Source of the DNA: Roseococcus pinisoli
GTDB taxonomy: Bacteria; Pseudomonadota; Alphaproteobacteria; Acetobacterales; Acetobacteraceae
DNA: 64,000 bases
Direction of reading: 5' to 3'
Assembly (NCBI RefSeq): GCF_018413645.1
Contig: NZ_JAHCDA010000002.1
Location: 992,001 to 1,056,000, forward strand
This document shows, in pieces, positions 1-64,000 of this stretch. The translations under genes were made by a program, and so were the position numbers. The notes beneath the pieces are model-generated. The model made no database searches, was not told the DNA's origin, and saw only the letters and a program-made list of their open reading frames with translations. How positions within the stretch are numbered: position 1 is the stretch's first letter; each line of letters opens with the position of its first letter.

Positions 1-1
1 G

Positions 2-874
2 CACGCCTGCGGGCATGACGGGCACACGACCATGCTGCTCGGCGCAGCCAAGTACCTGGCCGAGACGCGCAACTTCGACGGCACCGTCTACGTGATCTTC
101 CAGCCGGCCGAGGAGAACCTGGCCGGCGGTGGCGTGATGGTCGCCGAGGGCCTGTTCGACCGCTTCCCGATGGAGCGCGTCTTCGGCCTGCACAACTGGC
201 CGACCGCGCCGGCGGGCACCTTCGTCTGGCGCGAGGGGCCGGTGATGGCCGCCGTCGCCAACCTCGAGGTCACGATCACCGGAAAGGGCGCGCATGGCGC
301 CCTGCCCTTCCAGGGCAACGATCCGATCGTGATCGCCGCCGCCATCGTGCAGGCACTGCAGACGGTGGTGGCGCGCAACCTCGACGCCTCGGATGCGGGC
401 GTCATCACCATCGGCCATATCAATGGCGGCCACACCTACAACGTGATCCCCGAGACGGTGACCATGCTCGGCACCGCGCGCTGGTTCCTGCCCGAGGTGG
501 GAGACCTGCTCGAGCAGAAGTTCAAGTCGCTCGTCACCGGGATCGCCGCCAGCTTCGGCGCCTCGGCCACGGCCGAGTTCAAACGCGCCTATCCGGCCAC
601 GATCAACGAGGCGGAAAGCACGCAGCTCGCGCGCAAGGCCGCCCAGTCGGTCGCCGGTGAGCGCGTGCAGCAGATGGCCAAGCCCACGATGGGCGCCGAG
701 GACTTCTCCTTCATGCTGAACGAGCGGCCCGGGGCTTACCTCATGCTCGGCGGCGGGAAGACCGACAGCGATCCCAGCGTCCACCATCCGCTCTACGACT
801 TCAACGACGAGATCCTGCCCGTGGGCGCGAGCTATTGGGTGACGCTGACGGAGCAGCTCCTGCCCCGTGGCTGA
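2..874 (+). CDS. M20 family amidohydrolase (peptidase M20D-like), 5' end cut by the window
   Basis: Metal-dependent amidohydrolase of the M20D group, which cleaves N-acyl or amino-acid conjugates (hippurate hydrolase and IAA-amino acid hydrolase relatives). The frame is open from base 2, and the first visible residues hold the metal-binding motif CGHDGHT, so the N-terminal quarter lies outside the window. QPAEEN supplies the general-base and metal-ligand Glu pair; GLHNWP follows. The dimerisation domain sits in the middle, and TMGAEDFSFML and VHHPLYDFND near the end are typical of the family. The stop overlaps the next start by 8 bases. Family is certain; substrate is not shown. Confidence 0.92.
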   Translation, partial: HACGHDGHTTMLLGAAKYLAETRNFDGTVYVIFQPAEENLAGGGVMVAEGLFDRFPMERVFGLHNWPTAPAGTFVWREGPVMAAVANLEVTITGKGAHGALPFQGNDPIVIAAAIVQALQTVVARNLDASDAGVITIGHINGGHTYNVIPETVTMLGTARWFLPEVGDLLEQKFKSLVTGIAASFGASATAEFKRAYPATINEAESTQLARKAAQSVAGERVQQMAKPTMGAEDFSFMLNERPGAYLMLGGGKTDSDPSVHHPLYDFNDEILPVGASYWVTLTEQLLPRG

Positions 875-1523
875 GAGCCTCTCCCAGCAGGCCGCAGGGC
901 CGGGGCAGCAGGCCCCTTCCCCTTCCGGCGTCAAGGCCGGAAGGCTCCCCGCGGACCAGCCCCAGCCAGCGGCGACCACCAAGGTTCCAGGCAGGCTCGA
1001 ACTCTTCCTCGGCTTCGCGAAGATCGGCGCGCTGGGCTTCGGAGGCGTCGGCCCCTGGGCGCGGCATGTGATCGTCGAGGAACGCCAGTGGCTCACCGAG
1101 CGCGAATACGCCGAGGTGCTTGGGATGGGACAGATCCTGCCCGGCCCCAATGTGGGCAATGCGGCGGTGATGATCGGGCGGGGCTTCCACGGCCTGCCCG
1201 GCGCCCTGCTGGCTTCGGCGGGCCTCTATATCGGTCCGCTCTGCATCCTGATCGTCCTCGCGATGCTCTATGACGCCTATGGCGCCCTGCCGCGCGTCGC
1301 GCCCTTCATGACGGGCGTGGCCGCCGCGGCGGCCGGCATGGTCATCGGCATGGCGCTGAAGATGGGCTTCAACCTGAAGCCACCCGTGCAGCTTGTGGCC
1401 GTCGGCCTCCTCGCCATGGGGGCGGCCGCCTGGCTGCGCCTGCCCCTGCCGCTGATCGTGGTGATCCTGGCGCCGCTCGGCATCTGGATCTCGCTCCGGC
1501 TCGCGCGGAAGCCCCAGCCGTGA
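867..1523 (+). CDS. Chromate transporter, half-size subunit (N-type CHR domain)
   Basis: Inner-membrane ChrA-family protein of 218 aa with a single CHR domain, half the length of classical ChrA. The CHR signature is visible: GFGGVGPWARH, a W-L-T-E-x-E-Y segment, and GQILPGPN. Four to six hydrophobic segments follow. The first ~50 residues are a proline/glutamine-rich, non-membrane extension absent from the other three paralogues. The GTG start at 867 overlaps the previous stop, suggesting coupling. Half-size CHR proteins work in pairs, and this gene overlaps a C-type partner. Chromate efflux is the family's known role; the actual anion here is unproven. Confidence 0.88.
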   Translation: MAESLSQQAAGPGQQAPSPSGVKAGRLPADQPQPAATTKVPGRLELFLGFAKIGALGFGGVGPWARHVIVEERQWLTEREYAEVLGMGQILPGPNVGNAAVMIGRGFHGLPGALLASAGLYIGPLCILIVLAMLYDAYGALPRVAPFMTGVAAAAAGMVIGMALKMGFNLKPPVQLVAVGLLAMGAAAWLRLPLPLIVVILAPLGIWISLRLARKPQP

Positions 1524-2038
1524 TCCTGCTCGGACAGATCCTCATCGCCTTCGCCACCCTGTCGCTCCTGGCGATCGGCGGCGCCAATGCCGTTCTGCCC
1601 GAGATGCACCGGCTGCTCGTCGACGTGCATCACTGGATGGACGACGCGACCTTCACGCAGCTCTTCGCACTGGCCCAGGCTGCCCCGGGGCCGAACATCC
1701 TCGCCGCCTCGGTGATGGGCTGGCACATCGCGGGGCCCGCCGGGATGATGGTGGCCACGCTCGGCATGCTGGTTCCAGCCGCCTGCCTCGCCTGGATCAT
1801 GGCGGGGCTGACCATCCGCCTGCGTGGCAATACCTGGATGAAGCCGGCGCAGTTCGGGCTGGTGCCGATCGCCGTCGGGCTGATCGCGGCCTCCGGCCTC
1901 ATCATGGCGCAGGCGACGGTGACGGGCTGGGCGGCGCTGGTCATCGTCATCGCCGCGACACTCTTCGTCTGGCGCACCAAATACTCGCCGCTCTGGGTTC
2001 TGCTGGCGGGCGGTCTCGTGGGGTTGGTGCTGCTGTGA
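1520..2038 (+). CDS. Chromate transporter, half-size subunit (C-type CHR domain)
   Basis: Membrane protein of 172 aa, partner of the preceding gene. It has IGGANAVLPEMHRLLVD near the N-terminus and AQAAPGPNIL, the C-half version of the CHR signature, followed by several hydrophobic helices. The GTG start overlaps the upstream stop by 4 bases and its own stop overlaps the next start by 4, so the four genes read as one translationally coupled unit. Subunit pairing is inferred from the N-then-C order. Confidence 0.88.
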   Translation: MILLGQILIAFATLSLLAIGGANAVLPEMHRLLVDVHHWMDDATFTQLFALAQAAPGPNILAASVMGWHIAGPAGMMVATLGMLVPAACLAWIMAGLTIRLRGNTWMKPAQFGLVPIAVGLIAASGLIMAQATVTGWAALVIVIAATLFVWRTKYSPLWVLLAGGLVGLVLL

Positions 2039-2571
2039 GCGAGCGGCCCAGCCGCACCGCGCTTTTCCTTGGATATCTGCAGATCGGCCTGACGTCCTTC
2101 GGGGGCGTCAATGCCTGGGCCCGGCGCTTCTTCGTCGAGAAGAAGGGCTGGCTGACCGAGCAGGAATATGCCGAGGTCCTGGGCATCGGCCAGGTGCTGC
2201 CCGGCCCCAACGCCCTCAACACCGCCATCGGCATCGGCACGTATTTCCATGGCGCGACGGGGGCGATCGTCTGCGCGCTGGGCCTCTTCACCGGGCCGAT
2301 GGTCCTGCTGGCCGCCGTCGCCTCGCTCTACGACACCTACGGCCAGCTGCCGCTGGTCCGCGCGATCCTGACCGGCATCGCGGCGGCCGCCGCCGGCATG
2401 GTGATGGGCACGGCGGTGAAGATGGTCACCAAGCTGCGCCCTTCGCGGACGCTGCTCTGCATCGGCCTTGCCGCCTTCACCCTCGCCGCACTGAAGGTCC
2501 GCATGCCTTATGTGCTGCTGATGCTGGCGCCGCTGGGCCTCATCGCCGCCTGGCGTGAGCTCGACCGGTGA
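2035..2571 (+). CDS. Chromate transporter, half-size subunit (second N-type)
   Basis: 178 aa membrane protein, a paralogue of the gene at 867. It shares FGGVNAWARRFFVEKKGWLTE and GQVLPGPN with it but lacks the long N-terminal extension. It begins with GTG inside the end of the previous gene and overlaps the next gene by 4 bases. With the following C-type gene it makes a second complete pair, so this looks like a tandem duplication of a two-gene chr unit followed by divergence. Confidence 0.87.
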   Translation: MSERPSRTALFLGYLQIGLTSFGGVNAWARRFFVEKKGWLTEQEYAEVLGIGQVLPGPNALNTAIGIGTYFHGATGAIVCALGLFTGPMVLLAAVASLYDTYGQLPLVRAILTGIAAAAAGMVMGTAVKMVTKLRPSRTLLCIGLAAFTLAALKVRMPYVLLMLAPLGLIAAWRELDR

Positions 2572-3098
2572 CCGGCGAGGACGACCTCTGGCCGCTCGTC
2601 ACCGGCTTCCTCGGCATCTCGCTGCTGAGCGTGGGTGGCGGCATCGCCGTGCTGCCGGAGATGCACCGGCTGGTCGTCGAATCCCACGGGTGGATGGACG
2701 GCCTCGCCTTCGCCAAGCGCTACGCGCTCGCCCAGGCCGCCCCGGGGCCGAACATCATGGTGGTCGGGCTGATCGGCTGGCACGTCGCCGGCGCGATCGG
2801 CATGGTGTCCGCCATGCTGGCGATGTGCGGGCCGACCTCGCTGCTGGCCTATGCCTTCGCGCGGCTGCGGCGGAGGGTGGCCGGCGCCCGCTGGATGCGC
2901 GTCTTCGAGCGCGGGATGGTGCCCATCGCCATCGGGCTCATCGCGGCCTCCGGCCTGCTGCTGGCATCAGGTGCGGCCGAAGGCTGGCTGCCGGTGGCCA
3001 TCAGCGCGGGCAGCACGCTTTTCGTCTGGCGCACCAGGCGCAGCCCGCTCTGGGTGCTGGCCGTCGGTGCCGTGCTCGGCGCGCTGTTCCTGCATTGA
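2568..3098 (+). CDS. Chromate transporter, half-size subunit (second C-type)
   Basis: 176 aa membrane protein, paralogue of the gene at 1520 (VGGGIAVLPEMHRLVVE, AQAAPGPNIM). It is the last of four overlapping CHR genes. A strong hairpin follows at once, so the operon probably ends here. It is not a full-length ChrA; the two halves are encoded separately. Confidence 0.87.
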   Translation: MTGEDDLWPLVTGFLGISLLSVGGGIAVLPEMHRLVVESHGWMDGLAFAKRYALAQAAPGPNIMVVGLIGWHVAGAIGMVSAMLAMCGPTSLLAYAFARLRRRVAGARWMRVFERGMVPIAIGLIAASGLLLASGAAEGWLPVAISAGSTLFVWRTRRSPLWVLAVGAVLGALFLH

Positions 3099-3103
3099 GC
3101 GCG

Positions 3104-3128
3104 CGCCGGGAGGCCAGGCCTCCCGGCG
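3104..3128. terminator. Bidirectional hairpin between converging genes
   Basis: Perfect 11-bp inverted repeat (CGCCGGGAGGC / GCCTCCCGGCG) with a 3-nt loop, filling the 41-bp gap between the last chr gene and the converging aspartate dehydrogenase gene. No U-tract follows, but position and stability suit transcription ending from both sides. Confidence 0.7.
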
Positions 3129-3139
3129 ACGTCTTCCTC

Positions 3140-3952
3140 TCAGCTGCCGACCTTGAGCGTGCTCGTCAGCCCGCGCAGGCAGGCGAGGATGCTGAGCGGC
3201 GTGATCTTGCCGGTCCGCGGATTCTCCAGGCTCGGCACATTCTCGATCGTCATGGTCAGCCGCACCTCGTCGGCTTCCACGCGGATCGTGTGCGTGTTGC
3301 GCGTCACGGTCGGATCCGCCCAGATCTCGACCATGGTGCGCTCGGGGCCGATGCCCGCCAGCGCCAGCGCAGCCGCCACGTTCACATTGGCCGGAAAGCC
3401 CTGCGCCGCATCGAAGGCATTGCCCTTGAAGACGAGCAACGGCTTGTCCACCGCCGTCAGGTCAACCTTGTTGATCTCGAGATAGGGCGCGCCAGCGAGG
3501 CCGCCTGGCGGCTTGCGCGTCTCGATCGTGACCGTCGAGACCGTGCCCTCGGCGGCCGCCCGCACGGCATCCAGGCCGAGCAGCGCGCCCGTCGGCACGA
3601 CGATGCGCGCGCCCGTCTTCCGGGCCAGATCGACCAGCTGCATGCGCGGCAGCAGCGCACCGACCGAGCTCGGCACGAAGATGCGCCCGCGCGTGATGGC
3701 CGCCGTCGCCACCTCCTCGAAAACGGCCGCCGGCGCCGCCTCCACGACGATATCGGCGAGCGCCGCGAGCTCGGCCAGCGGCACCAGGGCCGGCTTGGCC
3801 CGGAAGCCGGCCAGATTGGCCGTGGCCTTCGCCTGGTCCTTCGCGCTGACGGCGACGAGCTTCAGCCCCTCCACGCCCTGATCAAGGGCACGGGCGAGGT
3901 GCAGCCCGATCGCGCCGAGGCCGGCGATGCCGACCGTAAGTTCTTTTGCCAT
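3140..3952 (-). CDS. nadX: Aspartate dehydrogenase
   Basis: 270 aa NAD(P)-dependent L-aspartate dehydrogenase, giving iminoaspartate/oxaloacetate. It can feed NAD synthesis or aspartate catabolism. The N-terminal Rossmann motif is GIAGLGAIG; the middle has VEAAPAAVFEE and VPTGALLGLDAV, and FPANVNVAAALALAG is the conserved aspartate-dehydrogenase (former DUF108) block. Length is usual for the family. The gene lies downstream of an SDR gene on the same strand, and there is no nadA/nadC nearby, so a catabolic role is as likely as NAD synthesis. Confidence 0.85.
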   Translation of the reverse strand: MAKELTVGIAGLGAIGLHLARALDQGVEGLKLVAVSAKDQAKATANLAGFRAKPALVPLAELAALADIVVEAAPAAVFEEVATAAITRGRIFVPSSVGALLPRMQLVDLARKTGARIVVPTGALLGLDAVRAAAEGTVSTVTIETRKPPGGLAGAPYLEINKVDLTAVDKPLLVFKGNAFDAAQGFPANVNVAAALALAGIGPERTMVEIWADPTVTRNTHTIRVEADEVRLTMTIENVPSLENPRTGKITPLSILACLRGLTSTLKVGS

Positions 3953-4013
3953 GTCTTCCGATCACCAAAAGGGTCGCATGTCTTCAAGCCGCTCGCCGCC
4001 TGGCGGGCGCGGC

Positions 4014-4799
4014 TCACACCACCGGGCTGCGGCCGCCATCCACATTGATGGCGGTGCCGGTCACATAGCCGCATTGCTCGCTCACCAGCAGCAGGGCCAT
4101 GGCGGCGAATTCCTCGGCCTTGCCGATGCGGCCGAGCGGCACGGGCGCGCCCTGCTCCGCCTTCCACTCTTCCCAGGTGATGTTGCGCTTATCCGCCGCA
4201 TGGCGGCGCACCCACTGGTCGCTCTCGATGATGCCGACCAGCATCGCGTTCACCAGGATATTGTCCGGGGCAAATTCATTGGCCAACGCCTTGGTCAGCG
4301 CCATGCCGGCCGCGCGGCTGACGCTCGTGGGCGCGGAGCCGGCGGCGGGTGCCTTCGCGCCGATGTTCAGGACATTGATGATGCGGCCCCACTTGCGCGC
4401 CTTCATGCCCGGCAGCACGCCCTTGCACAGCCGGACGGCGGCCATGAGCTTGAGGTCCAGGTCGTCCTTCCACAACTCCTCGCCCACTTCGAGGAAGGGC
4501 CCGCGCTGCGAGGTGCCCGCGTTGTTGACCAGGATGTCGATGGGCCCCAGCGCCTTTACAGCATCCGCCACGGCGCCGGCGCAGCCTTCGGCGGTACGGA
4601 TATCGGCCGGCACGGCCGCGACCTTGGCCTTGGGGGCGGCGGCCTGGATCTCGGCCTTCGCCGCCTCCAGCGCCTCGGCGCCACGCGCCACGATCGCGAC
4701 GTTGCCGCCCGCCTGCGCAAAGGCCTTCGCCATGGCGAGGCCGAGACCCTTGGAACCGCCGGTGATGAACGCGTTGCGGCCGTCGATGGTGAGATTCAT
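4014..4799 (-). CDS. SDR family protein with substituted catalytic Tyr/Lys
   Basis: Rossmann-fold protein of 261 aa, starting at the ATG before NLTIDGRNAF rather than 18 codons upstream. TGGSKGLG binds the cofactor and NNAGT is intact. At the expected Tyr-x3-Lys site the protein reads T-S-V-S-R (about residues 158-162), so both catalytic residues are replaced, while the flanking AAGMALTKALA aligns well with normal SDRs. The C-terminus GTAINVDGG is typical. Either it is a divergent SDR with another chemistry or a non-oxidoreductase binding protein. It sits upstream of nadX on the same strand. Confidence 0.8.
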   Translation of the reverse strand: MNLTIDGRNAFITGGSKGLGLAMAKAFAQAGGNVAIVARGAEALEAAKAEIQAAAPKAKVAAVPADIRTAEGCAGAVADAVKALGPIDILVNNAGTSQRGPFLEVGEELWKDDLDLKLMAAVRLCKGVLPGMKARKWGRIINVLNIGAKAPAAGSAPTSVSRAAGMALTKALANEFAPDNILVNAMLVGIIESDQWVRRHAADKRNITWEEWKAEQGAPVPLGRIGKAEEFAAMALLLVSEQCGYVTGTAINVDGGRSPVV

Positions 4800-4877
4800 G
4801 TCGGCATCCTTCCCGATTTCGCGCGAGGCTAACCCCGCTGCGGAGCGCGGCATAGAAGGGGCGGAAAGCCCGGCAGA

Positions 4878-5615
4878 TCAGGCCAGCACGAAGTCCGGAC
4901 GGGGCAAACCGAGATAGGCGTCGCGCAGCGCGTTGGACCAGCCGTCCCGGATCGTCCGGTAATAGGCATCGTCCTCGGTGATGCGCCGGCGGGTGCAGAT
5001 CCGCAGCTGGTCCACGCGCACCACCGAAAGGTCCAGCGGCAGCGCCACGGAGAGGTTCGAGCGGATGGTGCTGTCCATGCTGATCAGGGTCAGCGCCACG
5101 CCTTCCACCAACGTCGTCTGCGGCGTCACCACGCGATCGAGGATGGGCTTGCCGTACTTGTGCTCGCCGATCTGCAGGAAGGGCGTGTCGTCCGTCGCCT
5201 CGATGAAGTTGCCTGCCGAATAGACCAGGAACAGGCGGGGCCTTCCGCCCGCGATCTGGCCGCCGATCAGCAGGCTGCAATCGAAGCCGAGCCCCTGCGC
5301 CGCCAGCGCCGCGCTGTCCATCGCGGCGACCTGGCGCACTGCCGCGCCCACCAGTTGGGCGGCGGTGAACATGTCGGGCACGTCGGCGAGCGTCTGCGAG
5401 CTTCCGTTAAGCCAGACGCCGGCCTGCAGCAGGTTCCAGACGGCCTGGGTGATGGCGAGGTTGCCCGCGGTCATCAACACCAGCGCGCGGTCGCCTTCCC
5501 GCTCGATGGCGAACATCTTCGAGAAGGTCGAAATATTGTCGAGGCCCGCATTGGTGCGCGTGTCCGAGAGCATGACGATGCCCTCGTTCAGCAGCATCCC
5601 GACGCAATAGGTCAT
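4878..5615 (-). CDS. Anbu: proteasome-type protease (ancestral beta subunit)
   Basis: 245 aa Ntn-hydrolase of the COG3484/Anbu family, related to HslV and the 20S beta subunit and known to form helical or ring assemblies without a dedicated ATPase. It begins MTYCVG, so Thr2 would be the N-terminal nucleophile after Met removal; SDTRTNAG and a Lys in STFSKM match the proteasome active-site layout. AGGRPRLFLVYSAGNFIEA is typical of Anbu. An AGGGGAGA-like ribosome site precedes the start. It is the third gene after ATP-grasp and alpha-E genes, the recurrent Anbu neighbourhood. Confidence 0.9.
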   Translation of the reverse strand: MTYCVGMLLNEGIVMLSDTRTNAGLDNISTFSKMFAIEREGDRALVLMTAGNLAITQAVWNLLQAGVWLNGSSQTLADVPDMFTAAQLVGAAVRQVAAMDSAALAAQGLGFDCSLLIGGQIAGGRPRLFLVYSAGNFIEATDDTPFLQIGEHKYGKPILDRVVTPQTTLVEGVALTLISMDSTIRSNLSVALPLDLSVVRVDQLRICTRRRITEDDAYYRTIRDGWSNALRDAYLGLPRPDFVLA

Positions 5616-5696
5616 CGTCCGTCTCCCCTTCGGGCACAGGCGCGGCGGGGCCGCGATCGGTCCCGCCGGATCACGCCCGCCGCAGCGGGCCGGGCC

Positions 5697-6638
5697 CTAG
5701 GCGCGGATGTAGAACGCCTCGATCTCGCCGCCCAGGGTCGCGACGCCGTTGATCGTCTCCGTCAGGTAGTCGTGCAGCCCGCCCCGCATGATGTCCTCGA
5801 TCCGCCCGGCATGAAGCGCCGCCTGCGTCGCGCGCGCCATCCGGTGGCATTCGCCGCGCCGGCCGCCCTGGCCGGCGGCGATGAGCTCGAGCACCTCGCA
5901 GACCCGATCGTAGCAGGCGGCCAGGCTGCGGGGCATCTCGCGGTTCAGGATCAGGAACTCGGCGACGCGCCCCGGCTCGATCCGGTCGCGATAGGTCCAT
6001 TGATAGGCCCGCAGCCCGGAGACCGATTGCAGCACCGCCTGGCACTGGCCGTGCTGGACGGTGACTTCCCGCGAGGGCCCGCCCAGCAGGTCGTGCTTCA
6101 CGTCCAGCAGACGCGCGGTGGCGTCCGCCCGCTCCAGGGCCGTGCCGAGCTGGACGAAGAGCCAGGCCTCTCCGCGCAGCATCGTGTCCATGGCCGCGCC
6201 GTTGAAGAGCAACACCCGCTCGCGCACCCATTCCAGGAAACCGTGCAGCTTCTCGCCCTGGAAGTCGGCCGGGGTGACGTGGCGCAGCCGCGTCCAGCTG
6301 TCGCTGAGCGCACTCCACATGTCGACGGTCAGCGAAGTACGCACGCTGCGGCCGTTCTGCCGCGCCGCCGCGAAGCAGGGGATGATGCCGGAGAAGTTGC
6401 CCGGATCGCGGATCAGGAAGTCGACGACCTTCTCCTCCGTCGCCTCCCGGTGATGCTGGAAGAAGGCCGGCTCGCAGCCCGCGGCGACGAGCAGCGAGCG
6501 CCACTGGTCATTCTCGGCGTTCAGCTCGTCGGTCAGGCTGGCCATGCGCGACGCGACGGCAAGGCCGCGCGCCACATTGGCCGCACGCTCGGTGTAGCGG
6601 CCCAGCCAGAAGAGGCTTTCGGCGGCGCGGCTCAGCAT
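5697..6638 (-). CDS. Alpha-E domain protein (COG2307)
   Basis: 313 aa, all-helical alpha-E family protein; the opening MLSRAAESLFWLGRYTERA is the family hallmark. These proteins accompany circularly permuted ATP-grasp enzymes and Anbu, and the module has been proposed to make and handle a peptide or amide modification, though the product is unknown. The start overlaps the ATP-grasp stop by 7 bases, so the two are translationally coupled. Confidence 0.9.
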   Translation of the reverse strand: MLSRAAESLFWLGRYTERAANVARGLAVASRMASLTDELNAENDQWRSLLVAAGCEPAFFQHHREATEEKVVDFLIRDPGNFSGIIPCFAAARQNGRSVRTSLTVDMWSALSDSWTRLRHVTPADFQGEKLHGFLEWVRERVLLFNGAAMDTMLRGEAWLFVQLGTALERADATARLLDVKHDLLGGPSREVTVQHGQCQAVLQSVSGLRAYQWTYRDRIEPGRVAEFLILNREMPRSLAACYDRVCEVLELIAAGQGGRRGECHRMARATQAALHAGRIEDIMRGGLHDYLTETINGVATLGGEIEAFYIRA

Positions 6639-8077
6639 GGCACGCCTCCCGTCATCGGGTCGCGGTCCAGGACCCAGGTGTCCTTGGTCCCTCCCCCCTG
6701 CGACGAGTTCACGACCAGCGAACCCTCGCGCAACGCCACGCGCGTCAGCCCGCCCGGCACGATGCGCACCTCGTCCTTCGTACTCAGGACAAAGGGCCGC
6801 AGGTCCACGTGGCGCGGGGCGATGCCCGCCTCCACCAGCGTCGGCACGGTGGAGAGCGCGAGGGTGGGCTGCGCGATGTAGTCCTGCGGCCGGGCCCGGA
6901 TGCGCGCGGCGAATTCCGCTCGCTCGGCCTGCGTCGCATGCGGACCGATCATCATGCCGTAGCCGCCCGAGCCCTGGGCCAGCTTCACCACCAGCTCGTG
7001 CAGATGCTCCAGCACATAGGACCGGTGCGTCTCCTGCTCGCAGAGATAGGTGGGCACGTTCTCCAGCTTCGGCTCCTCGCCGAGGTAGAAGCGGATCATG
7101 TCCGGCACGTAGGGGTAGATCGCCTTGTCGTCCGCGATGCCGCAGCCGGGCGCGTTGCAGAGCGCGATGTTGCCCGCTTTGTAGGCGGCCATCAGGCCGG
7201 GAACGCCCAGCATGCTGTCCGGCCGGAAGGCCTTGGGGTCGAGATAGTCGTCGTCGATGCGGCGATAGAGCACGTCGACGCGCTTCGGCCCGGCAGTCGT
7301 CCGCATGTAGACGACGTCGTCCTCGATGGTGAGGTCCGCGCCCTCCAGCACCTCGACGCCCATTTCGTCGGCCAGGAAGCAGTGCTCGTAATAGGCACTG
7401 TTGAAGGAGCCGGGCGTCAGGATCGCGACCGTCGGATCGGGGCCTGCCCGCTCCGGCGCGGCCGCCTTCAGCGTCGCCAGCAGCTCTTCCGGGTAATGGT
7501 TCACGGGCGCGATGCGATGCTGCGCGAGCAGGCGGGGAAAGAGGCGCAGCATCGCCTCCCGGTTCTCCAGCATGTAGGAGACGCCCGATGGCGTGCGCGC
7601 ATTATCCTCCAGCACGTAGAACTGGTTCGGCGCCGTGCGCACCACGTCGATGCCCGCGATATGCGTGTAGATGCCGCCGGGCGGCGTGAAGTCGCGCATC
7701 TCGGGGCGGAACTGCTCGTTGCCGACCACCAGATGCTCGGGGATCTTGCCCGCCTTCAGGATCTCCTGCCGGCCATAGACGTCGGCGAGGAAGGCGTTCA
7801 GCGCCCTCACCCGCTGCGAGAGACCAGCGCTCAGCCCGTCCCATTCCGACCGGCCAAGGATACGCGGGATGATGTCGAAGGGAATGAGGCGATCAGGATC
7901 GCCGCCCTCGCCATAGACCGCGAAGGTGATGCCGACGCGGCGGAACAGCACCTCCGCCTCGGCGCGCTTGGCCGCCAGGTCAGTCGGCGGCGTCTTGCGG
8001 AGCCACTCGGCGATGGCCCGGTAGGCGGGGCGAAGCCGGTCGCCCTCCCCCATTTCGTCGAACGCATTTCCTGTCAT
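6632..8077 (-). CDS. Circularly permuted ATP-grasp family protein (COG2308)
   Basis: 481 aa from the ATG before TGNAFDEMGEG; an in-frame upstream extension of 19 residues looks non-coding. IPFDIIPRIL, LSQRVRALNAFLADVYG and PSGVSYMLENREAM are signatures of the circularly permuted ATP-grasp family. Such enzymes are expected to form an amide bond using ATP. It heads a three-gene set (ATP-grasp, alpha-E, Anbu). A transglutaminase-like gene, usual in this set, is not present in the window. Family is secure; substrate is unknown. Confidence 0.9.
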   Translation of the reverse strand: MTGNAFDEMGEGDRLRPAYRAIAEWLRKTPPTDLAAKRAEAEVLFRRVGITFAVYGEGGDPDRLIPFDIIPRILGRSEWDGLSAGLSQRVRALNAFLADVYGRQEILKAGKIPEHLVVGNEQFRPEMRDFTPPGGIYTHIAGIDVVRTAPNQFYVLEDNARTPSGVSYMLENREAMLRLFPRLLAQHRIAPVNHYPEELLATLKAAAPERAGPDPTVAILTPGSFNSAYYEHCFLADEMGVEVLEGADLTIEDDVVYMRTTAGPKRVDVLYRRIDDDYLDPKAFRPDSMLGVPGLMAAYKAGNIALCNAPGCGIADDKAIYPYVPDMIRFYLGEEPKLENVPTYLCEQETHRSYVLEHLHELVVKLAQGSGGYGMMIGPHATQAERAEFAARIRARPQDYIAQPTLALSTVPTLVEAGIAPRHVDLRPFVLSTKDEVRIVPGGLTRVALREGSLVVNSSQGGGTKDTWVLDRDPMTGGVPC

Positions 8078-8168
8078 GAAGAATCCGGCTCCGTCGATCC
8101 CGCCAGATTGGAGCCAGCCACGCGAGGTGCGCAAGCCAGACCGGCCGCAAAAGCGGAGCTTGGATTTG

Positions 8169-8193
8169 AACCTGCCGAAAATCCGGGCAGGTT
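8169..8193. promoter_or_regulatory. Inverted repeat in a divergent promoter region
   Basis: Perfect 8-bp inverted repeat AACCTGCC / GGCAGGTT around a 9-nt spacer, between the leftward ATP-grasp gene and the rightward ThDP-enzyme gene. It could be an operator or a leader hairpin. No regulator gene is adjacent. Confidence 0.35.
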
Positions 8194-8246
8194 GGGCGCC
8201 GGAAGCATCTCGCTTATGGTGTTGGGATAGCTAGGGGAATCCAGGA

Positions 8247-9872
8247 ATGAACGATCAGTCGCGCCTCACCACTGGCGCCGATGCCGTGGTGCAGAGCTTC
8301 GCGGAGGCGGCGATGCCGGCCATCTTCGGAGTGCCGGGCGGCGGCTCCAGCCTGGATCTCATCTCGGCGGCCAAGGCGGCCGGCATTCCCTTCGTCCTGA
8401 CACGCACCGAGAGCGGCGCCGGAATCATGGCCTCGGCCGTGGCCGAGCTCACGCATCGCCCCGTGGGCCTGCTGACGACGCGCGGCCCCGGCGTCTCCAA
8501 CGCGGCCAATGGCGTCGCCAATGCCGATCTGGAGCGCGCGCCGGTCATCCTGATCGCCGACGGCTTCGGGGCACGCGAAGCCGCGATCGCCACCCACCAG
8601 CTCTTCGACCAGGCCGCCATGATGGCGCCCGTCACCCGCGCGCAGCGGCGCGTCGCCGGCCATCCGGCCGCAGCGGCCGAGGCCGTCGCTGCGGCGATGT
8701 CCGCGCCCCGCGGGCCTGCCTATCTGGAGCTAGCCGGCGACGCCGCCAAGGCGCCCACGCCCAACGCGCCGCCGCTTCGGCTGCCCGTCCTCGCTGCGCC
8801 TTCGGAATCCGATCTCGCGGCCGCGCGGCGTCTGCTGACCGCGGCGAAGCGGCCCGCGGTGATCATCGGGCTGGAAGCGACCGAGCCCGCGCGCTGCGCC
8901 GCGGTCCGTCGCCTGGTGGAGGCGCTGGGCTGCCCCGGCCTCGTCACCTACAAGGCCAAGGGCGTGCTGCCGGATGCCCATCCCCTCTTCGGCGGCGTCT
9001 TCACCGGCGGCGAGGCCGAGGCGCCGCTGCTGCGCGAGGCGGACCTCATCATCCTCGCCGGCGCCGATCCCGTCGAATTCATCCCCCAGCCCTGGCGCTT
9101 CGACGCGCCCATCCTGGACCTCGCCACGGCGGCGCGCTCGCTCGAATACCGCAAGCCCGCGGTTCAGATCCTGGGCGCCTGGGAGATTGCCGCGGCGGCC
9201 CTCGCCGAGGATGCGCCGCGTCGCGCCTGGCCGGACGGCCGCCTCGTCGCGTTGCGCGACGCCTGGCTCGCTTGCCTGCGGAACACCGCCAGCGGCAATC
9301 GCGGCATGGCGCCCTCCGAGCTCGTGCGCGTCACCCAGGAAGCCTGCCGCAAGCAGGGCGCCGATCCGCGCGTGGCCGTAGATGCGGGCGCGCATATGTT
9401 CCCCTGTACCACCTTCTGGCAGGCCGAGCGCCCCGGCGACCTGCTCATCTCCAACGGCCTCGCCACCATGGGCTATGCCCTGCCCGCCGCCATCGCTGCC
9501 GCCTGGCATGACCCCGCGCGCGGCGCGATCGCGCTGACCGGCGACGGCGGGCTGCTGATGGCAATCGGCGAACTCGCGACCGCGACGGCCATGGGTCTCA
9601 ACCTCACGGTCGTCGTGTTCAACGACGCGACGCTCTCGCTCATCGACATCAAGAAGGGCGACCGTGATCTGCCCAGCGGCGCCCTGGACTGGCCGGAGAT
9701 CGACTTCGCCCAGGTGATGCTGGGCATGGGCGGCGCCTCCTGGCGCGTGAACGACGCCGAGGGCCTGCGCACGGCCCTTGCCGAGGCCCTCGCGACCAAG
9801 GGTCCGCGCCTCATCGATGTGCGGACCGATCCGTCCTCCTATCCCGCGCAGATCAAGGCCTTGCGCGGATAG
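8247..9872 (+). CDS. Thiamine diphosphate-dependent enzyme, acetolactate-synthase-like
   Basis: 541 aa with the three-domain ThDP-enzyme layout: N-terminal Pyr domain (GVPGGGSSLDLI, then the cofactor-activating Glu in TRTESGAG), a central domain, and a C-terminal PP domain with GDGGLLMAIGE and NDATLSLI, the Mg-ThDP motif. No regulatory ilvH subunit is nearby and two other paralogues occur in the window, so it is probably not the biosynthetic acetolactate synthase; a decarboxylase or lyase acting on another 2-oxo acid is likelier. A Bug binding-protein gene follows 64 bases downstream. Confidence 0.85.
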   Translation: MNDQSRLTTGADAVVQSFAEAAMPAIFGVPGGGSSLDLISAAKAAGIPFVLTRTESGAGIMASAVAELTHRPVGLLTTRGPGVSNAANGVANADLERAPVILIADGFGAREAAIATHQLFDQAAMMAPVTRAQRRVAGHPAAAAEAVAAAMSAPRGPAYLELAGDAAKAPTPNAPPLRLPVLAAPSESDLAAARRLLTAAKRPAVIIGLEATEPARCAAVRRLVEALGCPGLVTYKAKGVLPDAHPLFGGVFTGGEAEAPLLREADLIILAGADPVEFIPQPWRFDAPILDLATAARSLEYRKPAVQILGAWEIAAAALAEDAPRRAWPDGRLVALRDAWLACLRNTASGNRGMAPSELVRVTQEACRKQGADPRVAVDAGAHMFPCTTFWQAERPGDLLISNGLATMGYALPAAIAAAWHDPARGAIALTGDGGLLMAIGELATATAMGLNLTVVVFNDATLSLIDIKKGDRDLPSGALDWPEIDFAQVMLGMGGASWRVNDAEGLRTALAEALATKGPRLIDVRTDPSSYPAQIKALRG

Positions 9873-9936
9873 CTTGGCATATCGCCGGAGTTCGCTATTC
9901 CTCTCCGCAAATCATTATACCAATGGAGAGGATTTC

Positions 9937-10890
9937 ATGCATCGACGGCTTCTACTCGGCGCGGCGCCCGCCGCGCTCGCGACGCCCGCGCTCGCCCAGC
10001 AGGGAGCGACCATCCGGCTGATCGTCGCGAACTCGCCTGGCAGCGGCACCGACCAGACCGCCCGCCTCCTCGCTCCCATCCTGCAGGAGCGCGTCGGCGC
10101 CCATGCCGTGGTGATCGAGAACCGCAGCGGCGCCTCGGGCGTCATCGGGGCCGATCTCGTCGCCAAGTCGCGCCCGGACGGCAACACGCTGCTCGTCACG
10201 GCCGCGATCTTCTCGATCACGGCGACGGCGCCCAACCTGCCCTACAACGTGGAACGCGACTTCTCGCCCGTCTCGCTGCTCACCATGCTGCCGACGCTGC
10301 TGGTCGTCGCGCCGGACTTCCCGGCCCGCACCTTCCAGGAATTCGTGGAGTACGCCCGCGCCCGCCCGGGCCACGTGACCTACGGCTCGCTCGGCGCCGC
10401 GAGCACACAGACGCTGGCCGGCGGCCTGATGAAGCTCCGCCTGGGCATCGAGCTCGCCAACGTGCCTTACCGCGAGGCCGGCACGTTGCTGACCGAGCTG
10501 ATGTCGGGCCAGGTCAACGCGTCCTTCAACAATATCTCGTCCACGCTCAGCGCCGTGCAGGCTGGCCGCCTGCGTCCGCTCGCCGTGGCGCTGGACGAGC
10601 GCTTCCCGGCCCTGCCCGACGTACCGACCTTTCGGGAGCTGGGCATGCCCGAGCTCCAGGCCTCCAGCTGGGTCGCCGTCTTTGCACCGCGCGGCACGCC
10701 GGCACCGCTGCTCACGCGCTATTCGACCGCGCTGCGCGAGGGCCTCGGCAGGCCTGACATCCGCGACAGGCTGCTGGCCACGGGCGCGGTGCCGGTCGGC
10801 TCCAGCCCTGAGGAGCTCACGACCTTCATCGGCTCGGAGGTCCGCAGCTGGGGCGAGGTGATCCGCGCGACCGGCGTGCGCCTGGACTGA
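9937..10890 (+). CDS. Bug/TctC-type solute-binding protein (1 of 6)
   Basis: 317 aa periplasmic binding protein of the tripartite tricarboxylate transporter receptor family. The start is the ATG 6 bases after GGAGAGG. The N-terminus is a signal peptide (MHRRLLLGAAPAALATPALA). IRLIVANSPGSGTDQTAR, VVIENRSGASGVIGAD and VPYREAGTLLTELMSG match the family's ligand-binding loops. No membrane subunits tctA/tctB are nearby. The gene may share transcription with the upstream ThDP-enzyme gene and ends at a strong terminator. Confidence 0.9.
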   Translation: MHRRLLLGAAPAALATPALAQQGATIRLIVANSPGSGTDQTARLLAPILQERVGAHAVVIENRSGASGVIGADLVAKSRPDGNTLLVTAAIFSITATAPNLPYNVERDFSPVSLLTMLPTLLVVAPDFPARTFQEFVEYARARPGHVTYGSLGAASTQTLAGGLMKLRLGIELANVPYREAGTLLTELMSGQVNASFNNISSTLSAVQAGRLRPLAVALDERFPALPDVPTFRELGMPELQASSWVAVFAPRGTPAPLLTRYSTALREGLGRPDIRDRLLATGAVPVGSSPEELTTFIGSEVRSWGEVIRATGVRLD

Positions 10891-10905
10891 TCACAGGCGC
10901 AGACC

Positions 10906-10937
10906 AGCCCTGATCGGACGCGTGTCCGATCAGGGCT
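10906..10937. terminator. Strong hairpin terminator between converging genes
   Basis: Perfect 14-bp stem (AGCCCTGATCGGAC / GTCCGATCAGGGCT) with the 4-nt loop GCGT, then TCCTTCT. It lies between a rightward Bug gene and the leftward enoyl-CoA hydratase gene and can serve both. Confidence 0.85.
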
Positions 10938-10942
10938 TCCTT

Positions 10943-11692
10943 CTATCGCTTGCGCGAGAGGAAGTGGCCCATCATCTCGTTGGGCTCCTTCGTCTCAAAG
11001 CTCTTCGCGAAGGCGGCGATCCCGGCGTTGATCGCCTGGCTCATCGGCAGATCCTCCCATTCGCGGATCAGCGCCTTCTGGTTCGCGATGGCGACCGGCC
11101 CGGCCTCGCGGATCAGGGCGATCCATTCCTCCACGGCGCCATCCAGCCCTTCCAGCGGCACCACGCGCTCGAGGAAGCCCCAGCGCTCCATCTCATCGGC
11201 TGCGATGGTCTCGGCGAGCAGCAGCAGGCGCCGCGTCTTGCCCCAGCCGATCAGCCCTGGCAGCAGCGCGGCTTCCACGACCGAGGGGATGCCGACGCGC
11301 ACTTCCGGCATGCCGAAGCGCCCCGCCGTCGCGGAGACGCGCAGGTCGCAGGCCGCGGCGATCTCCAGCCCCGCGCCGAGGCACCAGCCCTGGATGCGCG
11401 CGATCACCGGCACGCGGCAGGCGCGGATGGCGGCACAGGCGCCATGAACGCGGCGGATGAAGGCCTCGCCCCCGGCCGGCGTCGTGACCGCGCCCATTTC
11501 CTTGATATCGGCGCCGCCGATGAAGGCGCGATCGCCCTCGCCGGTCAGCACCACGGCGCGGATGTCCCCCTCGACGTCGAAGGCCCGCGCCAGCTCTTCC
11601 AGCAGGGGCGAGCCGAGCGTGTTGAGCTTGGCATGGTTCGCGACGGTGACATGCCGCACGTCGCCGCGGCGTTCGATCAGGATCTGGCTCAT
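10943..11692 (-). CDS. Enoyl-CoA hydratase/isomerase family protein
   Basis: 249 aa crotonase-fold protein starting at MSQILIERRGDV; an upstream in-frame ATG would add an unsupported 10 residues. The oxyanion-hole segments are GDRAFIGGADIKEMG and RIQGWCLGAGLEIA. The catalytic-Glu position is in FGMPEVRVGIPSVVEAALLP. It hydrates or isomerises an acyl-CoA in fatty- or organic-acid breakdown. It is divergent from the RidA gene; no CoA ligase or dehydrogenase sits beside it, so substrate is open. Confidence 0.88.
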   Translation of the reverse strand: MSQILIERRGDVRHVTVANHAKLNTLGSPLLEELARAFDVEGDIRAVVLTGEGDRAFIGGADIKEMGAVTTPAGGEAFIRRVHGACAAIRACRVPVIARIQGWCLGAGLEIAAACDLRVSATAGRFGMPEVRVGIPSVVEAALLPGLIGWGKTRRLLLLAETIAADEMERWGFLERVVPLEGLDGAVEEWIALIREAGPVAIANQKALIREWEDLPMSQAINAGIAAFAKSFETKEPNEMMGHFLSRKR

Positions 11693-11811
11693 TGGCCGGA
11701 GCCTGCCATCGGCGCGGGGCACGCGGCAATGGCCCGGCGTCCCCTGCCGTCGTAGTCTTGCGCGGATCGCGCCCTTGCACGGCGCTCCCCCTCCTGCGAA
11801 AGCCTCCGCCC

Positions 11812-12210
11812 ATGAGCCTCGTCGCGCTGCAACCGAAGGACTGGCCCACCCCGAAGGGCTACGCCAATGGCCTGGTGGGCGAAGGCCGGCTCGCCATCAT
11901 CGGCGGGCAGGTCGGCTGGGACACGGCCGGGCGCTTCCCCGAGGGCTTCGTACCGCAGGTCCGCCAGGCGCTGCTCAACGTCCTCGCCGTGCTGGCCGAG
12001 GCCGGCGGCAAGCCCGAGCATATCGCCCGCCTCACCTGGTTCGTGACCGACATCGGCGAGTATCGCGCGAACCTGGCCGAGCTCGGTCCGGCCTATCGCG
12101 CCGTGATGGGGCGCCATTTCCCGGCGATGACGCTGGTGCAGGTCGGCGCCCTTGTGGAGGAGGAGGCCAAGGTCGAGCTCGAGGCCACGGCCATCCTGCC
12201 CAAGGGGTGA
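11812..12210 (+). CDS. RidA/YjgF family protein
   Basis: 132 aa member of the RidA superfamily; canonical members hydrolyse reactive enamine/imine intermediates. The start is the ATG before SLVALQPKDW. IIGGQVGWDTAGRFPEG and TWFVTDIGEYRANL are typical, but the usual Arg-containing VE-IEA-A C-terminal block reads [13 protein letters not shown], so it belongs to a divergent subgroup. Its TGA overlaps the GTG start of queG, hence coupled translation. A link to queuosine synthesis is not known. Confidence 0.8.
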   Translation: MSLVALQPKDWPTPKGYANGLVGEGRLAIIGGQVGWDTAGRFPEGFVPQVRQALLNVLAVLAEAGGKPEHIARLTWFVTDIGEYRANLAELGPAYRAVMGRHFPAMTLVQVGALVEEEAKVELEATAILPKG

Positions 12211-13247
12211 CGCCGCCGACCGAAGCCGCCGAGGCCATCCGCGCCGAGGCGATCGCCCTCGGCTTCGACGTCGCCCGCTTCACCGAGGCCGTCCTGCCCG
12301 ACGCCGCCCGCGCGCGGCTGGACGCCTTCCTCGAGTCCGGCGCGCACGGAAGCATGGGCTGGCTGGAAGGCCGGCGTGAGCAGCGGGCCCAGCCGCGCCA
12401 GCTCTGGCCGGAGGTGGTGAGCGTCATCGCGCTCGGCCTCAATTACGGGCCCGACTACGACCCCCTCGCCAGCCTGGAGGAGCGCGATCGTGCGACGATC
12501 AGCGCCTATGCCCAGGGTCGGGACTATCACGACGTCGTGAAGAAGCGCCTGAAGGCGCTCGGTCAATGGATGGTGCGACGCTTCAAGGGCAGCGAGCTCA
12601 AGGTCTTCGTCGACACCGCGCCGGTCATGGAAAAGCCCCTGGCGGCGCAGGCCGGGCTCGGCTGGCAGGGCAAGCACACGAACCTGGTGAGCCGCACCCA
12701 TGGCTCCTGGCTCTTCCTCGGCGAGATCTACACGACGCTGGAGCTGACGCCCGATCCGCCCGAGACCGACCATTGCGGCCGATGCCGCGCCTGCCTCGAC
12801 GCCTGCCCCACCGGGGCCTTCCCGCAGCCCTACCGGCTGGATGCGCGGCGCTGCATCTCCTACCTCACGATCGAGCATCACGGCCCCATCCCGCACGAGT
12901 TCCGCGTGGCGATGGGCAACCGCATCTATGGCTGCGACGACTGCCTGGCCGTCTGCCCCTGGAACAAATTCGCCCGCGCCTCGGCCGAAATCCAGTTCGC
13001 GCCGGGCGCGGAGGTCGCGCCCCCGCTCGCTGAGCTCGCGATGCTCGACGATGCGGCCTTTCGCACACGCTATTCCGGCTCGCCTATCAAGCGCATCGGC
13101 CGGAACCGCTTCACGCGCAACGTGCTCAATGCGATCGCCAACAGCGCCGACCCGGCCCTGCTGCCCACCGCGCGCAGCTTGTGCGAAGATGAGGACCCCG
13201 TCGTCGCCGAGGCGGCGCGATGGGCGGTGGAAAGGTTGCAGGCATGA
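12207..13247 (+). CDS. queG: Epoxyqueuosine reductase
   Basis: 346 aa cobalamin- and iron-sulfur-dependent enzyme that makes queuosine from epoxyqueuosine in tRNA. The GTG start overlaps the RidA stop (GTGA). Two 4Fe-4S motifs are clear: [12 protein letters not shown] and [13 protein letters not shown]. The N-terminal part has [10 protein letters not shown] and the cobalamin-domain block [20 protein letters not shown]; the C-terminus has the [19 protein letters not shown] repeat region. It overlaps queC by 4 bases, so first-to-last pathway steps are joined in one mRNA. Confidence 0.95.
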
Positions 13248-13924
13248 CGAAGGGCGCCCTCGTCCTCTTTTCCGGCGGGCAGGACAGCGCGACCTGCCTG
13301 GCCTGGGCCCTCGAACGCTTCGAGCATGTCGAGACGGTGGGCTTCGACTACCGGCAGCGCCATGCGGTCGAACTCACCTGCCGCGACGCGCTGCGCGAAG
13401 GCATGGCGTCGCCCCGGCTGGGGCCGGACCATACGATCGACCTCGGCGTCCTCGGGCAGATCAGCGAGACGGCCCTGACGCGCGAAACCGAGATCGCGAT
13501 GCGGGAGGACGGGCTGCCCAATACCTTCGTTCCCGGCCGCAACCTCATCTTCCTGATGTTCGCCGCCACGCTCGCCTATCGGCGTGGGCTGAAGCATATC
13601 GTCGGCGGCATGTGCGAGACGGATTATTCCGGCTACCCCGACTGCCGCGACGACACCATCAAGGCGCTGCAGGCGGCCCTCAACCTCGGCATGGACTCGC
13701 GCCTGGTGCTGCACACGCCGCTCATGTGGCTGGACAAGGCCGAGACCTGGCGGCTGGCGGAATCGCTCGGCGGGTCGAAGCTGGTGGAGCTCATCCGGGT
13801 GGAGAGCCATTCCTGCTACAAGGGCGAGCGGCAGACGCTGCATCCCTGGGGCCACGGCTGCGGCCACTGCCCCGCCTGCGACCTTCGCGCGGCAGGCTGG
13901 AACGCCTATTCCCCGACGCCCTGA
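13244..13924 (+). CDS. queC: 7-cyano-7-deazaguanine synthase
   Basis: 226 aa ATP-dependent enzyme turning 7-carboxy-7-deazaguanine into preQ0 with ammonia. The PP-loop [11 protein letters not shown] and the zinc-binding cysteines in SCYKG and [14 protein letters not shown] are all present. The ATG at 13244 overlaps the queG stop (ATGA), so the upstream in-frame start at 13220 is unlikely. queD, queE and queF are not in the window. Confidence 0.95.
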
Positions 13925-13930
13925 GGGCAG

Positions 13931-13961
13931 CGGCCTTCGCGCCACGGAGACGCGAAGGCCG
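13931..13961. terminator. Hairpin terminator after queC
   Basis: Perfect 11-bp stem (CGGCCTTCGCG / CGCGAAGGCCG) with a 9-nt loop in the 45-bp gap between queC and the converging ThDP-enzyme gene. A short GGTTTG follows rather than a long U-tract. Confidence 0.75.
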
Positions 13962-13969
13962 GGTTTGCG

Positions 13970-15589
13970 TCAGGGCAGCACGGCCTGCATCGAGGTCTTC
14001 ACCAGGATCGCCGCCGGACCCGGCTTGCGGATGGCCTCCTGCATCGCGGCGAAGTCATCGCGCGTGTTCACCCGCGTGACGGGCATGCCGAAGGCCTGCG
14101 CCCAATGCGCGAAGTCCGGATTGGCGAACATCGTGCCGCTGACGCGACCGGGATGCTGCCGCTCCTGATGGATACGAATGGAGGCGAAGCCCAGATTCTC
14201 CGACAGGAGCAGCTTGATGGGCAGGTTCCGCTCCACCGCCACCGCCAGCTCGCCGCCCGTCATCAGCACGCCGCCGTCGCCCACGCCGCAGACCACGGTG
14301 CGCTCGGGATGGCGCAGCGTCGCCGCCACCGCCGCCGGCACGCCGAAGCCCATCGCGCCCGAGATCGGCACGATCAGCCGCTGGCCGGGCGCATAGCTCA
14401 CCTTGCGGTAGAAGGGCGCGCCGAAGGTGCCGGCATCGAGCGTGATGATGCCGTCCGGCGGCAGCGCCGCGCCCACCGCCTGCGCGACCTCGGGGAAGAA
14501 GAGGCCATCCGGCCAGTCGCTCGGCTTCACCTGGCAGTCCGCCACATGCAGCGCGCGCAGCTTGGCCGCCCATTCGCGGCGCCCCGCCGGCACGTTCGAG
14601 GCCGGCATCGCCGCGATGAGCGCGAGCGGATCGGCCGCCAGCGCGATCTCCGCCGGGAAGTGCCAGTTCAGGTGCTTCGGGTCGGCGCAGACATGGATCA
14701 GCCGCTGACCCGGCGCCGGCCAGGAATAGCCCTGGGTCGTGATGTCGGTCAGCCGCGTGCCGAGCGCCAGGATGAGGTCGGACGAAGCGAAGGCCTCGCG
14801 CTGCGCATCCGGGTTCCGCAGGCCGAGATCGCCGGCATAGAGCGGGCTGTGATTGTCGAAGAGATCCTGCCGGCGGAACGACACGGCGACGGGCAGGTGC
14901 CAGGCCTCGGCGAAGCGGGCGAGCGCGGCGCGACCCTCGGGGCTCTCGAAACCATGGCCGGCGAGCAGGATCGGACGCTCGGCCGCCGCGATGGCCGCGG
15001 CGATCCGGTCCATGTCGGCAGGCGCGGCCGCGGCGGGCGAGGCCAGGCTGTACTGCGGGGCCACGGCCGCGCATTCCATATCCAGCACGTCCTCGGGCAG
15101 CGAGAGCACGACAGGGCCGGGCACGCCCTGCATCGCCATGGCATAGGCGCGCGCGATGAGCTCGGGCACTTGCTCGGGATGCGTCGCCTCGCCCACGAAC
15201 TTACAGAAGCGGCCGAACATGTGGCCGTAGTCGATCTCCTGGAAGGCGTCGCGGCGGAGGTCCTTCTGCTCCACCTGCCCGATCAGCAGGATGAGCGGGA
15301 CGGCGTCCTGCTCGGCGGTGTGCAGCGCGATGGCGGCATTGCAGGCGCCGGGGCCACGGCTGACCATGAAGACGCCGGGGCGGCCGGTGAGCTTGGCATC
15401 CGCGATGGCCGCGAAGCCCGCACCGCCCTCGTGGCGGTTGACCACGAGGTCGATCGGCGCGTCGTGCAGCGCCTCGAGAAGGGCGATGTAGCTCTCGCCC
15501 GGCACACAGAAGGCGCGGTCGATTCCCTGGGCGGCAAGAAAATCCACCAGGCGTTGGGCGGCTGTCGGCAAGGCTGTTCCCCGGATCAT
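13970..15589 (-). CDS. Thiamine diphosphate-dependent enzyme, acetolactate-synthase-like (second)
   Basis: 539 aa from the ATG before IRGTALPTAAQ. Pyr domain with CVPGESYIALLEAL and the activating Glu in VNRHEGGAGFA; VSRGPGACNAAIA next; PP domain with GVGDGGVLMTGGELAVA and LLSENLGFAS, where N-x-G replaces the usual NN-x-Y. ThDP enzymes of this type condense or decarboxylate 2-oxo acids. It stands alone on the minus strand between queC and a hypothetical gene, with no IlvH-like partner, so no pathway can be given. Confidence 0.85.
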   Translation of the reverse strand: MIRGTALPTAAQRLVDFLAAQGIDRAFCVPGESYIALLEALHDAPIDLVVNRHEGGAGFAAIADAKLTGRPGVFMVSRGPGACNAAIALHTAEQDAVPLILLIGQVEQKDLRRDAFQEIDYGHMFGRFCKFVGEATHPEQVPELIARAYAMAMQGVPGPVVLSLPEDVLDMECAAVAPQYSLASPAAAAPADMDRIAAAIAAAERPILLAGHGFESPEGRAALARFAEAWHLPVAVSFRRQDLFDNHSPLYAGDLGLRNPDAQREAFASSDLILALGTRLTDITTQGYSWPAPGQRLIHVCADPKHLNWHFPAEIALAADPLALIAAMPASNVPAGRREWAAKLRALHVADCQVKPSDWPDGLFFPEVAQAVGAALPPDGIITLDAGTFGAPFYRKVSYAPGQRLIVPISGAMGFGVPAAVAATLRHPERTVVCGVGDGGVLMTGGELAVAVERNLPIKLLLSENLGFASIRIHQERQHPGRVSGTMFANPDFAHWAQAFGMPVTRVNTRDDFAAMQEAIRKPGPAAILVKTSMQAVLP

Positions 15590-15655
15590 TTCGTCGCCAA
15601 GGTGTAGCCCTACGGGCGGCGCCGGCAAACCCGCCCCCGCGCCTGGATGGACGCC

Positions 15656-16072
15656 TCAGCGCGGCGTTTCGGTGATGCTCGCGGAACTGCCGACGACGAC
15701 GCCGTGATCCACGCGAATGACGGCCTCGATCGTGACCAGCTTCCGGTTATCCGCCTGCCGGCGCATGAGGCAGCGCCATTCGCCCACCGTCGTTTCCGGC
15801 GCGGCGCATTGCAAGCCGAGGGCACCAAGATGCTGGACCGCCGGCCCCGGATCCCGCCCTTCGGGCGAGAGCCGCCGGATGTCGCGCATCAGCAGCTCCG
15901 CGCCCTGCCGCGTGCCCTGCCGGAGATAGAGCTCGATCTGCGTGCGGCTGCGAGGGTTTGGCCAGAAGATGCCGACCATCGCAACCAAGGCGACCAGGAT
16001 CAGGAAGACCAGCAGCGCGCGCCGCTTGGTCCCCTTCTGCAGATGAGCCGAGGCCCGGTGGTCGACTCTCAT
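15656..16072 (-). CDS. Hypothetical membrane-anchored protein, coupled to the deacylase gene
   Basis: 138 aa, not recognised. A basic N-terminus (HLQKGTKRR) leads into one transmembrane helix of about 20 residues (ALLVFLILVALVAMVGIFW), leaving a C-terminal domain with two cysteines (LQCAAPET and WRCLMRRQ) that would lie in the periplasm and could form a disulfide. The ATG overlaps the deacylase TGA (ATGA), so the upstream in-frame extension to 16162 is rejected. Coupling implies co-production with the deacylase, though no functional link is known. Confidence 0.65.
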   Translation of the reverse strand: MRVDHRASAHLQKGTKRRALLVFLILVALVAMVGIFWPNPRSRTQIELYLRQGTRQGAELLMRDIRRLSPEGRDPGPAVQHLGALGLQCAAPETTVGEWRCLMRRQADNRKLVTIEAVIRVDHGVVVGSSASITETPR

Positions 16073-17547
16073 CCGGCCTTGAGGCGAGGATTGCCCAGGA
16101 AGCGGCCGGGCGCCGCCGTGCCGGGCTCCGAACCCTCCGTGTAGGTGACGACGCCGTTGCACCAGACCTGCTCGATGCCGTCCGAGACGCGGTCGGGCTC
16201 GGCATAGGTCGCGTTGTCGCGCACGCGGTCGGCGTCGAAGAGCACGAGGTCGGCGAAGTTGCCGGGGCGGATCGTCCCACGATCGGGCAGGCCGAAGATG
16301 CCGGCGGGGCGCCCCGTCATCTTATGGATCGCCGTCTCGAGGCTGAAGAGCTGCACGTCGCGCACATACATGCCGAGCACGCGCGGGAAGGTGCCCCAGA
16401 GGCGCGGATGCGGCTTGGCGTCGTGCGGGATGCCGTCGCTGCCGATCATGGAGCGCGGATGCGCCATGATGCGGCGAACGTCCGCCTCATCCATCGAGAA
16501 GGAGATGGCGCCGGCGGGGAGCAGCTTGTCGGCCGCCGCGCGGCGCGTCATGCCCCATTCCTGCGCGATATCGTCGAGGTTGCGGCCCGCCACCTCCGGA
16601 TGCGGCACGGACCAGGTGATCTGCACCGGCACGTCCTGCCGCAGCTTGTCCGGCATCAGGACGGTGGAGCCGGCGGGATAGGGGTAGACGTCGAAGGCCA
16701 CCGGCTGGTCCTGCGCCATGGCGTCCATCAGCGCCAGCGTCTCGCGCGAGCGGCCGAAATTCTCGCTCATGCTGCACTTGTGATGGCTGATGACGAGGTC
16801 GAGCGCGCCCGTCTCGCCGCCCGCCTCACGCGAGGTGCGCAGCGTCTCGCGGATGCTGTCCAGCACATGGTCCGCCTCGTCGCGCATATGGGTGGCATAC
16901 ATGCCGCCCACCTCGGCCACGACCTCGGCGATGGCGATGATCTCCTCGGTCGTCGCCTGGGTGTTGGGCGGGTAGTAGAGGCCCGTGGAGAAGCCGCAGG
17001 CGCCATCGCGCAGCGACTCACGCAGGCGGTCCTGCATCTTCACGATCTCGTGGTCCTTGGCGGCGCGATAGACGTCGCCGTCCATCGCCTCCACGCGCAG
17101 CGACATGTTGCCGCAGAAGGCGAAGGTGTTCACGGCCGTGGGCCGCTTGCGCAGCGCCTCGGCATATTCACCGAAGCTTCCCATGGTGAACCAGCTCTCG
17201 TCACCCAGCAGGTCCAGCGGCGGCGGCGGCCGCTTCGTCATGCGCACCGGGGCCAGGCTGACGCCGCAATTGCCAACGACGACGGTGGTGACGCCCTGGC
17301 TGGTCTTGCAATGCACGCATTCCGGCCCGCAGGTGACGAGGCGGTCGTCATGCGTATGGGCGTCGATGAAGCCCGGCGCCAGCGCGCGGCCCTTCGCCTG
17401 GATCTCCTTCTGGCCGGCGATGCTTCCGAGGTCGCCGACAGCGAGGATCCGGTCGCCCTCCACGGCCACGTCGCCACGGAAGCGCGGGGCGCCTGTCCCG
17501 TCGAAGACGGTGGCATCGCGAATGACGAGGTCGCAGCGAAGGGTCAT
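16069..17547 (-). CDS. N-acyl-D-amino-acid deacylase family amidohydrolase
   Basis: 492 aa amidohydrolase-superfamily protein. The start is the ATG of MTLRCDL, 4 bases after an AGGAGAG ribosome site. Metal ligands are in PGFIDAHTHDD (HxH), with VVVGNCGVSLAP and the His-rich THMRDEADH and ISHHKCS segments further on, and a late Asp in MIGSDGIPHD. The family cleaves N-acyl-D-amino acids or related N-carbamoyl compounds in the cytoplasm. The C-terminus (IRPGNFADLVLFD) is typical. It overlaps a small membrane-protein gene. Confidence 0.88.
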   Translation of the reverse strand: MTLRCDLVIRDATVFDGTGAPRFRGDVAVEGDRILAVGDLGSIAGQKEIQAKGRALAPGFIDAHTHDDRLVTCGPECVHCKTSQGVTTVVVGNCGVSLAPVRMTKRPPPPLDLLGDESWFTMGSFGEYAEALRKRPTAVNTFAFCGNMSLRVEAMDGDVYRAAKDHEIVKMQDRLRESLRDGACGFSTGLYYPPNTQATTEEIIAIAEVVAEVGGMYATHMRDEADHVLDSIRETLRTSREAGGETGALDLVISHHKCSMSENFGRSRETLALMDAMAQDQPVAFDVYPYPAGSTVLMPDKLRQDVPVQITWSVPHPEVAGRNLDDIAQEWGMTRRAAADKLLPAGAISFSMDEADVRRIMAHPRSMIGSDGIPHDAKPHPRLWGTFPRVLGMYVRDVQLFSLETAIHKMTGRPAGIFGLPDRGTIRPGNFADLVLFDADRVRDNATYAEPDRVSDGIEQVWCNGVVTYTEGSEPGTAAPGRFLGNPRLKAG

Positions 17548-17613
17548 GTTTCTCTCCTCTAGGTTCACCGATGATGCCCGAGGCCGGGCGGCTGCGCCAT
17601 CGGGTCAGCCCAC

Positions 17614-17628
17614 ACCATCTGGGATGGT
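17614..17628. promoter_or_regulatory. Palindrome in the 328-bp divergent gap
   Basis: ACCATC-TGG-GATGGT, a perfect 6-bp inverted repeat with a 3-nt centre, lies in the gap 17548-17875 between the leftward deacylase gene and the rightward binding-protein gene. It may be a regulator site. I see nothing else in this gap beyond a short A-rich stretch near 17660 and no confident ORF. Confidence 0.4.
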
Positions 17629-17875
17629 ATGACTTGACCTCCGGGACGCATCGATGCAGCCCCAAAACCCCAAGAAAACCTCTGTTCAGGCTCCGCTCTG
17701 CGGCCCTCATCGCCGTGGTCCATGCGATCCGGCCGGATGTTCCTGCGCCGCGGGATTGGCTGGCATCTACCCCCATGATCTTCCGCAGGTCGGCGATCCC
17801 GTCTTCCGCTGATGACACTTGCACGAGGGCACCGCGCCCGCGCAGCATCCCGGTACAGGCAGGGATGGAAATAAA

Positions 17876-19108
17876 ATGAATGAAATCACCCGTCGCGGCG
17901 CCCTCGGGGCGGCCGCGGGCAGCGTCGTCACCGCGAAGAGCTGGGCTCAGCCCCGCGACAACACCATCCGCATCGGCGTGCTGGCGGATTTCTCCGGCCC
18001 CTACCGCGACACCTCCGGCCCCACCTCCTTCGCCGCGGTGCAGCAGGCTATCGAGGACCTCGGGGTGGCGCAGCGCGGCATCAACGTGGAGGTCGTTCAG
18101 GGCGACCACCTGAACCGCCCCGATGCCGCGCTGGCGCTCGCCCGCCGCTGGATCGACACGCAGGGCGTGGACATGATCTGCGAGGTGAACAACAGCGCCG
18201 TCGCCCTCGCCGTCGCGAACCTCGTGCGCGAGAAGGACAAGGTGCAGCTCGCCTCCGGCGCGGCTAGCTCGGCGCTGACCGGGCCGCAATGCAGCACCCA
18301 CACCATCCAATGGACCTACGACACCTGGGTCTTCGCCAATGTCGTGGGCGGCGCGGCCGTGCGCGCGGGCGGCGACAGCTGGTACTTCATCACGGCGGAC
18401 TATGCCTTCGGCCATCAGCTCGAGCGCGACACCGGGCAGTTCGTCACCCGCGCCGGCGGACGCATGCTCGGCAGCGCGAAGTTCCCCTTCCCCGGCACGA
18501 CGGATTTCTCGTCCTTCCTGATCCAGGCGCAGGCGAGCCGGGCGAAGGTGGTCGGCCTCGCCATGGCGGCGGCCGACACGCAGAACTGCGTGAAGCAGGC
18601 GCATGAATTCGGCCTGACGCGGCGGGGCCAGAAACTCGCGGGCATGATCATGTTCGTGCAGGACATCAAGTCGATCGGCCTGGAGGCCGCGCAGGGCATG
18701 TTGCTGTCGGAGGTCTTCTACCACGACCTCAACGACCGCACGCGCGGCCTCGCCCAGCGCATCCTGCGGCGCACGCCGACCAACATGCCGGGACAGGAGC
18801 ATGCGGGCACCTATTCCTGCGCGATCCACTACCTCAAGGCGGTCGCGGAGGTGGGCGTGGCGCGCGCCAAGGCCTCGGGCATCGAGGTCATCAATGTCAT
18901 GAAGCGCATGCCCACAGACGACGACGCTTTCGGCCCCGGCCGCGTGCGCGAGGACGGCCGCAAGATCCACCCGGCCTATCTCTTCGAAGTGAAGAGCCCG
19001 GCCGAGAGCCAGCGCGAATGGGACTACTACAAGTTGATCTCGACGGTCGGCACGGAAGAGGCCTTCCGGCCCCTCGCCGAGGGCGGCTGCCCGCTGATCC
19101 GCACCTGA
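17876..19108 (+). CDS. Solitary ABC transporter substrate-binding protein (LivJ/Peripla_BP_6 type)
   Basis: 410 aa type I periplasmic binding protein. The start is the ATG before NEITRRGALGAAAG, a Tat-like signal (RR followed by a hydrophobic run) ending near WAQ. IRIGVLADFSGPYRDTSGP, EVVQGDHLNRPDAAL and WYFITADYAFGHQLERD are typical of amide and branched-chain amino acid receptors. No liv permease or ATPase is adjacent, unlike the similar protein at 52444. The divergent neighbour is an amino-acid deacylase, so it may bind an amino-acid derivative. Confidence 0.88.
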   Translation: MNEITRRGALGAAAGSVVTAKSWAQPRDNTIRIGVLADFSGPYRDTSGPTSFAAVQQAIEDLGVAQRGINVEVVQGDHLNRPDAALALARRWIDTQGVDMICEVNNSAVALAVANLVREKDKVQLASGAASSALTGPQCSTHTIQWTYDTWVFANVVGGAAVRAGGDSWYFITADYAFGHQLERDTGQFVTRAGGRMLGSAKFPFPGTTDFSSFLIQAQASRAKVVGLAMAAADTQNCVKQAHEFGLTRRGQKLAGMIMFVQDIKSIGLEAAQGMLLSEVFYHDLNDRTRGLAQRILRRTPTNMPGQEHAGTYSCAIHYLKAVAEVGVARAKASGIEVINVMKRMPTDDDAFGPGRVREDGRKIHPAYLFEVKSPAESQREWDYYKLISTVGTEEAFRPLAEGGCPLIRT

Positions 19109-19119
19109 GCGGCCCGGCG

Positions 19120-19344
19120 GCGCAACCAGAAAGCCTTGGTTCTCAAGCCCAGGTTGCATGCCCGGGCAAAGGCCGTCGCCTTCGGGCGCGGCCTGGGTTG
19201 ATCTGCCCCGGGTGGCCCGTGGACGGGCAGCGCGGGGACCATGTATTGCTGGCCCCGCCCCACATCACCGCGCCGGGCGAGATCGAGACCATCGCCGAAA
19301 CGTCCGGCAAGACCGTGGATGCGGCCATCGCCTCCTGCCACTGA
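19120..19344 (+). pseudogene. Decayed C-terminal tail of a class III aminotransferase
   Basis: Between two binding-protein genes, the DNA still reads as the end of a class III (PLP) aminotransferase if one frame change is allowed near 19195. The first frame gives RLHARAKAVAFGRGLG and then a stop; the next frame gives VDGQRGDHVLLAPPHIT and runs to a TGA at 19344. These match the family's closing blocks (lha-x-k-x-a-x-x-x-GL, then dG-x-x-GDHvllaPP). The catalytic Lys region and all upstream parts are missing. This is a judgement from motif memory, not a computed alignment. Confidence 0.6.
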
Positions 19345-19360
19345 AAGAAGGAAACGCAAT

Positions 19361-20377
19361 ATGTTCCGTCATCTGCTGCTCGCAGCGGCCACCGTCGCCA
19401 CCGCCTGGGCCGGCGTGGCTTCCGCCGCGACGCTGGACACCGTGCGCCAGCGCGGCACGCTGATCTGCGGCGTGAGCCAGGGCTTCGCCGGTTTCTCGAC
19501 GGCCGACAGCCGCGGCGAGACGCGCGGCCTGGACGCCGACTATTGCCGCGCCGTGGCCGCCGCCGTCCTCGGCGACGCGACCAAGGTGCGCTTCGTACCC
19601 CTGACCGCGCAGAACCGCTTCACCGCGCTGCAGGCCGGCGAGATCGACGTGCTGTTCCGCAACTCCACGCAGACCTTCCTCCGTGGCAATTCCATCGGCC
19701 TGCGCCAGCTGCCGGTGAATTTCTATGACGGCCAGGGCTTCGCCGTCCGCCGCGATGCCGGCGTGGCCCGCGTGAACGACCTGAACGGCGCGACCGTCTG
19801 CGTCGCCCAGGGCACCACGCACGAGCTGAACCTGGCCGATATCTCCCGCGCCCGGAACATCCGCTTCCAGCCCGTCGTCTTCGAGCGCGTCGACACGATG
19901 TACTCGGCCTTCTTCGCCGGCCGCTGCGATGCGATGACGCAGGACGCCTCGGCCCTCGCCGGCGCCATCTCCGTCGCGCCGAACCCGGCCCAGTTCATGG
20001 TGCTGTCGGAGACCATCAGCAAGGAGCCGCTCGGCCCGTTCGTTCGTAACGGCGACGACCAGTGGGCGAACATCGTCACCTCGGTCCATTACGCGCTGAT
20101 CGAGGCGGAAGAGACCGGTGTAACGCAGGCCAATGCCCAGCAGCAGGCCACGAGCAGCCAGGATGCGACCGTGCAGCGCCTCCTCGGCCGGACCGGCGAG
20201 TTCGGCTCGCGCCTCGGCCTGGACAATGCCTGGGCGCTGAACATGCTTCGCGCGGTCGGCAACTATGGTGAGGTCTTCGAGCGCAATCTCGGCCAGGGCA
20301 GCCCGCTGAAGCTGGCGCGCGGCCTGAACGGCCTGTGGAACCAGGGCGGCCTGCACTACGCCATTCCGTTCCGGTGA
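19361..20377 (+). CDS. AapJ-like general amino acid ABC binding protein, without its transporter
   Basis: 338 aa polar-amino-acid binding protein (SBP_bac_3). The start is the ATG after GAAAGAAGGA, giving a cleavable signal peptide ending near GVASA. VRQRGTLICGVSQGFAGFS, GLDADYCRAVAAAVLGD and LFRNSTQTFLRG resemble AapJ, the receptor of the AapJQMP general L-amino acid system. No aapQ, aapM or aapP gene follows; the next gene is a tiny unrelated ORF. It may serve a transporter encoded elsewhere. Confidence 0.87.
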   Translation: MFRHLLLAAATVATAWAGVASAATLDTVRQRGTLICGVSQGFAGFSTADSRGETRGLDADYCRAVAAAVLGDATKVRFVPLTAQNRFTALQAGEIDVLFRNSTQTFLRGNSIGLRQLPVNFYDGQGFAVRRDAGVARVNDLNGATVCVAQGTTHELNLADISRARNIRFQPVVFERVDTMYSAFFAGRCDAMTQDASALAGAISVAPNPAQFMVLSETISKEPLGPFVRNGDDQWANIVTSVHYALIEAEETGVTQANAQQQATSSQDATVQRLLGRTGEFGSRLGLDNAWALNMLRAVGNYGEVFERNLGQGSPLKLARGLNGLWNQGGLHYAIPFR

Positions 20378-20430
20378 CAGCTTGCGCGGGGCGCGGTCCG
20401 GACCAATCTGATCCACGAAGGAGATCGATC

Positions 20431-20631
20431 ATGATCCTGAGAATGCTCCGCGCGAAAAGGCGCCTGGCGAAAGCGGCGATTGGCGGTGCCTTTGCCGCCG
20501 GCGCCGTGGCGGGTGGCACGGCGGCCGCCGTGGCCGTGACGGGCGTCGCCCTCACCGGCGCGGTCGGCGTGGCAGGCCTCTGCGCCCTTAAGCGCGTGAA
20601 GGACAAGCGCGAGGCTTCCGCCTCCGCCTGA
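20431..20631 (+). CDS. Small Ala/Gly-rich membrane protein
   Basis: 66 aa, not recognised. An AAGGAG ribosome site sits 7 bases before the ATG, which sets the start and rejects a longer in-frame extension over the aapJ-like stop. The protein has a basic N-terminus (MLRAKRRLAKAA), a hydrophobic Ala/Gly/Val stretch of about 40 residues likely to form one or two helices (AFAAGAVAGGTAAAVAVTG), and a basic tail. The context gives no role. Two hairpins follow. Confidence 0.6.
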   Translation: MILRMLRAKRRLAKAAIGGAFAAGAVAGGTAAAVAVTGVALTGAVGVAGLCALKRVKDKREASASA

Positions 20632-20658
20632 CAAAAAGCCCCATCGGGCAAAAGCTGA

Positions 20659-20683
20659 CCGTGATCTCCGAAGGCGATCACGG
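20659..20683 (+). terminator. Hairpin upstream of the main terminator
   Basis: Perfect 8-bp stem CCGTGATC / GATCACGG with a 9-nt loop, 27 bases after the small membrane-protein stop. It has no U-tract and may only assist the stronger hairpin at 20691. Confidence 0.4.
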
Positions 20684-20690
20684 GACGTAG

Positions 20691-20723
20691 GGGGGAGGGC
20701 AGCGCGCCCTCCCCCTTTTCGTT

Positions 20724-20724
<1 letters not shown>
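20691..20724 (+). terminator. Rho-independent terminator
   Basis: GGGGGAGGGC / GCCCTCCCCC stem of 10 bp, 5-nt loop, followed by TTTTCGTTT. It ends rightward transcription from the aapJ-like and small-protein genes and touches the end of the converging thiC gene. Confidence 0.85.
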
Positions 20725-22690
<1,966 letters not shown>

Positions 22691-22786
22691 ATGGCTGAAC
22701 CCTGCGCCGCTTCGACGGGAGATGTCAATGGATCGAGAAGGCCGCGGCGCCGTGGCTTTGCACAGGCGCGCCGCGACGCGAAGCGG

Positions 22787-23590
22787 TCAGCTTCGCTTCA
22801 TGTGCATCGTGTAGGTCGCGACATCGGTGCGATAGGTCGTCCGCGCGACTTGCAACACCCTGCCCGACGCACCGCGGTTGATGCGCGTGATCACCAGCAG
22901 CGGATCACCGGCGCGGACGCCCAGGATGCGGGAGACCTCCGCCGTCGCGCGCGTCGCGGTCATGGTCTGGTCGAGCTCGGTCATGCGCTCACCGCTCGCG
23001 CGCTCCGCGGCTTCCACCAGCAGCGGATAGCGCGGAAGCCAGCTCTCGGGCGATTGCTTGGCGACGACCTCCCCGATCGCCGGGGGGTAGAAGACGTCGG
23101 TTATCATCAGCGGCGTTCCCTCGCGCACCCGTGCGATGCGGAGGTGCTGCCCGGGCTCACCGGACGTTAGGCCCAACACCTCGGCCGCCCAGTCCGGAAC
23201 CGGGCGGCGGCCGCTGTCGAGCAGCCGCACCTCGGCGAGGCGGTTCGCGATCTGGATCTCGTCGATGCTGCCCAGGCCCCATTCCGGCGTCGGCGCGCGG
23301 GGTGCGGCCACGAAGGTCCCCCGCCCCTGCCGGCGCTCGATCAGGCCGCGCTGCTGCAATTCCCGCAGCGCACCGCGAACGGTGATCATGCTCACGCCGA
23401 AGTGGTTCGCGAGCTGCTCTTCCGTCGGAAGCTGCGTGCCCGGAACCAGCCGCAGCTTGCCCACGACCTTCTGAACCTGATCGGCGAGCGCCTGATAAAG
23501 CGGCGTCCGCCCGGCCGGCAGCCGGCCGAACTTCGACGCCGCCACGGAACCCCCGCTTGCCGCCATGTGCCGTCCGCCGTCCATCACCAT
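22787..23590 (-). CDS. GntR-family transcriptional regulator, HutC subfamily
   Basis: 267 aa. The N-terminal winged helix has LPTEEQLANHFGVSMITVRGALRELQQRGLIERRQGRGTF split across residues ~53-92, and the C-terminal UTRA effector domain covers about 115-255 (MITDVFYPP, ITRINRGASGRVLQVARTTYR). A second ATG eight codons in (MAASGG) could be the true start. It follows putA by 71 bases on the same strand, and so may control the putA/aldolase/Bug string. HutC-type sensors often bind amino-acid catabolites. Its ligand is unknown. Confidence 0.88.
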   Translation of the reverse strand: MVMDGGRHMAASGGSVAASKFGRLPAGRTPLYQALADQVQKVVGKLRLVPGTQLPTEEQLANHFGVSMITVRGALRELQQRGLIERRQGRGTFVAAPRAPTPEWGLGSIDEIQIANRLAEVRLLDSGRRPVPDWAAEVLGLTSGEPGQHLRIARVREGTPLMITDVFYPPAIGEVVAKQSPESWLPRYPLLVEAAERASGERMTELDQTMTATRATAEVSRILGVRAGDPLLVITRINRGASGRVLQVARTTYRTDVATYTMHMKRS

Positions 23591-23661
23591 TCCCCGAAGA
23601 ACATTCGCGGCTCATGGCACGTCCCGACCAGACAAATCGACGGAAAAGGCGCGCCTCCCCC

Positions 23662-26600
23662 TCAGATCGTCATGAGGGCTGCATTGCCGCCGGCGGCGGC
23701 CTCGTTCACCGACAGCGTCCGCTCGGCGACGAGGCGCAGAAGCGCTGCGGGCTCCACTCGGTCAATTACGGGAATGAGCGCCCCCTCCCGAAAGGCAAAG
23801 GTCTTCCTGGCCTCCTCGGCCTGCCCGTCCGTGAGCGCCAGCACGGCCGCGCAATCCGCCAGGCGCCAATCCTCGACGACACCGATGCGCAGCCCGTCCG
23901 GCAACAGCGCATTCAGCGCTTCCGCCAATGAGCCAGAGGGCGCGAGGGCGGTATTGCCGGAAGCCCAGGCGGCGGCGACACCGGTCAGGAGACCAGACAA
24001 ATCCCCTGCCAGAACCAACACCTTCCCCCGTCCGGCAAAGCGGAGCGTGTTCGTCTCTCCCACCGGTCCTGGCAGCGTGAGGTTGGCCGGAAGCGGCGAG
24101 GCCGAACGCAGCTCGGCCAGCAGTTCCGCCAAAGGCGCCGCTTCCGGCAGGGCGGCAAGCCGGTCGAAGGCCTCCAGGACGCCCTCGTCCCGCACGCCTT
24201 CGAGGCACGGCACGGGTCCGGCACGCATCAGCCGTCGCAGATAGAGCGGGCCGCCCGCCTTGGGCCCGGTCCCCGACAGCCCCTCGCCGCCGAAGGGCTG
24301 CGCGCCGACCACCGCGCCGATGATGTTGCGGTTCACATAGGCATTGCCGACATGCGCGCGCTCGACGACGAAATCGATCGTCTCATCGATGCGGGAATGC
24401 ACGCCGAGCGTCAGGCCATAGCCGGTCGCGTTGAGCGCCTGGACCAGCTCGCCCAGCCTCTCCCGATCGAAGCGCAGCACGTGCAGGACGGGGCCGAATA
24501 CTTCGCGTCCCAGCTCGGCGACGGAGCCGATCTCGATCAGGCTGGGCGGCACGAAGCTACCCTGCGCCGCGTCGGCGGACAGCGGCAGCGTCAGCCGCGC
24601 GGGATGCCGTGCCAGATGGCCGCGCAGATTGGCCTCCGCCTCGACATCGATCACCGGGCCCAGATCCGTCTCGATGCGCGAGGGGTCCCCGATGACGAGC
24701 TCCCTCATCGCGCCTTCCAGCATCTCCAGGATATGGGGAGCAACCTCCTCCTGGAGACAGAGCACACGCAGCGCCGAGCAGCGCTGGCCCGCGGAATCGA
24801 AGGCCGAGGCCAGCACATCCGCTACCACCTGCTCGGCCAGCGCGGAGCTGTCCACGATCATGGCGTTCTGTCCGCCCGTTTCCGCGATCAGCGGCACGTC
24901 GCCGCGCGTGGAAAGGCTTCGCTGCAGCAGCCGCGCTACCTCGGTCGAACCGGTAAAGACCACGCCCTGACAACGCGGATCCGCCACGAGGCCGCCGCCG
25001 ATGCTCGCGCCGTCCCCGGGCAGGAGTTGCAGGACGTCCGGCGGGATACCGGCTTCGTGCAGCAGCCGCACCGCCTCGGCGGCGATCAGCGGTGTCTGCT
25101 CGGCGGGCTTGGCGATGACCGTGTTGCCGGCCGCCAGCGCCGCCGCGACCTGCCCCGTGAAGATGGCCAGCGGGAAGTTCCAGGGGCTGATGCAGACCAC
25201 GGGCCCCAGCGGCGTACCGGGCAACGCACGCGCCTGTGCCGCGTAATAGCGCAGGAAATCCACCGCCTCGCGCAACTCGCCTATGGCATTGGCCATGGTC
25301 TTGCCGGCCTCGCGAATGGCGAGCGGCACGAAGGTATCGCGCCGCGCCTCGAAGAGATCGGCCGCCCGCTCGAGGATATCCGCACGGGCGTCGGCTGGTC
25401 GGGCCGCCCAGTCCGGCGCGATTGCTTCCGCCCTGGCCAGCGTCTGCGGAACGGCCTCGGGCGGTGCCTCATGCACCAGCCCGACCTGGTCGCGGCGGTC
25501 GGCGGGGTTGAGAACTGGCCTTCCCGGCCAGGCTTTGTCGCCCGCAGTGAAGCCGATGACCCGGCTGGCCTCGATGGCCACCTGCATGGCCTTCAGGACA
25601 GGCGGCGAAGACAGGTCGCTCCCGGTGGAATTGCGCCGATCGCCGAAGATATCCGCCGGCAGCGCGACCCTCGGATGCGGCGCGCCGCCGAGCCCTTCGG
25701 CCTCAGGCACCGGATCCTCGGCGAGAGCGTCGATGGGCACGCCGTCATCCACCAGGCGATGCACGAAGGAGGAATTGGCACCGTTCTCCAGAAGCCGGCG
25801 GACGAGATAGGCCAGCAGCGTCTCGTGACTGCCGACGGGCGCATAGATGCGGCAGGGCCGGTCGAGCCGGTCGGCCCCCACCACCTGGCCGTAGAGCCCC
25901 TCCCCCATGCCGTGCAGGCATTGGAATTCCCAATCGCCCTCGCGGAAATCACCGTCCGCCAGATGGAAGATCGCGCTCAGCGTCTGCGCATTGTGCGTGG
26001 CGAATTGCGGAAAGACGTCCGCCCGCGCCTCCAGCAGGAGCTTGGCGCAGGCGATGTAGGAGACGTCGGTGTAGGCCTTGCGCGTGAAGACCGGGAAGCC
26101 GGCGAGGCCGTCTACCTGTGCGCGCTTGATCTCGCTGTCCCAATAGGCGCCCTTCACCAGGCGGATCATGATCCGCCGGCGGTACTGGCGCGCCAGGGCG
26201 ATCACGTGGCGTATCACCGCCGGCGCGCGTTTCTGATAGGCCTGCACGACGAAGCCGAGGCCCTGCCATCCGGCGAGCTCCGGATCGGTGGCCAGGGCCT
26301 CCAACAGGTCGAGCGATGGCTCCAGCCGATCGGCCTCCTCGGCATCGATGTTGAAGCCGATGTCGTGGCGCGCCGCGGCCAGGGCCAGACCGCGCAGGCG
26401 CGGCAGGAGCTCCTCCCTCAGCCGGCCGGGCTGCGTGTAGGAATAGCGGGGATGCAGTGCGGAGAGCTTCACCGAGATGCCGGGGCCGGCATAAACGCCT
26501 CGCCCACGGCCGGCCGCGCCGATGGCCTCGATCGCCGCCCGATACTGCGCCGTGTAGCGCTCGGCATCGCGGGCCGTCATGGCCGCCTCGCCCAGCATGT

Positions 26601-27189
26601 CGAAGGAATAGCGGAAGCCCTTCGCCTCCATCGGCCGCGCATGGTCGAGCGCCTCGGCGATGTTCCGGCCCAGGACGAATTGCCGCCCCAGCAGCCGCAT
26701 GGCGAGGTCGAGCCCGGCCCGGATCAGCGGCTCGCCCCCGCGCGCGACGAGGCGCGAGAGGGAGGCGCTCAATCCGCGTTCGCTGTTGGTCGCGACGAGG
26801 CGCCCGGTGACGAGGAGCCCCCAGCTGGCGGCATTGACGAAGAGCGAGGGGCTGGCGCCGAGATGCGCGCGCCAGTCGGCGCCGGCCAGCTTGTCGCGGA
26901 TCAGGCGGTCGCGATTCTCGGTGTCGGGGATGCGAAGCAGCGCCTCGGCCAGGCACATCAGCGCCACGCCCTCCTGGCTGGAGAGCGAGAATTCCCGCAT
27001 CAGCGCATCGACGCCGGAGGCACGGGATCTTTCGCCGCGAAGCTGGCGGACCAGCCGCATGGTCAACTCGCGAACCGGCGCGTCCAGCTCGGAAGGAAGA
27101 CGTGCCGCCTCGACGAGGGGCGGCACGCAAATCGGTTCGGGGAGGCGGTCGCCTTCGGCGATCGCGGCGCGCGTGGCTCTCAGGTCCAT
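23662..27189 (-). CDS. putA: Bifunctional proline dehydrogenase / L-glutamate gamma-semialdehyde dehydrogenase
   Basis: 1175 aa enzyme oxidising proline to glutamate in two channelled steps. The FAD-dependent PRODH barrel (about residues 190-480) has SVKLSALHPRYSYTQ and LVKGAYWDSEIKRAQ. The ALDH domain (about 590-1010) has CISPWNFPLAIF, the Rossmann-like ETGGQNAMIVD and catalytic Cys804 in AGQRCSAL. A further C-terminal domain follows. The N-terminus starts directly with the arm/alpha region and has no ribbon-helix-helix domain, so it is not self-regulating as in E. coli. It lies 34 bases after an aldolase-like gene. Confidence 0.96.
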   Translation of the reverse strand: MDLRATRAAIAEGDRLPEPICVPPLVEAARLPSELDAPVRELTMRLVRQLRGERSRASGVDALMREFSLSSQEGVALMCLAEALLRIPDTENRDRLIRDKLAGADWRAHLGASPSLFVNAASWGLLVTGRLVATNSERGLSASLSRLVARGGEPLIRAGLDLAMRLLGRQFVLGRNIAEALDHARPMEAKGFRYSFDMLGEAAMTARDAERYTAQYRAAIEAIGAAGRGRGVYAGPGISVKLSALHPRYSYTQPGRLREELLPRLRGLALAAARHDIGFNIDAEEADRLEPSLDLLEALATDPELAGWQGLGFVVQAYQKRAPAVIRHVIALARQYRRRIMIRLVKGAYWDSEIKRAQVDGLAGFPVFTRKAYTDVSYIACAKLLLEARADVFPQFATHNAQTLSAIFHLADGDFREGDWEFQCLHGMGEGLYGQVVGADRLDRPCRIYAPVGSHETLLAYLVRRLLENGANSSFVHRLVDDGVPIDALAEDPVPEAEGLGGAPHPRVALPADIFGDRRNSTGSDLSSPPVLKAMQVAIEASRVIGFTAGDKAWPGRPVLNPADRRDQVGLVHEAPPEAVPQTLARAEAIAPDWAARPADARADILERAADLFEARRDTFVPLAIREAGKTMANAIGELREAVDFLRYYAAQARALPGTPLGPVVCISPWNFPLAIFTGQVAAALAAGNTVIAKPAEQTPLIAAEAVRLLHEAGIPPDVLQLLPGDGASIGGGLVADPRCQGVVFTGSTEVARLLQRSLSTRGDVPLIAETGGQNAMIVDSSALAEQVVADVLASAFDSAGQRCSALRVLCLQEEVAPHILEMLEGAMRELVIGDPSRIETDLGPVIDVEAEANLRGHLARHPARLTLPLSADAAQGSFVPPSLIEIGSVAELGREVFGPVLHVLRFDRERLGELVQALNATGYGLTLGVHSRIDETIDFVVERAHVGNAYVNRNIIGAVVGAQPFGGEGLSGTGPKAGGPLYLRRLMRAGPVPCLEGVRDEGVLEAFDRLAALPEAAPLAELLAELRSASPLPANLTLPGPVGETNTLRFAGRGKVLVLAGDLSGLLTGVAAAWASGNTALAPSGSLAEALNALLPDGLRIGVVEDWRLADCAAVLALTDGQAEEARKTFAFREGALIPVIDRVEPAALLRLVAERTLSVNEAAAGGNAALMTI

Positions 27190-27223
27190 GTCGCGCAGCG
27201 TCGCCTACCTTGGTGGCCTGGGG

Positions 27224-27979
27224 CTAGCCCTTCCGCTTCACCACGTCCGGGTACATCACGGAATCGCCCGCCTTCCACATGTGGGAAAGCTCCTCGTCGG
27301 TGATGTATTCCGCCGTCTTGCCGTTCCGCGAGGTCAGCGTCTCCACGATGATGTTGCGCTTCACCTCGGAGACCAGCACACAGGTGCGGTGATAGGCCTC
27401 GGACAGCGTGCGGCCCAGCACGGTGAAGCCGTGGCGCCGCATGATGACGCAGTTGGTGTCCTGGATGAAGGTCTTGATCGGCGCCACATCCTCCTCGACG
27501 TTGATGCTGGCCGGCAGGTAGAAGGCCGGTTTCTGCATCAGGAAGCCGTAGGTGAGGCTGAAGCTCCTGATCTCCTCGTAGCCCGAGGCGAGGAAGGCGA
27601 TGGTTTCGTCGTGGTGCAGATGGATCACCGCATTGATGTCCGGGCGCAGGCGCAGCATCTCGCGGTTCATCTGGTGGCCGACGGTCGTCGCCTTCTCGCC
27701 CGCCAGGATGCGGCCATAGGGGATGTCGGTGATGACCAGATCCTCGGCCTCCACCTCCTCCAGGCTCACACCCTGCGGCTTGGCGTAGCAGACGCCATCC
27801 GGATAGTCCGGATGCGGCACGCGCACGACCATGCCGCCGACGCTGGAGTTCACGAGGCCGCGCGCCGCCAGCCAATGGGCGTACTTCACATAGGAGCCCG
27901 TGACCTTCGGATCGAAGGGCACGTTCGGATCGGGCGTCAGCTCGTTGACGCGATAGAGGGGGGCCTGATTGCCGTCCAT
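27224..27979 (-). CDS. Class II aldolase/adducin family protein
   Basis: 251 aa. The fold is indicated by NSSVGGMVVRVP, the zinc ligands HLHH at about residue 118-121 and MRRHGFTVLG near residue 180. Members are aldolases, epimerases or decarboxylases acting on sugar phosphates or hydroxy acids. It follows a Bug gene by 15 bases and precedes putA by 34, so the three may be one transcript. Its substrate cannot be told from sequence. Confidence 0.85.
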   Translation of the reverse strand: MDGNQAPLYRVNELTPDPNVPFDPKVTGSYVKYAHWLAARGLVNSSVGGMVVRVPHPDYPDGVCYAKPQGVSLEEVEAEDLVITDIPYGRILAGEKATTVGHQMNREMLRLRPDINAVIHLHHDETIAFLASGYEEIRSFSLTYGFLMQKPAFYLPASINVEEDVAPIKTFIQDTNCVIMRRHGFTVLGRTLSEAYHRTCVLVSEVKRNIIVETLTSRNGKTAEYITDEELSHMWKAGDSVMYPDVVKRKG

Positions 27980-27994
27980 GGGGGTCGTTTCCTC

Positions 27995-28975
27995 TTACTC
28001 GGGCTGGATATTGAGCCGATCGGCGAGGGCGCGCCACTTCCGTGCATCCTCGGTGACGATGCGGGCGAATTCCGCCGGCGTCGGCATGGCCGGGGTCACG
28101 TCCAGCCTCTCGAGCTCGCTCTTGTTGGGGCCGGAGAGGAAGGCCGTGGCCAGCGCCTGCTGGATGCGCGACGCGATCTCGGCCGGCAGCCCGGCCGGGC
28201 CCATCAGCCCGTACCAGAAGGCAGCGTCGAGGTCCGGCACGCCCAGGCTGGAGAAGAGCGGCACCTGCGGCAGCATCGCCGAGGGGCGGCTCAGCGCGAA
28301 GGCGGTGAACTTGCCGTCGCGGATCATGGCGGCGGAGCCCGGCGGGTTGTCGAAGAGCAGCGCCACCGTGCCGTTCAGCAGGTCCGGATAGACCTGGGCG
28401 GAGCCGCGATAGGGCACGTGCCGCATCTCCAGGCCCAGAATCAGCTCCAGCTGGCGGGTCAGCAGGTAGCCGAGCGTCGTGGAGCCGGGCGAGGCGTAGA
28501 CGACCTGCCCCGGGTTCGCCTTGATCCGCGCGACCAGCGCGGGGAAATCCGCAGCCTGCGCGGCGGGCCCGCCGATCAGCACATAGGGCGTGTTGCCGAT
28601 CAGGGTGATGGGCGTGAAGGAGGTCACGGGATCGTAGGGCAGGTCCCGGCGGAAGATGGGCGCCACGGGATGGCTGCTCGAGGTGGCGAGGCCGATCGTG
28701 TAGCCGTCCGGCGCGGAGCGGGCGACCGCCTCCGAACCCACGGTGCCGCCGGCCCCCGGCCGGTTCTCGACCACCACGGGCACGCCGAGTGCGTCCGACA
28801 GGCGGCGCGTGACGACGCGCGCCGTGGCGTCGGTGCCGCCGCCGGGCGGCAGCGGGACGATGCAGCGGATGGGGCGGGACGGCCAGGCGGCCTGGGCCAG
28901 AGCGGGGGCAGTCAGCGCGGAGGTCGCCATCGGGGTGGCGAGAAGCGCGCGGCGCGTGGTGCGGATCATTCTCAT
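27995..28975 (-). CDS. Bug/TctC-type solute-binding protein (2 of 6)
   Basis: 326 aa from the ATG at 28975; an ATG two codons later is also possible. The signal peptide ends near APALA. Family blocks are RCIVPLPPGGGTDATAR, VVVENRPGAGGTVGSE and RHVPYRGSAQVYPDLLNG. It is probably the first gene of a string with the aldolase-like gene, putA and the HutC regulator. No TctA/TctB subunits are nearby. Confidence 0.9.
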   Translation of the reverse strand: MRMIRTTRRALLATPMATSALTAPALAQAAWPSRPIRCIVPLPPGGGTDATARVVTRRLSDALGVPVVVENRPGAGGTVGSEAVARSAPDGYTIGLATSSSHPVAPIFRRDLPYDPVTSFTPITLIGNTPYVLIGGPAAQAADFPALVARIKANPGQVVYASPGSTTLGYLLTRQLELILGLEMRHVPYRGSAQVYPDLLNGTVALLFDNPPGSAAMIRDGKFTAFALSRPSAMLPQVPLFSSLGVPDLDAAFWYGLMGPAGLPAEIASRIQQALATAFLSGPNKSELERLDVTPAMPTPAEFARIVTEDARKWRALADRLNIQPE

Positions 28976-29071
28976 CTCTCGTGAAGGGGCGGAGAGACGT
29001 CTCCTCGCGGCCGACTTAGCTCCGACTCGTGAAGCTATACTGATCTGCCGCGGGGAATGAGACAAGACACG

Positions 29072-29096
29072 CCGCGGGGAAGTTGATTCCCCGCGG
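29072..29096 (-). terminator. Hairpin after hpnJ
   Basis: Perfect 10-bp stem CCGCGGGGAA / TTCCCCGCGG with a 5-nt loop, 18 bases past the hpnJ stop. The motif CCGCGGGGAAT also appears once more about 20 bases further on. No U-tract is present. Confidence 0.6.
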
Positions 29097-29114
29097 GATG
29101 CTTGGAGTTGCGGG

Positions 29115-30548
29115 TCAGGCCGCCTTGGCGCCGTTGCGCTCGCGCAGGAAGCGGAAGAATTCCACGCCCTCGCGCAGGCGGCGGACCAGCATCTGGCGGT
29201 CCCGCACCATCTCGCCGCAGATCGAGGCAATCTTCGGGGCGCGGAAGTAGAACTTCTTGTAGAAGGTCTCGACGTTGTCGAAGATCTCGGTGTGCGTCAG
29301 GTGCGGGTAGGCCAGCGGGGCGATCTGCACGCCGTGGGCATCCACGTAGTCGGTGTTCGCGACGTCGAGCCAGCCTTCCTTCGCCGCCTGGTCGTAGAGG
29401 AAGGTGCCGGGATAGGGCGCCGCCAGGCTCACCTGGATGGTGTGCGGGTTGGTCTCGATCGCGAAGCGGATCGTCTCCTGGATGGTCTCCTGCGTCTCGC
29501 CGGGCAGGCCCATGATGAAGGTGCCGTGGATCTTGATGCCGAGCTCGTGGCAGTCCTTCGTGAACTGCCGGGCCGTATCCACGCGCATGCCCTTCTTGAT
29601 GTTGTGCAGGATCTGCTGGTTGCCGGACTCATAGCCCACCAGCAGCAGCCGCAGGCCGTTCTCGGCCATCACCTTCAGGGAGTCGCGCGGCACATTGGCC
29701 TTGGCGTTGCAGGACCAGGTGACGCCCAGCTTGCCGAGCTCCTTAGCGATGGCCTCGGCGCGCGGCAGGTCGTCGGTGAAGGTGTCGTCGTCGAAGAAGA
29801 TTTCCTTCAGCCCCGGGAAGTTCGCCAGGACGTACTTGATCTCCTCGATCACGTGACCGACCGAGCGCGTGCGGTAGCGATGCCCGCCCACCGTCTGCGG
29901 CCAGAGGCAGAAGGTGCAGCGGCTCTTGCAGCCGCGGCCCGTGTAGAAGCTCACATAGGGGTGCTTCAGGTAGCCGATGAAGTACTTCTTGTATTCGAGG
30001 TCGCGCTTGTAGACCTCGGAGACGAAGGGCAGATCGTCCATGTTCTCGAGGATCGGGCGATCGCCGTTATGGACGATCACGCCCTCGGAATTGCGGTAGG
30101 ACAGGCCCTTGATGGAGGAGAGGTCCCGCCCCTCGGCCACGTCCTTCACCGTGAAGTCGAACTCGTTGCGGGCGACCCAGTCCACCACCGGCGCGTCGCG
30201 CAGGCTCTCATTGGCCTGGACGGCGACCTTGGCGCCGATGAGACCGATCTTGAGGTTCGGGTTCTCGGCCTTCAGGCGCTCGGCGACCTTGATGTCCGAG
30301 GCGAAGGAGGGGGTGGAGGTGTGCAGCACCGCCATGTCGAAGTCGCGCGCCATGGGGGCGACGTCGGCCAGGGTCTGGTTGTGCGGCGGCGCGTCGACCA
30401 GCTTGGAGGTCGGGATCAGCGCGGCCGGCTGGGCGAGCCAGGTGGGGAACCAGAAGCTCTTGATCTCGCGCCGCGCCTGGTAGCGGGAACCGGCGCCACC
30501 ATCGAAGCCGTCGAAGGAGGGGGCCTGGAGGAAGAGCGTACGCATCAT
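29115..30548 (-). CDS. hpnJ: Hopanoid-associated B12-binding radical SAM protein HpnJ
   Basis: 477 aa. An N-terminal cobalamin-binding-like domain (about 1-150; MARDFDMAVLHTSTPSF, LIGAKVAVQ) precedes a radical SAM barrel with the cluster motif CKSRCTFC and the Elp3-like segments KEIFFDDDTFTDD and HGTFIMGLPGET. This is the HpnJ pattern; HpnJ genetically belongs to side-chain tailoring of bacteriohopanepolyols (cyclitol-ether type). The start is one of two adjacent ATGs. The rest of the hopanoid-linked genes lie 3.7 kb away behind an inserted island. Confidence 0.9.
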   Translation of the reverse strand: MMRTLFLQAPSFDGFDGGAGSRYQARREIKSFWFPTWLAQPAALIPTSKLVDAPPHNQTLADVAPMARDFDMAVLHTSTPSFASDIKVAERLKAENPNLKIGLIGAKVAVQANESLRDAPVVDWVARNEFDFTVKDVAEGRDLSSIKGLSYRNSEGVIVHNGDRPILENMDDLPFVSEVYKRDLEYKKYFIGYLKHPYVSFYTGRGCKSRCTFCLWPQTVGGHRYRTRSVGHVIEEIKYVLANFPGLKEIFFDDDTFTDDLPRAEAIAKELGKLGVTWSCNAKANVPRDSLKVMAENGLRLLLVGYESGNQQILHNIKKGMRVDTARQFTKDCHELGIKIHGTFIMGLPGETQETIQETIRFAIETNPHTIQVSLAAPYPGTFLYDQAAKEGWLDVANTDYVDAHGVQIAPLAYPHLTHTEIFDNVETFYKKFYFRAPKIASICGEMVRDRQMLVRRLREGVEFFRFLRERNGAKAA

Positions 30549-30717
30549 CGCGGAAGCGACCTTTCGAACTGGCAGTCGGGCCCTGGAATCGCCCAGGCGG
30601 AGGAGTCCTCGGACCCCCCTGCCCCATATGGAACGGATGCCGGGTTTGACCAGCGAAAGCAAGCGGCCGTGTGACCGAACGACGAATTCCCCACGTCGTG
30701 GCAAGGATGCCCGGGGC

Positions 30718-31305
30718 TCATGGCCAGGACGCCTTGAGGGCCCGCGGGATCCATCGGCGCCCGGCGACAGTGCCGAGGCAGCGCCGCAGGGCGCGGAGCC
30801 AGGCGATTCCGCGCGCCTTCCTTCGCCGAGTGACCGGCAGGAGCGCCGGAAACGGCAGGGCAAAGAGCTTTTCGGACAAAATGGGGTCGGCAACCAACCA
30901 GGGCGGGGCCGGCAGGGCGCGCTTCAGGTTGAGGCGGCGGATAAGGGTGATGAGGCGCAGGCCCCGGATGCGGATGGCACGGCGGGCGGCGCGGCAGATC
31001 AGGCCTTCCAGGCGGCGGAGGGGGTGATCCGCGGGCGCGCTGGAGAGCGCGATGAGAAGACGTTCCCAGAGGCCGGCATGGGTGAGACGGCGGAAATGGC
31101 GGGCGATGGTGTCGTGATTGCCGTAATGCCTGGGGAGTTCACGCCAGGGGCCGTCGGTGGCGGCGAGGCGGAAGATGGCGTTGAAGTGAGCCCGAAGGTC
31201 GCAGGGGCGGCCGCGGGTGGTGGTGTTCGGGAGGTGGGGTAGGACGGCCTGCCACTCGGCATCTGAGAGAGGGGTGAGGGGGATGCGGAGGGAAGCGAGC
31301 ATCAC
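30718..31305 (-). CDS. Solitary transposase-like protein (IS5-type N-terminal domain)
   Basis: 195 aa. Residues ~12-85 resemble the N-terminal DNA-binding domain of IS5-family transposases (LSDAEWQAVLPHLP, RGRPCDLRAHFNAIF, WRELPRHYGNHDTIARHFRR). No DDE catalytic domain follows; the rest is Arg/Leu-rich and unrecognised. I found no terminal inverted repeats or target duplication around it, so it is not shown to be an intact insertion sequence. It marks the right end of the hpn-splitting island, and its base composition is GC-rich like the chromosome. Confidence 0.55.
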   Translation of the reverse strand: MMLASLRIPLTPLSDAEWQAVLPHLPNTTTRGRPCDLRAHFNAIFRLAATDGPWRELPRHYGNHDTIARHFRRLTHAGLWERLLIALSSAPADHPLRRLEGLICRAARRAIRIRGLRLITLIRRLNLKRALPAPPWLVADPILSEKLFALPFPALLPVTRRRKARGIAWLRALRRCLGTVAGRRWIPRALKASWP

Positions 31306-31553
31306 TTATATAGGAATAATGTCCAAATAAACGCAAGAAAATTTCCTCTGATAGGACGCCTTCCACCCTCCACATTGCGACGACAAAGTAACTTGAAATG
31401 GCCGGTAGCGGTCTGGCGGCTTCTGACCCCGGAACTCGCCGAAGCGGAAACTCGAACCGCCGGCCCTCTCCTGCCGATGCTGACGATTTGGATAAGTTAG
31501 CGTTCAAATCTGTAACACGTCGAGCAAGTTCGGCTCCAGCACAGACCTGATAT
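31306..31553. other. AT-rich spacer between transposase-like and nuclease-like genes
   Basis: About 250 bases with visibly lower G+C near the left end (tataggaataatg and similar runs). No convincing gene. It may hold the promoter of the transposase-like gene and the end of the nuclease-like transcript. Confidence 0.4.
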
Positions 31554-32306
31554 TCAGCGCCGATCAAACTCCTGCCCAACCGCAGACCGCAGCAGCTCGA
31601 CCAACTCGACGCGGTTCGACGATGCCGATGCCGACCGGAGAAGATGATCAAAATCTACCAGAAGTCCTGCGTTGCGACGCGGGTTCAGCAATAGCACGTC
31701 CGACCAAATCTCGCTGTTACTCTCAACGGTTCGCGCATAGCGCAGCAGCCAATACATCAGCACCTGACGGAAGTCGCCCGCGCCAAAGTTGTGCTCGGCG
31801 TGCTTGACCTCGATTAACGTCGAGCCAATCGCGAAGTCCCCATTGCCGGATGCCACCCAGCCGAGGCCGGGAATGAGGGGCGCATGTTCCAGAATTGCAG
31901 ATGGTCGCTGAGCCCCGACGCTGTTCAGCATCGCCACCAGATTGCGAGCGGCATGATCGGCAACGAGTATATCACTTGGCTCGAGTTTTTCCGGGATGCG
32001 CGCATCGAAATGGCGACGCTGGCGCTTCGATGCGACCGCTAGGCATTCATCCCACGACGCCACCGCCCCGCCCCGCAACTCACTCTCGGCGCGCGCCATG
32101 GACAGTTCGAACATCATCGCCTTCTGCAACCGACTTCTCTCGATAATCTCGCTCGGGATGGGGCTGATACCGGAGAAGGAGAACATCTTCGCGTTGAGGG
32201 CGTTGACGAGGCCGCCAGTCAGTCGCGGGAAGAGAATGTCGAGAACGCCGGGGATGTCACGCGCGACGGTCCTCGGGTCTCGGACCGACAATCGGCTAAA
32301 TCGCAT
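31554..32306 (-). CDS. PD-(D/E)XK nuclease-like protein paired with the reverse transcriptase
   Basis: 250 aa, not assigned to a named family. The C-terminal half has GNGDFAIGSTLIEVKHAEHN, which fits the D-x(n)-E-x-K core of PD-(D/E)XK nucleases, followed by an amphipathic helix with a Gln (DFRQVLMYWLLRYA) as in many such folds. The N-terminal half is helical, with LFPRLTGGLVNALNAKMF. The ATG at 32306 lies inside the end of the reverse transcriptase gene (11-base overlap), so the two are co-translated. A nuclease partner or effector of the RT is inferred. Confidence 0.65.
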   Translation of the reverse strand: MRFSRLSVRDPRTVARDIPGVLDILFPRLTGGLVNALNAKMFSFSGISPIPSEIIERSRLQKAMMFELSMARAESELRGGAVASWDECLAVASKRQRRHFDARIPEKLEPSDILVADHAARNLVAMLNSVGAQRPSAILEHAPLIPGLGWVASGNGDFAIGSTLIEVKHAEHNFGAGDFRQVLMYWLLRYARTVESNSEIWSDVLLLNPRRNAGLLVDFDHLLRSASASSNRVELVELLRSAVGQEFDRR

Positions 32307-33924
32307 GCTTGACCCAGTCTTCGTAGCAGGCCGCAAAGCTGCCCGGTGCGCCGGTCTCGATCCCCAATTGCCAAGCCTTCGCGAGCGAACCGCGCAGTTG
32401 GTCCCTTGTCTTTAAGCCTTCGTCGCCGAACGCGCCTGCCGCCAGCCATAGCGCCCGCTGTTCGCCGGCACCAAGATTCTGCCATTGGTTGCGCAAACGG
32501 GTGAAGTTCGACCGATCGGCCCAATACCTCCAGCAGTCAATGCAGGCGCGCCGGACCGAGGCGGATGCCGTTGCAGCGTAGGTCTGACGGACGAAAGCGC
32601 CGCGAAGATCAGTCCTAGTGAAGCGAAGCGCGCGCAGGAAATGCAGCATATTGGCTTCGGGCACGAGCAGGTGACCGCCAGCGGCCGGGATCCGGTCGAG
32701 CAAAGCGTCGATCTCGGCGAAGATCGATGTGAACTGGTCGTTCGACCGGACGGCATATACTCCGCGCATGATTTTCGACCAGGAGGCACGGAACGAGTCC
32801 AGATTTTTCGGGTCGAGGAGCGTGGCGCACAGCTGAACCGCGACAGCTGGCTCCTGAAACTTGAGTGCACGACCGATCTGCGCAAGCACGAAGGCATCGG
32901 GCTGCGACTTCTCCCGCTCAAGATCGAGCAGAAACGAGATGTCGATCTTCTCGAAAGAATGTTTCAATTTTTCATATTCGGCACTCGCATTGTCCGAGTA
33001 TGGATCAAAATGCAGGTCGAGTTCTCGCAACGCGAGACTCGAATCCTCACCCTCTCCCAACTGCGCTGAAACGAAATCTCTATAATGTTTGGCGCTAAGG
33101 ATGGTCGTCTTGCTGCGATTGAGCGAAAGGCCATAATCGGCCAACGCATGCGATAATTCGGAGAGCGCCTTGTAGGCGTCCTGCTGCGAGCGGCAGATCA
33201 AGGTGTAGTCGTCGACATAGCGGTGCCAGATGACCCCGGCGTCGGTTAGCGACCGATCGATCGGCGTCATCATCACTTCGGCCAAAATGCGCGCGCATTG
33301 ACCGCCGACCGGGAGACCAAAAGAACGGCCTGCCGCGAGCTTGCTCAGAATGCGATCGATCTGCATCGCTAGGGTTGACCCCGGCGAGAGGTCTTTCACA
33401 ACATTCTCAAGCCGATGGTGGTAGATGTGCTCGTAGAAGCTCGCGACATCAGTCTGTATAACAACAGCGCGTTCTTCTTCCAGATCACGCTCGTTCAACG
33501 TCGCGAGCTTATAGGCGCGCCACGACTTGGTTCGGTCGAAGAAGCCCGGCCCCTGCGGTGCTAGCCGGTAGGAGTGCGCGCGGGCGCTCCGTTGCCCTTC
33601 GTTCTCCTCCGCGATCGCCAGGCCCAAGCCATTCAGATAGAGGTTCCAGAAGGGATGTATCTTGGTGGTGATGCGGAAGCCATGCGGCCCGGACGGAACG
33701 AGCAGGCGTTCCGCCACGATCGCTAGTCCATTCATGAAGTTTGCTGGTTTTCCTAGCGTGCCGGTCTCAACACCCTGAAACAAGGCCAAGCAAATCGCCG
33801 CGAGATCGGAGGCCTTGTCCTTGATGAAGGCCGCGTCCAAGTCATAAGGCAACGTGTCGTTTTCGCCGCTATGACCGATCTCAAGCGCTGCCCGAAAAAA
33901 ATGATCTTTCTCAATCTTGACCAT
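32296..33924 (-). CDS. Reverse transcriptase, candidate defence-associated (DRT/UG-like) type
   Basis: 542 aa RNA-directed DNA polymerase. Motif A is TDVASFYEHI (Asp159), motif B GLPVGGQCARILAE (about 203-216), motif C RYVDDY with Asp238-Asp239, and motif D YGLSLNRSKTTIL (about 264-276). There is no maturase (domain X), HNH or integrase domain, so it is not a group II intron or retroelement RT. The last ~230 residues look like helical repeats, as in UG/Abi RTs. Base composition is clearly less GC-rich than the chromosome. It is followed by an overlapping nuclease-like gene and preceded by a hairpin-rich gap. Confidence 0.88.
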   Translation of the reverse strand: MVKIEKDHFFRAALEIGHSGENDTLPYDLDAAFIKDKASDLAAICLALFQGVETGTLGKPANFMNGLAIVAERLLVPSGPHGFRITTKIHPFWNLYLNGLGLAIAEENEGQRSARAHSYRLAPQGPGFFDRTKSWRAYKLATLNERDLEEERAVVIQTDVASFYEHIYHHRLENVVKDLSPGSTLAMQIDRILSKLAAGRSFGLPVGGQCARILAEVMMTPIDRSLTDAGVIWHRYVDDYTLICRSQQDAYKALSELSHALADYGLSLNRSKTTILSAKHYRDFVSAQLGEGEDSSLALRELDLHFDPYSDNASAEYEKLKHSFEKIDISFLLDLEREKSQPDAFVLAQIGRALKFQEPAVAVQLCATLLDPKNLDSFRASWSKIMRGVYAVRSNDQFTSIFAEIDALLDRIPAAGGHLLVPEANMLHFLRALRFTRTDLRGAFVRQTYAATASASVRRACIDCWRYWADRSNFTRLRNQWQNLGAGEQRALWLAAGAFGDEGLKTRDQLRGSLAKAWQLGIETGAPGSFAACYEDWVKHAI

Positions 33925-34023
33925 TCCGGACCTTTTCTTACGTACTATGAATGGCGAGGATTGCAGCCCTCCGTCTCGCCTGTGTTTGTAGCTTTCAATG
34001 TTGCGTGTCTAGTGGTGGGCAGC

Positions 34024-34203
34024 GCGAGGCGCCCAGTGGCTTGTCGGCCACTTGGCTCGCAATGTAGGCGCCCGCTTCTGTTAAAGCGTCGCGAAGTGCG
34101 GTTAGGCAGGCGATGTCCCCAATTTCGACTGCTACGCCCTAGATTCGTCCGTTGTGAACGAACGTCGGCTTTCGCAATCTCCTCCGCCGGCACTGAACGG
34201 CGG
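34024..34203 (-). ncRNA. Candidate structured RNA upstream of the reverse transcriptase gene
   Basis: The 310-base gap 33925-34234 before the RT start has no convincing gene but several inverted repeats. 34024-34060 holds GCGAG and AGTGGC arms pairing with GCCACT and CTCGC around TTGTCG. 34146-34164 is an 8-bp hairpin (one G-U pair on the minus strand) with a 3-nt loop. 34184-34203 is CCGCCG / CGGCGG with an 8-nt loop. Some DRT systems carry a template ncRNA just here. That this is one is inference. Confidence 0.35.
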
Positions 34204-34214
34204 CAATGGGCGCA

Positions 34215-34234
34215 AAGCGGAGTTACAACCGCTT
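34215..34234 (-). terminator. Hairpin directly after the radical SAM stop
   Basis: Stem AAGCGG / CCGCTT with an 8-nt loop, adjacent to the TAG of the radical SAM gene and followed on the minus strand by TTG. It may end that gene's transcript or form part of the structured region before the RT gene. Confidence 0.4.
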
Positions 34235-35383
34235 CTAACTCGCGCTCACCAACCCCTTAAGCCGCTTCCCATGCCCCATGATGGCCGCGATCGATCCCAG
34301 GTTCCGCCGGTCGGCCAGGCTCTTCAGCGCCGCGCCGACCTTCCCCTCGCGCAATCTCGCGAAGCTGTCGCCTAGCGAGACGGAAAAGTGCAGCATGATG
34401 CTAGCGTCGCGGTAGCAGTCGGTCGTGCAGGACTGGCAGACCTCGCGCATCATCTTGTCGGGCGAGAAATCCCAGACCTTGGAGATGGGCGCCTTCCAGT
34501 CCTCGCAGCGCCAGAGGTCGTAGTTCCAATCCAGATAAAAGTACTTGTAGCCGGCGTGGCAGATGAAGCGCTCGCCCTCGCCCGTCAGGCGGCGGCGCAT
34601 GTCGGCGATGCCCTCGCGCGGGTTATGGACGGGGATGATGTCGCGGACGGACTGCGCGCCGTCGAAGGCCGCGATCAGCTCCTCCTTGGACATGTCCACG
34701 AGGTCGCTGTCCTCGGAATAGACCAGCGAGGAGGAGCCCAGCGCCGCCTTGCGCGGATAGGAGAAGGTGACGGCCTCGAAGCCCAGCTCCCGCAGGAAGT
34801 GGCCGAGCGCCTTGTAGTCGCGGATCAGCCGCGTCATCGCCACCGAGGCGATGGGGGTGATGTTGAGCTCCTTCAGGCGCTTGGTGCTCTTGCGGATGCG
34901 GTCGCAGACGCCCTTCAGGCCGCGGTTCTTCTCGTGCAGCCCCTCGTCGTCGCTGTCGATCGAGATGAAGAGCGTGCTGAGGCCGGTATTGGCCAGGGCC
35001 TCCAGCTTCTGGGGCAGGTTCCAGCCGTTGGTGACCAGCGTGGGCTGGATACCCATCTCGGTCGCCTGGGTGACCATCTGGATGATCTTGGGGTGCAGCA
35101 GGGGCTCGCCGCCCATAAAGGTGACGAAGCGGACGTTCGCCTTCTCCTTCATGATGGTCATGGATTCCTCGAACCGCGCGGCATCCAGCCAGCCGCGGTG
35201 GGTCACGAAGCCCTTGTTGTGCGCGAAATTGCAGAAATCGCAGGTCGCGTTGCACATGTTGGTGACGGAGACGTTGCAGATCGCAGGCCCCCCACTGGGG
35301 ACCAGTCGCACCAGATCCATGAAGCCGGTCTTGTTCACGGCCCGGACGGGGGTGGTCGCGGGCGCGATGGCAGTCGCAGTCAT
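34235..35383 (-). CDS. Radical SAM protein of unassigned function, hopanoid-linked
   Basis: 382 aa. The cluster motif CNATCDFC lies near residue 45, then FMGGEPLLHPKI and ISIDSDDEG, a normal radical SAM barrel. A C-terminal cysteine cluster (CEDWKAP, CQSCTTDC) suggests a SPASM/twitch-like auxiliary Fe-S site. It lacks a B12 domain and does not match adenosylhopane synthase HpnH or methylase HpnR blocks. The ATG overlaps the hpnL-like stop (ATGA). A role in lipid or hopanoid tailoring is inferred only from hpnL and hpnJ nearby. Confidence 0.75.
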   Translation of the reverse strand: MTATAIAPATTPVRAVNKTGFMDLVRLVPSGGPAICNVSVTNMCNATCDFCNFAHNKGFVTHRGWLDAARFEESMTIMKEKANVRFVTFMGGEPLLHPKIIQMVTQATEMGIQPTLVTNGWNLPQKLEALANTGLSTLFISIDSDDEGLHEKNRGLKGVCDRIRKSTKRLKELNITPIASVAMTRLIRDYKALGHFLRELGFEAVTFSYPRKAALGSSSLVYSEDSDLVDMSKEELIAAFDGAQSVRDIIPVHNPREGIADMRRRLTGEGERFICHAGYKYFYLDWNYDLWRCEDWKAPISKVWDFSPDKMMREVCQSCTTDCYRDASIMLHFSVSLGDSFARLREGKVGAALKSLADRRNLGSIAAIMGHGKRLKGLVSAS

Positions 35384-36456
35384 AGACTCTCCTTCACCGC
35401 CGGGGCGGTCGCGTGCACCGGCATACTCCCAACCTCCGCCCGCTGCCAAGCGAACAGCCCCGGCAGGCTGAAGGCAACTTCCCGGCTCCGGCGCACCAGG
35501 GCCGCGGCGAGGGCCGCGCCCGGCGGCACGCCGACCAGGGCGGCGGCGGCGATGATCGCGCCCTCCTGAACGGCAAGCGCGCCGGGCAGGAGAATGCCGA
35601 GGTTCCGCAGCGCCTGGGCCAGCGCCTCGATCACCACGGCATCGGCCAGTGAGACGGGATGGCCGAGCAGGTTGAGCACCAGGGCGATCTCCACCGCCCC
35701 CAGCACCCAGGAGATGGTGTGCCAGCTGATCGCCGCCAGGAGGCGGGGCCAGGCGGTGTGCAGGGAAAGGATGGCCTCCTGGACCTCGCGCGCCGCCTCG
35801 GGCCGGATGGAGGGCCAGCGCCGGGCCAGGCGGGCCAGGCCGCGCTCGATGAGGCCGAGCGGCAGGCGGCGGGAGAAGACGATCAGCGCCCCCGCCCCCA
35901 GCGTCGCGAAGCCGAGCCCGCCCATGGCGAAGCCCACCAGCCCGCCATCGCCGGCATGGGCCAGCAGCAGCGCGATCCCGGCCAGGGTGAAGAGGAGCTG
36001 GGAGACCGTCTCCATGGTGATGTCCACCGTCGCCGTCGCGCCGGCGAGCCGGCCCGGGACGCCCTGGCGGGTCAGCAGCCGGGCGGCCGCGGCCTGGCCC
36101 AGCAGCGCGCCGGCCGGCAGCAGGGCATGGGCCGACTCGCGGTACCAGCGCAGTGCCGCCATCGAGCGCAGTCGCGGCCGGAGCTCGGGCGGCAGCAGCA
36201 CGCCCCAGGCGAAGCCCGTCATGACGATCTGCGGCAGGTGGACGGCGGCCGAGACCGCCACGGCCGAGGGCATCTCGGCCAGGATGCGGCCGAGGCCGGG
36301 CAATTCCTGGTGGTTGAGGGCGATCAGCGCGCCCACCGCCAGCACGGCCATGATGGCGCCGTTCCAGAGGCCGCGTCGCCACCAGCGCGCCGTCGCCTGC
36401 CCCTCGCCGCTCAGTACCGCCTCGCCTGTCGAATCATGGGCGCCTCCATAACACAT
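35380..36456 (-). CDS. hpnL: HpnL-like integral membrane protein (lysylphosphatidylglycerol synthase TM family)
   Basis: 358 aa with about eight hydrophobic segments. AHALLPAGALLGQAAAARLL, ISWVLGAVEIALVLNLLG and LAQALRNLGILLPGALAVQEGA fit the UPF0104/HpnL family of flippase-like membrane proteins found in hopanoid gene sets. The exact start is uncertain; the first 25 residues are hydrophilic and a later start is possible. It overlaps the radical SAM gene by 4 bases and is divergent from a ThDP-enzyme gene. Confidence 0.72.
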   Translation of the reverse strand: MCYGGAHDSTGEAVLSGEGQATARWWRRGLWNGAIMAVLAVGALIALNHQELPGLGRILAEMPSAVAVSAAVHLPQIVMTGFAWGVLLPPELRPRLRSMAALRWYRESAHALLPAGALLGQAAAARLLTRQGVPGRLAGATATVDITMETVSQLLFTLAGIALLLAHAGDGGLVGFAMGGLGFATLGAGALIVFSRRLPLGLIERGLARLARRWPSIRPEAAREVQEAILSLHTAWPRLLAAISWHTISWVLGAVEIALVLNLLGHPVSLADAVVIEALAQALRNLGILLPGALAVQEGAIIAAAALVGVPPGAALAAALVRRSREVAFSLPGLFAWQRAEVGSMPVHATAPAVKESL

Positions 36457-36521
36457 CGCGCGCCGAGGGGTGGCGCTCCGCCGTGGCCGACGCCACGATG
36501 CGTCCCAACAAGGAGGGACGC

Positions 36522-38213
36522 ATGTCCGAGAACAACTACACCGTGGGCGACATGGTCGCCGAGTTCCTGTCGCGCATCGGCGTCACGACCGCCTTCGGCA
36601 TCGTCTCGGTGCATAACGTGCCCATGCTCGACGCCATCGGCCGCCGCAATGCGATCCGCTACGTCATGTGCCGCGGCGAGATGGGCGGCGCCCATATGGC
36701 CGATGCCTATGCCCGCGTGACCAACAGCCTCGGCGTGCTCTTCACCAGCACCGGCCCCGGCATGGCCAACAGCATCGGCGGCCTGGTCGAGGCGCGCTTC
36801 GCGGCCTCCCCGGTGCTGCACATCACCGGCCAGACGGCGACCAAGTTCATCGACCGTGACCTCGGCACCGTGCACGACGTGCCGGGGCAGACGGCGATCC
36901 TCGCGGCCTCGGGCAAGGCGGCCTATCGGGTGCGCGCGGCCTCCGAGGCGCTGGGCGTGCTGGTCCGCGCCGCGGCCGAGGCGCTGACGCCGCCGCGCGG
37001 CCCCGTCTCGGTGGAAATCCCCATCGACCTGCAGCGCGTGGTGATCCCGCGCCCCGCCGCGCTCGACAGCCTGGTGCTGCCGGTGCCGCCGCCCCTGCCC
37101 CCCTCCGAGGCGGCGCTGGACGAGGTGGCGGCGATCCTCGCCAAGGCCAAGCGCCCGATGATCTGGCTCGGCAACGGCGCCCGCAACGCGCGGGCCGGCG
37201 CGCTTTCCCTGCTGGAGCTCGGCTTCGGCGCGGTCTCCTCCTGGAACGGGCGCGGCATCGTGCCGGAGGACCATGCGATGACCTTCGGCGCCCTGCAGGG
37301 CAACGGCGCGCCGCGCATCCTCTCCTTCTACGAGGGCGTGGATGCGATGGTGGTGCTCGGCTCGCGCCTGCGCGGGCACGAGACGATGGATTTCTCGCTG
37401 AAGCTGCCGCGCAACCTCATCCATGTGGACGTGGATGCGGCGGCGGATGGCCGCACCTATCCCAACGCCTATTTCCTGCAGGGCGACGCCCAGCTGGTGG
37501 CCGAGGGCCTGGCGAAGCGCCTGAAGGGCAAGATGCAGGTCGATCCCGGCTTCGCCCGGGACTTCGCCGAGACGAAGCGCCTGGCGCGGGAGGAGTATCT
37601 CTCCACCCTCGGCCCCTACGCGACCTTCCCCGAGCAGATCCGCGCCGCCATGCCGCGCGACGCGCTCTGGGTGCGGGACATCACCATCAGCAACTCCACC
37701 TGGGGCAACCGCGTCTTCGAGGTCTACGGCCCGCATGACGCCGTGCATCCCGTGGGCGCGGCCATCGGGCCGGGCCTGCCGCTGGGCATCGGCGCGGCGA
37801 TGGGCGCGGCCGAGGGCGAGAGCAACCGCCACACCGTGGCCATGGTGGGCGATGGCGGCTTCGCCATGAACATGACCGAGCTCTGGACCGCCGTGCAGGA
37901 GCGCGCGCGCCTCTGCACCATCGTGATGAACGACAAGGGCTACGGCGTCATCCGCCACATCCAGGATGCGGTGGTCGACGGCCGCCGCTTCGGCGACGAC
38001 CTGCGCGGCCCGGACTTCGCGCAGCTCGCCACGGTGGCCGGCCTGCCGCACTTCAAGGTGAGCCGCGCCGAGGATTTCGGCCCGACCGTCGCGAAGGCGC
38101 TGGCGGTGGACGGGCCGACGCTGGTGGAGGTGGACATGGTCGCGATCGGCGATTTCCCGCCCTACGCGCCCTACAACACCATGGGCAAGCACGCCGAGCG
38201 CGCCCGTCGATGA
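36522..38213 (+). CDS. Thiamine diphosphate-dependent enzyme (third)
   Basis: 563 aa. The ATG at 36522 follows AAGGAGGGA. The Pyr domain has FGIVSVHNVPMLDAI and the Glu in CRGEMGGAHMA; FTSTGPGMANSIGGLVEA and TGQTAT follow; the PP domain has MVGDGGFAMNMTELWTA and NDKGYGVI. It belongs to the acetolactate-synthase/oxalyl-CoA decarboxylase-like group; no CoA-binding or regulatory partner is visible. It is divergent from hpnL and ends at a hairpin terminator. Confidence 0.86.
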   Translation: MSENNYTVGDMVAEFLSRIGVTTAFGIVSVHNVPMLDAIGRRNAIRYVMCRGEMGGAHMADAYARVTNSLGVLFTSTGPGMANSIGGLVEARFAASPVLHITGQTATKFIDRDLGTVHDVPGQTAILAASGKAAYRVRAASEALGVLVRAAAEALTPPRGPVSVEIPIDLQRVVIPRPAALDSLVLPVPPPLPPSEAALDEVAAILAKAKRPMIWLGNGARNARAGALSLLELGFGAVSSWNGRGIVPEDHAMTFGALQGNGAPRILSFYEGVDAMVVLGSRLRGHETMDFSLKLPRNLIHVDVDAAADGRTYPNAYFLQGDAQLVAEGLAKRLKGKMQVDPGFARDFAETKRLAREEYLSTLGPYATFPEQIRAAMPRDALWVRDITISNSTWGNRVFEVYGPHDAVHPVGAAIGPGLPLGIGAAMGAAEGESNRHTVAMVGDGGFAMNMTELWTAVQERARLCTIVMNDKGYGVIRHIQDAVVDGRRFGDDLRGPDFAQLATVAGLPHFKVSRAEDFGPTVAKALAVDGPTLVEVDMVAIGDFPPYAPYNTMGKHAERARR

Positions 38214-38264
38214 GGCTGCCTTGGTGATGAGGCCCACCAACTCGAAGTGACCCGCGCCTTGAAT

Positions 38265-38290
38265 GTGCCGGAAGCGACGGCTTCCGGCAC
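38265..38290. terminator. Hairpin terminator between converging genes
   Basis: Perfect 11-bp stem GTGCCGGAAGC / GCTTCCGGCAC with loop GACG, followed by CGCGTTTCCG. It sits between the ThDP-enzyme gene and the converging Bug gene. Confidence 0.78.
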
Positions 38291-38340
38291 CGCGTTTCCG
38301 GCCGTGTCTCCAGGCCTTCTCGCACGCCGGCAGGCCGGTC

Positions 38341-39312
38341 CTACTCCACGCGGATATTGTTGGCTCGGATCACCTGGGCATAGGTGTCGGCATAACGCCT
38401 GATCTCGGTCCCGAACTCCTGCCCGGGACGGGCGAGCACCGTGAAACCAGTTTCCTGCAGGCGCCCCTTCACCTCGGGCCGGTTGAGTGCGGCGACCCAG
38501 GCCCCCTCCAGCCGCTCGCGCGCGGCCGGCGGGACATCGGCGCGCGTGAGCAGGCCGAACCAGCTGTCGGACAGGACGAGCGGGAAGCCGGACTCCGCCA
38601 TGGTCGGCACCTCCGGCAATTCCGGCGCGCGGGCACCGGCGGAAATGGCGAGGGCGCGAAGCTGGCCGGTCTGCCTGGGCTGGATCACGTCCGGCAGGTT
38701 GACGAACGCGAATTGCAACCGGCCGCCGATCAGATCGGTGACGGCCTGGGCGGTGCCGCTATAGGGCACGTGGGTGGCGTTGAGACCCGCCAATCCCCGG
38801 AACTGCTCGGCGCCCAGATGGATCGAGGTGCCGATGCCGTTGGAGCCGAAGGCGAGACCAGGCCCCGGCCGCCGCCCCGCTTCGAGAAAGCCGGCGAAGT
38901 CGCGTGCCACCGAGGGATGCACGACGAGCACGTGCGGCACCACCGCGCACATACAGATCGGGGCGAAGTCGCGGATGGAATTATACGGCATGCTCGGCCG
39001 CAGCGTCACGTTGGCCGAGAAGCTGTTGGCCACCATGATCATGGTATGGCCGTCCGGCGCCGCACGCGTGACCTCCTGCGTGCCGACCACCGTGGCGCCA
39101 CCCGGCTTGTAGTCGATGACGACGGGCTGCCCGAGATCCTGCTGCAGGAAGTTCTGGGCCAGCCGGACCACCGGATCCATCGCGCCGCCCGCCGTAAAGG
39201 GGATGATCACGCGGATCGGCTGCGTCGGCGACCAGCGTGACTGGGCGCGCGCCACGAAAGGCGCGCCAAGAGCCAGGGCCGTGGCTCGGCGCGTGAGACG
39301 AAGGGGGTTCAT
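38341..39312 (-). CDS. Bug/TctC-type solute-binding protein (3 of 6)
   Basis: 323 aa from the ATG of MNPLRLTRRATALALG, a signal peptide with an RR pair ending near VARA. Family blocks are RVIIPFTAGGAMDPVVR, VVIDYKPGGATVVGTQ and THVPYSGTAQAVTDLIGG. It follows the CnbZ-like gene by 80 bases on the same strand, suggesting joint use of the same substrate. No TctA/TctB nearby. Confidence 0.9.
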   Translation of the reverse strand: MNPLRLTRRATALALGAPFVARAQSRWSPTQPIRVIIPFTAGGAMDPVVRLAQNFLQQDLGQPVVIDYKPGGATVVGTQEVTRAAPDGHTMIMVANSFSANVTLRPSMPYNSIRDFAPICMCAVVPHVLVVHPSVARDFAGFLEAGRRPGPGLAFGSNGIGTSIHLGAEQFRGLAGLNATHVPYSGTAQAVTDLIGGRLQFAFVNLPDVIQPRQTGQLRALAISAGARAPELPEVPTMAESGFPLVLSDSWFGLLTRADVPPAARERLEGAWVAALNRPEVKGRLQETGFTVLARPGQEFGTEIRRYADTYAQVIRANNIRVE

Positions 39313-39392
39313 GCTCAGTCCTTCTTGACGGGACAGGGCGATGCGCGCCGAGCCCTTGGTTTGTTCAAGCCAGCCAGACGCGGTGGCGCGGC

Positions 39393-40151
39393 TCAGCCCT
39401 TGGGCAGCACTCGCTCGGTCGGCACGGCGCGGCAGTCCATCTCGAATTCGAGGTCCTGCACCGGCGGGCGGCAGAACTGCCAGGTCAGCCCGTGCCGGGC
39501 AGCACCGCGCGCGACGATCTCGCTGCCGAGAAAGGGATGAGGGTCGTGCACGGTGTAGAGCTGCACGGCCGTCGTATCGCTCCAGCCGAAGCCCAGGGCC
39601 GCCATGCGCCGCTCCATCTCGTCGAGGACGTACCGCCCCTTCTTCAGCAGGCCCGCAGGCGAGACGTCGCCCAGCGCGATGGCGTGGTCGCGGTAGTTCC
39701 CCTTGCCTTCCGGGACCTCGCCGCCACCGGAGACGACGAAGCTCGGCGCCGCATCGGCGTCGGGCACCACGAAGCTGAAGGCATGGAAGCTCGGCTCCGG
39801 GGGCGGCGCGATGTCGGGGCAGACATTGCTGCGCGCCACCGGATTGTCGCCGTCCAGGAAGATGCCCCAGTCGGCGAGCACGGCGCCGTAGATCTTGTTG
39901 AAGTCGGAAAACCCCTGCTCCGTGAAGGGCGCGGGTGACCGCATCTCGCAGGCGCAAAAGGCCGTCTTCGGCAGGCCGGCCGCGGCCAGGAAATCCGCGA
40001 TGCGCCCGAAGCCGGCGACCATCGGCACGGGATCGGCAAAGCGCACGCGCTCGATGCGGAAGCCGGGCTCAGCCGCCACCCCCGCGGAATATTGGTAGAC
40101 GCCGGGAACGTAGCGGAAGCCGCGATCGGCGGCGATGCGGGTCGAGGACAT
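39393..40151 (-). CDS. CnbZ-like protein (2-aminomuconate-type deaminase family), tentative
   Basis: 252 aa cytoplasmic protein without signal peptide. CACEMRSPAPFTEQGF, RSNVCPDIAPP, FVVSGGGEVPEG and WSDTTAVQLYTVHD recall a family annotated after CnbZ, a 2-amino-5-chloromuconate deaminase, and share RidA-like flavour in the second half. The match is from memory and the substrate may well differ. It is upstream of a Bug gene on the same strand. Confidence 0.5.
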   Translation of the reverse strand: MSSTRIAADRGFRYVPGVYQYSAGVAAEPGFRIERVRFADPVPMVAGFGRIADFLAAAGLPKTAFCACEMRSPAPFTEQGFSDFNKIYGAVLADWGIFLDGDNPVARSNVCPDIAPPPEPSFHAFSFVVPDADAAPSFVVSGGGEVPEGKGNYRDHAIALGDVSPAGLLKKGRYVLDEMERRMAALGFGWSDTTAVQLYTVHDPHPFLGSEIVARGAARHGLTWQFCRPPVQDLEFEMDCRAVPTERVLPKG

Positions 40152-40676
40152 GCGGTAGTGAATCTCCGGATTAACTATCCGGCGCTAACCCGCCCTCCAT
40201 GAATTGACAATCCTTATCGTGGAATTTTTTGTAGATCACACAAATTAACGATGAGAAATCGCATATGGCGACCTGACTGCCCGCCCTGCATTGAGTGTGC
40301 CGGATTGCGAAGCACCCCTCTCCAGGGCTCGCCCACGAGCCCGGATCCGGACCGCCTCCGGCAGGCCAGGCACCCCGAGCTTCTCCATCAGATGGGCTCG
40401 GTACACCTCCACGGTGCGCGGGCCGATGTCGGGCCCAAGGCCGATATTGGCCTTGCCCCTCACCAGCGCCGCAGCGAGGTCGTTCATCTGGGGGGCCGGC
40501 ACGCCGGAGGATGGCCGGCAGTCAGGCGGCCTCTTCCTCGGAGAGGGGGCCGCTGGCCAACACGACCGATCGACGATCGCCTTGGCGATCCAGGCGGGCG
40601 CGCCGCTTCGATTCAGCCGTCGGGCGGGCTCGTGGCCGTCAGCCCGAGCCCGACATCGACGCCGTCCTCGAGGAGG
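40152..40676. other. Gap with a regulator remnant and an AT-rich promoter-like stretch
   Basis: 525 bases without an intact gene. The left end (40190-40260) is AT-rich with a TTGACA at 40204-40209 and probably holds the leftward promoter of the CnbZ-like gene. The middle holds a LuxR-type HTH remnant; beyond that (40500-40676) I see nothing recognisable. Confidence 0.5.
40245..40502 (-). pseudogene. Remnant of a FixJ/LuxR-type response regulator (HTH only)
   Basis: An 85-codon frame ends in ordinary DNA after a recognisable LuxR-type recognition region: ALVRGKANIG, GPRTVEVYRAHLMEKLGV, LPEAVRIRARGR. This is the C-terminal helix-turn-helix of FixJ-like regulators. The receiver domain and the conserved LT-x-RE block that should come before it are absent or scrambled, so this is read as a decayed gene. 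It could instead be a small HTH protein. Confidence 0.55.
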
Positions 40677-41657
40677 CTACCCCGCGCTGATATTGGCTGC
40701 CCGCACCACCTCGGCCCAGCCGGCCGTCTCCCGCGCCAAGCGTTGCGCCATGGCCTCGGGACCGAGCGGCGCCACCAGCGCGCCGGCCTCGAAGGCACGG
40801 CGCCGCAGCGCCGGATCCGCCAGCACCTCGTCGAGCTTCGCGCTGACCAGCCGCGTCACCGCCTCGGGCGTGCCGCGCGGCGCGTAGATCGCGAACCACA
40901 CGTTCAGCGCCATGTCCGGATAGCCCTGCTCGCCGGCCGAGGGGATGTCGGGCAGTCCCGGATGCCGCTCGTTGGAGCTGACGGCCAAGGCGCGCAGCTT
41001 CCCGTCGCGCACCAGCGGCGTCAGCGGCGGCGGGGAGTTCATGTAGAACTGCACCCGGCCGGCGATCAGGTCGCGGATCGTCTCGCCCGTGCCGCGATAG
41101 GGCACGTGCAGCATGTCGATGCCCGCGCGCAGCTTCAGCAGCTCGGCGCCCATGTGATGCATGGAGCCGACGCCGGCGGAGGCGTAGGTGACCTCGCCGC
41201 GGCGCGCCTTCGCGAAGTCCACGAACTCGCGAAGGTTGTTCACCGGCACGGTGGGATGCGTGACGAAGAGCTGCGGCGTGTCGGTGATCTGCCCGACCGG
41301 CAGGAAGTCGCGCATCGGCACGATGGAGCCCAGCCCGCCCACCGCCGCGCGTCCCGCCATGGTCCCGCAATAGCCGCAGAGCAGCGTGTGCCCGTCCGGA
41401 CGCGCGTTGAGGACGGCGGTGAGGCCGACCACGTCGTTCCCGCCCGTGCGGTTCTCCACGACCATGGTGGTGCCGAGCGCGCGGCCCAGCGGCTCGGCGA
41501 CCAGGCGCGCGCTGTAGTCGGTGCCGCCCCCCGCCGGCGAGGGCACGATCAGCGTGATGGGGCGCGAGCCGAAGGCCTCCTGCGCACGCAGGATGCCGGG
41601 CATCGAAAGCCCGGCCAGGGTGGCGGCGACCAAGGGGCGGCGGCGCGGTTCGATCAT
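40677..41657 (-). CDS. Bug/TctC-type solute-binding protein (4 of 6)
   Basis: 326 aa. The ATG at 41657 follows GGAGGGA. Signal peptide RRPLVAATLAGLSMPGILRA. Family blocks are ITLIVPSPAGGGTDYSARL, MVVENRTGGNDVVG and LHVPYRGTGETIRDLIAG. It is preceded on the same strand by a 103-aa hypothetical gene 64 bases away. Confidence 0.9.
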   Translation of the reverse strand: MIEPRRRPLVAATLAGLSMPGILRAQEAFGSRPITLIVPSPAGGGTDYSARLVAEPLGRALGTTMVVENRTGGNDVVGLTAVLNARPDGHTLLCGYCGTMAGRAAVGGLGSIVPMRDFLPVGQITDTPQLFVTHPTVPVNNLREFVDFAKARRGEVTYASAGVGSMHHMGAELLKLRAGIDMLHVPYRGTGETIRDLIAGRVQFYMNSPPPLTPLVRDGKLRALAVSSNERHPGLPDIPSAGEQGYPDMALNVWFAIYAPRGTPEAVTRLVSAKLDEVLADPALRRRAFEAGALVAPLGPEAMAQRLARETAGWAEVVRAANISAG

Positions 41658-41721
41658 GGGAAGTCCCTCCAGGCGGCCTCTTCGGGCCATGGAGGGAGGA
41701 TGCCGCAGCCGCGCGCCGCCG

Positions 41722-42033
41722 TCACTTCATGCGTGCGAAGACCATGCGGTCCTTGTTCACTTCCATCAGCCGGGTGAAGCCCGGGATGGACTCGAAGCTC
41801 AGGCCGAGCGGCAGGCCCGTCTCCGGATCGGCCTGCACCTCGCCATAGGGCTTGCCCGCGATCTTCTCCCACTTGCCGGCCGGCTTCTTCACCTCGACGT
41901 TCACGACCGTCGCCTTCAGCGACATCCGCACGATCGCTTCCTTGGGCGCGGTGGGCTTCATCAGGCTCGGCATGCCCGCGACCATCTGCCAGCCATTGGC
42001 CAGCGCCCAAGCCGTCAGCTCTTCCTTGTCCAT
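41722..42033 (-). CDS. Conserved hypothetical protein
   Basis: 103 aa, not recognised. Soluble and mixed in charge, with no signal peptide or membrane segment: MDKEELTAWALANGW, then KEAIVRMSLKATVVNVEVKK and GKPYGEVQADPETGLP. Codon usage fits the surrounding genes and it is divergent from an SDR gene, which supports it being real. It may share a transcript with the Bug gene downstream. Confidence 0.6.
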   Translation of the reverse strand: MDKEELTAWALANGWQMVAGMPSLMKPTAPKEAIVRMSLKATVVNVEVKKPAGKWEKIAGKPYGEVQADPETGLPLGLSFESIPGFTRLMEVNKDRMVFARMK

Positions 42034-42153
42034 CTTCGCGTCCTTCCCGATTGGCCCAGAGCTATGCGCCCGATGGCCGCGCCCGCCAACCGCCGCGATG
42101 GACGCAGCCGCTGCGCCATGGAACGCTGCGGGCCAAGAAGAGGGAGGGTCATC

Positions 42154-42942
42154 ATGAGCTTAGAAGGAAAGGTCGCCGTCGTGACCGGCGGCGCCAGCGG
42201 CATCGGCGCCGCCTGCTGCCGCCTGCTGGCCGCGCGCGGCGCGAAAGTGGCGGTGACGGACCGCGACCTTCCCCGCACCGAAGCCCTGGCCCGGGAGATC
42301 GGCGGGCATGCCCTCGCCCTCGACGTCGCGACCCAGGCCGCCAACGAGGCCGCGGCCGCCGAGATCGAGGCCTCGCTCGGCCCGGTGGAGATCCTCGTCA
42401 CCTCGGCCGGCGTGCTGCAGCGCCCGCTGCGGGCCGAGGATCTGCCGGAGGCGGATATCCATCAGGTCGTGAACATCGACCAGATCGGCACCTATCTCTC
42501 CGCCGTGGCCTTCGGGGCGCGGATGGCGCGGCGGGGGCGCGGCAGCATCGTCACCATCGCCTCCATCTCAGGCTCGCGCGGGCTGCCGCTGCACGCCTAT
42601 GCACCGGCCAAGGCGGCGGTGATCGAGATGACGCGCTGCCTCGCGGGCGAATGGGGCCGTTCGGGCGTGCGGGTGAACTCGGTCTCGCCGGGCTTCACCA
42701 TGACGCCGGCCATGGCCTCGGCCATCCAGGCGGGCGAGCGCGATCCCGCCTTGCTGGAGGAGACGAGCGCGCTCGGCCGGATGATCACGACGGAGGATGT
42801 GGCCGAGGCCGTGTGCTTCCTGGCCTCGGAGGCCGCGCGCGCCATCACCGGGATCGACCTGCCGGTGGATGCCGGCTGGCTGGTGGCCCCCTCCTGGGCC
42901 AGCTACGGCGGCCTACCGCCTGCCCGCGGCAACGCGGCCTAG
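42154..42942 (+). CDS. SDR family oxidoreductase
   Basis: 262 aa NAD(P)-dependent short-chain dehydrogenase. The ATG follows AGGGAGGG by 6 bases. Cofactor motif TGGASGIG, the structural TSAGV (in place of NNAG), catalytic Ser in SISGS and Tyr-x3-Lys in YAPAK are present; C-terminal GIDLPVDAGW. It converges on the monooxygenase gene. Substrate not shown. Confidence 0.9.
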   Translation: MSLEGKVAVVTGGASGIGAACCRLLAARGAKVAVTDRDLPRTEALAREIGGHALALDVATQAANEAAAAEIEASLGPVEILVTSAGVLQRPLRAEDLPEADIHQVVNIDQIGTYLSAVAFGARMARRGRGSIVTIASISGSRGLPLHAYAPAKAAVIEMTRCLAGEWGRSGVRVNSVSPGFTMTPAMASAIQAGERDPALLEETSALGRMITTEDVAEAVCFLASEAARAITGIDLPVDAGWLVAPSWASYGGLPPARGNAA

Positions 42943-42973
42943 TTTTTTACGGGCCAAAAGCCCTGACAGGGAT

Positions 42974-42994
42974 CGAGGGGGCAGCACCCCCTCG
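42974..42994. terminator. Hairpin terminator between converging genes
   Basis: 8-bp stem CGAGGGGG / CCCCCTCG with a 5-nt loop, in the 59-bp gap between the SDR gene and the monooxygenase gene. On the minus side a T-rich run (GGCTTTTGG) follows further on. Confidence 0.65.
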
Positions 42995-43001
42995 CCTTCC
43001 C

Positions 43002-44645
43002 TCACGCGTGCGCCGCGACCTTGCCCAGCTCGAAGCCCTTATAACCTTCCGCCGCCACCTCGTCGCAGATGGCGCGATAGGTCGCCATGCCGCCCGCATA
43101 GGGCATGAAGACGCGCGGCTTCCCCGGCACATTCGCGCCGAGATACCAGGAGCTCGAGGCCTGCGGCAGCAGCGTGGCCTCGGCCGCACGGTTCACCTCG
43201 GACACCCAGTTCTCCGTCGCCTCCTCGGTCGCCTCGATGGTGGCGATGCCTTCGCGGCGCATATGCGCGATGCAGTCGGCGATCCACTCCGCATGCTGCT
43301 CGATGGGCACCGGCATGTTGCAGAGCACCGAGGGGCTGCCCGGCCCGGTCATGGTGAAGAGGTTCGGGAAACCCTTCACGTTCAGGCCGAGATAGGTGCG
43401 CGGCCCGGCCTCCCAGGCCTCGGCGAGGGTCAGCCCGTCGCGGCCGCGGATGTCCATGCGCAGGAAAGGCCCGGTCATGGCATCGAAGCCCGTCGCGAAG
43501 ACGAGGATGTCGAGCGGATATTCCTTGCCCGATTGCAGGCGGACGCCGTTCTCGGTGATCCGGTCGATGGGATCGGTGCGGATATCCGCGAGCTCCACAT
43601 TCTCGCGGTTGAAGGTCTCGAAATAGAAGCTGTCGATCGGCGGGCGCTTGGCCGCATAGGGATGGTCGATCTCGGCCAGCTTCGCCGCCGTCTCCGGATC
43701 CTTCACGATCGAGCGGATCTTGCCCTTGATGAATTCGGCTGCCGTCCTGTTGGCGTCGAGGTCCGTCGTAATGTCCCGGAAATTCGAGCGGAACTGCAGG
43801 CCGCCCTTGGCCCAGGCCTTCTCGTAGACCGCCTCGCGCTCCTCGGGGGAGACGTCGAAGACGGAGCGCTCCTCGATGGTGAAGGGATGGCCGTTGGTGG
43901 TGGAGTGCATGGTGCGGCGGATATCGGCGAAGTTCGCCTTCACCTGCTGCTTGAACTCGGCCGTCAGCGGCGCGTTATGCGCAGGCACGCTGTAGTTGGG
44001 CGTGCGTTGGAAGACGGTGAGGCGCGCGGCCTGGGCGGCGATCACCGGGGCGGCCTGGATGCCGGTGGAGCCCGTGCCGATCTGGCCCACGCGCTTGCCC
44101 GTGAAATCCACGCCCTCATGCGGCCATTCGCCGGTGTGGTACCAGTCGCCCTTGAAGTCCTCGTGCCCCGGGATCTTCGGCACATTGGCCGAGGAGAGGC
44201 AGCCCACCGCCGTGATCAGGAACTGCGCGTTGAAGGTCTCGCCGGCCTCGGTGCGGATGATCCAGCGGCTGGTCGCCGCCTCGAAGCTCGCGCCCGCCAC
44301 GCGCGTGCCGAGCTGGATGTCGCGCTTCAGGTCGAAGCGGTCGGCGACGAAGTTGAGATAGCGGCGGATCTCCGGATGCTCGGGATAGCGCTCGGACCAT
44401 TCCCAGTCGCGGATCAGCTCGTCGGAGAAGCTGTAGCAGTAGGAATGGCTCTCGGAATCGCAGCGCGCGCCGGGATAGCGGTTCCAGTACCAGGTGCCGC
44501 CGATGCCCTCGGCCGCCTCCAGTACGCGGACCTTGAGGCCGAGGCGGTCGCGCAGGCAATGCAGCTGGTAGAGGCCGGAAAAGCCGGCGCCGATGATGAT
44601 GGCGTCGAATTCGGCTGCGGGGCTCGCGCTATTCACGTCGGGCAT
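43002..44645 (-). CDS. Flavin-binding (Baeyer-Villiger-type) monooxygenase
   Basis: 547 aa FAD/NADPH monooxygenase of the cyclohexanone-monooxygenase group. The ATG of MPDVNSASP follows GGAGGTGA. FAD motif IIGAGFSGL (about residues 17-25), WNRYPGARCDSES, the BVMO fingerprint FKGDWYHTGEWP near residue 163 and a second Rossmann motif GQIGTGSTGIQ are all present. It inserts oxygen into a ketone to make an ester or lactone. A Bug gene lies 79 bases upstream... on the far side of its promoter region at 44725. The ketone is unknown. Confidence 0.9.
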   Translation of the reverse strand: MPDVNSASPAAEFDAIIIGAGFSGLYQLHCLRDRLGLKVRVLEAAEGIGGTWYWNRYPGARCDSESHSYCYSFSDELIRDWEWSERYPEHPEIRRYLNFVADRFDLKRDIQLGTRVAGASFEAATSRWIIRTEAGETFNAQFLITAVGCLSSANVPKIPGHEDFKGDWYHTGEWPHEGVDFTGKRVGQIGTGSTGIQAAPVIAAQAARLTVFQRTPNYSVPAHNAPLTAEFKQQVKANFADIRRTMHSTTNGHPFTIEERSVFDVSPEEREAVYEKAWAKGGLQFRSNFRDITTDLDANRTAAEFIKGKIRSIVKDPETAAKLAEIDHPYAAKRPPIDSFYFETFNRENVELADIRTDPIDRITENGVRLQSGKEYPLDILVFATGFDAMTGPFLRMDIRGRDGLTLAEAWEAGPRTYLGLNVKGFPNLFTMTGPGSPSVLCNMPVPIEQHAEWIADCIAHMRREGIATIEATEEATENWVSEVNRAAEATLLPQASSSWYLGANVPGKPRVFMPYAGGMATYRAICDEVAAEGYKGFELGKVAAHA

Positions 44646-44724
44646 GGATCGTTCACCTCCGTTTTCACGGATTTTGACGCCCCGATCGCCCCGGCCGCAA
44701 CCCCGCATCCGGCCGGCGTGGAAA

Positions 44725-45708
44725 TCAGTTGATCGTCACCCCCGCGGCGCGGACGATCGGGCCCCATTTGCGCTCCTCGGCGATCATGAAGGCCTGATAA
44801 TCCGCGGGGCCGGCCGGCCAGGGGTCGGCGCCGAACTCCCTCAGCCGCGCCACCGTCGCCGGATCGGCCAGGGCGCTGAGGATCGCGGCCCCCAGCTTCT
44901 CTACGATGGGCCGCGGCGTGGCGGAGGGCGCCGCCAGCCCGTACCAGGAGGCGACGTCGAAATCCGGCACGCCGCTCTCCTGAATGGTGGGAACATCGGG
45001 GAATTGCGACCAGCGCTGCGCCGAGCTGACGGCCAGCGCGGTCAGCATCCCGGCCCGCACCTGCTGCGCCGAGGCGGGGGCGTTGTCGATCGCGAAGAGG
45101 ATCTCCCCGGCCAGCACGGCCTGCATGTTCGGCGCGGTGCCGCGATAAGGCACATGCGTCACCTCGACGCCCGCCCGCTGGCCGAAGAGCACGCCGCTCA
45201 GATGCGAGGAGGTTCCCACGCCCGCCGAGCCGAAGGTGGCGGATCGGGGATTGGCACGGGCATAGGCCACGAGGTCCGCCACGTTGCGGAAGCCGCGGGA
45301 GGGCAGCACGATCAGCGTATTGGGCATCGCGGCGATCCGCGCCACGCCGGTCAGGTCGCGATTGGGCTCGAAATTCGGACGGCGGTGCAGATGCGGCCCG
45401 ATGCCGTTGCTGGCGATGTGGTTGACCAGGAAGTTGTAGCCATCGGCCGGCGCCTGGGCGCAGATCTCGGCCGCCAACATGCCGCCCGCTCCGGGGCGGT
45501 TGTCGAGCCAGAAGCCGTGCGGGCCCAGATTCTCGCGGAGATAGGGCTCCAGGATGCGCATGAAGATGTCGCTGGCGCCGCCCGGCGCGCCGCCCACCAG
45601 CACCCGCCAGGGCTTGTCGGGCCAGTTGACGGCGGATTGGGCCAGGGCAGGAAGGGTGCAGGCGGACAGGCCGAGGCCCATCAGGGCTCGGCGCGCGACT
45701 TGGTCCAT
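44725..45708 (-). CDS. Bug/TctC-type solute-binding protein (5 of 6)
   Basis: 327 aa. Signal peptide MDQVARRALMGLGLSACTLPALA. Family blocks are VLVGGAPGGASDIFMR, FWLDNRPGAGGMLAAE and THVPYRGTAPNMQAVLAG. Its start lies 28 bases inside the end of the upstream kinase-like gene. It precedes the monooxygenase gene by 79 bases on the same strand, so uptake and oxidation of the same compound is possible. Confidence 0.9.
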   Translation of the reverse strand: MDQVARRALMGLGLSACTLPALAQSAVNWPDKPWRVLVGGAPGGASDIFMRILEPYLRENLGPHGFWLDNRPGAGGMLAAEICAQAPADGYNFLVNHIASNGIGPHLHRRPNFEPNRDLTGVARIAAMPNTLIVLPSRGFRNVADLVAYARANPRSATFGSAGVGTSSHLSGVLFGQRAGVEVTHVPYRGTAPNMQAVLAGEILFAIDNAPASAQQVRAGMLTALAVSSAQRWSQFPDVPTIQESGVPDFDVASWYGLAAPSATPRPIVEKLGAAILSALADPATVARLREFGADPWPAGPADYQAFMIAEERKWGPIVRAAGVTIN

Positions 45709-46436
45709 GAAGGCCTCCCGGTTTTGCGGGAGCGTCGCGCTTTTTCCTCACGGATTTCAAGCTTGACGTTCGGCAGGCTCATCTCCGCCCGCGTGGTGTC
45801 GCCGACCCGCCGCAGGCTGCTGCTGCCGCCATGCTGCTCGGCCAGCGCCTGGGTCAGGCCCAGCCCCTCGCCCCCCTCGCGCCCGGCGCAGAAGCCCCAG
45901 CCATCATCCTCGACCGTCAGCCGCGTCTCCCGCGGGCCGACGATCAGGCGGACGGTGAGCCGGCCCAGCATGCGCTGGTGCAGCCCGTGCTTGATGGCAT
46001 TGCCCAGCATCTCGTTGGTGCCGCGCAGCACCGTCTCGCGCAGATGCTCCGGGCAGTCCCCGCCCACCTCGATGTCGAGGCGGATGATCTGGTCGGGATC
46101 GCTCAGCAGCTCGATCGTGCCCTTGCAGAGCGTCCGCAGCCGTTCCTCCATGGGCTGCGGCGCCCCGGTCAGGCCGAAGAGCGCATCGGAGATCGCGGCG
46201 CTGAGCATGATGCGCCGCTCCAGGTCGCGCAGCAGGCGGCTGCTCTCCCGCGAAAGGCGGGCGTCGTCGATCAGCACCACCTCCGAAAGGATGCGCTGCA
46301 GGGCGTTCTTGGTGTGATGGCGAAGCAGGCGCAGCGCGAGTTCGTCCCCCGAGGGCGGCTCGCCGCCGGTCGCGTTCAGGGCCAGGGACCAGAGCGGCTG
46401 ATCGGCATGGGCGAAGCAGGCCTGAAGGGGGGTCAA
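45681..46436 (-). CDS. HisKA_2/HWE-like sensor histidine kinase core
   Basis: About 251 aa, soluble, no input domain. The phospho-acceptor region is RLLRHHTKNALQRILSE, then the ATPase domain with N-box NEMLGNAIKHGL, G1 VEDDGWGF and G2 GEGLGLTQALAEQHGG. The best start is a TTG at 46436 with GGAG 9 bases upstream; no ATG or GTG in frame is suitably placed. Such minimal kinases are often stress or light-signalling partners. Two tandem palindromes lie just upstream, shared with the divergent DUF6502 gene. No response regulator gene is adjacent. Confidence 0.75.
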   Translation of the reverse strand: MTPLQACFAHADQPLWSLALNATGGEPPSGDELALRLLRHHTKNALQRILSEVVLIDDARLSRESSRLLRDLERRIMLSAAISDALFGLTGAPQPMEERLRTLCKGTIELLSDPDQIIRLDIEVGGDCPEHLRETVLRGTNEMLGNAIKHGLHQRMLGRLTVRLIVGPRETRLTVEDDGWGFCAGREGGEGLGLTQALAEQHGGSSSLRRVGDTTRAEMSLPNVKLEIREEKARRSRKTGRPSWTKSRAEP

Positions 46437-46472
46437 TTGCGTGACTCCGTCATGGTGATGCGATCGGGATAC

Positions 46473-46489
46473 GTGGGAATTTTTCCCAC
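46473..46489. promoter_or_regulatory. Palindromic operator-like site 1
   Basis: GTGGGAATTTTTCCCAC, a perfect palindrome about a TTT centre; flanking TAC/GTA extends each arm to 10 bp (46470-46492). It lies in the divergent region of the kinase-like and DUF6502 genes, 29 bp from a near-copy. Confidence 0.7.
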
Positions 46490-46501
46490 GTAAAGGCGAA
46501 T

Positions 46502-46518
46502 GTGGGTGTTTTTCCCAC
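46502..46518. promoter_or_regulatory. Palindromic operator-like site 2
   Basis: GTGGGTGTTTTTCCCAC, a 15-of-17 copy of the site at 46473, 29 bp (close to three helical turns) downstream. Same-face spacing suggests cooperative binding of one regulator. The binding protein is unknown; DUF6502 is a candidate only by position. Confidence 0.68.
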
Positions 46519-46547
46519 AATTCATCCGTGCTAGGCGTAACGCCGAC

Positions 46548-47363
46548 GTGAGCGACCTGCCCTCCCCTCCCGCCGCCGAAGCCCTGCTGCGAGCCCTTCG
46601 CCGGCCGCTGCGGCCGCTGGTGCGCCTGCTGATCCGCGCCGGCGTCACCTTCCCCGTCTGCGCGGAGATGCTGCGGTGCCTCTACGTCGAGACGGCCGCG
46701 AAGGACCTCTCGCCCGACGGCCGGCCGCCCACCGACAGCCGGCTGACCCTGCTGACCGGCGTTCACCGAAAGGAGATCCGCCGCCTGCGCGAGGCCGCGG
46801 AGCCCGGCGACGACGCTCCGCCCGCGGTGGTGACGCTCAACAGCCAGCTCATCGCCCGCTGGCTGGGCCTGCCCGAGACCACGGATGAGGGGGGCGACCC
46901 CCTGCCCCTGTCCCGCGCCGGCTTCGATGCGCTGGTGGCGGGCGTGACGACCGACCTGCGGCCCCGCACCGTGCTGGACAACTGGATCGCGCAGGGCATC
47001 GCGACGATCGACCACGACGAGCGCATCCGGCTGAACGTCGCCGCCTTCGTCCCGCGCGAGGGCGGCGAGGCCCGGCTGTTCTATCTTTCGCGCAACCTGC
47101 ACGACCACGTGGCCGCCGCCGCGGCGAATGTCTCCGCCGCCGGCGCGCCGCCCTTCCTGGAGCGCAGCCTGCATTACGACCGCCTCTCCCCGGAGGCGGC
47201 GGCGAAGCTGGAGGCCGCCGGACGGGCGGCGGCCCAGCAACTCCTGGTGGATCTCAACCGGCTGGCGCTCTCGCTCGTCGAAGATGAGGAAAAGGTGCCT
47301 GGCGCGCCGACACGGCGGGTGAATCTCGGCATCTACCTCTACGGCGAGGACGAACAGGCTTGA
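46548..47363 (+). CDS. DUF6502 family protein
   Basis: About 271 aa from a GTG at 46548; an ATG at 46500 in the same frame lies against the operator-like repeats and is less likely. The N-terminal ~100 residues are helical and HTH-like (LLRALRRPLRPLVRLLIRAG, LTLLTGVHRKEIRRLRE), then VTLNSQLIARWLG and LFYLSRNLHDHVAAAAANV. DUF6502 proteins are usually encoded beside DUF5666 proteins, as here, with stop and start overlapping. A DNA-binding regulator is plausible, not established. Confidence 0.75.
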   Translation: MSDLPSPPAAEALLRALRRPLRPLVRLLIRAGVTFPVCAEMLRCLYVETAAKDLSPDGRPPTDSRLTLLTGVHRKEIRRLREAAEPGDDAPPAVVTLNSQLIARWLGLPETTDEGGDPLPLSRAGFDALVAGVTTDLRPRTVLDNWIAQGIATIDHDERIRLNVAAFVPREGGEARLFYLSRNLHDHVAAAAANVSAAGAPPFLERSLHYDRLSPEAAAKLEAAGRAAAQQLLVDLNRLALSLVEDEEKVPGAPTRRVNLGIYLYGEDEQA

Positions 47364-48706
47364 ACTCCACGAAATTCCTCGCCGCGCTGTTGCTGCTGTC
47401 CGTCGGCGCCTGTTCGCACCGCACCACGCCGCCACCGACGCACTCCCCCTTCCTGGCCGGCACGGCCGAGACCTGCCGCATCGGCCCCAATGGCGGCCCC
47501 CCTGCCCGGACGGCCATGCCGCAACTGGCCTCCGACGATCGCGGGATCGGCGGCACCGGCCAGCGCGCCAGCGCCGAGGAGGGCGACCGGGGGATCGGCG
47601 GCACGGGGATCGTGGGCGTGGTCACCGGCTTCGCCAGTATCTGCGTGAACGGCCTGCATATCGGCTACGACCAGACCGTCCCCGTGGTCTTCGGCGACGT
47701 GGTGACGCCGCCCGACGCGCTGCGCGTGGGCCAGGTGGTGGTCATCTCGGCCAGCGAGCAAGAGGGGGCGCTGAAGGCGCGCCGGGTGGCCGTGCGCTAC
47801 GAGGTCTCGGGCCCCGTCGAGGCGGTAGGGCCCGGCAGCCTGCGCGTCGCGGGGCAGCGGGTGACGCTGGTCGGCGCCGTGCCCGGCGGCACCGGCTGGC
47901 AGGTCGGCGATTCCGTGATGGTCAGCGGCCTGCGCGGGCCGGATGGCAGCGTCATCGCCTCGCGCATCGATCCCCGGCCCGCGGGCGCCCCGCGCACGGT
48001 GACGGTCTATGGCGTGCTCCAGCGCCGCGACGGCGTGACCAGCATCGGCAACCTGCCGATCCGTGCCGAGCCCGGGCTGCTGCTGCCCGATCCCGGCCCG
48101 GTGATCGCCACCGGCCTGGTGCAGGACGGCGTGCTCCTCCCCATCGCCGTCGTGCCGGACCTGCTCCTGCGCGACCCGACCGACTGGTTCGGGCCCGCCT
48201 ATAGCCGCTTCTTCTTCGAGGGCTATCTCAGCCTGGGCGACGGAACCGTCATGCTGGGCTCGGCGCTCCATGCACGGGCGCCGGCCGGCATCGCGCCCTT
48301 CGGCGCGCGGCGCGGCGTGGTGGAGCTGCGGCCGGAGCCCGGCGGCGAGGTCGCGGCCTCGGGCCTTCGCGACACGGCCGGCGCACCGATCACCGGCGGC
48401 CCCCTGGGCGCGCTTCGCCAGGCGCCGATGCCCGGCGCCCTTCCCGGCAATCCGGCCGGGCAGCGCAGCGAGCTCGCGCCCATGCCCGATCGCCGCTTCG
48501 ACCGCCGCCAGAGGGCCGGAACCGAGGCCGCCGGCCGGGACGGCAATGCGACGCCGCGGAGCCGGCCAACCGACCGCAACCGGCGCGACCGCCCGGACAA
48601 TGACGACCGGCCGATGCCGCCGGGTGCGTTCCCCGGCAACGTCCAGGGGGGCGGCTTCCAGGGCGGTCCGCCGCCGGGCGGCGGCTTTCCCGGCCGCCCG
48701 CGCTGA
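47360..48706 (+). CDS. DUF5666-domain lipoprotein
   Basis: 448 aa starting with TTG at 47360, which overlaps the DUF6502 stop (TTGA). A lipoprotein signal (LLLLSVGACS, lipobox Cys about residue 18) is followed by a DRGIGGTG repeat motif and beta-rich DUF5666-like units (VVTGFASICVNGL, VEAVGPGSLRVAGQRV, GVLQRRDGVTSIGNLP). The last ~120 residues are Pro/Arg/Gly-rich and low in complexity. It is probably an outer-membrane or periplasmic lipoprotein of unknown role. Its stop lies one base from that of the converging Bug gene. Confidence 0.78.
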   Translation: MNSTKFLAALLLLSVGACSHRTTPPPTHSPFLAGTAETCRIGPNGGPPARTAMPQLASDDRGIGGTGQRASAEEGDRGIGGTGIVGVVTGFASICVNGLHIGYDQTVPVVFGDVVTPPDALRVGQVVVISASEQEGALKARRVAVRYEVSGPVEAVGPGSLRVAGQRVTLVGAVPGGTGWQVGDSVMVSGLRGPDGSVIASRIDPRPAGAPRTVTVYGVLQRRDGVTSIGNLPIRAEPGLLLPDPGPVIATGLVQDGVLLPIAVVPDLLLRDPTDWFGPAYSRFFFEGYLSLGDGTVMLGSALHARAPAGIAPFGARRGVVELRPEPGGEVAASGLRDTAGAPITGGPLGALRQAPMPGALPGNPAGQRSELAPMPDRRFDRRQRAGTEAAGRDGNATPRSRPTDRNRRDRPDNDDRPMPPGAFPGNVQGGGFQGGPPPGGGFPGRPR

Positions 48707-48707
48707 A

Positions 48708-49676
48708 TCAGTCTGCGTAGGCGCCCGTCGCCTCGATGATCGGCCGCCAGCGCGCCACCTCCTCGGCCAGGAAACGCCGGTGGAAGGCGATGCTGGCGCG
48801 CTCATCCGTCGCCGGATCGGTGAGCAGCTCGGCGAAGCGCTGCTTCAGCCGCTCCTCGTGCAGGGCGGCGCGCAGCGCGGTGGAGAGGAATTCCTGGATC
48901 GGCTCCGGCGTGCCGGCCGGCGCGTACATGCCGTGCCAGGTGGACATGGCGATGCCGGGAAAGCCGGCCTCGGTCGTCGTCGGCACGTTCGGCAGGCCGG
49001 GGAGCCGCGCCGGGCTGCTGACGCCATGCACCAGCACACGGCCGTCCCGGATATAGGGCACGGTGTTCGTCGCCTGGTCGCAGAGGATGTCGATCCGGCC
49101 GGCCATCAGCTCCGCGATGGCCGGCGCCGTGCCACGGAAGACCACCACCGTCGCCTGCTTGCCGGCCGCGCCCTGGACCAGCAGCCCGCAGAGATTGGCC
49201 GCCGAGCCGAGGCCCGCGGTGGCGAGGTTGATCGCATCCCCGTCCCGCGCCAGCCGGGCCATGACGCCGCGCAGGTCCTCGGCCGGGAAGTCGGGGCGGG
49301 TGATGACCGTCATCGCGGCGTCGGAAACGAGGCCGAGGGGCGCGAAGCTCGCCAGCACGTCATAGGGCATGCGGCGGTACAGCGTGGCGCTGGCGGCCAT
49401 GCCGATATTGTTGATCATCAGCGTGTAGCCGTCGGGCCGCGAGGTCGCGAGGCGCTGCGGCCCGATGACCGACCCGCCGATCGATTCCACCACCACCGCC
49501 TGGCCGACATGGCGGCCGAGATTGTCAGCCACGATGCGGGTGATGGTGTCGGTCGGGCCGCCGGCGGCGCCCGCCGCGATGAGCGTGATGGAACGGTTGG
49601 GATAGGGCGACTGGGCCCGGACCGCCGGGGCGGCTAGGGCCAGCGGCAGGCCCGCAAGGATGGCGCGACGGCGCAT
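48708..49676 (-). CDS. Bug/TctC-type solute-binding protein (6 of 6)
   Basis: 322 aa. The ATG follows AGGAGG by 8 bases. Signal peptide RRRAILAGLPLALAAPAVRA. Family blocks ITLIAAGAAGGPTDTITR, VVVESIGGSVIGPQ, and a TVVVFRGTAPAIAELMAG loop that lacks the usual VPYRG Pro-Tyr. It lies downstream of a ketopantoate-reductase-like gene, at the edge of the GntR/Liv catabolic cluster. Confidence 0.88.
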   Translation of the reverse strand: MRRRAILAGLPLALAAPAVRAQSPYPNRSITLIAAGAAGGPTDTITRIVADNLGRHVGQAVVVESIGGSVIGPQRLATSRPDGYTLMINNIGMAASATLYRRMPYDVLASFAPLGLVSDAAMTVITRPDFPAEDLRGVMARLARDGDAINLATAGLGSAANLCGLLVQGAAGKQATVVVFRGTAPAIAELMAGRIDILCDQATNTVPYIRDGRVLVHGVSSPARLPGLPNVPTTTEAGFPGIAMSTWHGMYAPAGTPEPIQEFLSTALRAALHEERLKQRFAELLTDPATDERASIAFHRRFLAEEVARWRPIIEATGAYAD

Positions 49677-49783
49677 GACGTGTTCCTCCTGTATCGGCCC
49701 GCGGTTGATCCGTCGTGGCCCTTATTCCGCCCCGCGCTCCGTGGATCCGGGGCGCGAGGCGATCGATCAGTCAGCACTGCCGT

Positions 49784-49803
49784 CCGGCCGGCCCACCGGC
49801 CGG
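49784..49803 (-). terminator. Hairpin after the reductase gene
   Basis: Stem CCGGCCGG / CCGGCCGG with loop CCCA, 14 bases past the stop at 49818. No U-tract. It separates the reductase gene from the Bug gene. Confidence 0.5.
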
Positions 49804-49817
49804 GCGATCGCCGCGGC

Positions 49818-50879
49818 TTAGTTCAGCCGCAGCTCGAGGATATGGCGGGGATCGGGCGCGATCTCGCCCCGCTCCACGCGCTTCACGATCTCGGTCAGCG
49901 CGGCATTGGCCGGCGTCGCGATGCCGAGGGGCTTGGCCTTGTCGACGATGAAGCCGTTGATGAACTCGATCTCGGTCCGGCGGCCCTTCACCATGTCCTG
50001 CCCCATGGAGGGGCGGTGTGCGCCGCCGCCCTTATTGGCCTCGGCGATGCGGTGCTCGTCGTATTCCTTGGTGGCGGCGGCATTGCCCTCGCCGGCGCCG
50101 GCGATGATCTCGGGATCCATGTGATGGATCTCCTCGAGCTCGTAGCCCAGCGCCTGGCCGACGCGCACGCCCTCGGCGCCCAGCCGCGCGCCGAAGCGGC
50201 GCAGCGTGTCGTTCAGCAGGATGTCCTTGCTGATCAGCCCCGTGCAGGCCGAAAGCCCGTTCGCCATGCCATTCGTGACCAGCTTGGACCAGCGCTCGCC
50301 CCAGAGGTTGGGCGTGACATGCGTGCTGTCGGAGAGCGCCGTCAGCCGGCCGATCTCCTTGGCGCGCTCGGTGATGCGGCCATGCACCTCGCCCACGCGA
50401 TAGACCGTGTGCGCCTTGCCGCCCTTGCCGGAGGCGCGGCGCACATGGCCGGGCTCGGTGAGCTCGACGGTAATGGAGCTCGCGATGGCGCCCAGCGTGC
50501 GGCCCCAGCCGACGATGCCCGCGATCGTCTCCTCGTTCATGCAGTTCTGCAGGCTGACGACGAAGCCGCCCGGCGACAGGTACTGCTGGATCATCGTCGT
50601 CGCCCAGGCCGTGTCGTAGGACTTCACGCAGATGAAAGCGATGTCGAAAGGCTTTTGCTTCACCGTATTCTGCAGCTCGGTGAGGTGGATGGCCTTCACC
50701 GGGACGGTGAATTCCGGCACGTCCCGGATATGGGTGATGCGCAGGCCCTTGCTGCGCATGGCCTCGACGTTCTCCGGCCACATGTCGATGAAGGTAACGT
50801 CCTCGCCGGCCTGCGCCATATACGCGCCGGCATAGCCGCCGACCGCGCCCGCGCCCACGATGGCGATGCGATAGCCCAT
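49818..50879 (-). CDS. Ketopantoate reductase-family (PanE/ApbA) protein
   Basis: 353 aa NADPH-dependent 2-hydroxyacid-forming reductase fold. N-terminal IVGAGAVGGYAGAYMA; mid-protein LQNCMNEETIAGIVG; the catalytic-Lys segment WSKLVTNGMANGLSA; C-terminal GRRTEIEFINGFIV. It is longer than classical PanE (about 300 aa) and lies in a catabolic cluster beside an SDR gene, so a substrate other than ketopantoate is likely. No panB or panC nearby. Confidence 0.85.
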   Translation of the reverse strand: MGYRIAIVGAGAVGGYAGAYMAQAGEDVTFIDMWPENVEAMRSKGLRITHIRDVPEFTVPVKAIHLTELQNTVKQKPFDIAFICVKSYDTAWATTMIQQYLSPGGFVVSLQNCMNEETIAGIVGWGRTLGAIASSITVELTEPGHVRRASGKGGKAHTVYRVGEVHGRITERAKEIGRLTALSDSTHVTPNLWGERWSKLVTNGMANGLSACTGLISKDILLNDTLRRFGARLGAEGVRVGQALGYELEEIHHMDPEIIAGAGEGNAAATKEYDEHRIAEANKGGGAHRPSMGQDMVKGRRTEIEFINGFIVDKAKPLGIATPANAALTEIVKRVERGEIAPDPRHILELRLN

Positions 50880-50926
50880 GGATCGTATTCCCCGTTCATT
50901 TCTTTTTCGGGGAAAACGCTAGTCCT

Positions 50927-51682
50927 TCAAAAGAGCATCTGCAAATCACCGTCGATGCCGATCGCCTGGCCGCTGGTCGTGCGGCCGCGCGTGCTGGCGA
51001 GCAGCAGAATCTGGTCGGCCAATTGCCGCGCCGTCACGAATTCCTTCACGCTCGCATAGGCCATGGCCTGCCGCTCCACCTCGGCATAGGGCGTGCCGCG
51101 CGCCTGGGCCTTGGCCTCCAGCACGCGCCGCTGCCGGTCGCCGGCGACGAGGCCCGGCAGGATGGCGTTCACACGGATGCCGGCGCCGCCGAGCTCGATG
51201 GCGAGTGACTTGGTGAAGCCGATCACGCCCCATTTCGCCGCCGCATAGGGAGCGCGCAGGCCGAAGCCGAAGCGGCCGGCGGCGCTGGAGAGATTGGTGA
51301 TCGAGGGGTTGCTGCTTTTGCGCAGCAGCGGGATGGCGAGGCGCGCCACGTTGAACTGCCCGGTGAGGCAGATCTCGAGGCAGCGGTCCCAATCCTCGGG
51401 GTTGATCTCCTCCACGAGGCCGGTCGGCCCCGCGATGCCGGCATTGTTCACGAGCACGTCGAGCTCGCCGATGCCGGAGAAGAGCTTCGCCACCGCCGCG
51501 CGGTCCGAGACGTCGCAGCGCTCGCCAGTGATGCCGGCGGGCAGCGTCGACAGCGCCGCGTCGTCCACGTCGCAGACATGGACGATGGCGCCTTCCTCGA
51601 GGAAGGCTTCCGCCACGACGCGGCCGATGCCGCCCGCCCCCGCCGTCACCAGGACGCGCGCGCCCTGCAATCCGAGTTCCAT
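50927..51682 (-). CDS. SDR family oxidoreductase
   Basis: 251 aa. Cofactor motif TAGAGGIG, NNAGI, Ser in NLSSAAG, YAAAK catalytic pair, GIDGDLQ near the end. The start is the ATG of MELGLQG, which is 3 bases upstream of... the regulator stop at 51685 on the same strand, so the two genes abut. It is part of the GntR-headed leftward arm (regulator, SDR, reductase). Confidence 0.9.
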   Translation of the reverse strand: MELGLQGARVLVTAGAGGIGRVVAEAFLEEGAIVHVCDVDDAALSTLPAGITGERCDVSDRAAVAKLFSGIGELDVLVNNAGIAGPTGLVEEINPEDWDRCLEICLTGQFNVARLAIPLLRKSSNPSITNLSSAAGRFGFGLRAPYAAAKWGVIGFTKSLAIELGGAGIRVNAILPGLVAGDRQRRVLEAKAQARGTPYAEVERQAMAYASVKEFVTARQLADQILLLASTRGRTTSGQAIGIDGDLQMLF

Positions 51683-51684
51683 GG

Positions 51685-52368
51685 TCAATCCTCCCTCAGG
51701 ACGCCGCGCGCCAGGATGAAGGCGGCGGCGTCGGCGATGTCTCCGGCGATGGCGGCGCGGGCGGCCGCGCCGTCGCGGCGGCGAAGCGCGGCCAGGGCGG
51801 CGGCGTGGTAGCGCGGCGCCGGCGTGTGCGCGAGGCGACGCGGGTCGCCGCGCATGTCGAGGTTCAGCACCGGCCCCGCGAGCAGCCAGAGCCGTTCGAT
51901 GGCGCCCTCCAGCAGCGGCATGCGCGCGGCGGCATAGATGGCGAAGTGCAGGTCTCGGTTGAGGGCGACGGCCTTGGCCCCGTCGGGCTCGCGGCTCGCG
52001 ACCATGGCGGCGAAGGCGCGCTCGATCTTCGCGATGGCCGAGAGGTCGGCCTTCGTCGCGGCCAGGGCCGCGCGCTCGGCGGCCAGGCCCTCCATCTCCT
52101 GCCGGAGATCGGCCAGCTCCTCGAAGCGCGCGCGCGACATCACCGGCACGCGCACGGCGCGGTTGGGCGAGACCTCCAGCGCGCCATCCTCGGCCAGCCG
52201 GCTCACGGCGGCGCGGATCGGCATGGTGGAGGTGCCGAGGCGCTCGGCGAGGTCGCGCAGGGAGAGCCGCTCGCCCGGCCCGACGTGGCCTGAGGTGAGC
52301 AGCGCCGCGATGCGGTCGTAGGCGGTGTCGCCCTTCGTCGGGGGGCTCGGTTTCTGGGTGCTGGACAA
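51685..52368 (-). CDS. GntR-family regulator, FCD (FadR-like) subfamily
   Basis: 227 aa from a TTG start at 52368 with AGGAAG seven bases before it. The winged helix is in SLRDLAERLGTSTMPIRAAV and SRLAEDGALE (residues ~30-75). The FCD effector domain follows: RFEELADLRQEMEGLAAERAA and the metal-ligand pattern D-x3-H in LNRDLHFAIY, with later His residues in RYHAAALAAL. It is divergent from the Liv operon and heads the SDR/reductase arm, so it likely controls both. Confidence 0.88.
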   Translation of the reverse strand: MSSTQKPSPPTKGDTAYDRIAALLTSGHVGPGERLSLRDLAERLGTSTMPIRAAVSRLAEDGALEVSPNRAVRVPVMSRARFEELADLRQEMEGLAAERAALAATKADLSAIAKIERAFAAMVASREPDGAKAVALNRDLHFAIYAAARMPLLEGAIERLWLLAGPVLNLDMRGDPRRLAHTPAPRYHAAALAALRRRDGAAARAAIAGDIADAAAFILARGVLRED

Positions 52369-52396
52369 GGGTGCGCTTCCTGCGCGACTATGAACC

Positions 52397-52424
52397 GTGA
52401 TCACAGTCGGCGGCAACAGCCGAC
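52397..52424. promoter_or_regulatory. Candidate GntR operator and leader inverted repeat
   Basis: In the 75-bp gap between the regulator and the Liv binding-protein gene lie the palindrome GTGATCAC (52397-52404) and an inverted repeat GTCGGC / GCCGAC (52406-52424). FCD regulators prefer short GT-n-AC palindromes, so the first is a plausible operator. Confidence 0.45.
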
Positions 52425-52443
52425 ACACGAAGGGAAGACCATC

Positions 52444-53667
52444 ATGTCCATGACCCGCCGCGGCATCCTTGCCGCGTCCGCATTGGGCCTTGCCGCCCCG
52501 TCGATTTCCTACGGCCAGTCCGACGTCATCCGCCTCGGCCACCTCACGCCCCGCACCGGCTTCCTCGGCCCGCTCGGCGAATACGCGGTGCAGGCCGCGA
52601 CGCTCGCCGGCGAGGAGATCAACGCGGCCGGCGGCATCAACGGCAAGCGGCTGGAGATCCTCTTCGAGGACAGCGTCAATCCGCAGACCGGCAGCGCCAA
52701 GGCCGAACGCTTCGTCCAGCGCGACCGCGTGGCCGCCATCGTGGGCGAGATCAACTCCGCGACCGCCCTGGCCATCGCCCAGGTGGTGACCCGCGAGCGC
52801 GTGCTCTTCATCAACACCGGCGCCAATTCCGACACGCTGCGCGGCTCGGATTGTCAGCGCTTCATGTTCCACGTCGAGGGCCAGAACTCGATGTACGTGA
52901 AGACGGTGGGCCGCGCGCTTGTCGCGGGCGGGCTGGTCCGCGGCAAGAAGTCCTACGCCCTCACCGCCGACTACGCCTTCGGCCATGACCTGCTGCGCGT
53001 GGCCCGGCGCTTCCTCACCGAGAATGGCGGCACCATCTCCGGCGAGGACCTGATCCCGACCGACCTCACGGATTTCTCGCCCTTCCTGCTGAAGATCCGC
53101 CAGGCGCGGCCCGACCTCGTGGTGGCCAACCTCGCGGGCGCGCAGATCACCAACTTCCTCAAGCAGTATTCGGAGTTCGGGCTGCAATTCCCCGTCGCGG
53201 GCTTCGGCTTCGACACGGCGCTGGCCTGGGGCGCGGGCCAGGGCAACTTCCTCGGCACCTGGCCGGTGATGTGGCACCACCTGATCCAGGCACCCTCCGC
53301 CCAGACCTTCGTCCGCGCCTTCACGGCGAAGTACAACCGTCCGCCCGAGAATCAGGCCTGGGGCGACTACCTGGCGGTGAAACTGATGGCCCGCGCCATG
53401 ACCGAGACGCGCGGCACGGACGGCATCAAGATCGTCGAGTATTTCGAGGGCGAGGGCCGGGTCGACATCCTGAAGGGCCGCGAGGGCTATTTCCGCAAGC
53501 GCGACCACCAGCTCATGCAGGAGGCCTACGCCATCACCGCGCTGCCGGCGCGCGAGGTCCGCAACCGCTGGGACATCTTCCGGTCGGGCCCGGCGGTGCC
53601 GGGGCCGGACGAGCCGCTGGATGCGATCGCGGCCACGGCCGAAGAGAACGCCTGCACCTTCCGCTGA
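52444..53667 (+). CDS. Liv-type ABC transporter substrate-binding protein
   Basis: 407 aa type I periplasmic binding protein (Peripla_BP_6). The start is the ATG of MSMTRRGILAASALG, giving a signal peptide with an RR pair ending near SYG. IRLGHLTPRTGFLGPLGEYA, INAAGGINGKRLEILFED and LTADYAFGHDLLRVARR are family blocks. It is followed by LivH and LivMGF genes and is divergent from the GntR gene. The linked BKACE suggests a ligand other than plain leucine. Confidence 0.92.
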   Translation: MSMTRRGILAASALGLAAPSISYGQSDVIRLGHLTPRTGFLGPLGEYAVQAATLAGEEINAAGGINGKRLEILFEDSVNPQTGSAKAERFVQRDRVAAIVGEINSATALAIAQVVTRERVLFINTGANSDTLRGSDCQRFMFHVEGQNSMYVKTVGRALVAGGLVRGKKSYALTADYAFGHDLLRVARRFLTENGGTISGEDLIPTDLTDFSPFLLKIRQARPDLVVANLAGAQITNFLKQYSEFGLQFPVAGFGFDTALAWGAGQGNFLGTWPVMWHHLIQAPSAQTFVRAFTAKYNRPPENQAWGDYLAVKLMARAMTETRGTDGIKIVEYFEGEGRVDILKGREGYFRKRDHQLMQEAYAITALPAREVRNRWDIFRSGPAVPGPDEPLDAIAATAEENACTFR

Positions 53668-53678
53668 TGACCTGAAAT

Positions 53679-53703
53679 GGGGCCGCCGGCACTGGGCGGC
53701 CCC
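53679..53703 (+). terminator. Intra-operon hairpin between binding-protein and permease genes
   Basis: 9-bp stem GGGGCCGCC / GGCGGCCCC with a 7-nt loop, 12 bases past the binding-protein stop. Such hairpins in ABC operons commonly protect or partially terminate the message so the receptor is made in excess. Confidence 0.65.
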
Positions 53704-53723
53704 CTGCTCCAGGATATCCCCCC

Positions 53724-54599
53724 TTGCAGCTCATCTTCATCCTCGAGCAGGTGCTGAACGGCCTGCTGGTCGGCTCCCTCTACCTGCTGATCGCGCTGGG
53801 CCTTTCGCTCATCTTCTCGCTCGGCGGGATCGTGAACCTGGCGCATGGCGCCTTCTACGCGATCGGCGCCTATCTCACCGTGGCGCTGGCAGACCATATC
53901 GGCTTCGGCGGGGCCTTCCTGGCCGCGCCGGCGCTGGTCGCGCTGCTCGGCCTCGTCATCGAGCGCTTCCTGCTGCGCCGCTTCTACCGGGCCGATCCGA
54001 TCCTGAGCCTGCTGCTCACCTTCGGCCTCGCCATGGTGGCGGAGCAGACGCTGCGCATGGTCTTCGGCGCCGCGCCGGTGCCCTTCTCCATTCCCCAGGA
54101 GCTGCGCGGACAGGTCCTGATCGGGGACTTCATCTATTCGCGCTACCGGCTGCTGATCCTCGCGGTTTCCGCCGCCGCGGTGCTGGGCCTCTGGCTGCTG
54201 CTGTCCCGCACCGCCTTCGGCCGCGTGGTCCGCGCGGGCGTGCAGAACCCGGACATGGTTGCGGCGCTGGGCATCTCGCTGAAGCCCTATATGAGCGCGG
54301 TCGTGGCGATCGCGGTCGGCCTCGCGGCCCTGGCCGGCGTGATGACCGCGCCGATCAGCGGCGTGCACCCCGCCATGGGGGCCGAGATCCTGACCTTCGC
54401 CTTCGTGGTCGTGGTCATCGGCGGCCTCGGCTCCTTCTGGGGCGTCATCGCGGCCGCCTTCATCGTGGGCGTGGTCCGCGGCCTCGCCGCCTATTTCTAC
54501 CCGCCGGCCACCGAGGCCTCGGTGTACCTCCTCATGGTGCTCGTTCTGCTGCTGCGCCCGCGCGGGCTCTTCGGCGAGCGCATCCAGAAATTCGAGTGA
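53724..54599 (+). CDS. livH: Branched-chain amino acid-type ABC permease LivH
   Basis: 291 aa inner-membrane permease. The start is a TTG, with AGGA 9 bases upstream. LIALGLSLIFSLGGIVNLAHGAFYAIGAY is the classic LivH opening (given here in full spans 20-45), and later VVVIGGLGSFWGVIAAAFIVG is the conserved cytoplasmic loop that contacts the ATPase. About eight membrane segments. It pairs with the LivM domain of the next gene. Confidence 0.9.
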   Translation: MQLIFILEQVLNGLLVGSLYLLIALGLSLIFSLGGIVNLAHGAFYAIGAYLTVALADHIGFGGAFLAAPALVALLGLVIERFLLRRFYRADPILSLLLTFGLAMVAEQTLRMVFGAAPVPFSIPQELRGQVLIGDFIYSRYRLLILAVSAAAVLGLWLLLSRTAFGRVVRAGVQNPDMVAALGISLKPYMSAVVAIAVGLAALAGVMTAPISGVHPAMGAEILTFAFVVVVIGGLGSFWGVIAAAFIVGVVRGLAAYFYPPATEASVYLLMVLVLLLRPRGLFGERIQKFE

Positions 54600-54605
54600 C
54601 CCCCG

Positions 54606-57113
54606 ATGCGTGACGCTCGTTCCCTCCTCGTCGCGGCCGCCGCGCTGCTGATCCTGCCCTTCGCGCTGGATCTGCTGGGCCTGCCGCTGAAGACCGCGAC
54701 CGATGTCGTGATCTTCGCCATCGCCGCCATGGGCCTGAACATCCTGGTCGGCAGCACGGGCCTGGTCTCCTTCGGCCATGGCGTGTGGTTCGGGATCGGC
54801 GCCTTCGCGGCCGCCATCCTGCAGCGGCACTATTTCCCGGGCGCCATGCTGGCCCCCGGCCTCGCCGCGCTGGTCATCGTGGGCCTGGGCTCCGCGGTGG
54901 CGGGGCTCGTCATCCTGCGGCGGCGGGGCGTCTACTTCTCCCTGCTGACCCTGGCGCTGACCGCCATGAGCTTCGCCATCGCCTTCCGCTGGACCGAGCT
55001 GACCGGCGGCGAGAACGGCTTCGGCGGCATCGAGCGCACCCCCTTCTTCGAAGACACGCGGCATTACTACGCGCTGGTGGCCGTCATCGCGCTGGTGGCC
55101 TGCATCGCCCTGTGGCGTTTCCTGCGCTCGCCCATCGGCACCGTGCTGGTGGCGATCCGCGAGAACGAGCAGCGGGCGGGCTTCATCGGCTACCACACCA
55201 ACCGCTACAAGCTGGTGGCCTTCGTCGTATCGGCAACGCTGACCTCGCTGGCGGGCGTGCTCAGCACCTTCAACCACCGCTTCGCCAGCGCCGACCCGCT
55301 GAACATCGCCTTCTCCGGCGAGCTGCTGGCCATGGTGGTGATTGGCGGCATGCGGTCCTTCCTGGGGCCGGCGCTGGGGGCGCTGTTCTACATTCTCTTC
55401 CGAGAATTCCTGTCGATCTACACAGCCAACTGGCTGCTGGTCTTCGGCCTGCTCTTCGTGGGCTTCATCGTCTTCAGCCCGAACGGGCTGGTGGGCGTGG
55501 CGGAGCGGCTGCTGGCGCCGTTCCGGCCCAAGGCGCCCGACCTCGACGCCGCCATGTCCGCCCGCCGCGTGGAGGCACCGACGCCGGTGCCGCGCGAATT
55601 CATCCGCCCCGGCGTGACGCAGGGCGCGGCGCTGGCGGCCGAAGGCATCCAGAAGTCCTTCGGCGGGGTGCGCGCCGTGCGCGACGTCTCCTTCGCCGTG
55701 GCGGATCGGAGCCTGCATGCGCTGATCGGCCCTAACGGCGCCGGCAAGACCACGGCCTTCAACCTTCTCTCCGGCATGTTCGCGCCCGACCAGGGGCGCG
55801 TGGTGCTGGACGGGCGGCAGATCGGCGGCCTGGAACCCTACGCCATCACGCGGGCGGGCATGGGGCGGTCCTTCCAGATCACCAACCTCTTCCCCGGCCT
55901 GACGATCGAGGAAAACATCCGCCTTGCCGTGCAGGCGCGGCATACCGAGCGCTTCTCGCCCTGGCGCGACGCCCGCGCCATCCGGGAGATCAACGCCGAG
56001 ACGGAGACCCTGATCCGCTGGATGGGCCTGGCCGGCATCGAGCATGCCGAGGCGGGCGCCCTTTCCTATGGCGGGCAGCGTCTGGTGGATATGGGCCTGG
56101 CGCTGGCCACCCAGCCGCGCGTGCTGCTGCTGGACGAGCCGCTGGCGGGCCTGGCCGCGGCCGAGCGGCTGCGCGTGGGCGACCTGATCAAGCGCCTCTC
56201 CGCCGACATCCCCGTGCTGCTGGTGGAGCACGATATCGACCGCGTCTTCCAGATCGCCGACCACGTCACCGTCATGAATGAGGGCGAGGTGCTGGTCGAC
56301 GGCGGCGTCGAGGATGCGCGGGGCGATGAGCGCGTGCAGGCCGTCTATCTCGGCAGCGGCGCGCATGCGGTGGCCGCCAAGCCCCGCGAGAGTGCCGCCG
56401 AGGAAGCCACGCTGCTCGCCCTGGAGGGCGTGAATACCTATTACGGGAAGAGCCACATCCTGCGCGACGTCTCGCTGACGCTCCGCAAGGGCGAGGTGAT
56501 GGCGCTGCTGGGCCGCAACGGCGCGGGCAAGTCCACGCTGCTCAAGACCGTCATGGGCATCGCGCCGCCCGCCTCGGGCCGCGTGACGCTGGCCGGCGAG
56601 GAACTGGCCGGGCTTTCCGCCGAGGTCGCGGCGCGGCGCGGCGTGGGCTTCGTGCCGCAGGGCCGCGGCCTCTTCGCGGGCATGACGGTGGAGCAGAATC
56701 TGAGTCTCGGCCGGCTCAAGCGCCTCACCGGCGCCGGCACGCATTGGGAGGAGGAGCGCGTGCTGACCTTCTTCCCGCGGCTCAAGACGCGCTGGAAGGT
56801 CGAGGCGGACCGGCTTTCGGGCGGCGAGCAGCAGATGGTCGCGGTCGCCCGCGCGCTGGTCGGCGACACGCGCGTGCTGCTGCTGGACGAGCCCTTCGAG
56901 GGGCTGTCGCCCGCCATCTCGGAGGAGCTCTTCGAGGCCTTCGACAAGCTCCGCCACGAGGTCTCGATCGTGCTGGTGGACCATCATCTCGACCTGGCGC
57001 TCGCGCTCTCCGACCGCACCGTCGCGCTCGAGCGCGGCAGCGTGACGTGGAGCGGCGAAAGCCGCATGCTGCGCGACGACCAGGAACTGCGGAGAAAGGT
57101 GTTGTGGCTGTAG
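54606..57113 (+). CDS. LivM-LivG-LivF fusion: ABC permease with two ATPase domains
   Basis: 835 aa. Residues 1-~315 form a LivM permease (LNILVGSTGLVSFGHG, LLAMVVIGGMRSFLGPALGA). ATPase 1 (about 346-580) is LivG-like: Walker A GPNGAGKTT near 375, signature LSYGGQ near 486, Walker B VLLLDEP. ATPase 2 (about 602-835) is LivF-like: Walker A GRNGAGKST near 636, signature LSGGEQQM near 737, Walker B VLLLDEP. No stop or frame change separates them. LivM-LivG fusions are common; all three in one chain is unusual. It supplies with LivH a complete importer. Confidence 0.93.
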   Translation: MRDARSLLVAAAALLILPFALDLLGLPLKTATDVVIFAIAAMGLNILVGSTGLVSFGHGVWFGIGAFAAAILQRHYFPGAMLAPGLAALVIVGLGSAVAGLVILRRRGVYFSLLTLALTAMSFAIAFRWTELTGGENGFGGIERTPFFEDTRHYYALVAVIALVACIALWRFLRSPIGTVLVAIRENEQRAGFIGYHTNRYKLVAFVVSATLTSLAGVLSTFNHRFASADPLNIAFSGELLAMVVIGGMRSFLGPALGALFYILFREFLSIYTANWLLVFGLLFVGFIVFSPNGLVGVAERLLAPFRPKAPDLDAAMSARRVEAPTPVPREFIRPGVTQGAALAAEGIQKSFGGVRAVRDVSFAVADRSLHALIGPNGAGKTTAFNLLSGMFAPDQGRVVLDGRQIGGLEPYAITRAGMGRSFQITNLFPGLTIEENIRLAVQARHTERFSPWRDARAIREINAETETLIRWMGLAGIEHAEAGALSYGGQRLVDMGLALATQPRVLLLDEPLAGLAAAERLRVGDLIKRLSADIPVLLVEHDIDRVFQIADHVTVMNEGEVLVDGGVEDARGDERVQAVYLGSGAHAVAAKPRESAAEEATLLALEGVNTYYGKSHILRDVSLTLRKGEVMALLGRNGAGKSTLLKTVMGIAPPASGRVTLAGEELAGLSAEVAARRGVGFVPQGRGLFAGMTVEQNLSLGRLKRLTGAGTHWEEERVLTFFPRLKTRWKVEADRLSGGEQQMVAVARALVGDTRVLLLDEPFEGLSPAISEELFEAFDKLRHEVSIVLVDHHLDLALALSDRTVALERGSVTWSGESRMLRDDQELRRKVLWL

Positions 57114-57169
57114 CGGCCCCGCATCCCTTCCCCGCCGGAAAGCGTGCCCACAAGCAAAAGGACTGAGCC

Positions 57170-58099
57170 ATGGCCAAGCCACGCCGCGTCATCATCACCT
57201 GCGCCGTCACCGGCGCGATCCACACGCCCAGCATGTCGCCGCACCTGCCCATCACGGCGGCCGAGATCGCCGAGGCCGCGCTGGGCGCCGCAGAGGCCGG
57301 GGCGGCCATCGTGCACCTGCACGCGCGCAACCCGGAGGACGGCAAGCCCGACCAGTCGCCGGAGGCCTTCGCGCCCTTCCTCGGCATCATCAAGCAGTCG
57401 TCCAACTGCGTGGTGAACATCACCACCGGCGGCGCGCCGACCATGACCATCGAGGAGCGCGTGCGCCCCGCCGCGACCTACAAGCCCGAGGTGGCGTCCC
57501 TGAACCTCGGCTCGATGAATTTCGGCCTCTTCGGCATGCTGAACCGCTTCAAGGAATTCAAGCATCCCTGGGAGAAGGAGTACCTTGAGAACAAGGACAT
57601 CATCTTCCGGAATTCCTTCAAGGACATCGAGTACATCCTGACGACCTGCGCCGGGAACAACACGCGCTTCGAGTTCGAGTGCTACGACACCTCGCACCTC
57701 TACAACCTGAAGTACTTCTTCGATCAAAGGCTGGTGAAGGCGCCGCTCTTCATCCAGACGGTGTTCGGCCTGCAGGGCGGCATCGGCGCGCATCCGGACG
57801 ATGTGATGCACATGAAGCGCACGGCCGACCGGCTCTTCGGCGACAACTACCAGTGGTCGGTACTGGGCGCCGGCTCCAACCAGCTGAAGATCGCGGCGAT
57901 CGCGGCGGCCCAGGGCGGCAACGTCCGCGTGGGGCTGGAGGACAGCCTCTGGGCCGGGCCGGGTCGCCTCGCCTCCAGCAATGCCGAGCAGGTGCGCCTG
58001 GCGCGCCAGATCATCGAGGGCCTGGGTCTCGAGATCGCGAGCCCGGACGAGGCACGCGAGATCCTCTCGCTCAAGGGCGGTGATCAGGTCGCCTTCTGA
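57170..58099 (+). CDS. Beta-keto acid cleavage enzyme (BKACE, formerly DUF849)
   Basis: 309 aa zinc enzyme of the family that condenses a beta-keto acid with acetyl-CoA and splits it to acetoacetate plus a new acyl-CoA, as in carnitine and lysine breakdown. Zinc ligands HLHAR (about residue 46) and a C-terminal VGLEDSLW are present, with SLNLGSMNFG in between. The start has AAGGA before it. It follows the Liv genes by 56 bases and overlaps the next gene (TGATG), so import and cleavage are likely co-regulated. Confidence 0.9.
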   Translation: MAKPRRVIITCAVTGAIHTPSMSPHLPITAAEIAEAALGAAEAGAAIVHLHARNPEDGKPDQSPEAFAPFLGIIKQSSNCVVNITTGGAPTMTIEERVRPAATYKPEVASLNLGSMNFGLFGMLNRFKEFKHPWEKEYLENKDIIFRNSFKDIEYILTTCAGNNTRFEFECYDTSHLYNLKYFFDQRLVKAPLFIQTVFGLQGGIGAHPDDVMHMKRTADRLFGDNYQWSVLGAGSNQLKIAAIAAAQGGNVRVGLEDSLWAGPGRLASSNAEQVRLARQIIEGLGLEIASPDEAREILSLKGGDQVAF

Positions 58100-58965
58100 T
58101 GAGTTCCAAGGCCGATCTGCTCCGCGCGAAGCTGGACCCCGACAGGCCGGCCCTCGCCATGGCGGCGCATAACCCTCTCGCCGCCAAGCTGGCGGCGGAG
58201 GCCGGCTTCGACGCCATCTGGGGCAGCGGCTTCGAGCTCTCGGCCAGCTATGCCGTGCCCGATGCCAGCATCCTGCCCATGGGCACGCATCTCGAGATGA
58301 TGCGTGCCATCGGCGAGGTGCAGGAGGCGCCGGTCGTCGCCGATATCGACACCGGCTTCGGCAATGCCGTGAACGTCGCCTATGCCGTGCCGCGCTACAT
58401 CGCGGCCGGCGTGGCGGCGGTGGTGATGGAGGACAAGACCTTCCCGAAGGACAGCAGCCTGCGCCCCGGGGGGCGACAGGAGCTGCTGCCCGTCGAGGAG
58501 TTCCAGGGCAAAATCGAGGCGGCGCGCGCGGCCGGGGACGTGCTGGTGGTCGCCCGCACCGAGGCGCTGATCGCGGGACTCGGCGAGGCGGAGGCGCTGC
58601 GACGCGGCGATGCCTATGCCGAGGCGGGCGCGGATGCCGTGCTGATCCACAGCAAGCAGAAGACGCCGGACGAGATCCTGTCCTTCTGCCGCGCCTGGCC
58701 CGGGAAAGTGCCGCTGGTGCTGGTGCCGACCAGCTATCCGCAGCTCTCCTTCGCCGAGGTCGCGGCGCTGGGCAAGGTGGGCCTCATCATCTGCGGCAAC
58801 CACGCGATCCGCGCCGCGGTCGGCGCCATGCGCGATACCTTCCGGCGGATCCTCGCGGAAGGCGGCATCGCGGGCGTCGAAGCGGGCATCGCCTCGGTGG
58901 GCGATGTCTTCGCGCTGCAGGGCGATGCGGCCATGCGCGCCATCGAGAAGGCCTATCTGCGATGA
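58099..58965 (+). CDS. PEP mutase/isocitrate lyase-superfamily enzyme, phosphonopyruvate-hydrolase-like
   Basis: 288 aa. Metal-site segment VADIDTGFGNAVNVA and the loop EDKTFPKDSSL are as in the PEP mutase/phosphonopyruvate hydrolase branch; RQELLPVEEFQGKIEAAR and VARTEALIAG follow. The branch also includes oxaloacetate hydrolases and lyases of 2-methylisocitrate type, so the reaction (C-C or C-P bond) is undecided. The ATG overlaps the BKACE stop and the next ATG overlaps its stop, so it is tightly coupled. Confidence 0.78.
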   Translation: MSSKADLLRAKLDPDRPALAMAAHNPLAAKLAAEAGFDAIWGSGFELSASYAVPDASILPMGTHLEMMRAIGEVQEAPVVADIDTGFGNAVNVAYAVPRYIAAGVAAVVMEDKTFPKDSSLRPGGRQELLPVEEFQGKIEAARAAGDVLVVARTEALIAGLGEAEALRRGDAYAEAGADAVLIHSKQKTPDEILSFCRAWPGKVPLVLVPTSYPQLSFAEVAALGKVGLIICGNHAIRAAVGAMRDTFRRILAEGGIAGVEAGIASVGDVFALQGDAAMRAIEKAYLR

Positions 58966-59351
58966 TGCAGTTCAACCATGTCGCCCAGCGCGTCGTCGGC
59001 CGGCACTTCGAGAGCATCGTCGCGCTTTTCGTGGAGCGGCTCGGATTCGTGGAGCTGCGACGGACGGAACGCGCGATCTGGCTGCGCCAGCTCGGCGCCA
59101 ACATCGATCTTCAGCTTAGCCGGAGTGAGGCGACGCATCGCGAGGAGGACCGCCTCCGTTCGCAGATCTCCTTCCTCAGCGAGACGCCCGAGGCAGACCT
59201 CCGCGACCTCGCGCAATGGCTTTCGGAGCGCGGCATTCCCGCCACCGTCGGCGCCTATTCCGACCGCGAATTCTACCTGGATGCCCCCGATGCGCTGGTC
59301 GATGTCGTGATCGAGGCGATGCGTCCCGAGCTCGCGGATTACGGCATGTAA
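58962..59351 (+). CDS. VOC (glyoxalase/dioxygenase fold)-like protein
   Basis: 129 aa. FNHVAQRVV, FESIVALFVERLGFVEL and ANIDLQLSRSE, then LSERGIPATVGAYSDREFYLDAPD, follow the beta-alpha-beta-beta-beta repeat order of the vicinal oxygen chelate fold. It overlaps the previous gene by 4 bases and is the last gene of the Liv/BKACE unit. Metal ligands are not clear, so the activity is uncertain. Confidence 0.6.
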   Translation: MMQFNHVAQRVVGRHFESIVALFVERLGFVELRRTERAIWLRQLGANIDLQLSRSEATHREEDRLRSQISFLSETPEADLRDLAQWLSERGIPATVGAYSDREFYLDAPDALVDVVIEAMRPELADYGM

Positions 59352-59363
59352 GTCCGGCGCGGC

Positions 59364-59419
59364 CACGCCTTCGCGACGACGTTCCCACGCCGGATTGTCG
59401 TCGTCGCCATGAAGGCGTG
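59364..59419 (+). terminator. Large two-part hairpin at the end of the Liv/BKACE unit
   Basis: Arms CACGCCTTC plus GCGACGACG pair with CGTCGTCGC and GAAGGCGTG, separated only by a 3-nt bulge (CAT); 18 bp in all with a 17-nt loop. It begins 12 bases past the VOC stop. It could end the operon or shield its 3' end. The rest of the gap 59420-59528 shows only a GGCCGGCC palindrome. Confidence 0.6.
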
Positions 59420-59528
59420 AGGCGCTTGCCTATCGAAGAAAGCGGATATCTACTGCCTCCAGGACACGAGCTGACATCGATCGGCCGGCCGGAGGAAATG
59501 TCACGATGCCACCAGGCGAACCGCGCCC

Positions 59529-60518
59529 ATGGTGATCTATCTGCTGCGCAGACTCGGACTCGCGCTGATCACCTGCGTCTTCATCTCGATCTTCACCTTC
59601 GTCATCATCCGGCTTCCGCCCGGTGACTTCGTGGATGCCTATATCGCGAACCTGGCCGCGAGCGGCAGCTCCGTCTCCGCGGAGCAAGCCGAAGCGATGC
59701 GGCGCGAATACGGCCTCGATCGTCCGGTCGTCGTTCAGTACGGCATCTGGATGGGCCGCGTGCTCAAGGGTGATTTCGGCGTCTCGATGGTCTGGCGCCG
59801 CCCCGTCACGGAAGTCATCGGCGACCGGCTCTGGCTCACCATGGCGGTCTCGGTCTCGGCGCTGTTCCTCACCTGGATGATCGCGCTGCCGATCGGCATC
59901 TACTCCGCGATGCGACAATATTCGATAGGCGACTACATCTTCACGACATTGGGCTTCATCGGCCTCGCCATACCGAACTTCCTGCTCGCGCTGATCCTGA
60001 TGTATCTGGGCTTCCGCTATCTGGGCCTCAATGTCGGCGGCCTCTTCTCGGCGGAATATGCGCAGGCGCCCTGGAGCCTGGCGCGCGTCTGGGATCTCAC
60101 GAAACACCTCCCCCTCCCCGCCGCCGTCCTGGCGATGGCCGGCACCGCGCAGCTCATCCGCATCATGCGCGCCAACCTGCTCGACGAGCTGCGCAAGCCC
60201 TACGTCGTCACCGCCCGCGCCAAGGGCCTGACGGAAATGCGGGCGGTGCTGAAATACCCGGTGCGCGCGGCGCTCAATCCCTTCGCGAGCTCGCTGGCCT
60301 ATCTGTTCCCCTACCTTGTCTCGGGCAGCATCATCGTCTCGCTGGTGCTGGGCCTGCCGACGGTGGGGCCGCTGCTGCTGCAGGCGCTCGTCGCGCAGGA
60401 CATGTTCCTGGCCGGCGCCATCGTCCTGCTGCTCGGCGTCATGACCGTCATCGGCACGCTGATCTCGGACATGCTGCTCATGTGGATCGACCCACGCATC
60501 CGGCTGGAGGGGCGCTGA
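59529..60518 (+). CDS. Peptide/oligopeptide ABC transporter permease (DppB type)
   Basis: 329 aa inner-membrane permease. MVIYLLRRLGLALITCVFIS is the usual first helix, followed by the periplasmic loop with YGLDRPVVVQYGIW; ARAKGLTEM-x-x-V is the EAA motif contacting the ATPases. Six segments. The next three genes follow in the DppC, D, F order and overlap or abut. Ribosome site is weak at the ATG. Confidence 0.92.
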   Translation: MVIYLLRRLGLALITCVFISIFTFVIIRLPPGDFVDAYIANLAASGSSVSAEQAEAMRREYGLDRPVVVQYGIWMGRVLKGDFGVSMVWRRPVTEVIGDRLWLTMAVSVSALFLTWMIALPIGIYSAMRQYSIGDYIFTTLGFIGLAIPNFLLALILMYLGFRYLGLNVGGLFSAEYAQAPWSLARVWDLTKHLPLPAAVLAMAGTAQLIRIMRANLLDELRKPYVVTARAKGLTEMRAVLKYPVRAALNPFASSLAYLFPYLVSGSIIVSLVLGLPTVGPLLLQALVAQDMFLAGAIVLLLGVMTVIGTLISDMLLMWIDPRIRLEGR

Positions 60519-60519
60519 G

Positions 60520-61671
60520 ATGAGCATCGCGATCGATACCGCCACTCCCCCGTCCGCCCCTCTGGACGAGAAGGCCGCCGCGGCCGAGGCGCGCTACGCC
60601 CAGGCCACGCAGCTGCAGCTCACCTGGTGGCGCTTCCGCAAGCATAAGCTGGCGCTCGTCAGCCTCGTCGTCATCGTCCTCTTCTACGCCGTCGCGATCT
60701 TCGCCGACTTCCTCGCGACCACCGATCCCCATGCGACGGATGCGCGGCGCAGTTTCATCCCGCCGCAGGGCATCCACTTCTTCGACGAAAACGGCTTCAA
60801 CCCGCATGTCTACGGGCTGCGCGGCGTGCGCAACCCGCGCACCTTCCAGCTCGCCTATTCGCCCGACCCTTCGCGCAAGCTGCCGGTGCGGATGTTCGTC
60901 CGCGGCTATACCTACAACCTGCTCGGCATCTTCGAGACCAACATCCACCTCTTCGGCGTCGAAGGCGCGCGGGCGGGTGAGAGCATGTTCCTCCTCGGCA
61001 CGGACCAGCTGGGGCGGGATCTCTATTCACGCATCCTGGTCGCGACGCGCATCTCGCTCTTCATCGGGCTTGCCGGCGTGGTCCTGAGTCTCTTCCTCGG
61101 CGTTCTGCTGGGCGGCGTCTCGGGACTCTACGGCGGGTGGGTGGACCTCGTGATCCAGCGCATCATCGAGGTGCTGCGATCAGTGCCCACCATCCCGCTC
61201 TGGATGGGCCTCGCCGCCGCGCTGCCGCGGACCTGGAACGTCATCCAGGTCTATTTCGCCATCACCATCATCATCTCGCTGATCGGCTGGACCGACCTCG
61301 CCCGCGTCGTGCGCGGCCGGTTCCTGGCGCTGCGCGAGGAGGATTTCGTGGTGGCGGCGGAGCTTTCGGGCGCCAGCCAGGGGCGGATCATCTTCCGCCA
61401 CATGCTGCCTTCCTTCACCAGCCACATCATCGCGGCGACCAGCCTGGCCCTGCCCGCGATGATCATCAGCGAGACCTCGCTGAGCTTCCTGGGCCTCGGC
61501 CTCCGGCCGCCGGCGGTGAGCTGGGGCATCCTCCTGCAGGATGCCCAGAACATCCAGGTGCTGTCCGGCGCGCCGTGGCTGCTGGTGCCGGCCATCCCGG
61601 TGACGATGGTGATCCTCGCCTTCAACTTCCTCGGCGATGGCCTGCGCGATGCGGCGGACCCCTATGGCTGA
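60520..61671 (+). CDS. Peptide/oligopeptide ABC transporter permease (DppC type)
   Basis: 383 aa permease. A ~55-residue cytoplasmic N-terminus leads into the first helix (LALVSLVVIVLFYAVAIFADF); a large periplasmic insert of about 90 residues follows with FVRGYTYNLLG; then LLGTDQLGRDLYSRI and the EAA loop VVAAELSGASQGRIIFRHMLP. The long insert makes it larger than ordinary DppC (about 300 aa), a form linked to long-peptide or Opp-type systems. It starts directly after its partner with GGAGG before the ATG. Confidence 0.92.
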   Translation: MSIAIDTATPPSAPLDEKAAAAEARYAQATQLQLTWWRFRKHKLALVSLVVIVLFYAVAIFADFLATTDPHATDARRSFIPPQGIHFFDENGFNPHVYGLRGVRNPRTFQLAYSPDPSRKLPVRMFVRGYTYNLLGIFETNIHLFGVEGARAGESMFLLGTDQLGRDLYSRILVATRISLFIGLAGVVLSLFLGVLLGGVSGLYGGWVDLVIQRIIEVLRSVPTIPLWMGLAAALPRTWNVIQVYFAITIIISLIGWTDLARVVRGRFLALREEDFVVAAELSGASQGRIIFRHMLPSFTSHIIAATSLALPAMIISETSLSFLGLGLRPPAVSWGILLQDAQNIQVLSGAPWLLVPAIPVTMVILAFNFLGDGLRDAADPYG

Positions 61672-62677
61672 CAGAACCTCCCTCGCCGTCCGCGACCTCG
61701 CGGTCGAATTCCGCTCCGAGCAGGGGGTCGTGCGCGCGCTGGACGGCGTTAGCTTCGACCTGCATGCCGGCCGCACCCTCGGCGTCGTCGGCGAAAGCGG
61801 CTGCGGAAAATCCGTCACCGCGCGGTCGATCCTGCGCATCGTGGACCGTCCGGGCCGCATCACCGCGGGCCGCATGATCCTCGACCCCGGTACGCCGCGG
61901 GAAGTGGATCTCGCGCAGCTCGATCCGGAATCGAAGGAGATGCGCGGCGTCCGCGGCGGGCGCGTCGGCCTGATCTTCCAGGAGCCGATGACGGCGCTCA
62001 GCGTCCACTACACGGTCGGCAACCAGATCATGGAGGCCGTCCTCCAGCATGCCGACATCTCCAAGGCCGAGGCGCAGAACCGCGCCATCGAGCTGCTGCG
62101 GGAAGTCGGCATCCCGCGGCCCGAGACCCGCATCTCGGCCTATCCCTTCGAGCTCTCGGGCGGGCTGCGGCAGCGCGTGGGCATCGCCATGGCGCTGGCC
62201 GGCGATCCGGAGATCGTCATCGCCGACGAGCCCACCACGGCGCTCGACGTCACCACCCAGGCGCAGATCCTCTCCCTCCTGCGGCGCCTGCAGGAGGAGA
62301 AGAACATCGCGCTCATGCTCATCACCCATGACATGGGCGTGATCGCCGAAATGGCCGACGAGGTGGCGGTCATGTATCTCGGCCGGGTCGTGGAATTCGC
62401 GCCGGTGGAGGAGGTCTTCTCCGAGCCGCGCCACCCCTATACGCGCGCCCTGCTGCGTGCGGTGCCGAGCATCCTGGCCACGCCGCGCCAGCGCCTCTCG
62501 ACCATCGGCGGCGCCGTTCCGCATCCGGGCGCCCGGCCCTCCGGCTGCCCCTTCCACCCCCGCTGCTCGGAGCAGCTCGGCGCGCTGTGCACCGAGCAGT
62601 CGCCCCGGCCCGTGCCGCCCGGACGATCCGGCGCGGCCTGCTTCAAGGTCGATCAGAGCGAGGCTGTCACCGCATGA
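61664..62677 (+). CDS. Peptide ABC transporter ATP-binding protein (DppD type)
   Basis: 337 aa ATPase. The ATG of MADRTSLAV overlaps the DppC stop. Walker A GESGCGKS near residue 43, signature LSGGLRQR near 163 (L in place of the usual M/Q), Walker [13 protein letters not shown], and the C-terminal oligopeptide-transporter cysteine cluster ([11 protein letters not shown] and AACFK) that is proposed to bind an Fe-S cluster. Confidence 0.93.
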
Positions 62678-63672
62678 ACCTGCTCGAAGTCCAGGACCTG
62701 AAGAAGCACTACCCCATTCGCGCGGGGCTGATGCGCCGCGAGGTGGGCCGGGTGCGCGCCGTGGACGGCGTCAGCTTCCACATCGCCCAGGGCGAGACAC
62801 TGGCGCTGGTGGGTGAGAGCGGCTGCGGCAAGACCACCGTCTCCCGCTGCATCCTGCGCGCGCTCACCGTCACCTCCGGCGCCATCCGCTTCGCCACCAG
62901 CGAGACGGAGACGGTGGACCTCGCCACCCTGCCGAAGCGCCAGGTCCGGCCGCTGCGGCGGCATATCCAGATGATCTTCCAGGACCCCTATGCGTCGCTG
63001 AATCCGCGCATGATGGTCGGCGACATCATCGCGGAGCCGCTGAAGGTCAACGGCGTGCCGGCGGCCGAGCGGCGGGACCGCGTGGCCGAGCTACTGGAGC
63101 TCGTGCAGATGCCGCAGAGCGCGCGCATCCGCTTCCCCCATGCCTTCTCGGGCGGGCAGCGGCAGCGCGTGGGCATCGCCCGCGCCCTCGCCCTGAACCC
63201 CCGGCTGGTGGTGGCGGACGAGCCGGTCTCGGCCCTCGACGTCTCGGTGCAGGCGCAGATCATCAACCTGCTGCTCGACCTTCAGGACCGGCTGGGCCTG
63301 TCCATGCTCTTCGTGGCGCATGACCTCAGCGTGGTGCGCCACGTGAGCGACCGGGTGGCGGTGATGTATGTCGGCCGCATCGTCGAGGTGGCGCCGACGG
63401 ACACGCTCTACCGCGCCCCGCTGCATCCTTACACCGAGGCCCTGCTGGCAGCGGTCCCGGCGCCCGACCCGTCGCGCCGCGGCCGGCGCCGCGTGGCCCA
63501 GGGCGAGGTGGCCGACCCGGCCAACCCGCCGCCCGGCTGCGCCTTCCACCCGCGCTGCCCCTATGCCGTCGATCGCTGCCGCATCGAGCGGCCGGAGCTG
63601 ACGCCGACGGGCTCGGGCCGTTACGTCAGTTGCCATCGCGCCGCCGAGCTCGATCTCGTCGGCGTCCGCTAA
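62674..63672 (+). CDS. Peptide ABC transporter ATP-binding protein (DppF type)
   Basis: 332 aa ATPase partner of the previous one; ATGA overlap of stop and start. Walker [10 protein letters not shown], signature FSGGQRQR, Walker [13 protein letters not shown] and the terminal cysteine block [10 protein letters not shown] are present. Together with DppB, C and D it completes the membrane and energy part of a peptide importer. Confidence 0.93.
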
Positions 63673-63697
63673 ACCAAGAAACAGAGGGAGAAACGCC

Positions 63698-64000
63698 ATG
63701 CGGCGCAGGGAATTGGGGGCTTTGGCCCTGACCGGGGTCGCCGGCGCGGCCGTCGCGCAGACCGGCGGCAGCTTTCATGATTCGGGCCTGATCGGCCAGC
63801 TTGAGGGGCCGACCATCGTCACCGACGAGGCCCGCCGTCCCCGGCAGTTCAAGGAAGCGCCGATGCTGGCCGAGCAGGTCCGCGCCGGCCGCCTGCCGCC
63901 CGTCGACCAGCGCCTGCCTCAGGACGTGATGGTCGTGCAGCCGCTGCGCAGCGTCGGCAAGTACGGCGGCACCTGGCGCCGCGGCTTCATCGGCCCGGGC
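63698..64000 (+). CDS. Peptide-type ABC binding protein, N-terminal part (cut by the window end)
   Basis: 101 codons visible. AGAGGGAG precedes the ATG by 6 bases. A signal peptide (MRRRELGALALTGVAGAAVA) is followed by APMLAEQVRAGRLPPVDQRLP and VGKYGGTWRR, the usual opening of large SBP_bac_5 receptors. It is the fifth gene of the peptide operon, in the place where the receptor would be expected, 25 bases after the ATPase stop. Confidence 0.88.
   Translation, partial: MRRRELGALALTGVAGAAVAQTGGSFHDSGLIGQLEGPTIVTDEARRPRQFKEAPMLAEQVRAGRLPPVDQRLPQDVMVVQPLRSVGKYGGTWRRGFIGPG

Follow-up and report, generated by a model that had tools for sequence, protein, structure and literature searches.

The window, i.e. 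the whole stretch of 64,000 nt from Roseococcus pinisoli that was analysed, carries on its minus strand two overlapping genes, coding for a reverse transcriptase (RT) and, immediately downstream, for a predicted nuclease partner. The features of the locus, in window positions or RT residues, are the following.

32296..33924, minus: Drt8 reverse transcriptase, 542 aa, ATG start, frame intact
31554..32306, minus: RTasPDDEXK partner, 250 aa, predicted RecB/Cas4-type PD-(D/E)XK nuclease, ATG at 32306, frame intact
32296..32306, minus: overlap of RT and partner genes, exactly 11 bases
RT residues about 1-290: RT domain, from the structure model
RT residues 301-317: flexible loop with Y309 and Y317, a low-confidence stretch of the model
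RT residues about 329-539: helical-repeat C-terminal domain, from the model
32998..33000, minus: codon for Tyr309, within a DPY motif; the residue is a candidate for protein priming and is the same in 46/46 aligned Drt8-family RTs
31400..34173, minus: likely transferred unit, 84.5% DNA identity to Beijerinckia mobilis (L030)

The preliminary description of this DNA had pointed out the motifs of both proteins and the 11-base overlap, and these readings were confirmed: in the RT, the first residues of TDVASFY, GLPVGGQ and YVDD are 158, 203 and 236, respectively; in the partner, GDF occupies residues 156-158 and EVK residues 166-168; the overlap spans 32296-32306 and suggests translational coupling. 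An alternative, earlier TTG at 32336 would give a partner of 260 aa; the partner relatives, whose own starts were picked by script, align from the ATG at 32306. A search of the genome itself with the RT as query returned one copy, and the named neighbours of the pair are HpnL, a radical SAM gene, an IS5-like transposase and HpnJ.

Both proteins were compared with the PADLOC library (2023 version). The best family for the RT was Drt8 (E 5.8e-149, residues 3-540 of 542), far ahead of the second-best, RT_UG21 (E 7e-30), and the partner matched RTasPDDEXK, a profile filed under DRT (E 5.7e-70, residues 9-247 of 250). Pfam gave RVT_1 plus a sub-threshold RdRP_1 on the RT and no match on the partner, while the NCBIfam matches of the RT contained no Drt8 model and none that reached its own cut-off. 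Among these, a retron identity was considered and rejected, the scores being 40.1 bits against a cut-off of 235 for NF038233 (retron_St85) and 16.1 against 450 for NF038237. Relative to DRT8 (PADLOC Drt8 plus RTasPDDEXK), which we take to be the same as UG7, the pair is alike in both proteins, their order, their overlap and their catalytic motifs, with no essential difference. We are therefore almost certain that it is a standard, well-formed member of DRT type 8, and we predict an anti-phage role for this copy. The introduction of a 2025 paper (PMC12596737) gives a PD-(D/E)XK domain as characteristic of DRT8, and passages of two 2026 papers (PMC13213688, PMC13314766) state that DRT8 confers phage resistance by a mechanism not yet settled. 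Hence the proposal that the two genes form an undescribed defence system fails, since the RT is Drt8, its partner is RTasPDDEXK and that introduction ties DRT8 to PD-(D/E)XK; in fact, placement of the RT in an established DRT type to which this partner already belongs is what the preliminary description had itself named as refuting its proposal.

A scan of genome contigs produced 38 related loci, 35 of which carry the partner downstream of the RT. These are all the testable ones (35/35), because in L039, L040 and L043 the contig ends at or just past the RT match, so that they were kept outside the pairing count. The two genes overlap by 4-14 bases in 33/35 related pairs (with start codons chosen by script), the exceptions, L020 and L026, having broken frames. 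The distances among RTs and among partners co-vary, with a Mantel r of 0.958 over 34 pairs against 0.310 for the best of 2000 permutations. In a hand-picked set, synonymous codon choice was near the codon-usage prediction while the amino acids were conserved, both for 19 near RTs (0.378 observed vs 0.337 expected) and for 18 near partners (0.342 vs 0.317). The full-length profile matches, the recurring order and overlap, the co-varying distances and the amino acid conservation indicate that the pair is no chance finding.

The close relatives belong to Acetobacteraceae, Beijerinckiaceae, Rhizobiaceae, Aurantimonadaceae and Sphingosinicellaceae; some of them are metagenome bins and some are plasmid-borne. 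The wide family spread together with the plasmid copies implies that the unit moves between lineages. A phage-borne element was also considered and rejected, as scans of viral contigs and phage records gave no relative. Two of the related loci have further genes of interest: in L018 a second RT, Drt4/Drt3b-like, lies downstream of the DRT8 pair (L018:3291-4811), and on a Rhizobium plasmid an annotated ABC-three-component system, a defence-type neighbour, lies just upstream of it (L044:2175-4944).

In R. pinisoli the pair was acquired horizontally into a variable spot. Conservation with genomes of the same genus ends at 31341/31355 and at 34219-34241, in agreement with the limits of the likely transferred unit. 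For this survey a flanking gene was matched in 25/41 genomes, own genome included (E <= 0.001); besides the own genome, ten matches had E <= 1e-197, of which two ran off the contig end, two had no adjoining HpnJ and six had both flanks. The region 31356-34218 of the window, flanked on one side by the radical SAM gene that adjoins HpnL and on the other by HpnJ, is a variable cargo hotspot, holding other DNA in 6/6 of the same-genus genomes with both flanks (L084-L089). This cargo was of defence type in 4/6, with part of the frames scanned: clear defence genes in two genomes (AriAB-like, Drt6), and in two others the pairs helicase plus methyltransferase and kinase plus PP2C. The hotspots of L084 and L089, which gave no match, may hold unrecognised defence genes. 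A fragment of an IS5-like transposase lies at the hotspot edge (window 30718-31305, minus), in DNA common to L084 and L087.

The RT alignment (A2) comprised 34 rows, the incomplete RTs of L035, L037, L039, L040 and L043 being omitted, and the partner alignment (A1) comprised 35 rows, L020 being left out for its split partner (188 aa). L026 was retained despite its broken RT frame (502 aa) and broken partner. The catalytic D159, D238 and D239 are invariant in the aligned RTs. The RT model gave near full-length fold matches to DRT6, DRT4 and AbiK, i.e. Class 1 Abi/DRT enzymes, and its helices run through residues 329-539, as a helical-repeat (alphaRep) C-terminal domain, in line with the UG/Abi-type RT with helical C-terminus of the preliminary description. 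We think it quite probable that the RT belongs to Class 1 of the UG/Abi enzymes and that its synthesis is protein-primed. Its modelled architecture of RT plus helical repeats is that of DRT6 and DRT4, but these are described as single-gene systems in the relevant passage of PMC13213688, whereas here a nuclease is co-encoded. The candidate priming role of Tyr309 is proposed by analogy with the priming tyrosines of AbiA, which lie in a flexible loop of the same type. The excerpts on AbiA likewise place a conserved tyrosine on a flexible loop that links the RT-like domain to the helical one, and mention no nuclease partner, whereas the pair here has one; the sequence match to AbiA is very weak (17.9 bits against a profile cut-off of 250).

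In the partner, D157 and E166-x-K168 are invariant across the alignment, and so is Q181-x3-Y185. Its model adopts a RecB/Cas4-type fold, that of the AddA/AdnA/MGME1/EXO5 nucleases, and the D, (D/E)xK and QxxxY motif residues were found on this matching fold; the PD-(D/E)XK nuclease reading made earlier is thus borne out at the level of a predicted structure. Foldseek by itself returned two matches at E <= 0.001, both to ACE1, while the sequence alone (P0002) found no solved-structure relative and its profile gave three rows, with no E-value better than 0.056 and no RecB/Cas4-type nuclease among them. The partner resembles AdnA, AddA, MGME1, ACE1, EXO5 and Cas4 in fold and in the D, ExK, QxxxY set, but differs from RecB/Cas4-type nucleases in having one cysteine and an almost invariant DPRTVAR segment near the N-terminus (35 partner rows). 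Since the iron-sulphur cluster of the Cas4/AddB kind requires four cysteines, the partner would not carry one.

We also searched the locus for an RNA component. Rfam gave no match at the locus of the pair; its sole match in the window was a TPP riboswitch (22587-22697, minus, 71.7 bits). In L007, L021 and L008 (RTs 86, 83 and 80% identical), DNA similarity to the window extends no further than 6-12 bases upstream of the start codon, a quick decay that argues against a shared RNA gene. Other relatives share more: L045 has 44 bases, L006 and L044 have about 100 each and L030 (RT 91%) has about 250, which keeps a small RNA possible. The flanks of the pair folded no better than shuffled sequences (z 0.00 and -0.12), and no flank was common to the close relatives. 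An RNA element hidden in the coding frames was rejected as well, the top synonymous-constraint windows having z 3.5 (partner) and 2.6 (RT), values that are not compelling when so many windows overlap. An RNA that is short or purely structural could have gone undetected.

We considered as Drt8-profile RTs, in samples of 398 genomes of the phylum and 385 of the class, those reaching E <= 1e-40. They were found in 4/398 and 6/385 genomes, respectively, corresponding to nine different genomes, own included. The nuclease is present in three of the nine, namely the own genome, L059 (RTasPDDEXK E 1.1e-65) and L060 (1.3e-53), while the partner profile, which could miss remote kin, found none in the fetched flanks of L047, L048, L049, L061, L062 and L063. 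The nuclease-like neighbour is thus kept in every testable locus of the window's own branch, but not beside these 6/9 sampled RTs, and in related branches the RT can apparently work without the nuclease. In the tree, L059 and L060 group with the six partnerless RTs, apart from the window's branch (98/98), which suggests either nuclease loss or two gains; the tree omits L035 and L037, and the choice is blurred by the very long branches of the outgroups and of two partnerless RTs. The window's pair falls in one of two nuclease-bearing branches of DRT8, and the PADLOC Drt8 profile also catches nuclease-free RTs. With the partner profile, three further, weak hits came up among the 398 genomes (E 3.2e-9, 2.0e-4 and 7.8e-4); these are probably other PD-(D/E)XK proteins, since their fetched loci held no Drt8-like RT.

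Some of the partnerless RTs have neighbours of their own. A gene matching NOV_C (PD-(D/E)XK-like, E 1.3e-11) lies about 1.3 kb downstream of one of them (L049:10390-11130). Two others lie just downstream of a HerA/DUF87-type ATPase (L048:5008-8861 and L095:621-4533), the ATPases being 85% identical over 714 aa and the RTs 93%; no such ATPase was seen in 7 further loci of clades II and III. ATPase and Drt8-profile RT possibly form a different two-gene unit. L048 also has an AbiEii-type gene downstream.

Naturally broken loci bear on how the two proteins depend on each other. L018 and L020 each have a damaged nuclease frame next to an RT frame of normal length; the shortened nuclease frames still cover the catalytic motifs and may, from their sequence, be functional despite the damage. 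On a Comamonas plasmid (L094:2729-5657), RT residues 1-248 are gone beside an IS3 element and the nuclease gene is intact; as this nuclease persists without a working RT, the RT is no strict antitoxin of a freely active toxin. These loci, a very small sample from partly draft assemblies, speak against either the RT or the nuclease being freely toxic.

Our search of the open-access literature, with subscription papers and most preprints outside its scope, found no DRT8 mechanism in print. The two 2026 papers cited above, in the same passages, also list DRT1 as unresolved, although the later one appeared after a paper on the structure of DRT1 (PMC13275509); lists of this kind can therefore be out of date. 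The link drawn in the preliminary description, in which DNA made by the RT acts with the nuclease, is plausible. Precisely, template-free, protein-primed DNA from the RT likely controls the nuclease, which would serve either as effector or as built-in restraint. Most RecB/Cas4-type nucleases are exonucleases and shorten DNA from its ends, a habit that fits a restraint role as well as an effector role. We give about an even chance to the nuclease being an effector gated by the RT. In that case, the RT would synthesise, with no template, DNA attached to its own Tyr309; either this product or the RT assembly that carries it would keep the RecB-like partner idle; phage infection would disturb this hold and free the nuclease, which would then attack DNA, of phage or host, and end the infection. 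We favour this model on three grounds: the nuclease is inherited together with the RT in the window's branch, it is catalytically intact, and a table of PMC10952713 lists a further effector domain, Cap17, for DRT8. The partnerless RTs of related branches count against it.

The opposite role, possible but distinctly less probable, is that the harm in this defence comes from the Tyr309-linked DNA itself, which the RT would make constantly and the partner constantly degrade in uninfected cells; phage proteins inhibiting such nucleases, or capping DNA ends, would let it build up and cause shutdown. The predicted AddA/AdnA/MGME1/EXO5 fold agrees with this, and excerpts on other types offer parallels, with host RecBCD limiting DRT3 (PMC13174585), ExoI limiting DRT9 and the related UG17 (PMC12483538) and phage ORF55 shielding the DRT4 product from exonucleases (PMC13314766). 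The existence of partnerless Drt8-family RTs counts against it, as do the damaged nuclease frames of L018 and L020, although these keep the catalytic motifs; restraint is perhaps not strictly needed there, and host nucleases could substitute. It is unlikely that the nuclease is neither killer nor brake and instead trims or releases the RT product to its working form: the close pairing, overlap and co-evolution of the genes and the modelled exonuclease-type fold would suit such processing, but nothing specific favours it, and DRT4 and DRT6, as single-gene systems in the passage of PMC13213688, have no such partner. The layout of RT plus effector resembles that of retrons; nevertheless, a retron-like toxin-antitoxin unit with an undetected RNA template is very improbable, given retron profiles far under cut-off (retron_St85), flanks with neither a common stretch nor a fold signal, and Class 1 Abi/DRT enzymes as the nearest full-length folds.

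As a catalogued pair, the locus adds no new system. It offers new detail, namely residues and a testable model, for a type whose mechanism is not established in the cited passages of the two 2026 papers, and it narrows what can be claimed for DRT8: an RT of Class 1 type by its model and with Tyr309 as candidate primer, flanks in which no RNA was detected, a predicted RecB-type nuclease with named catalytic residues and two opposite roles for that nuclease. If the restraint role were true, DRT8 would encode within itself a safety nuclease, a job done by host nucleases in DRT3, DRT4 and DRT9.
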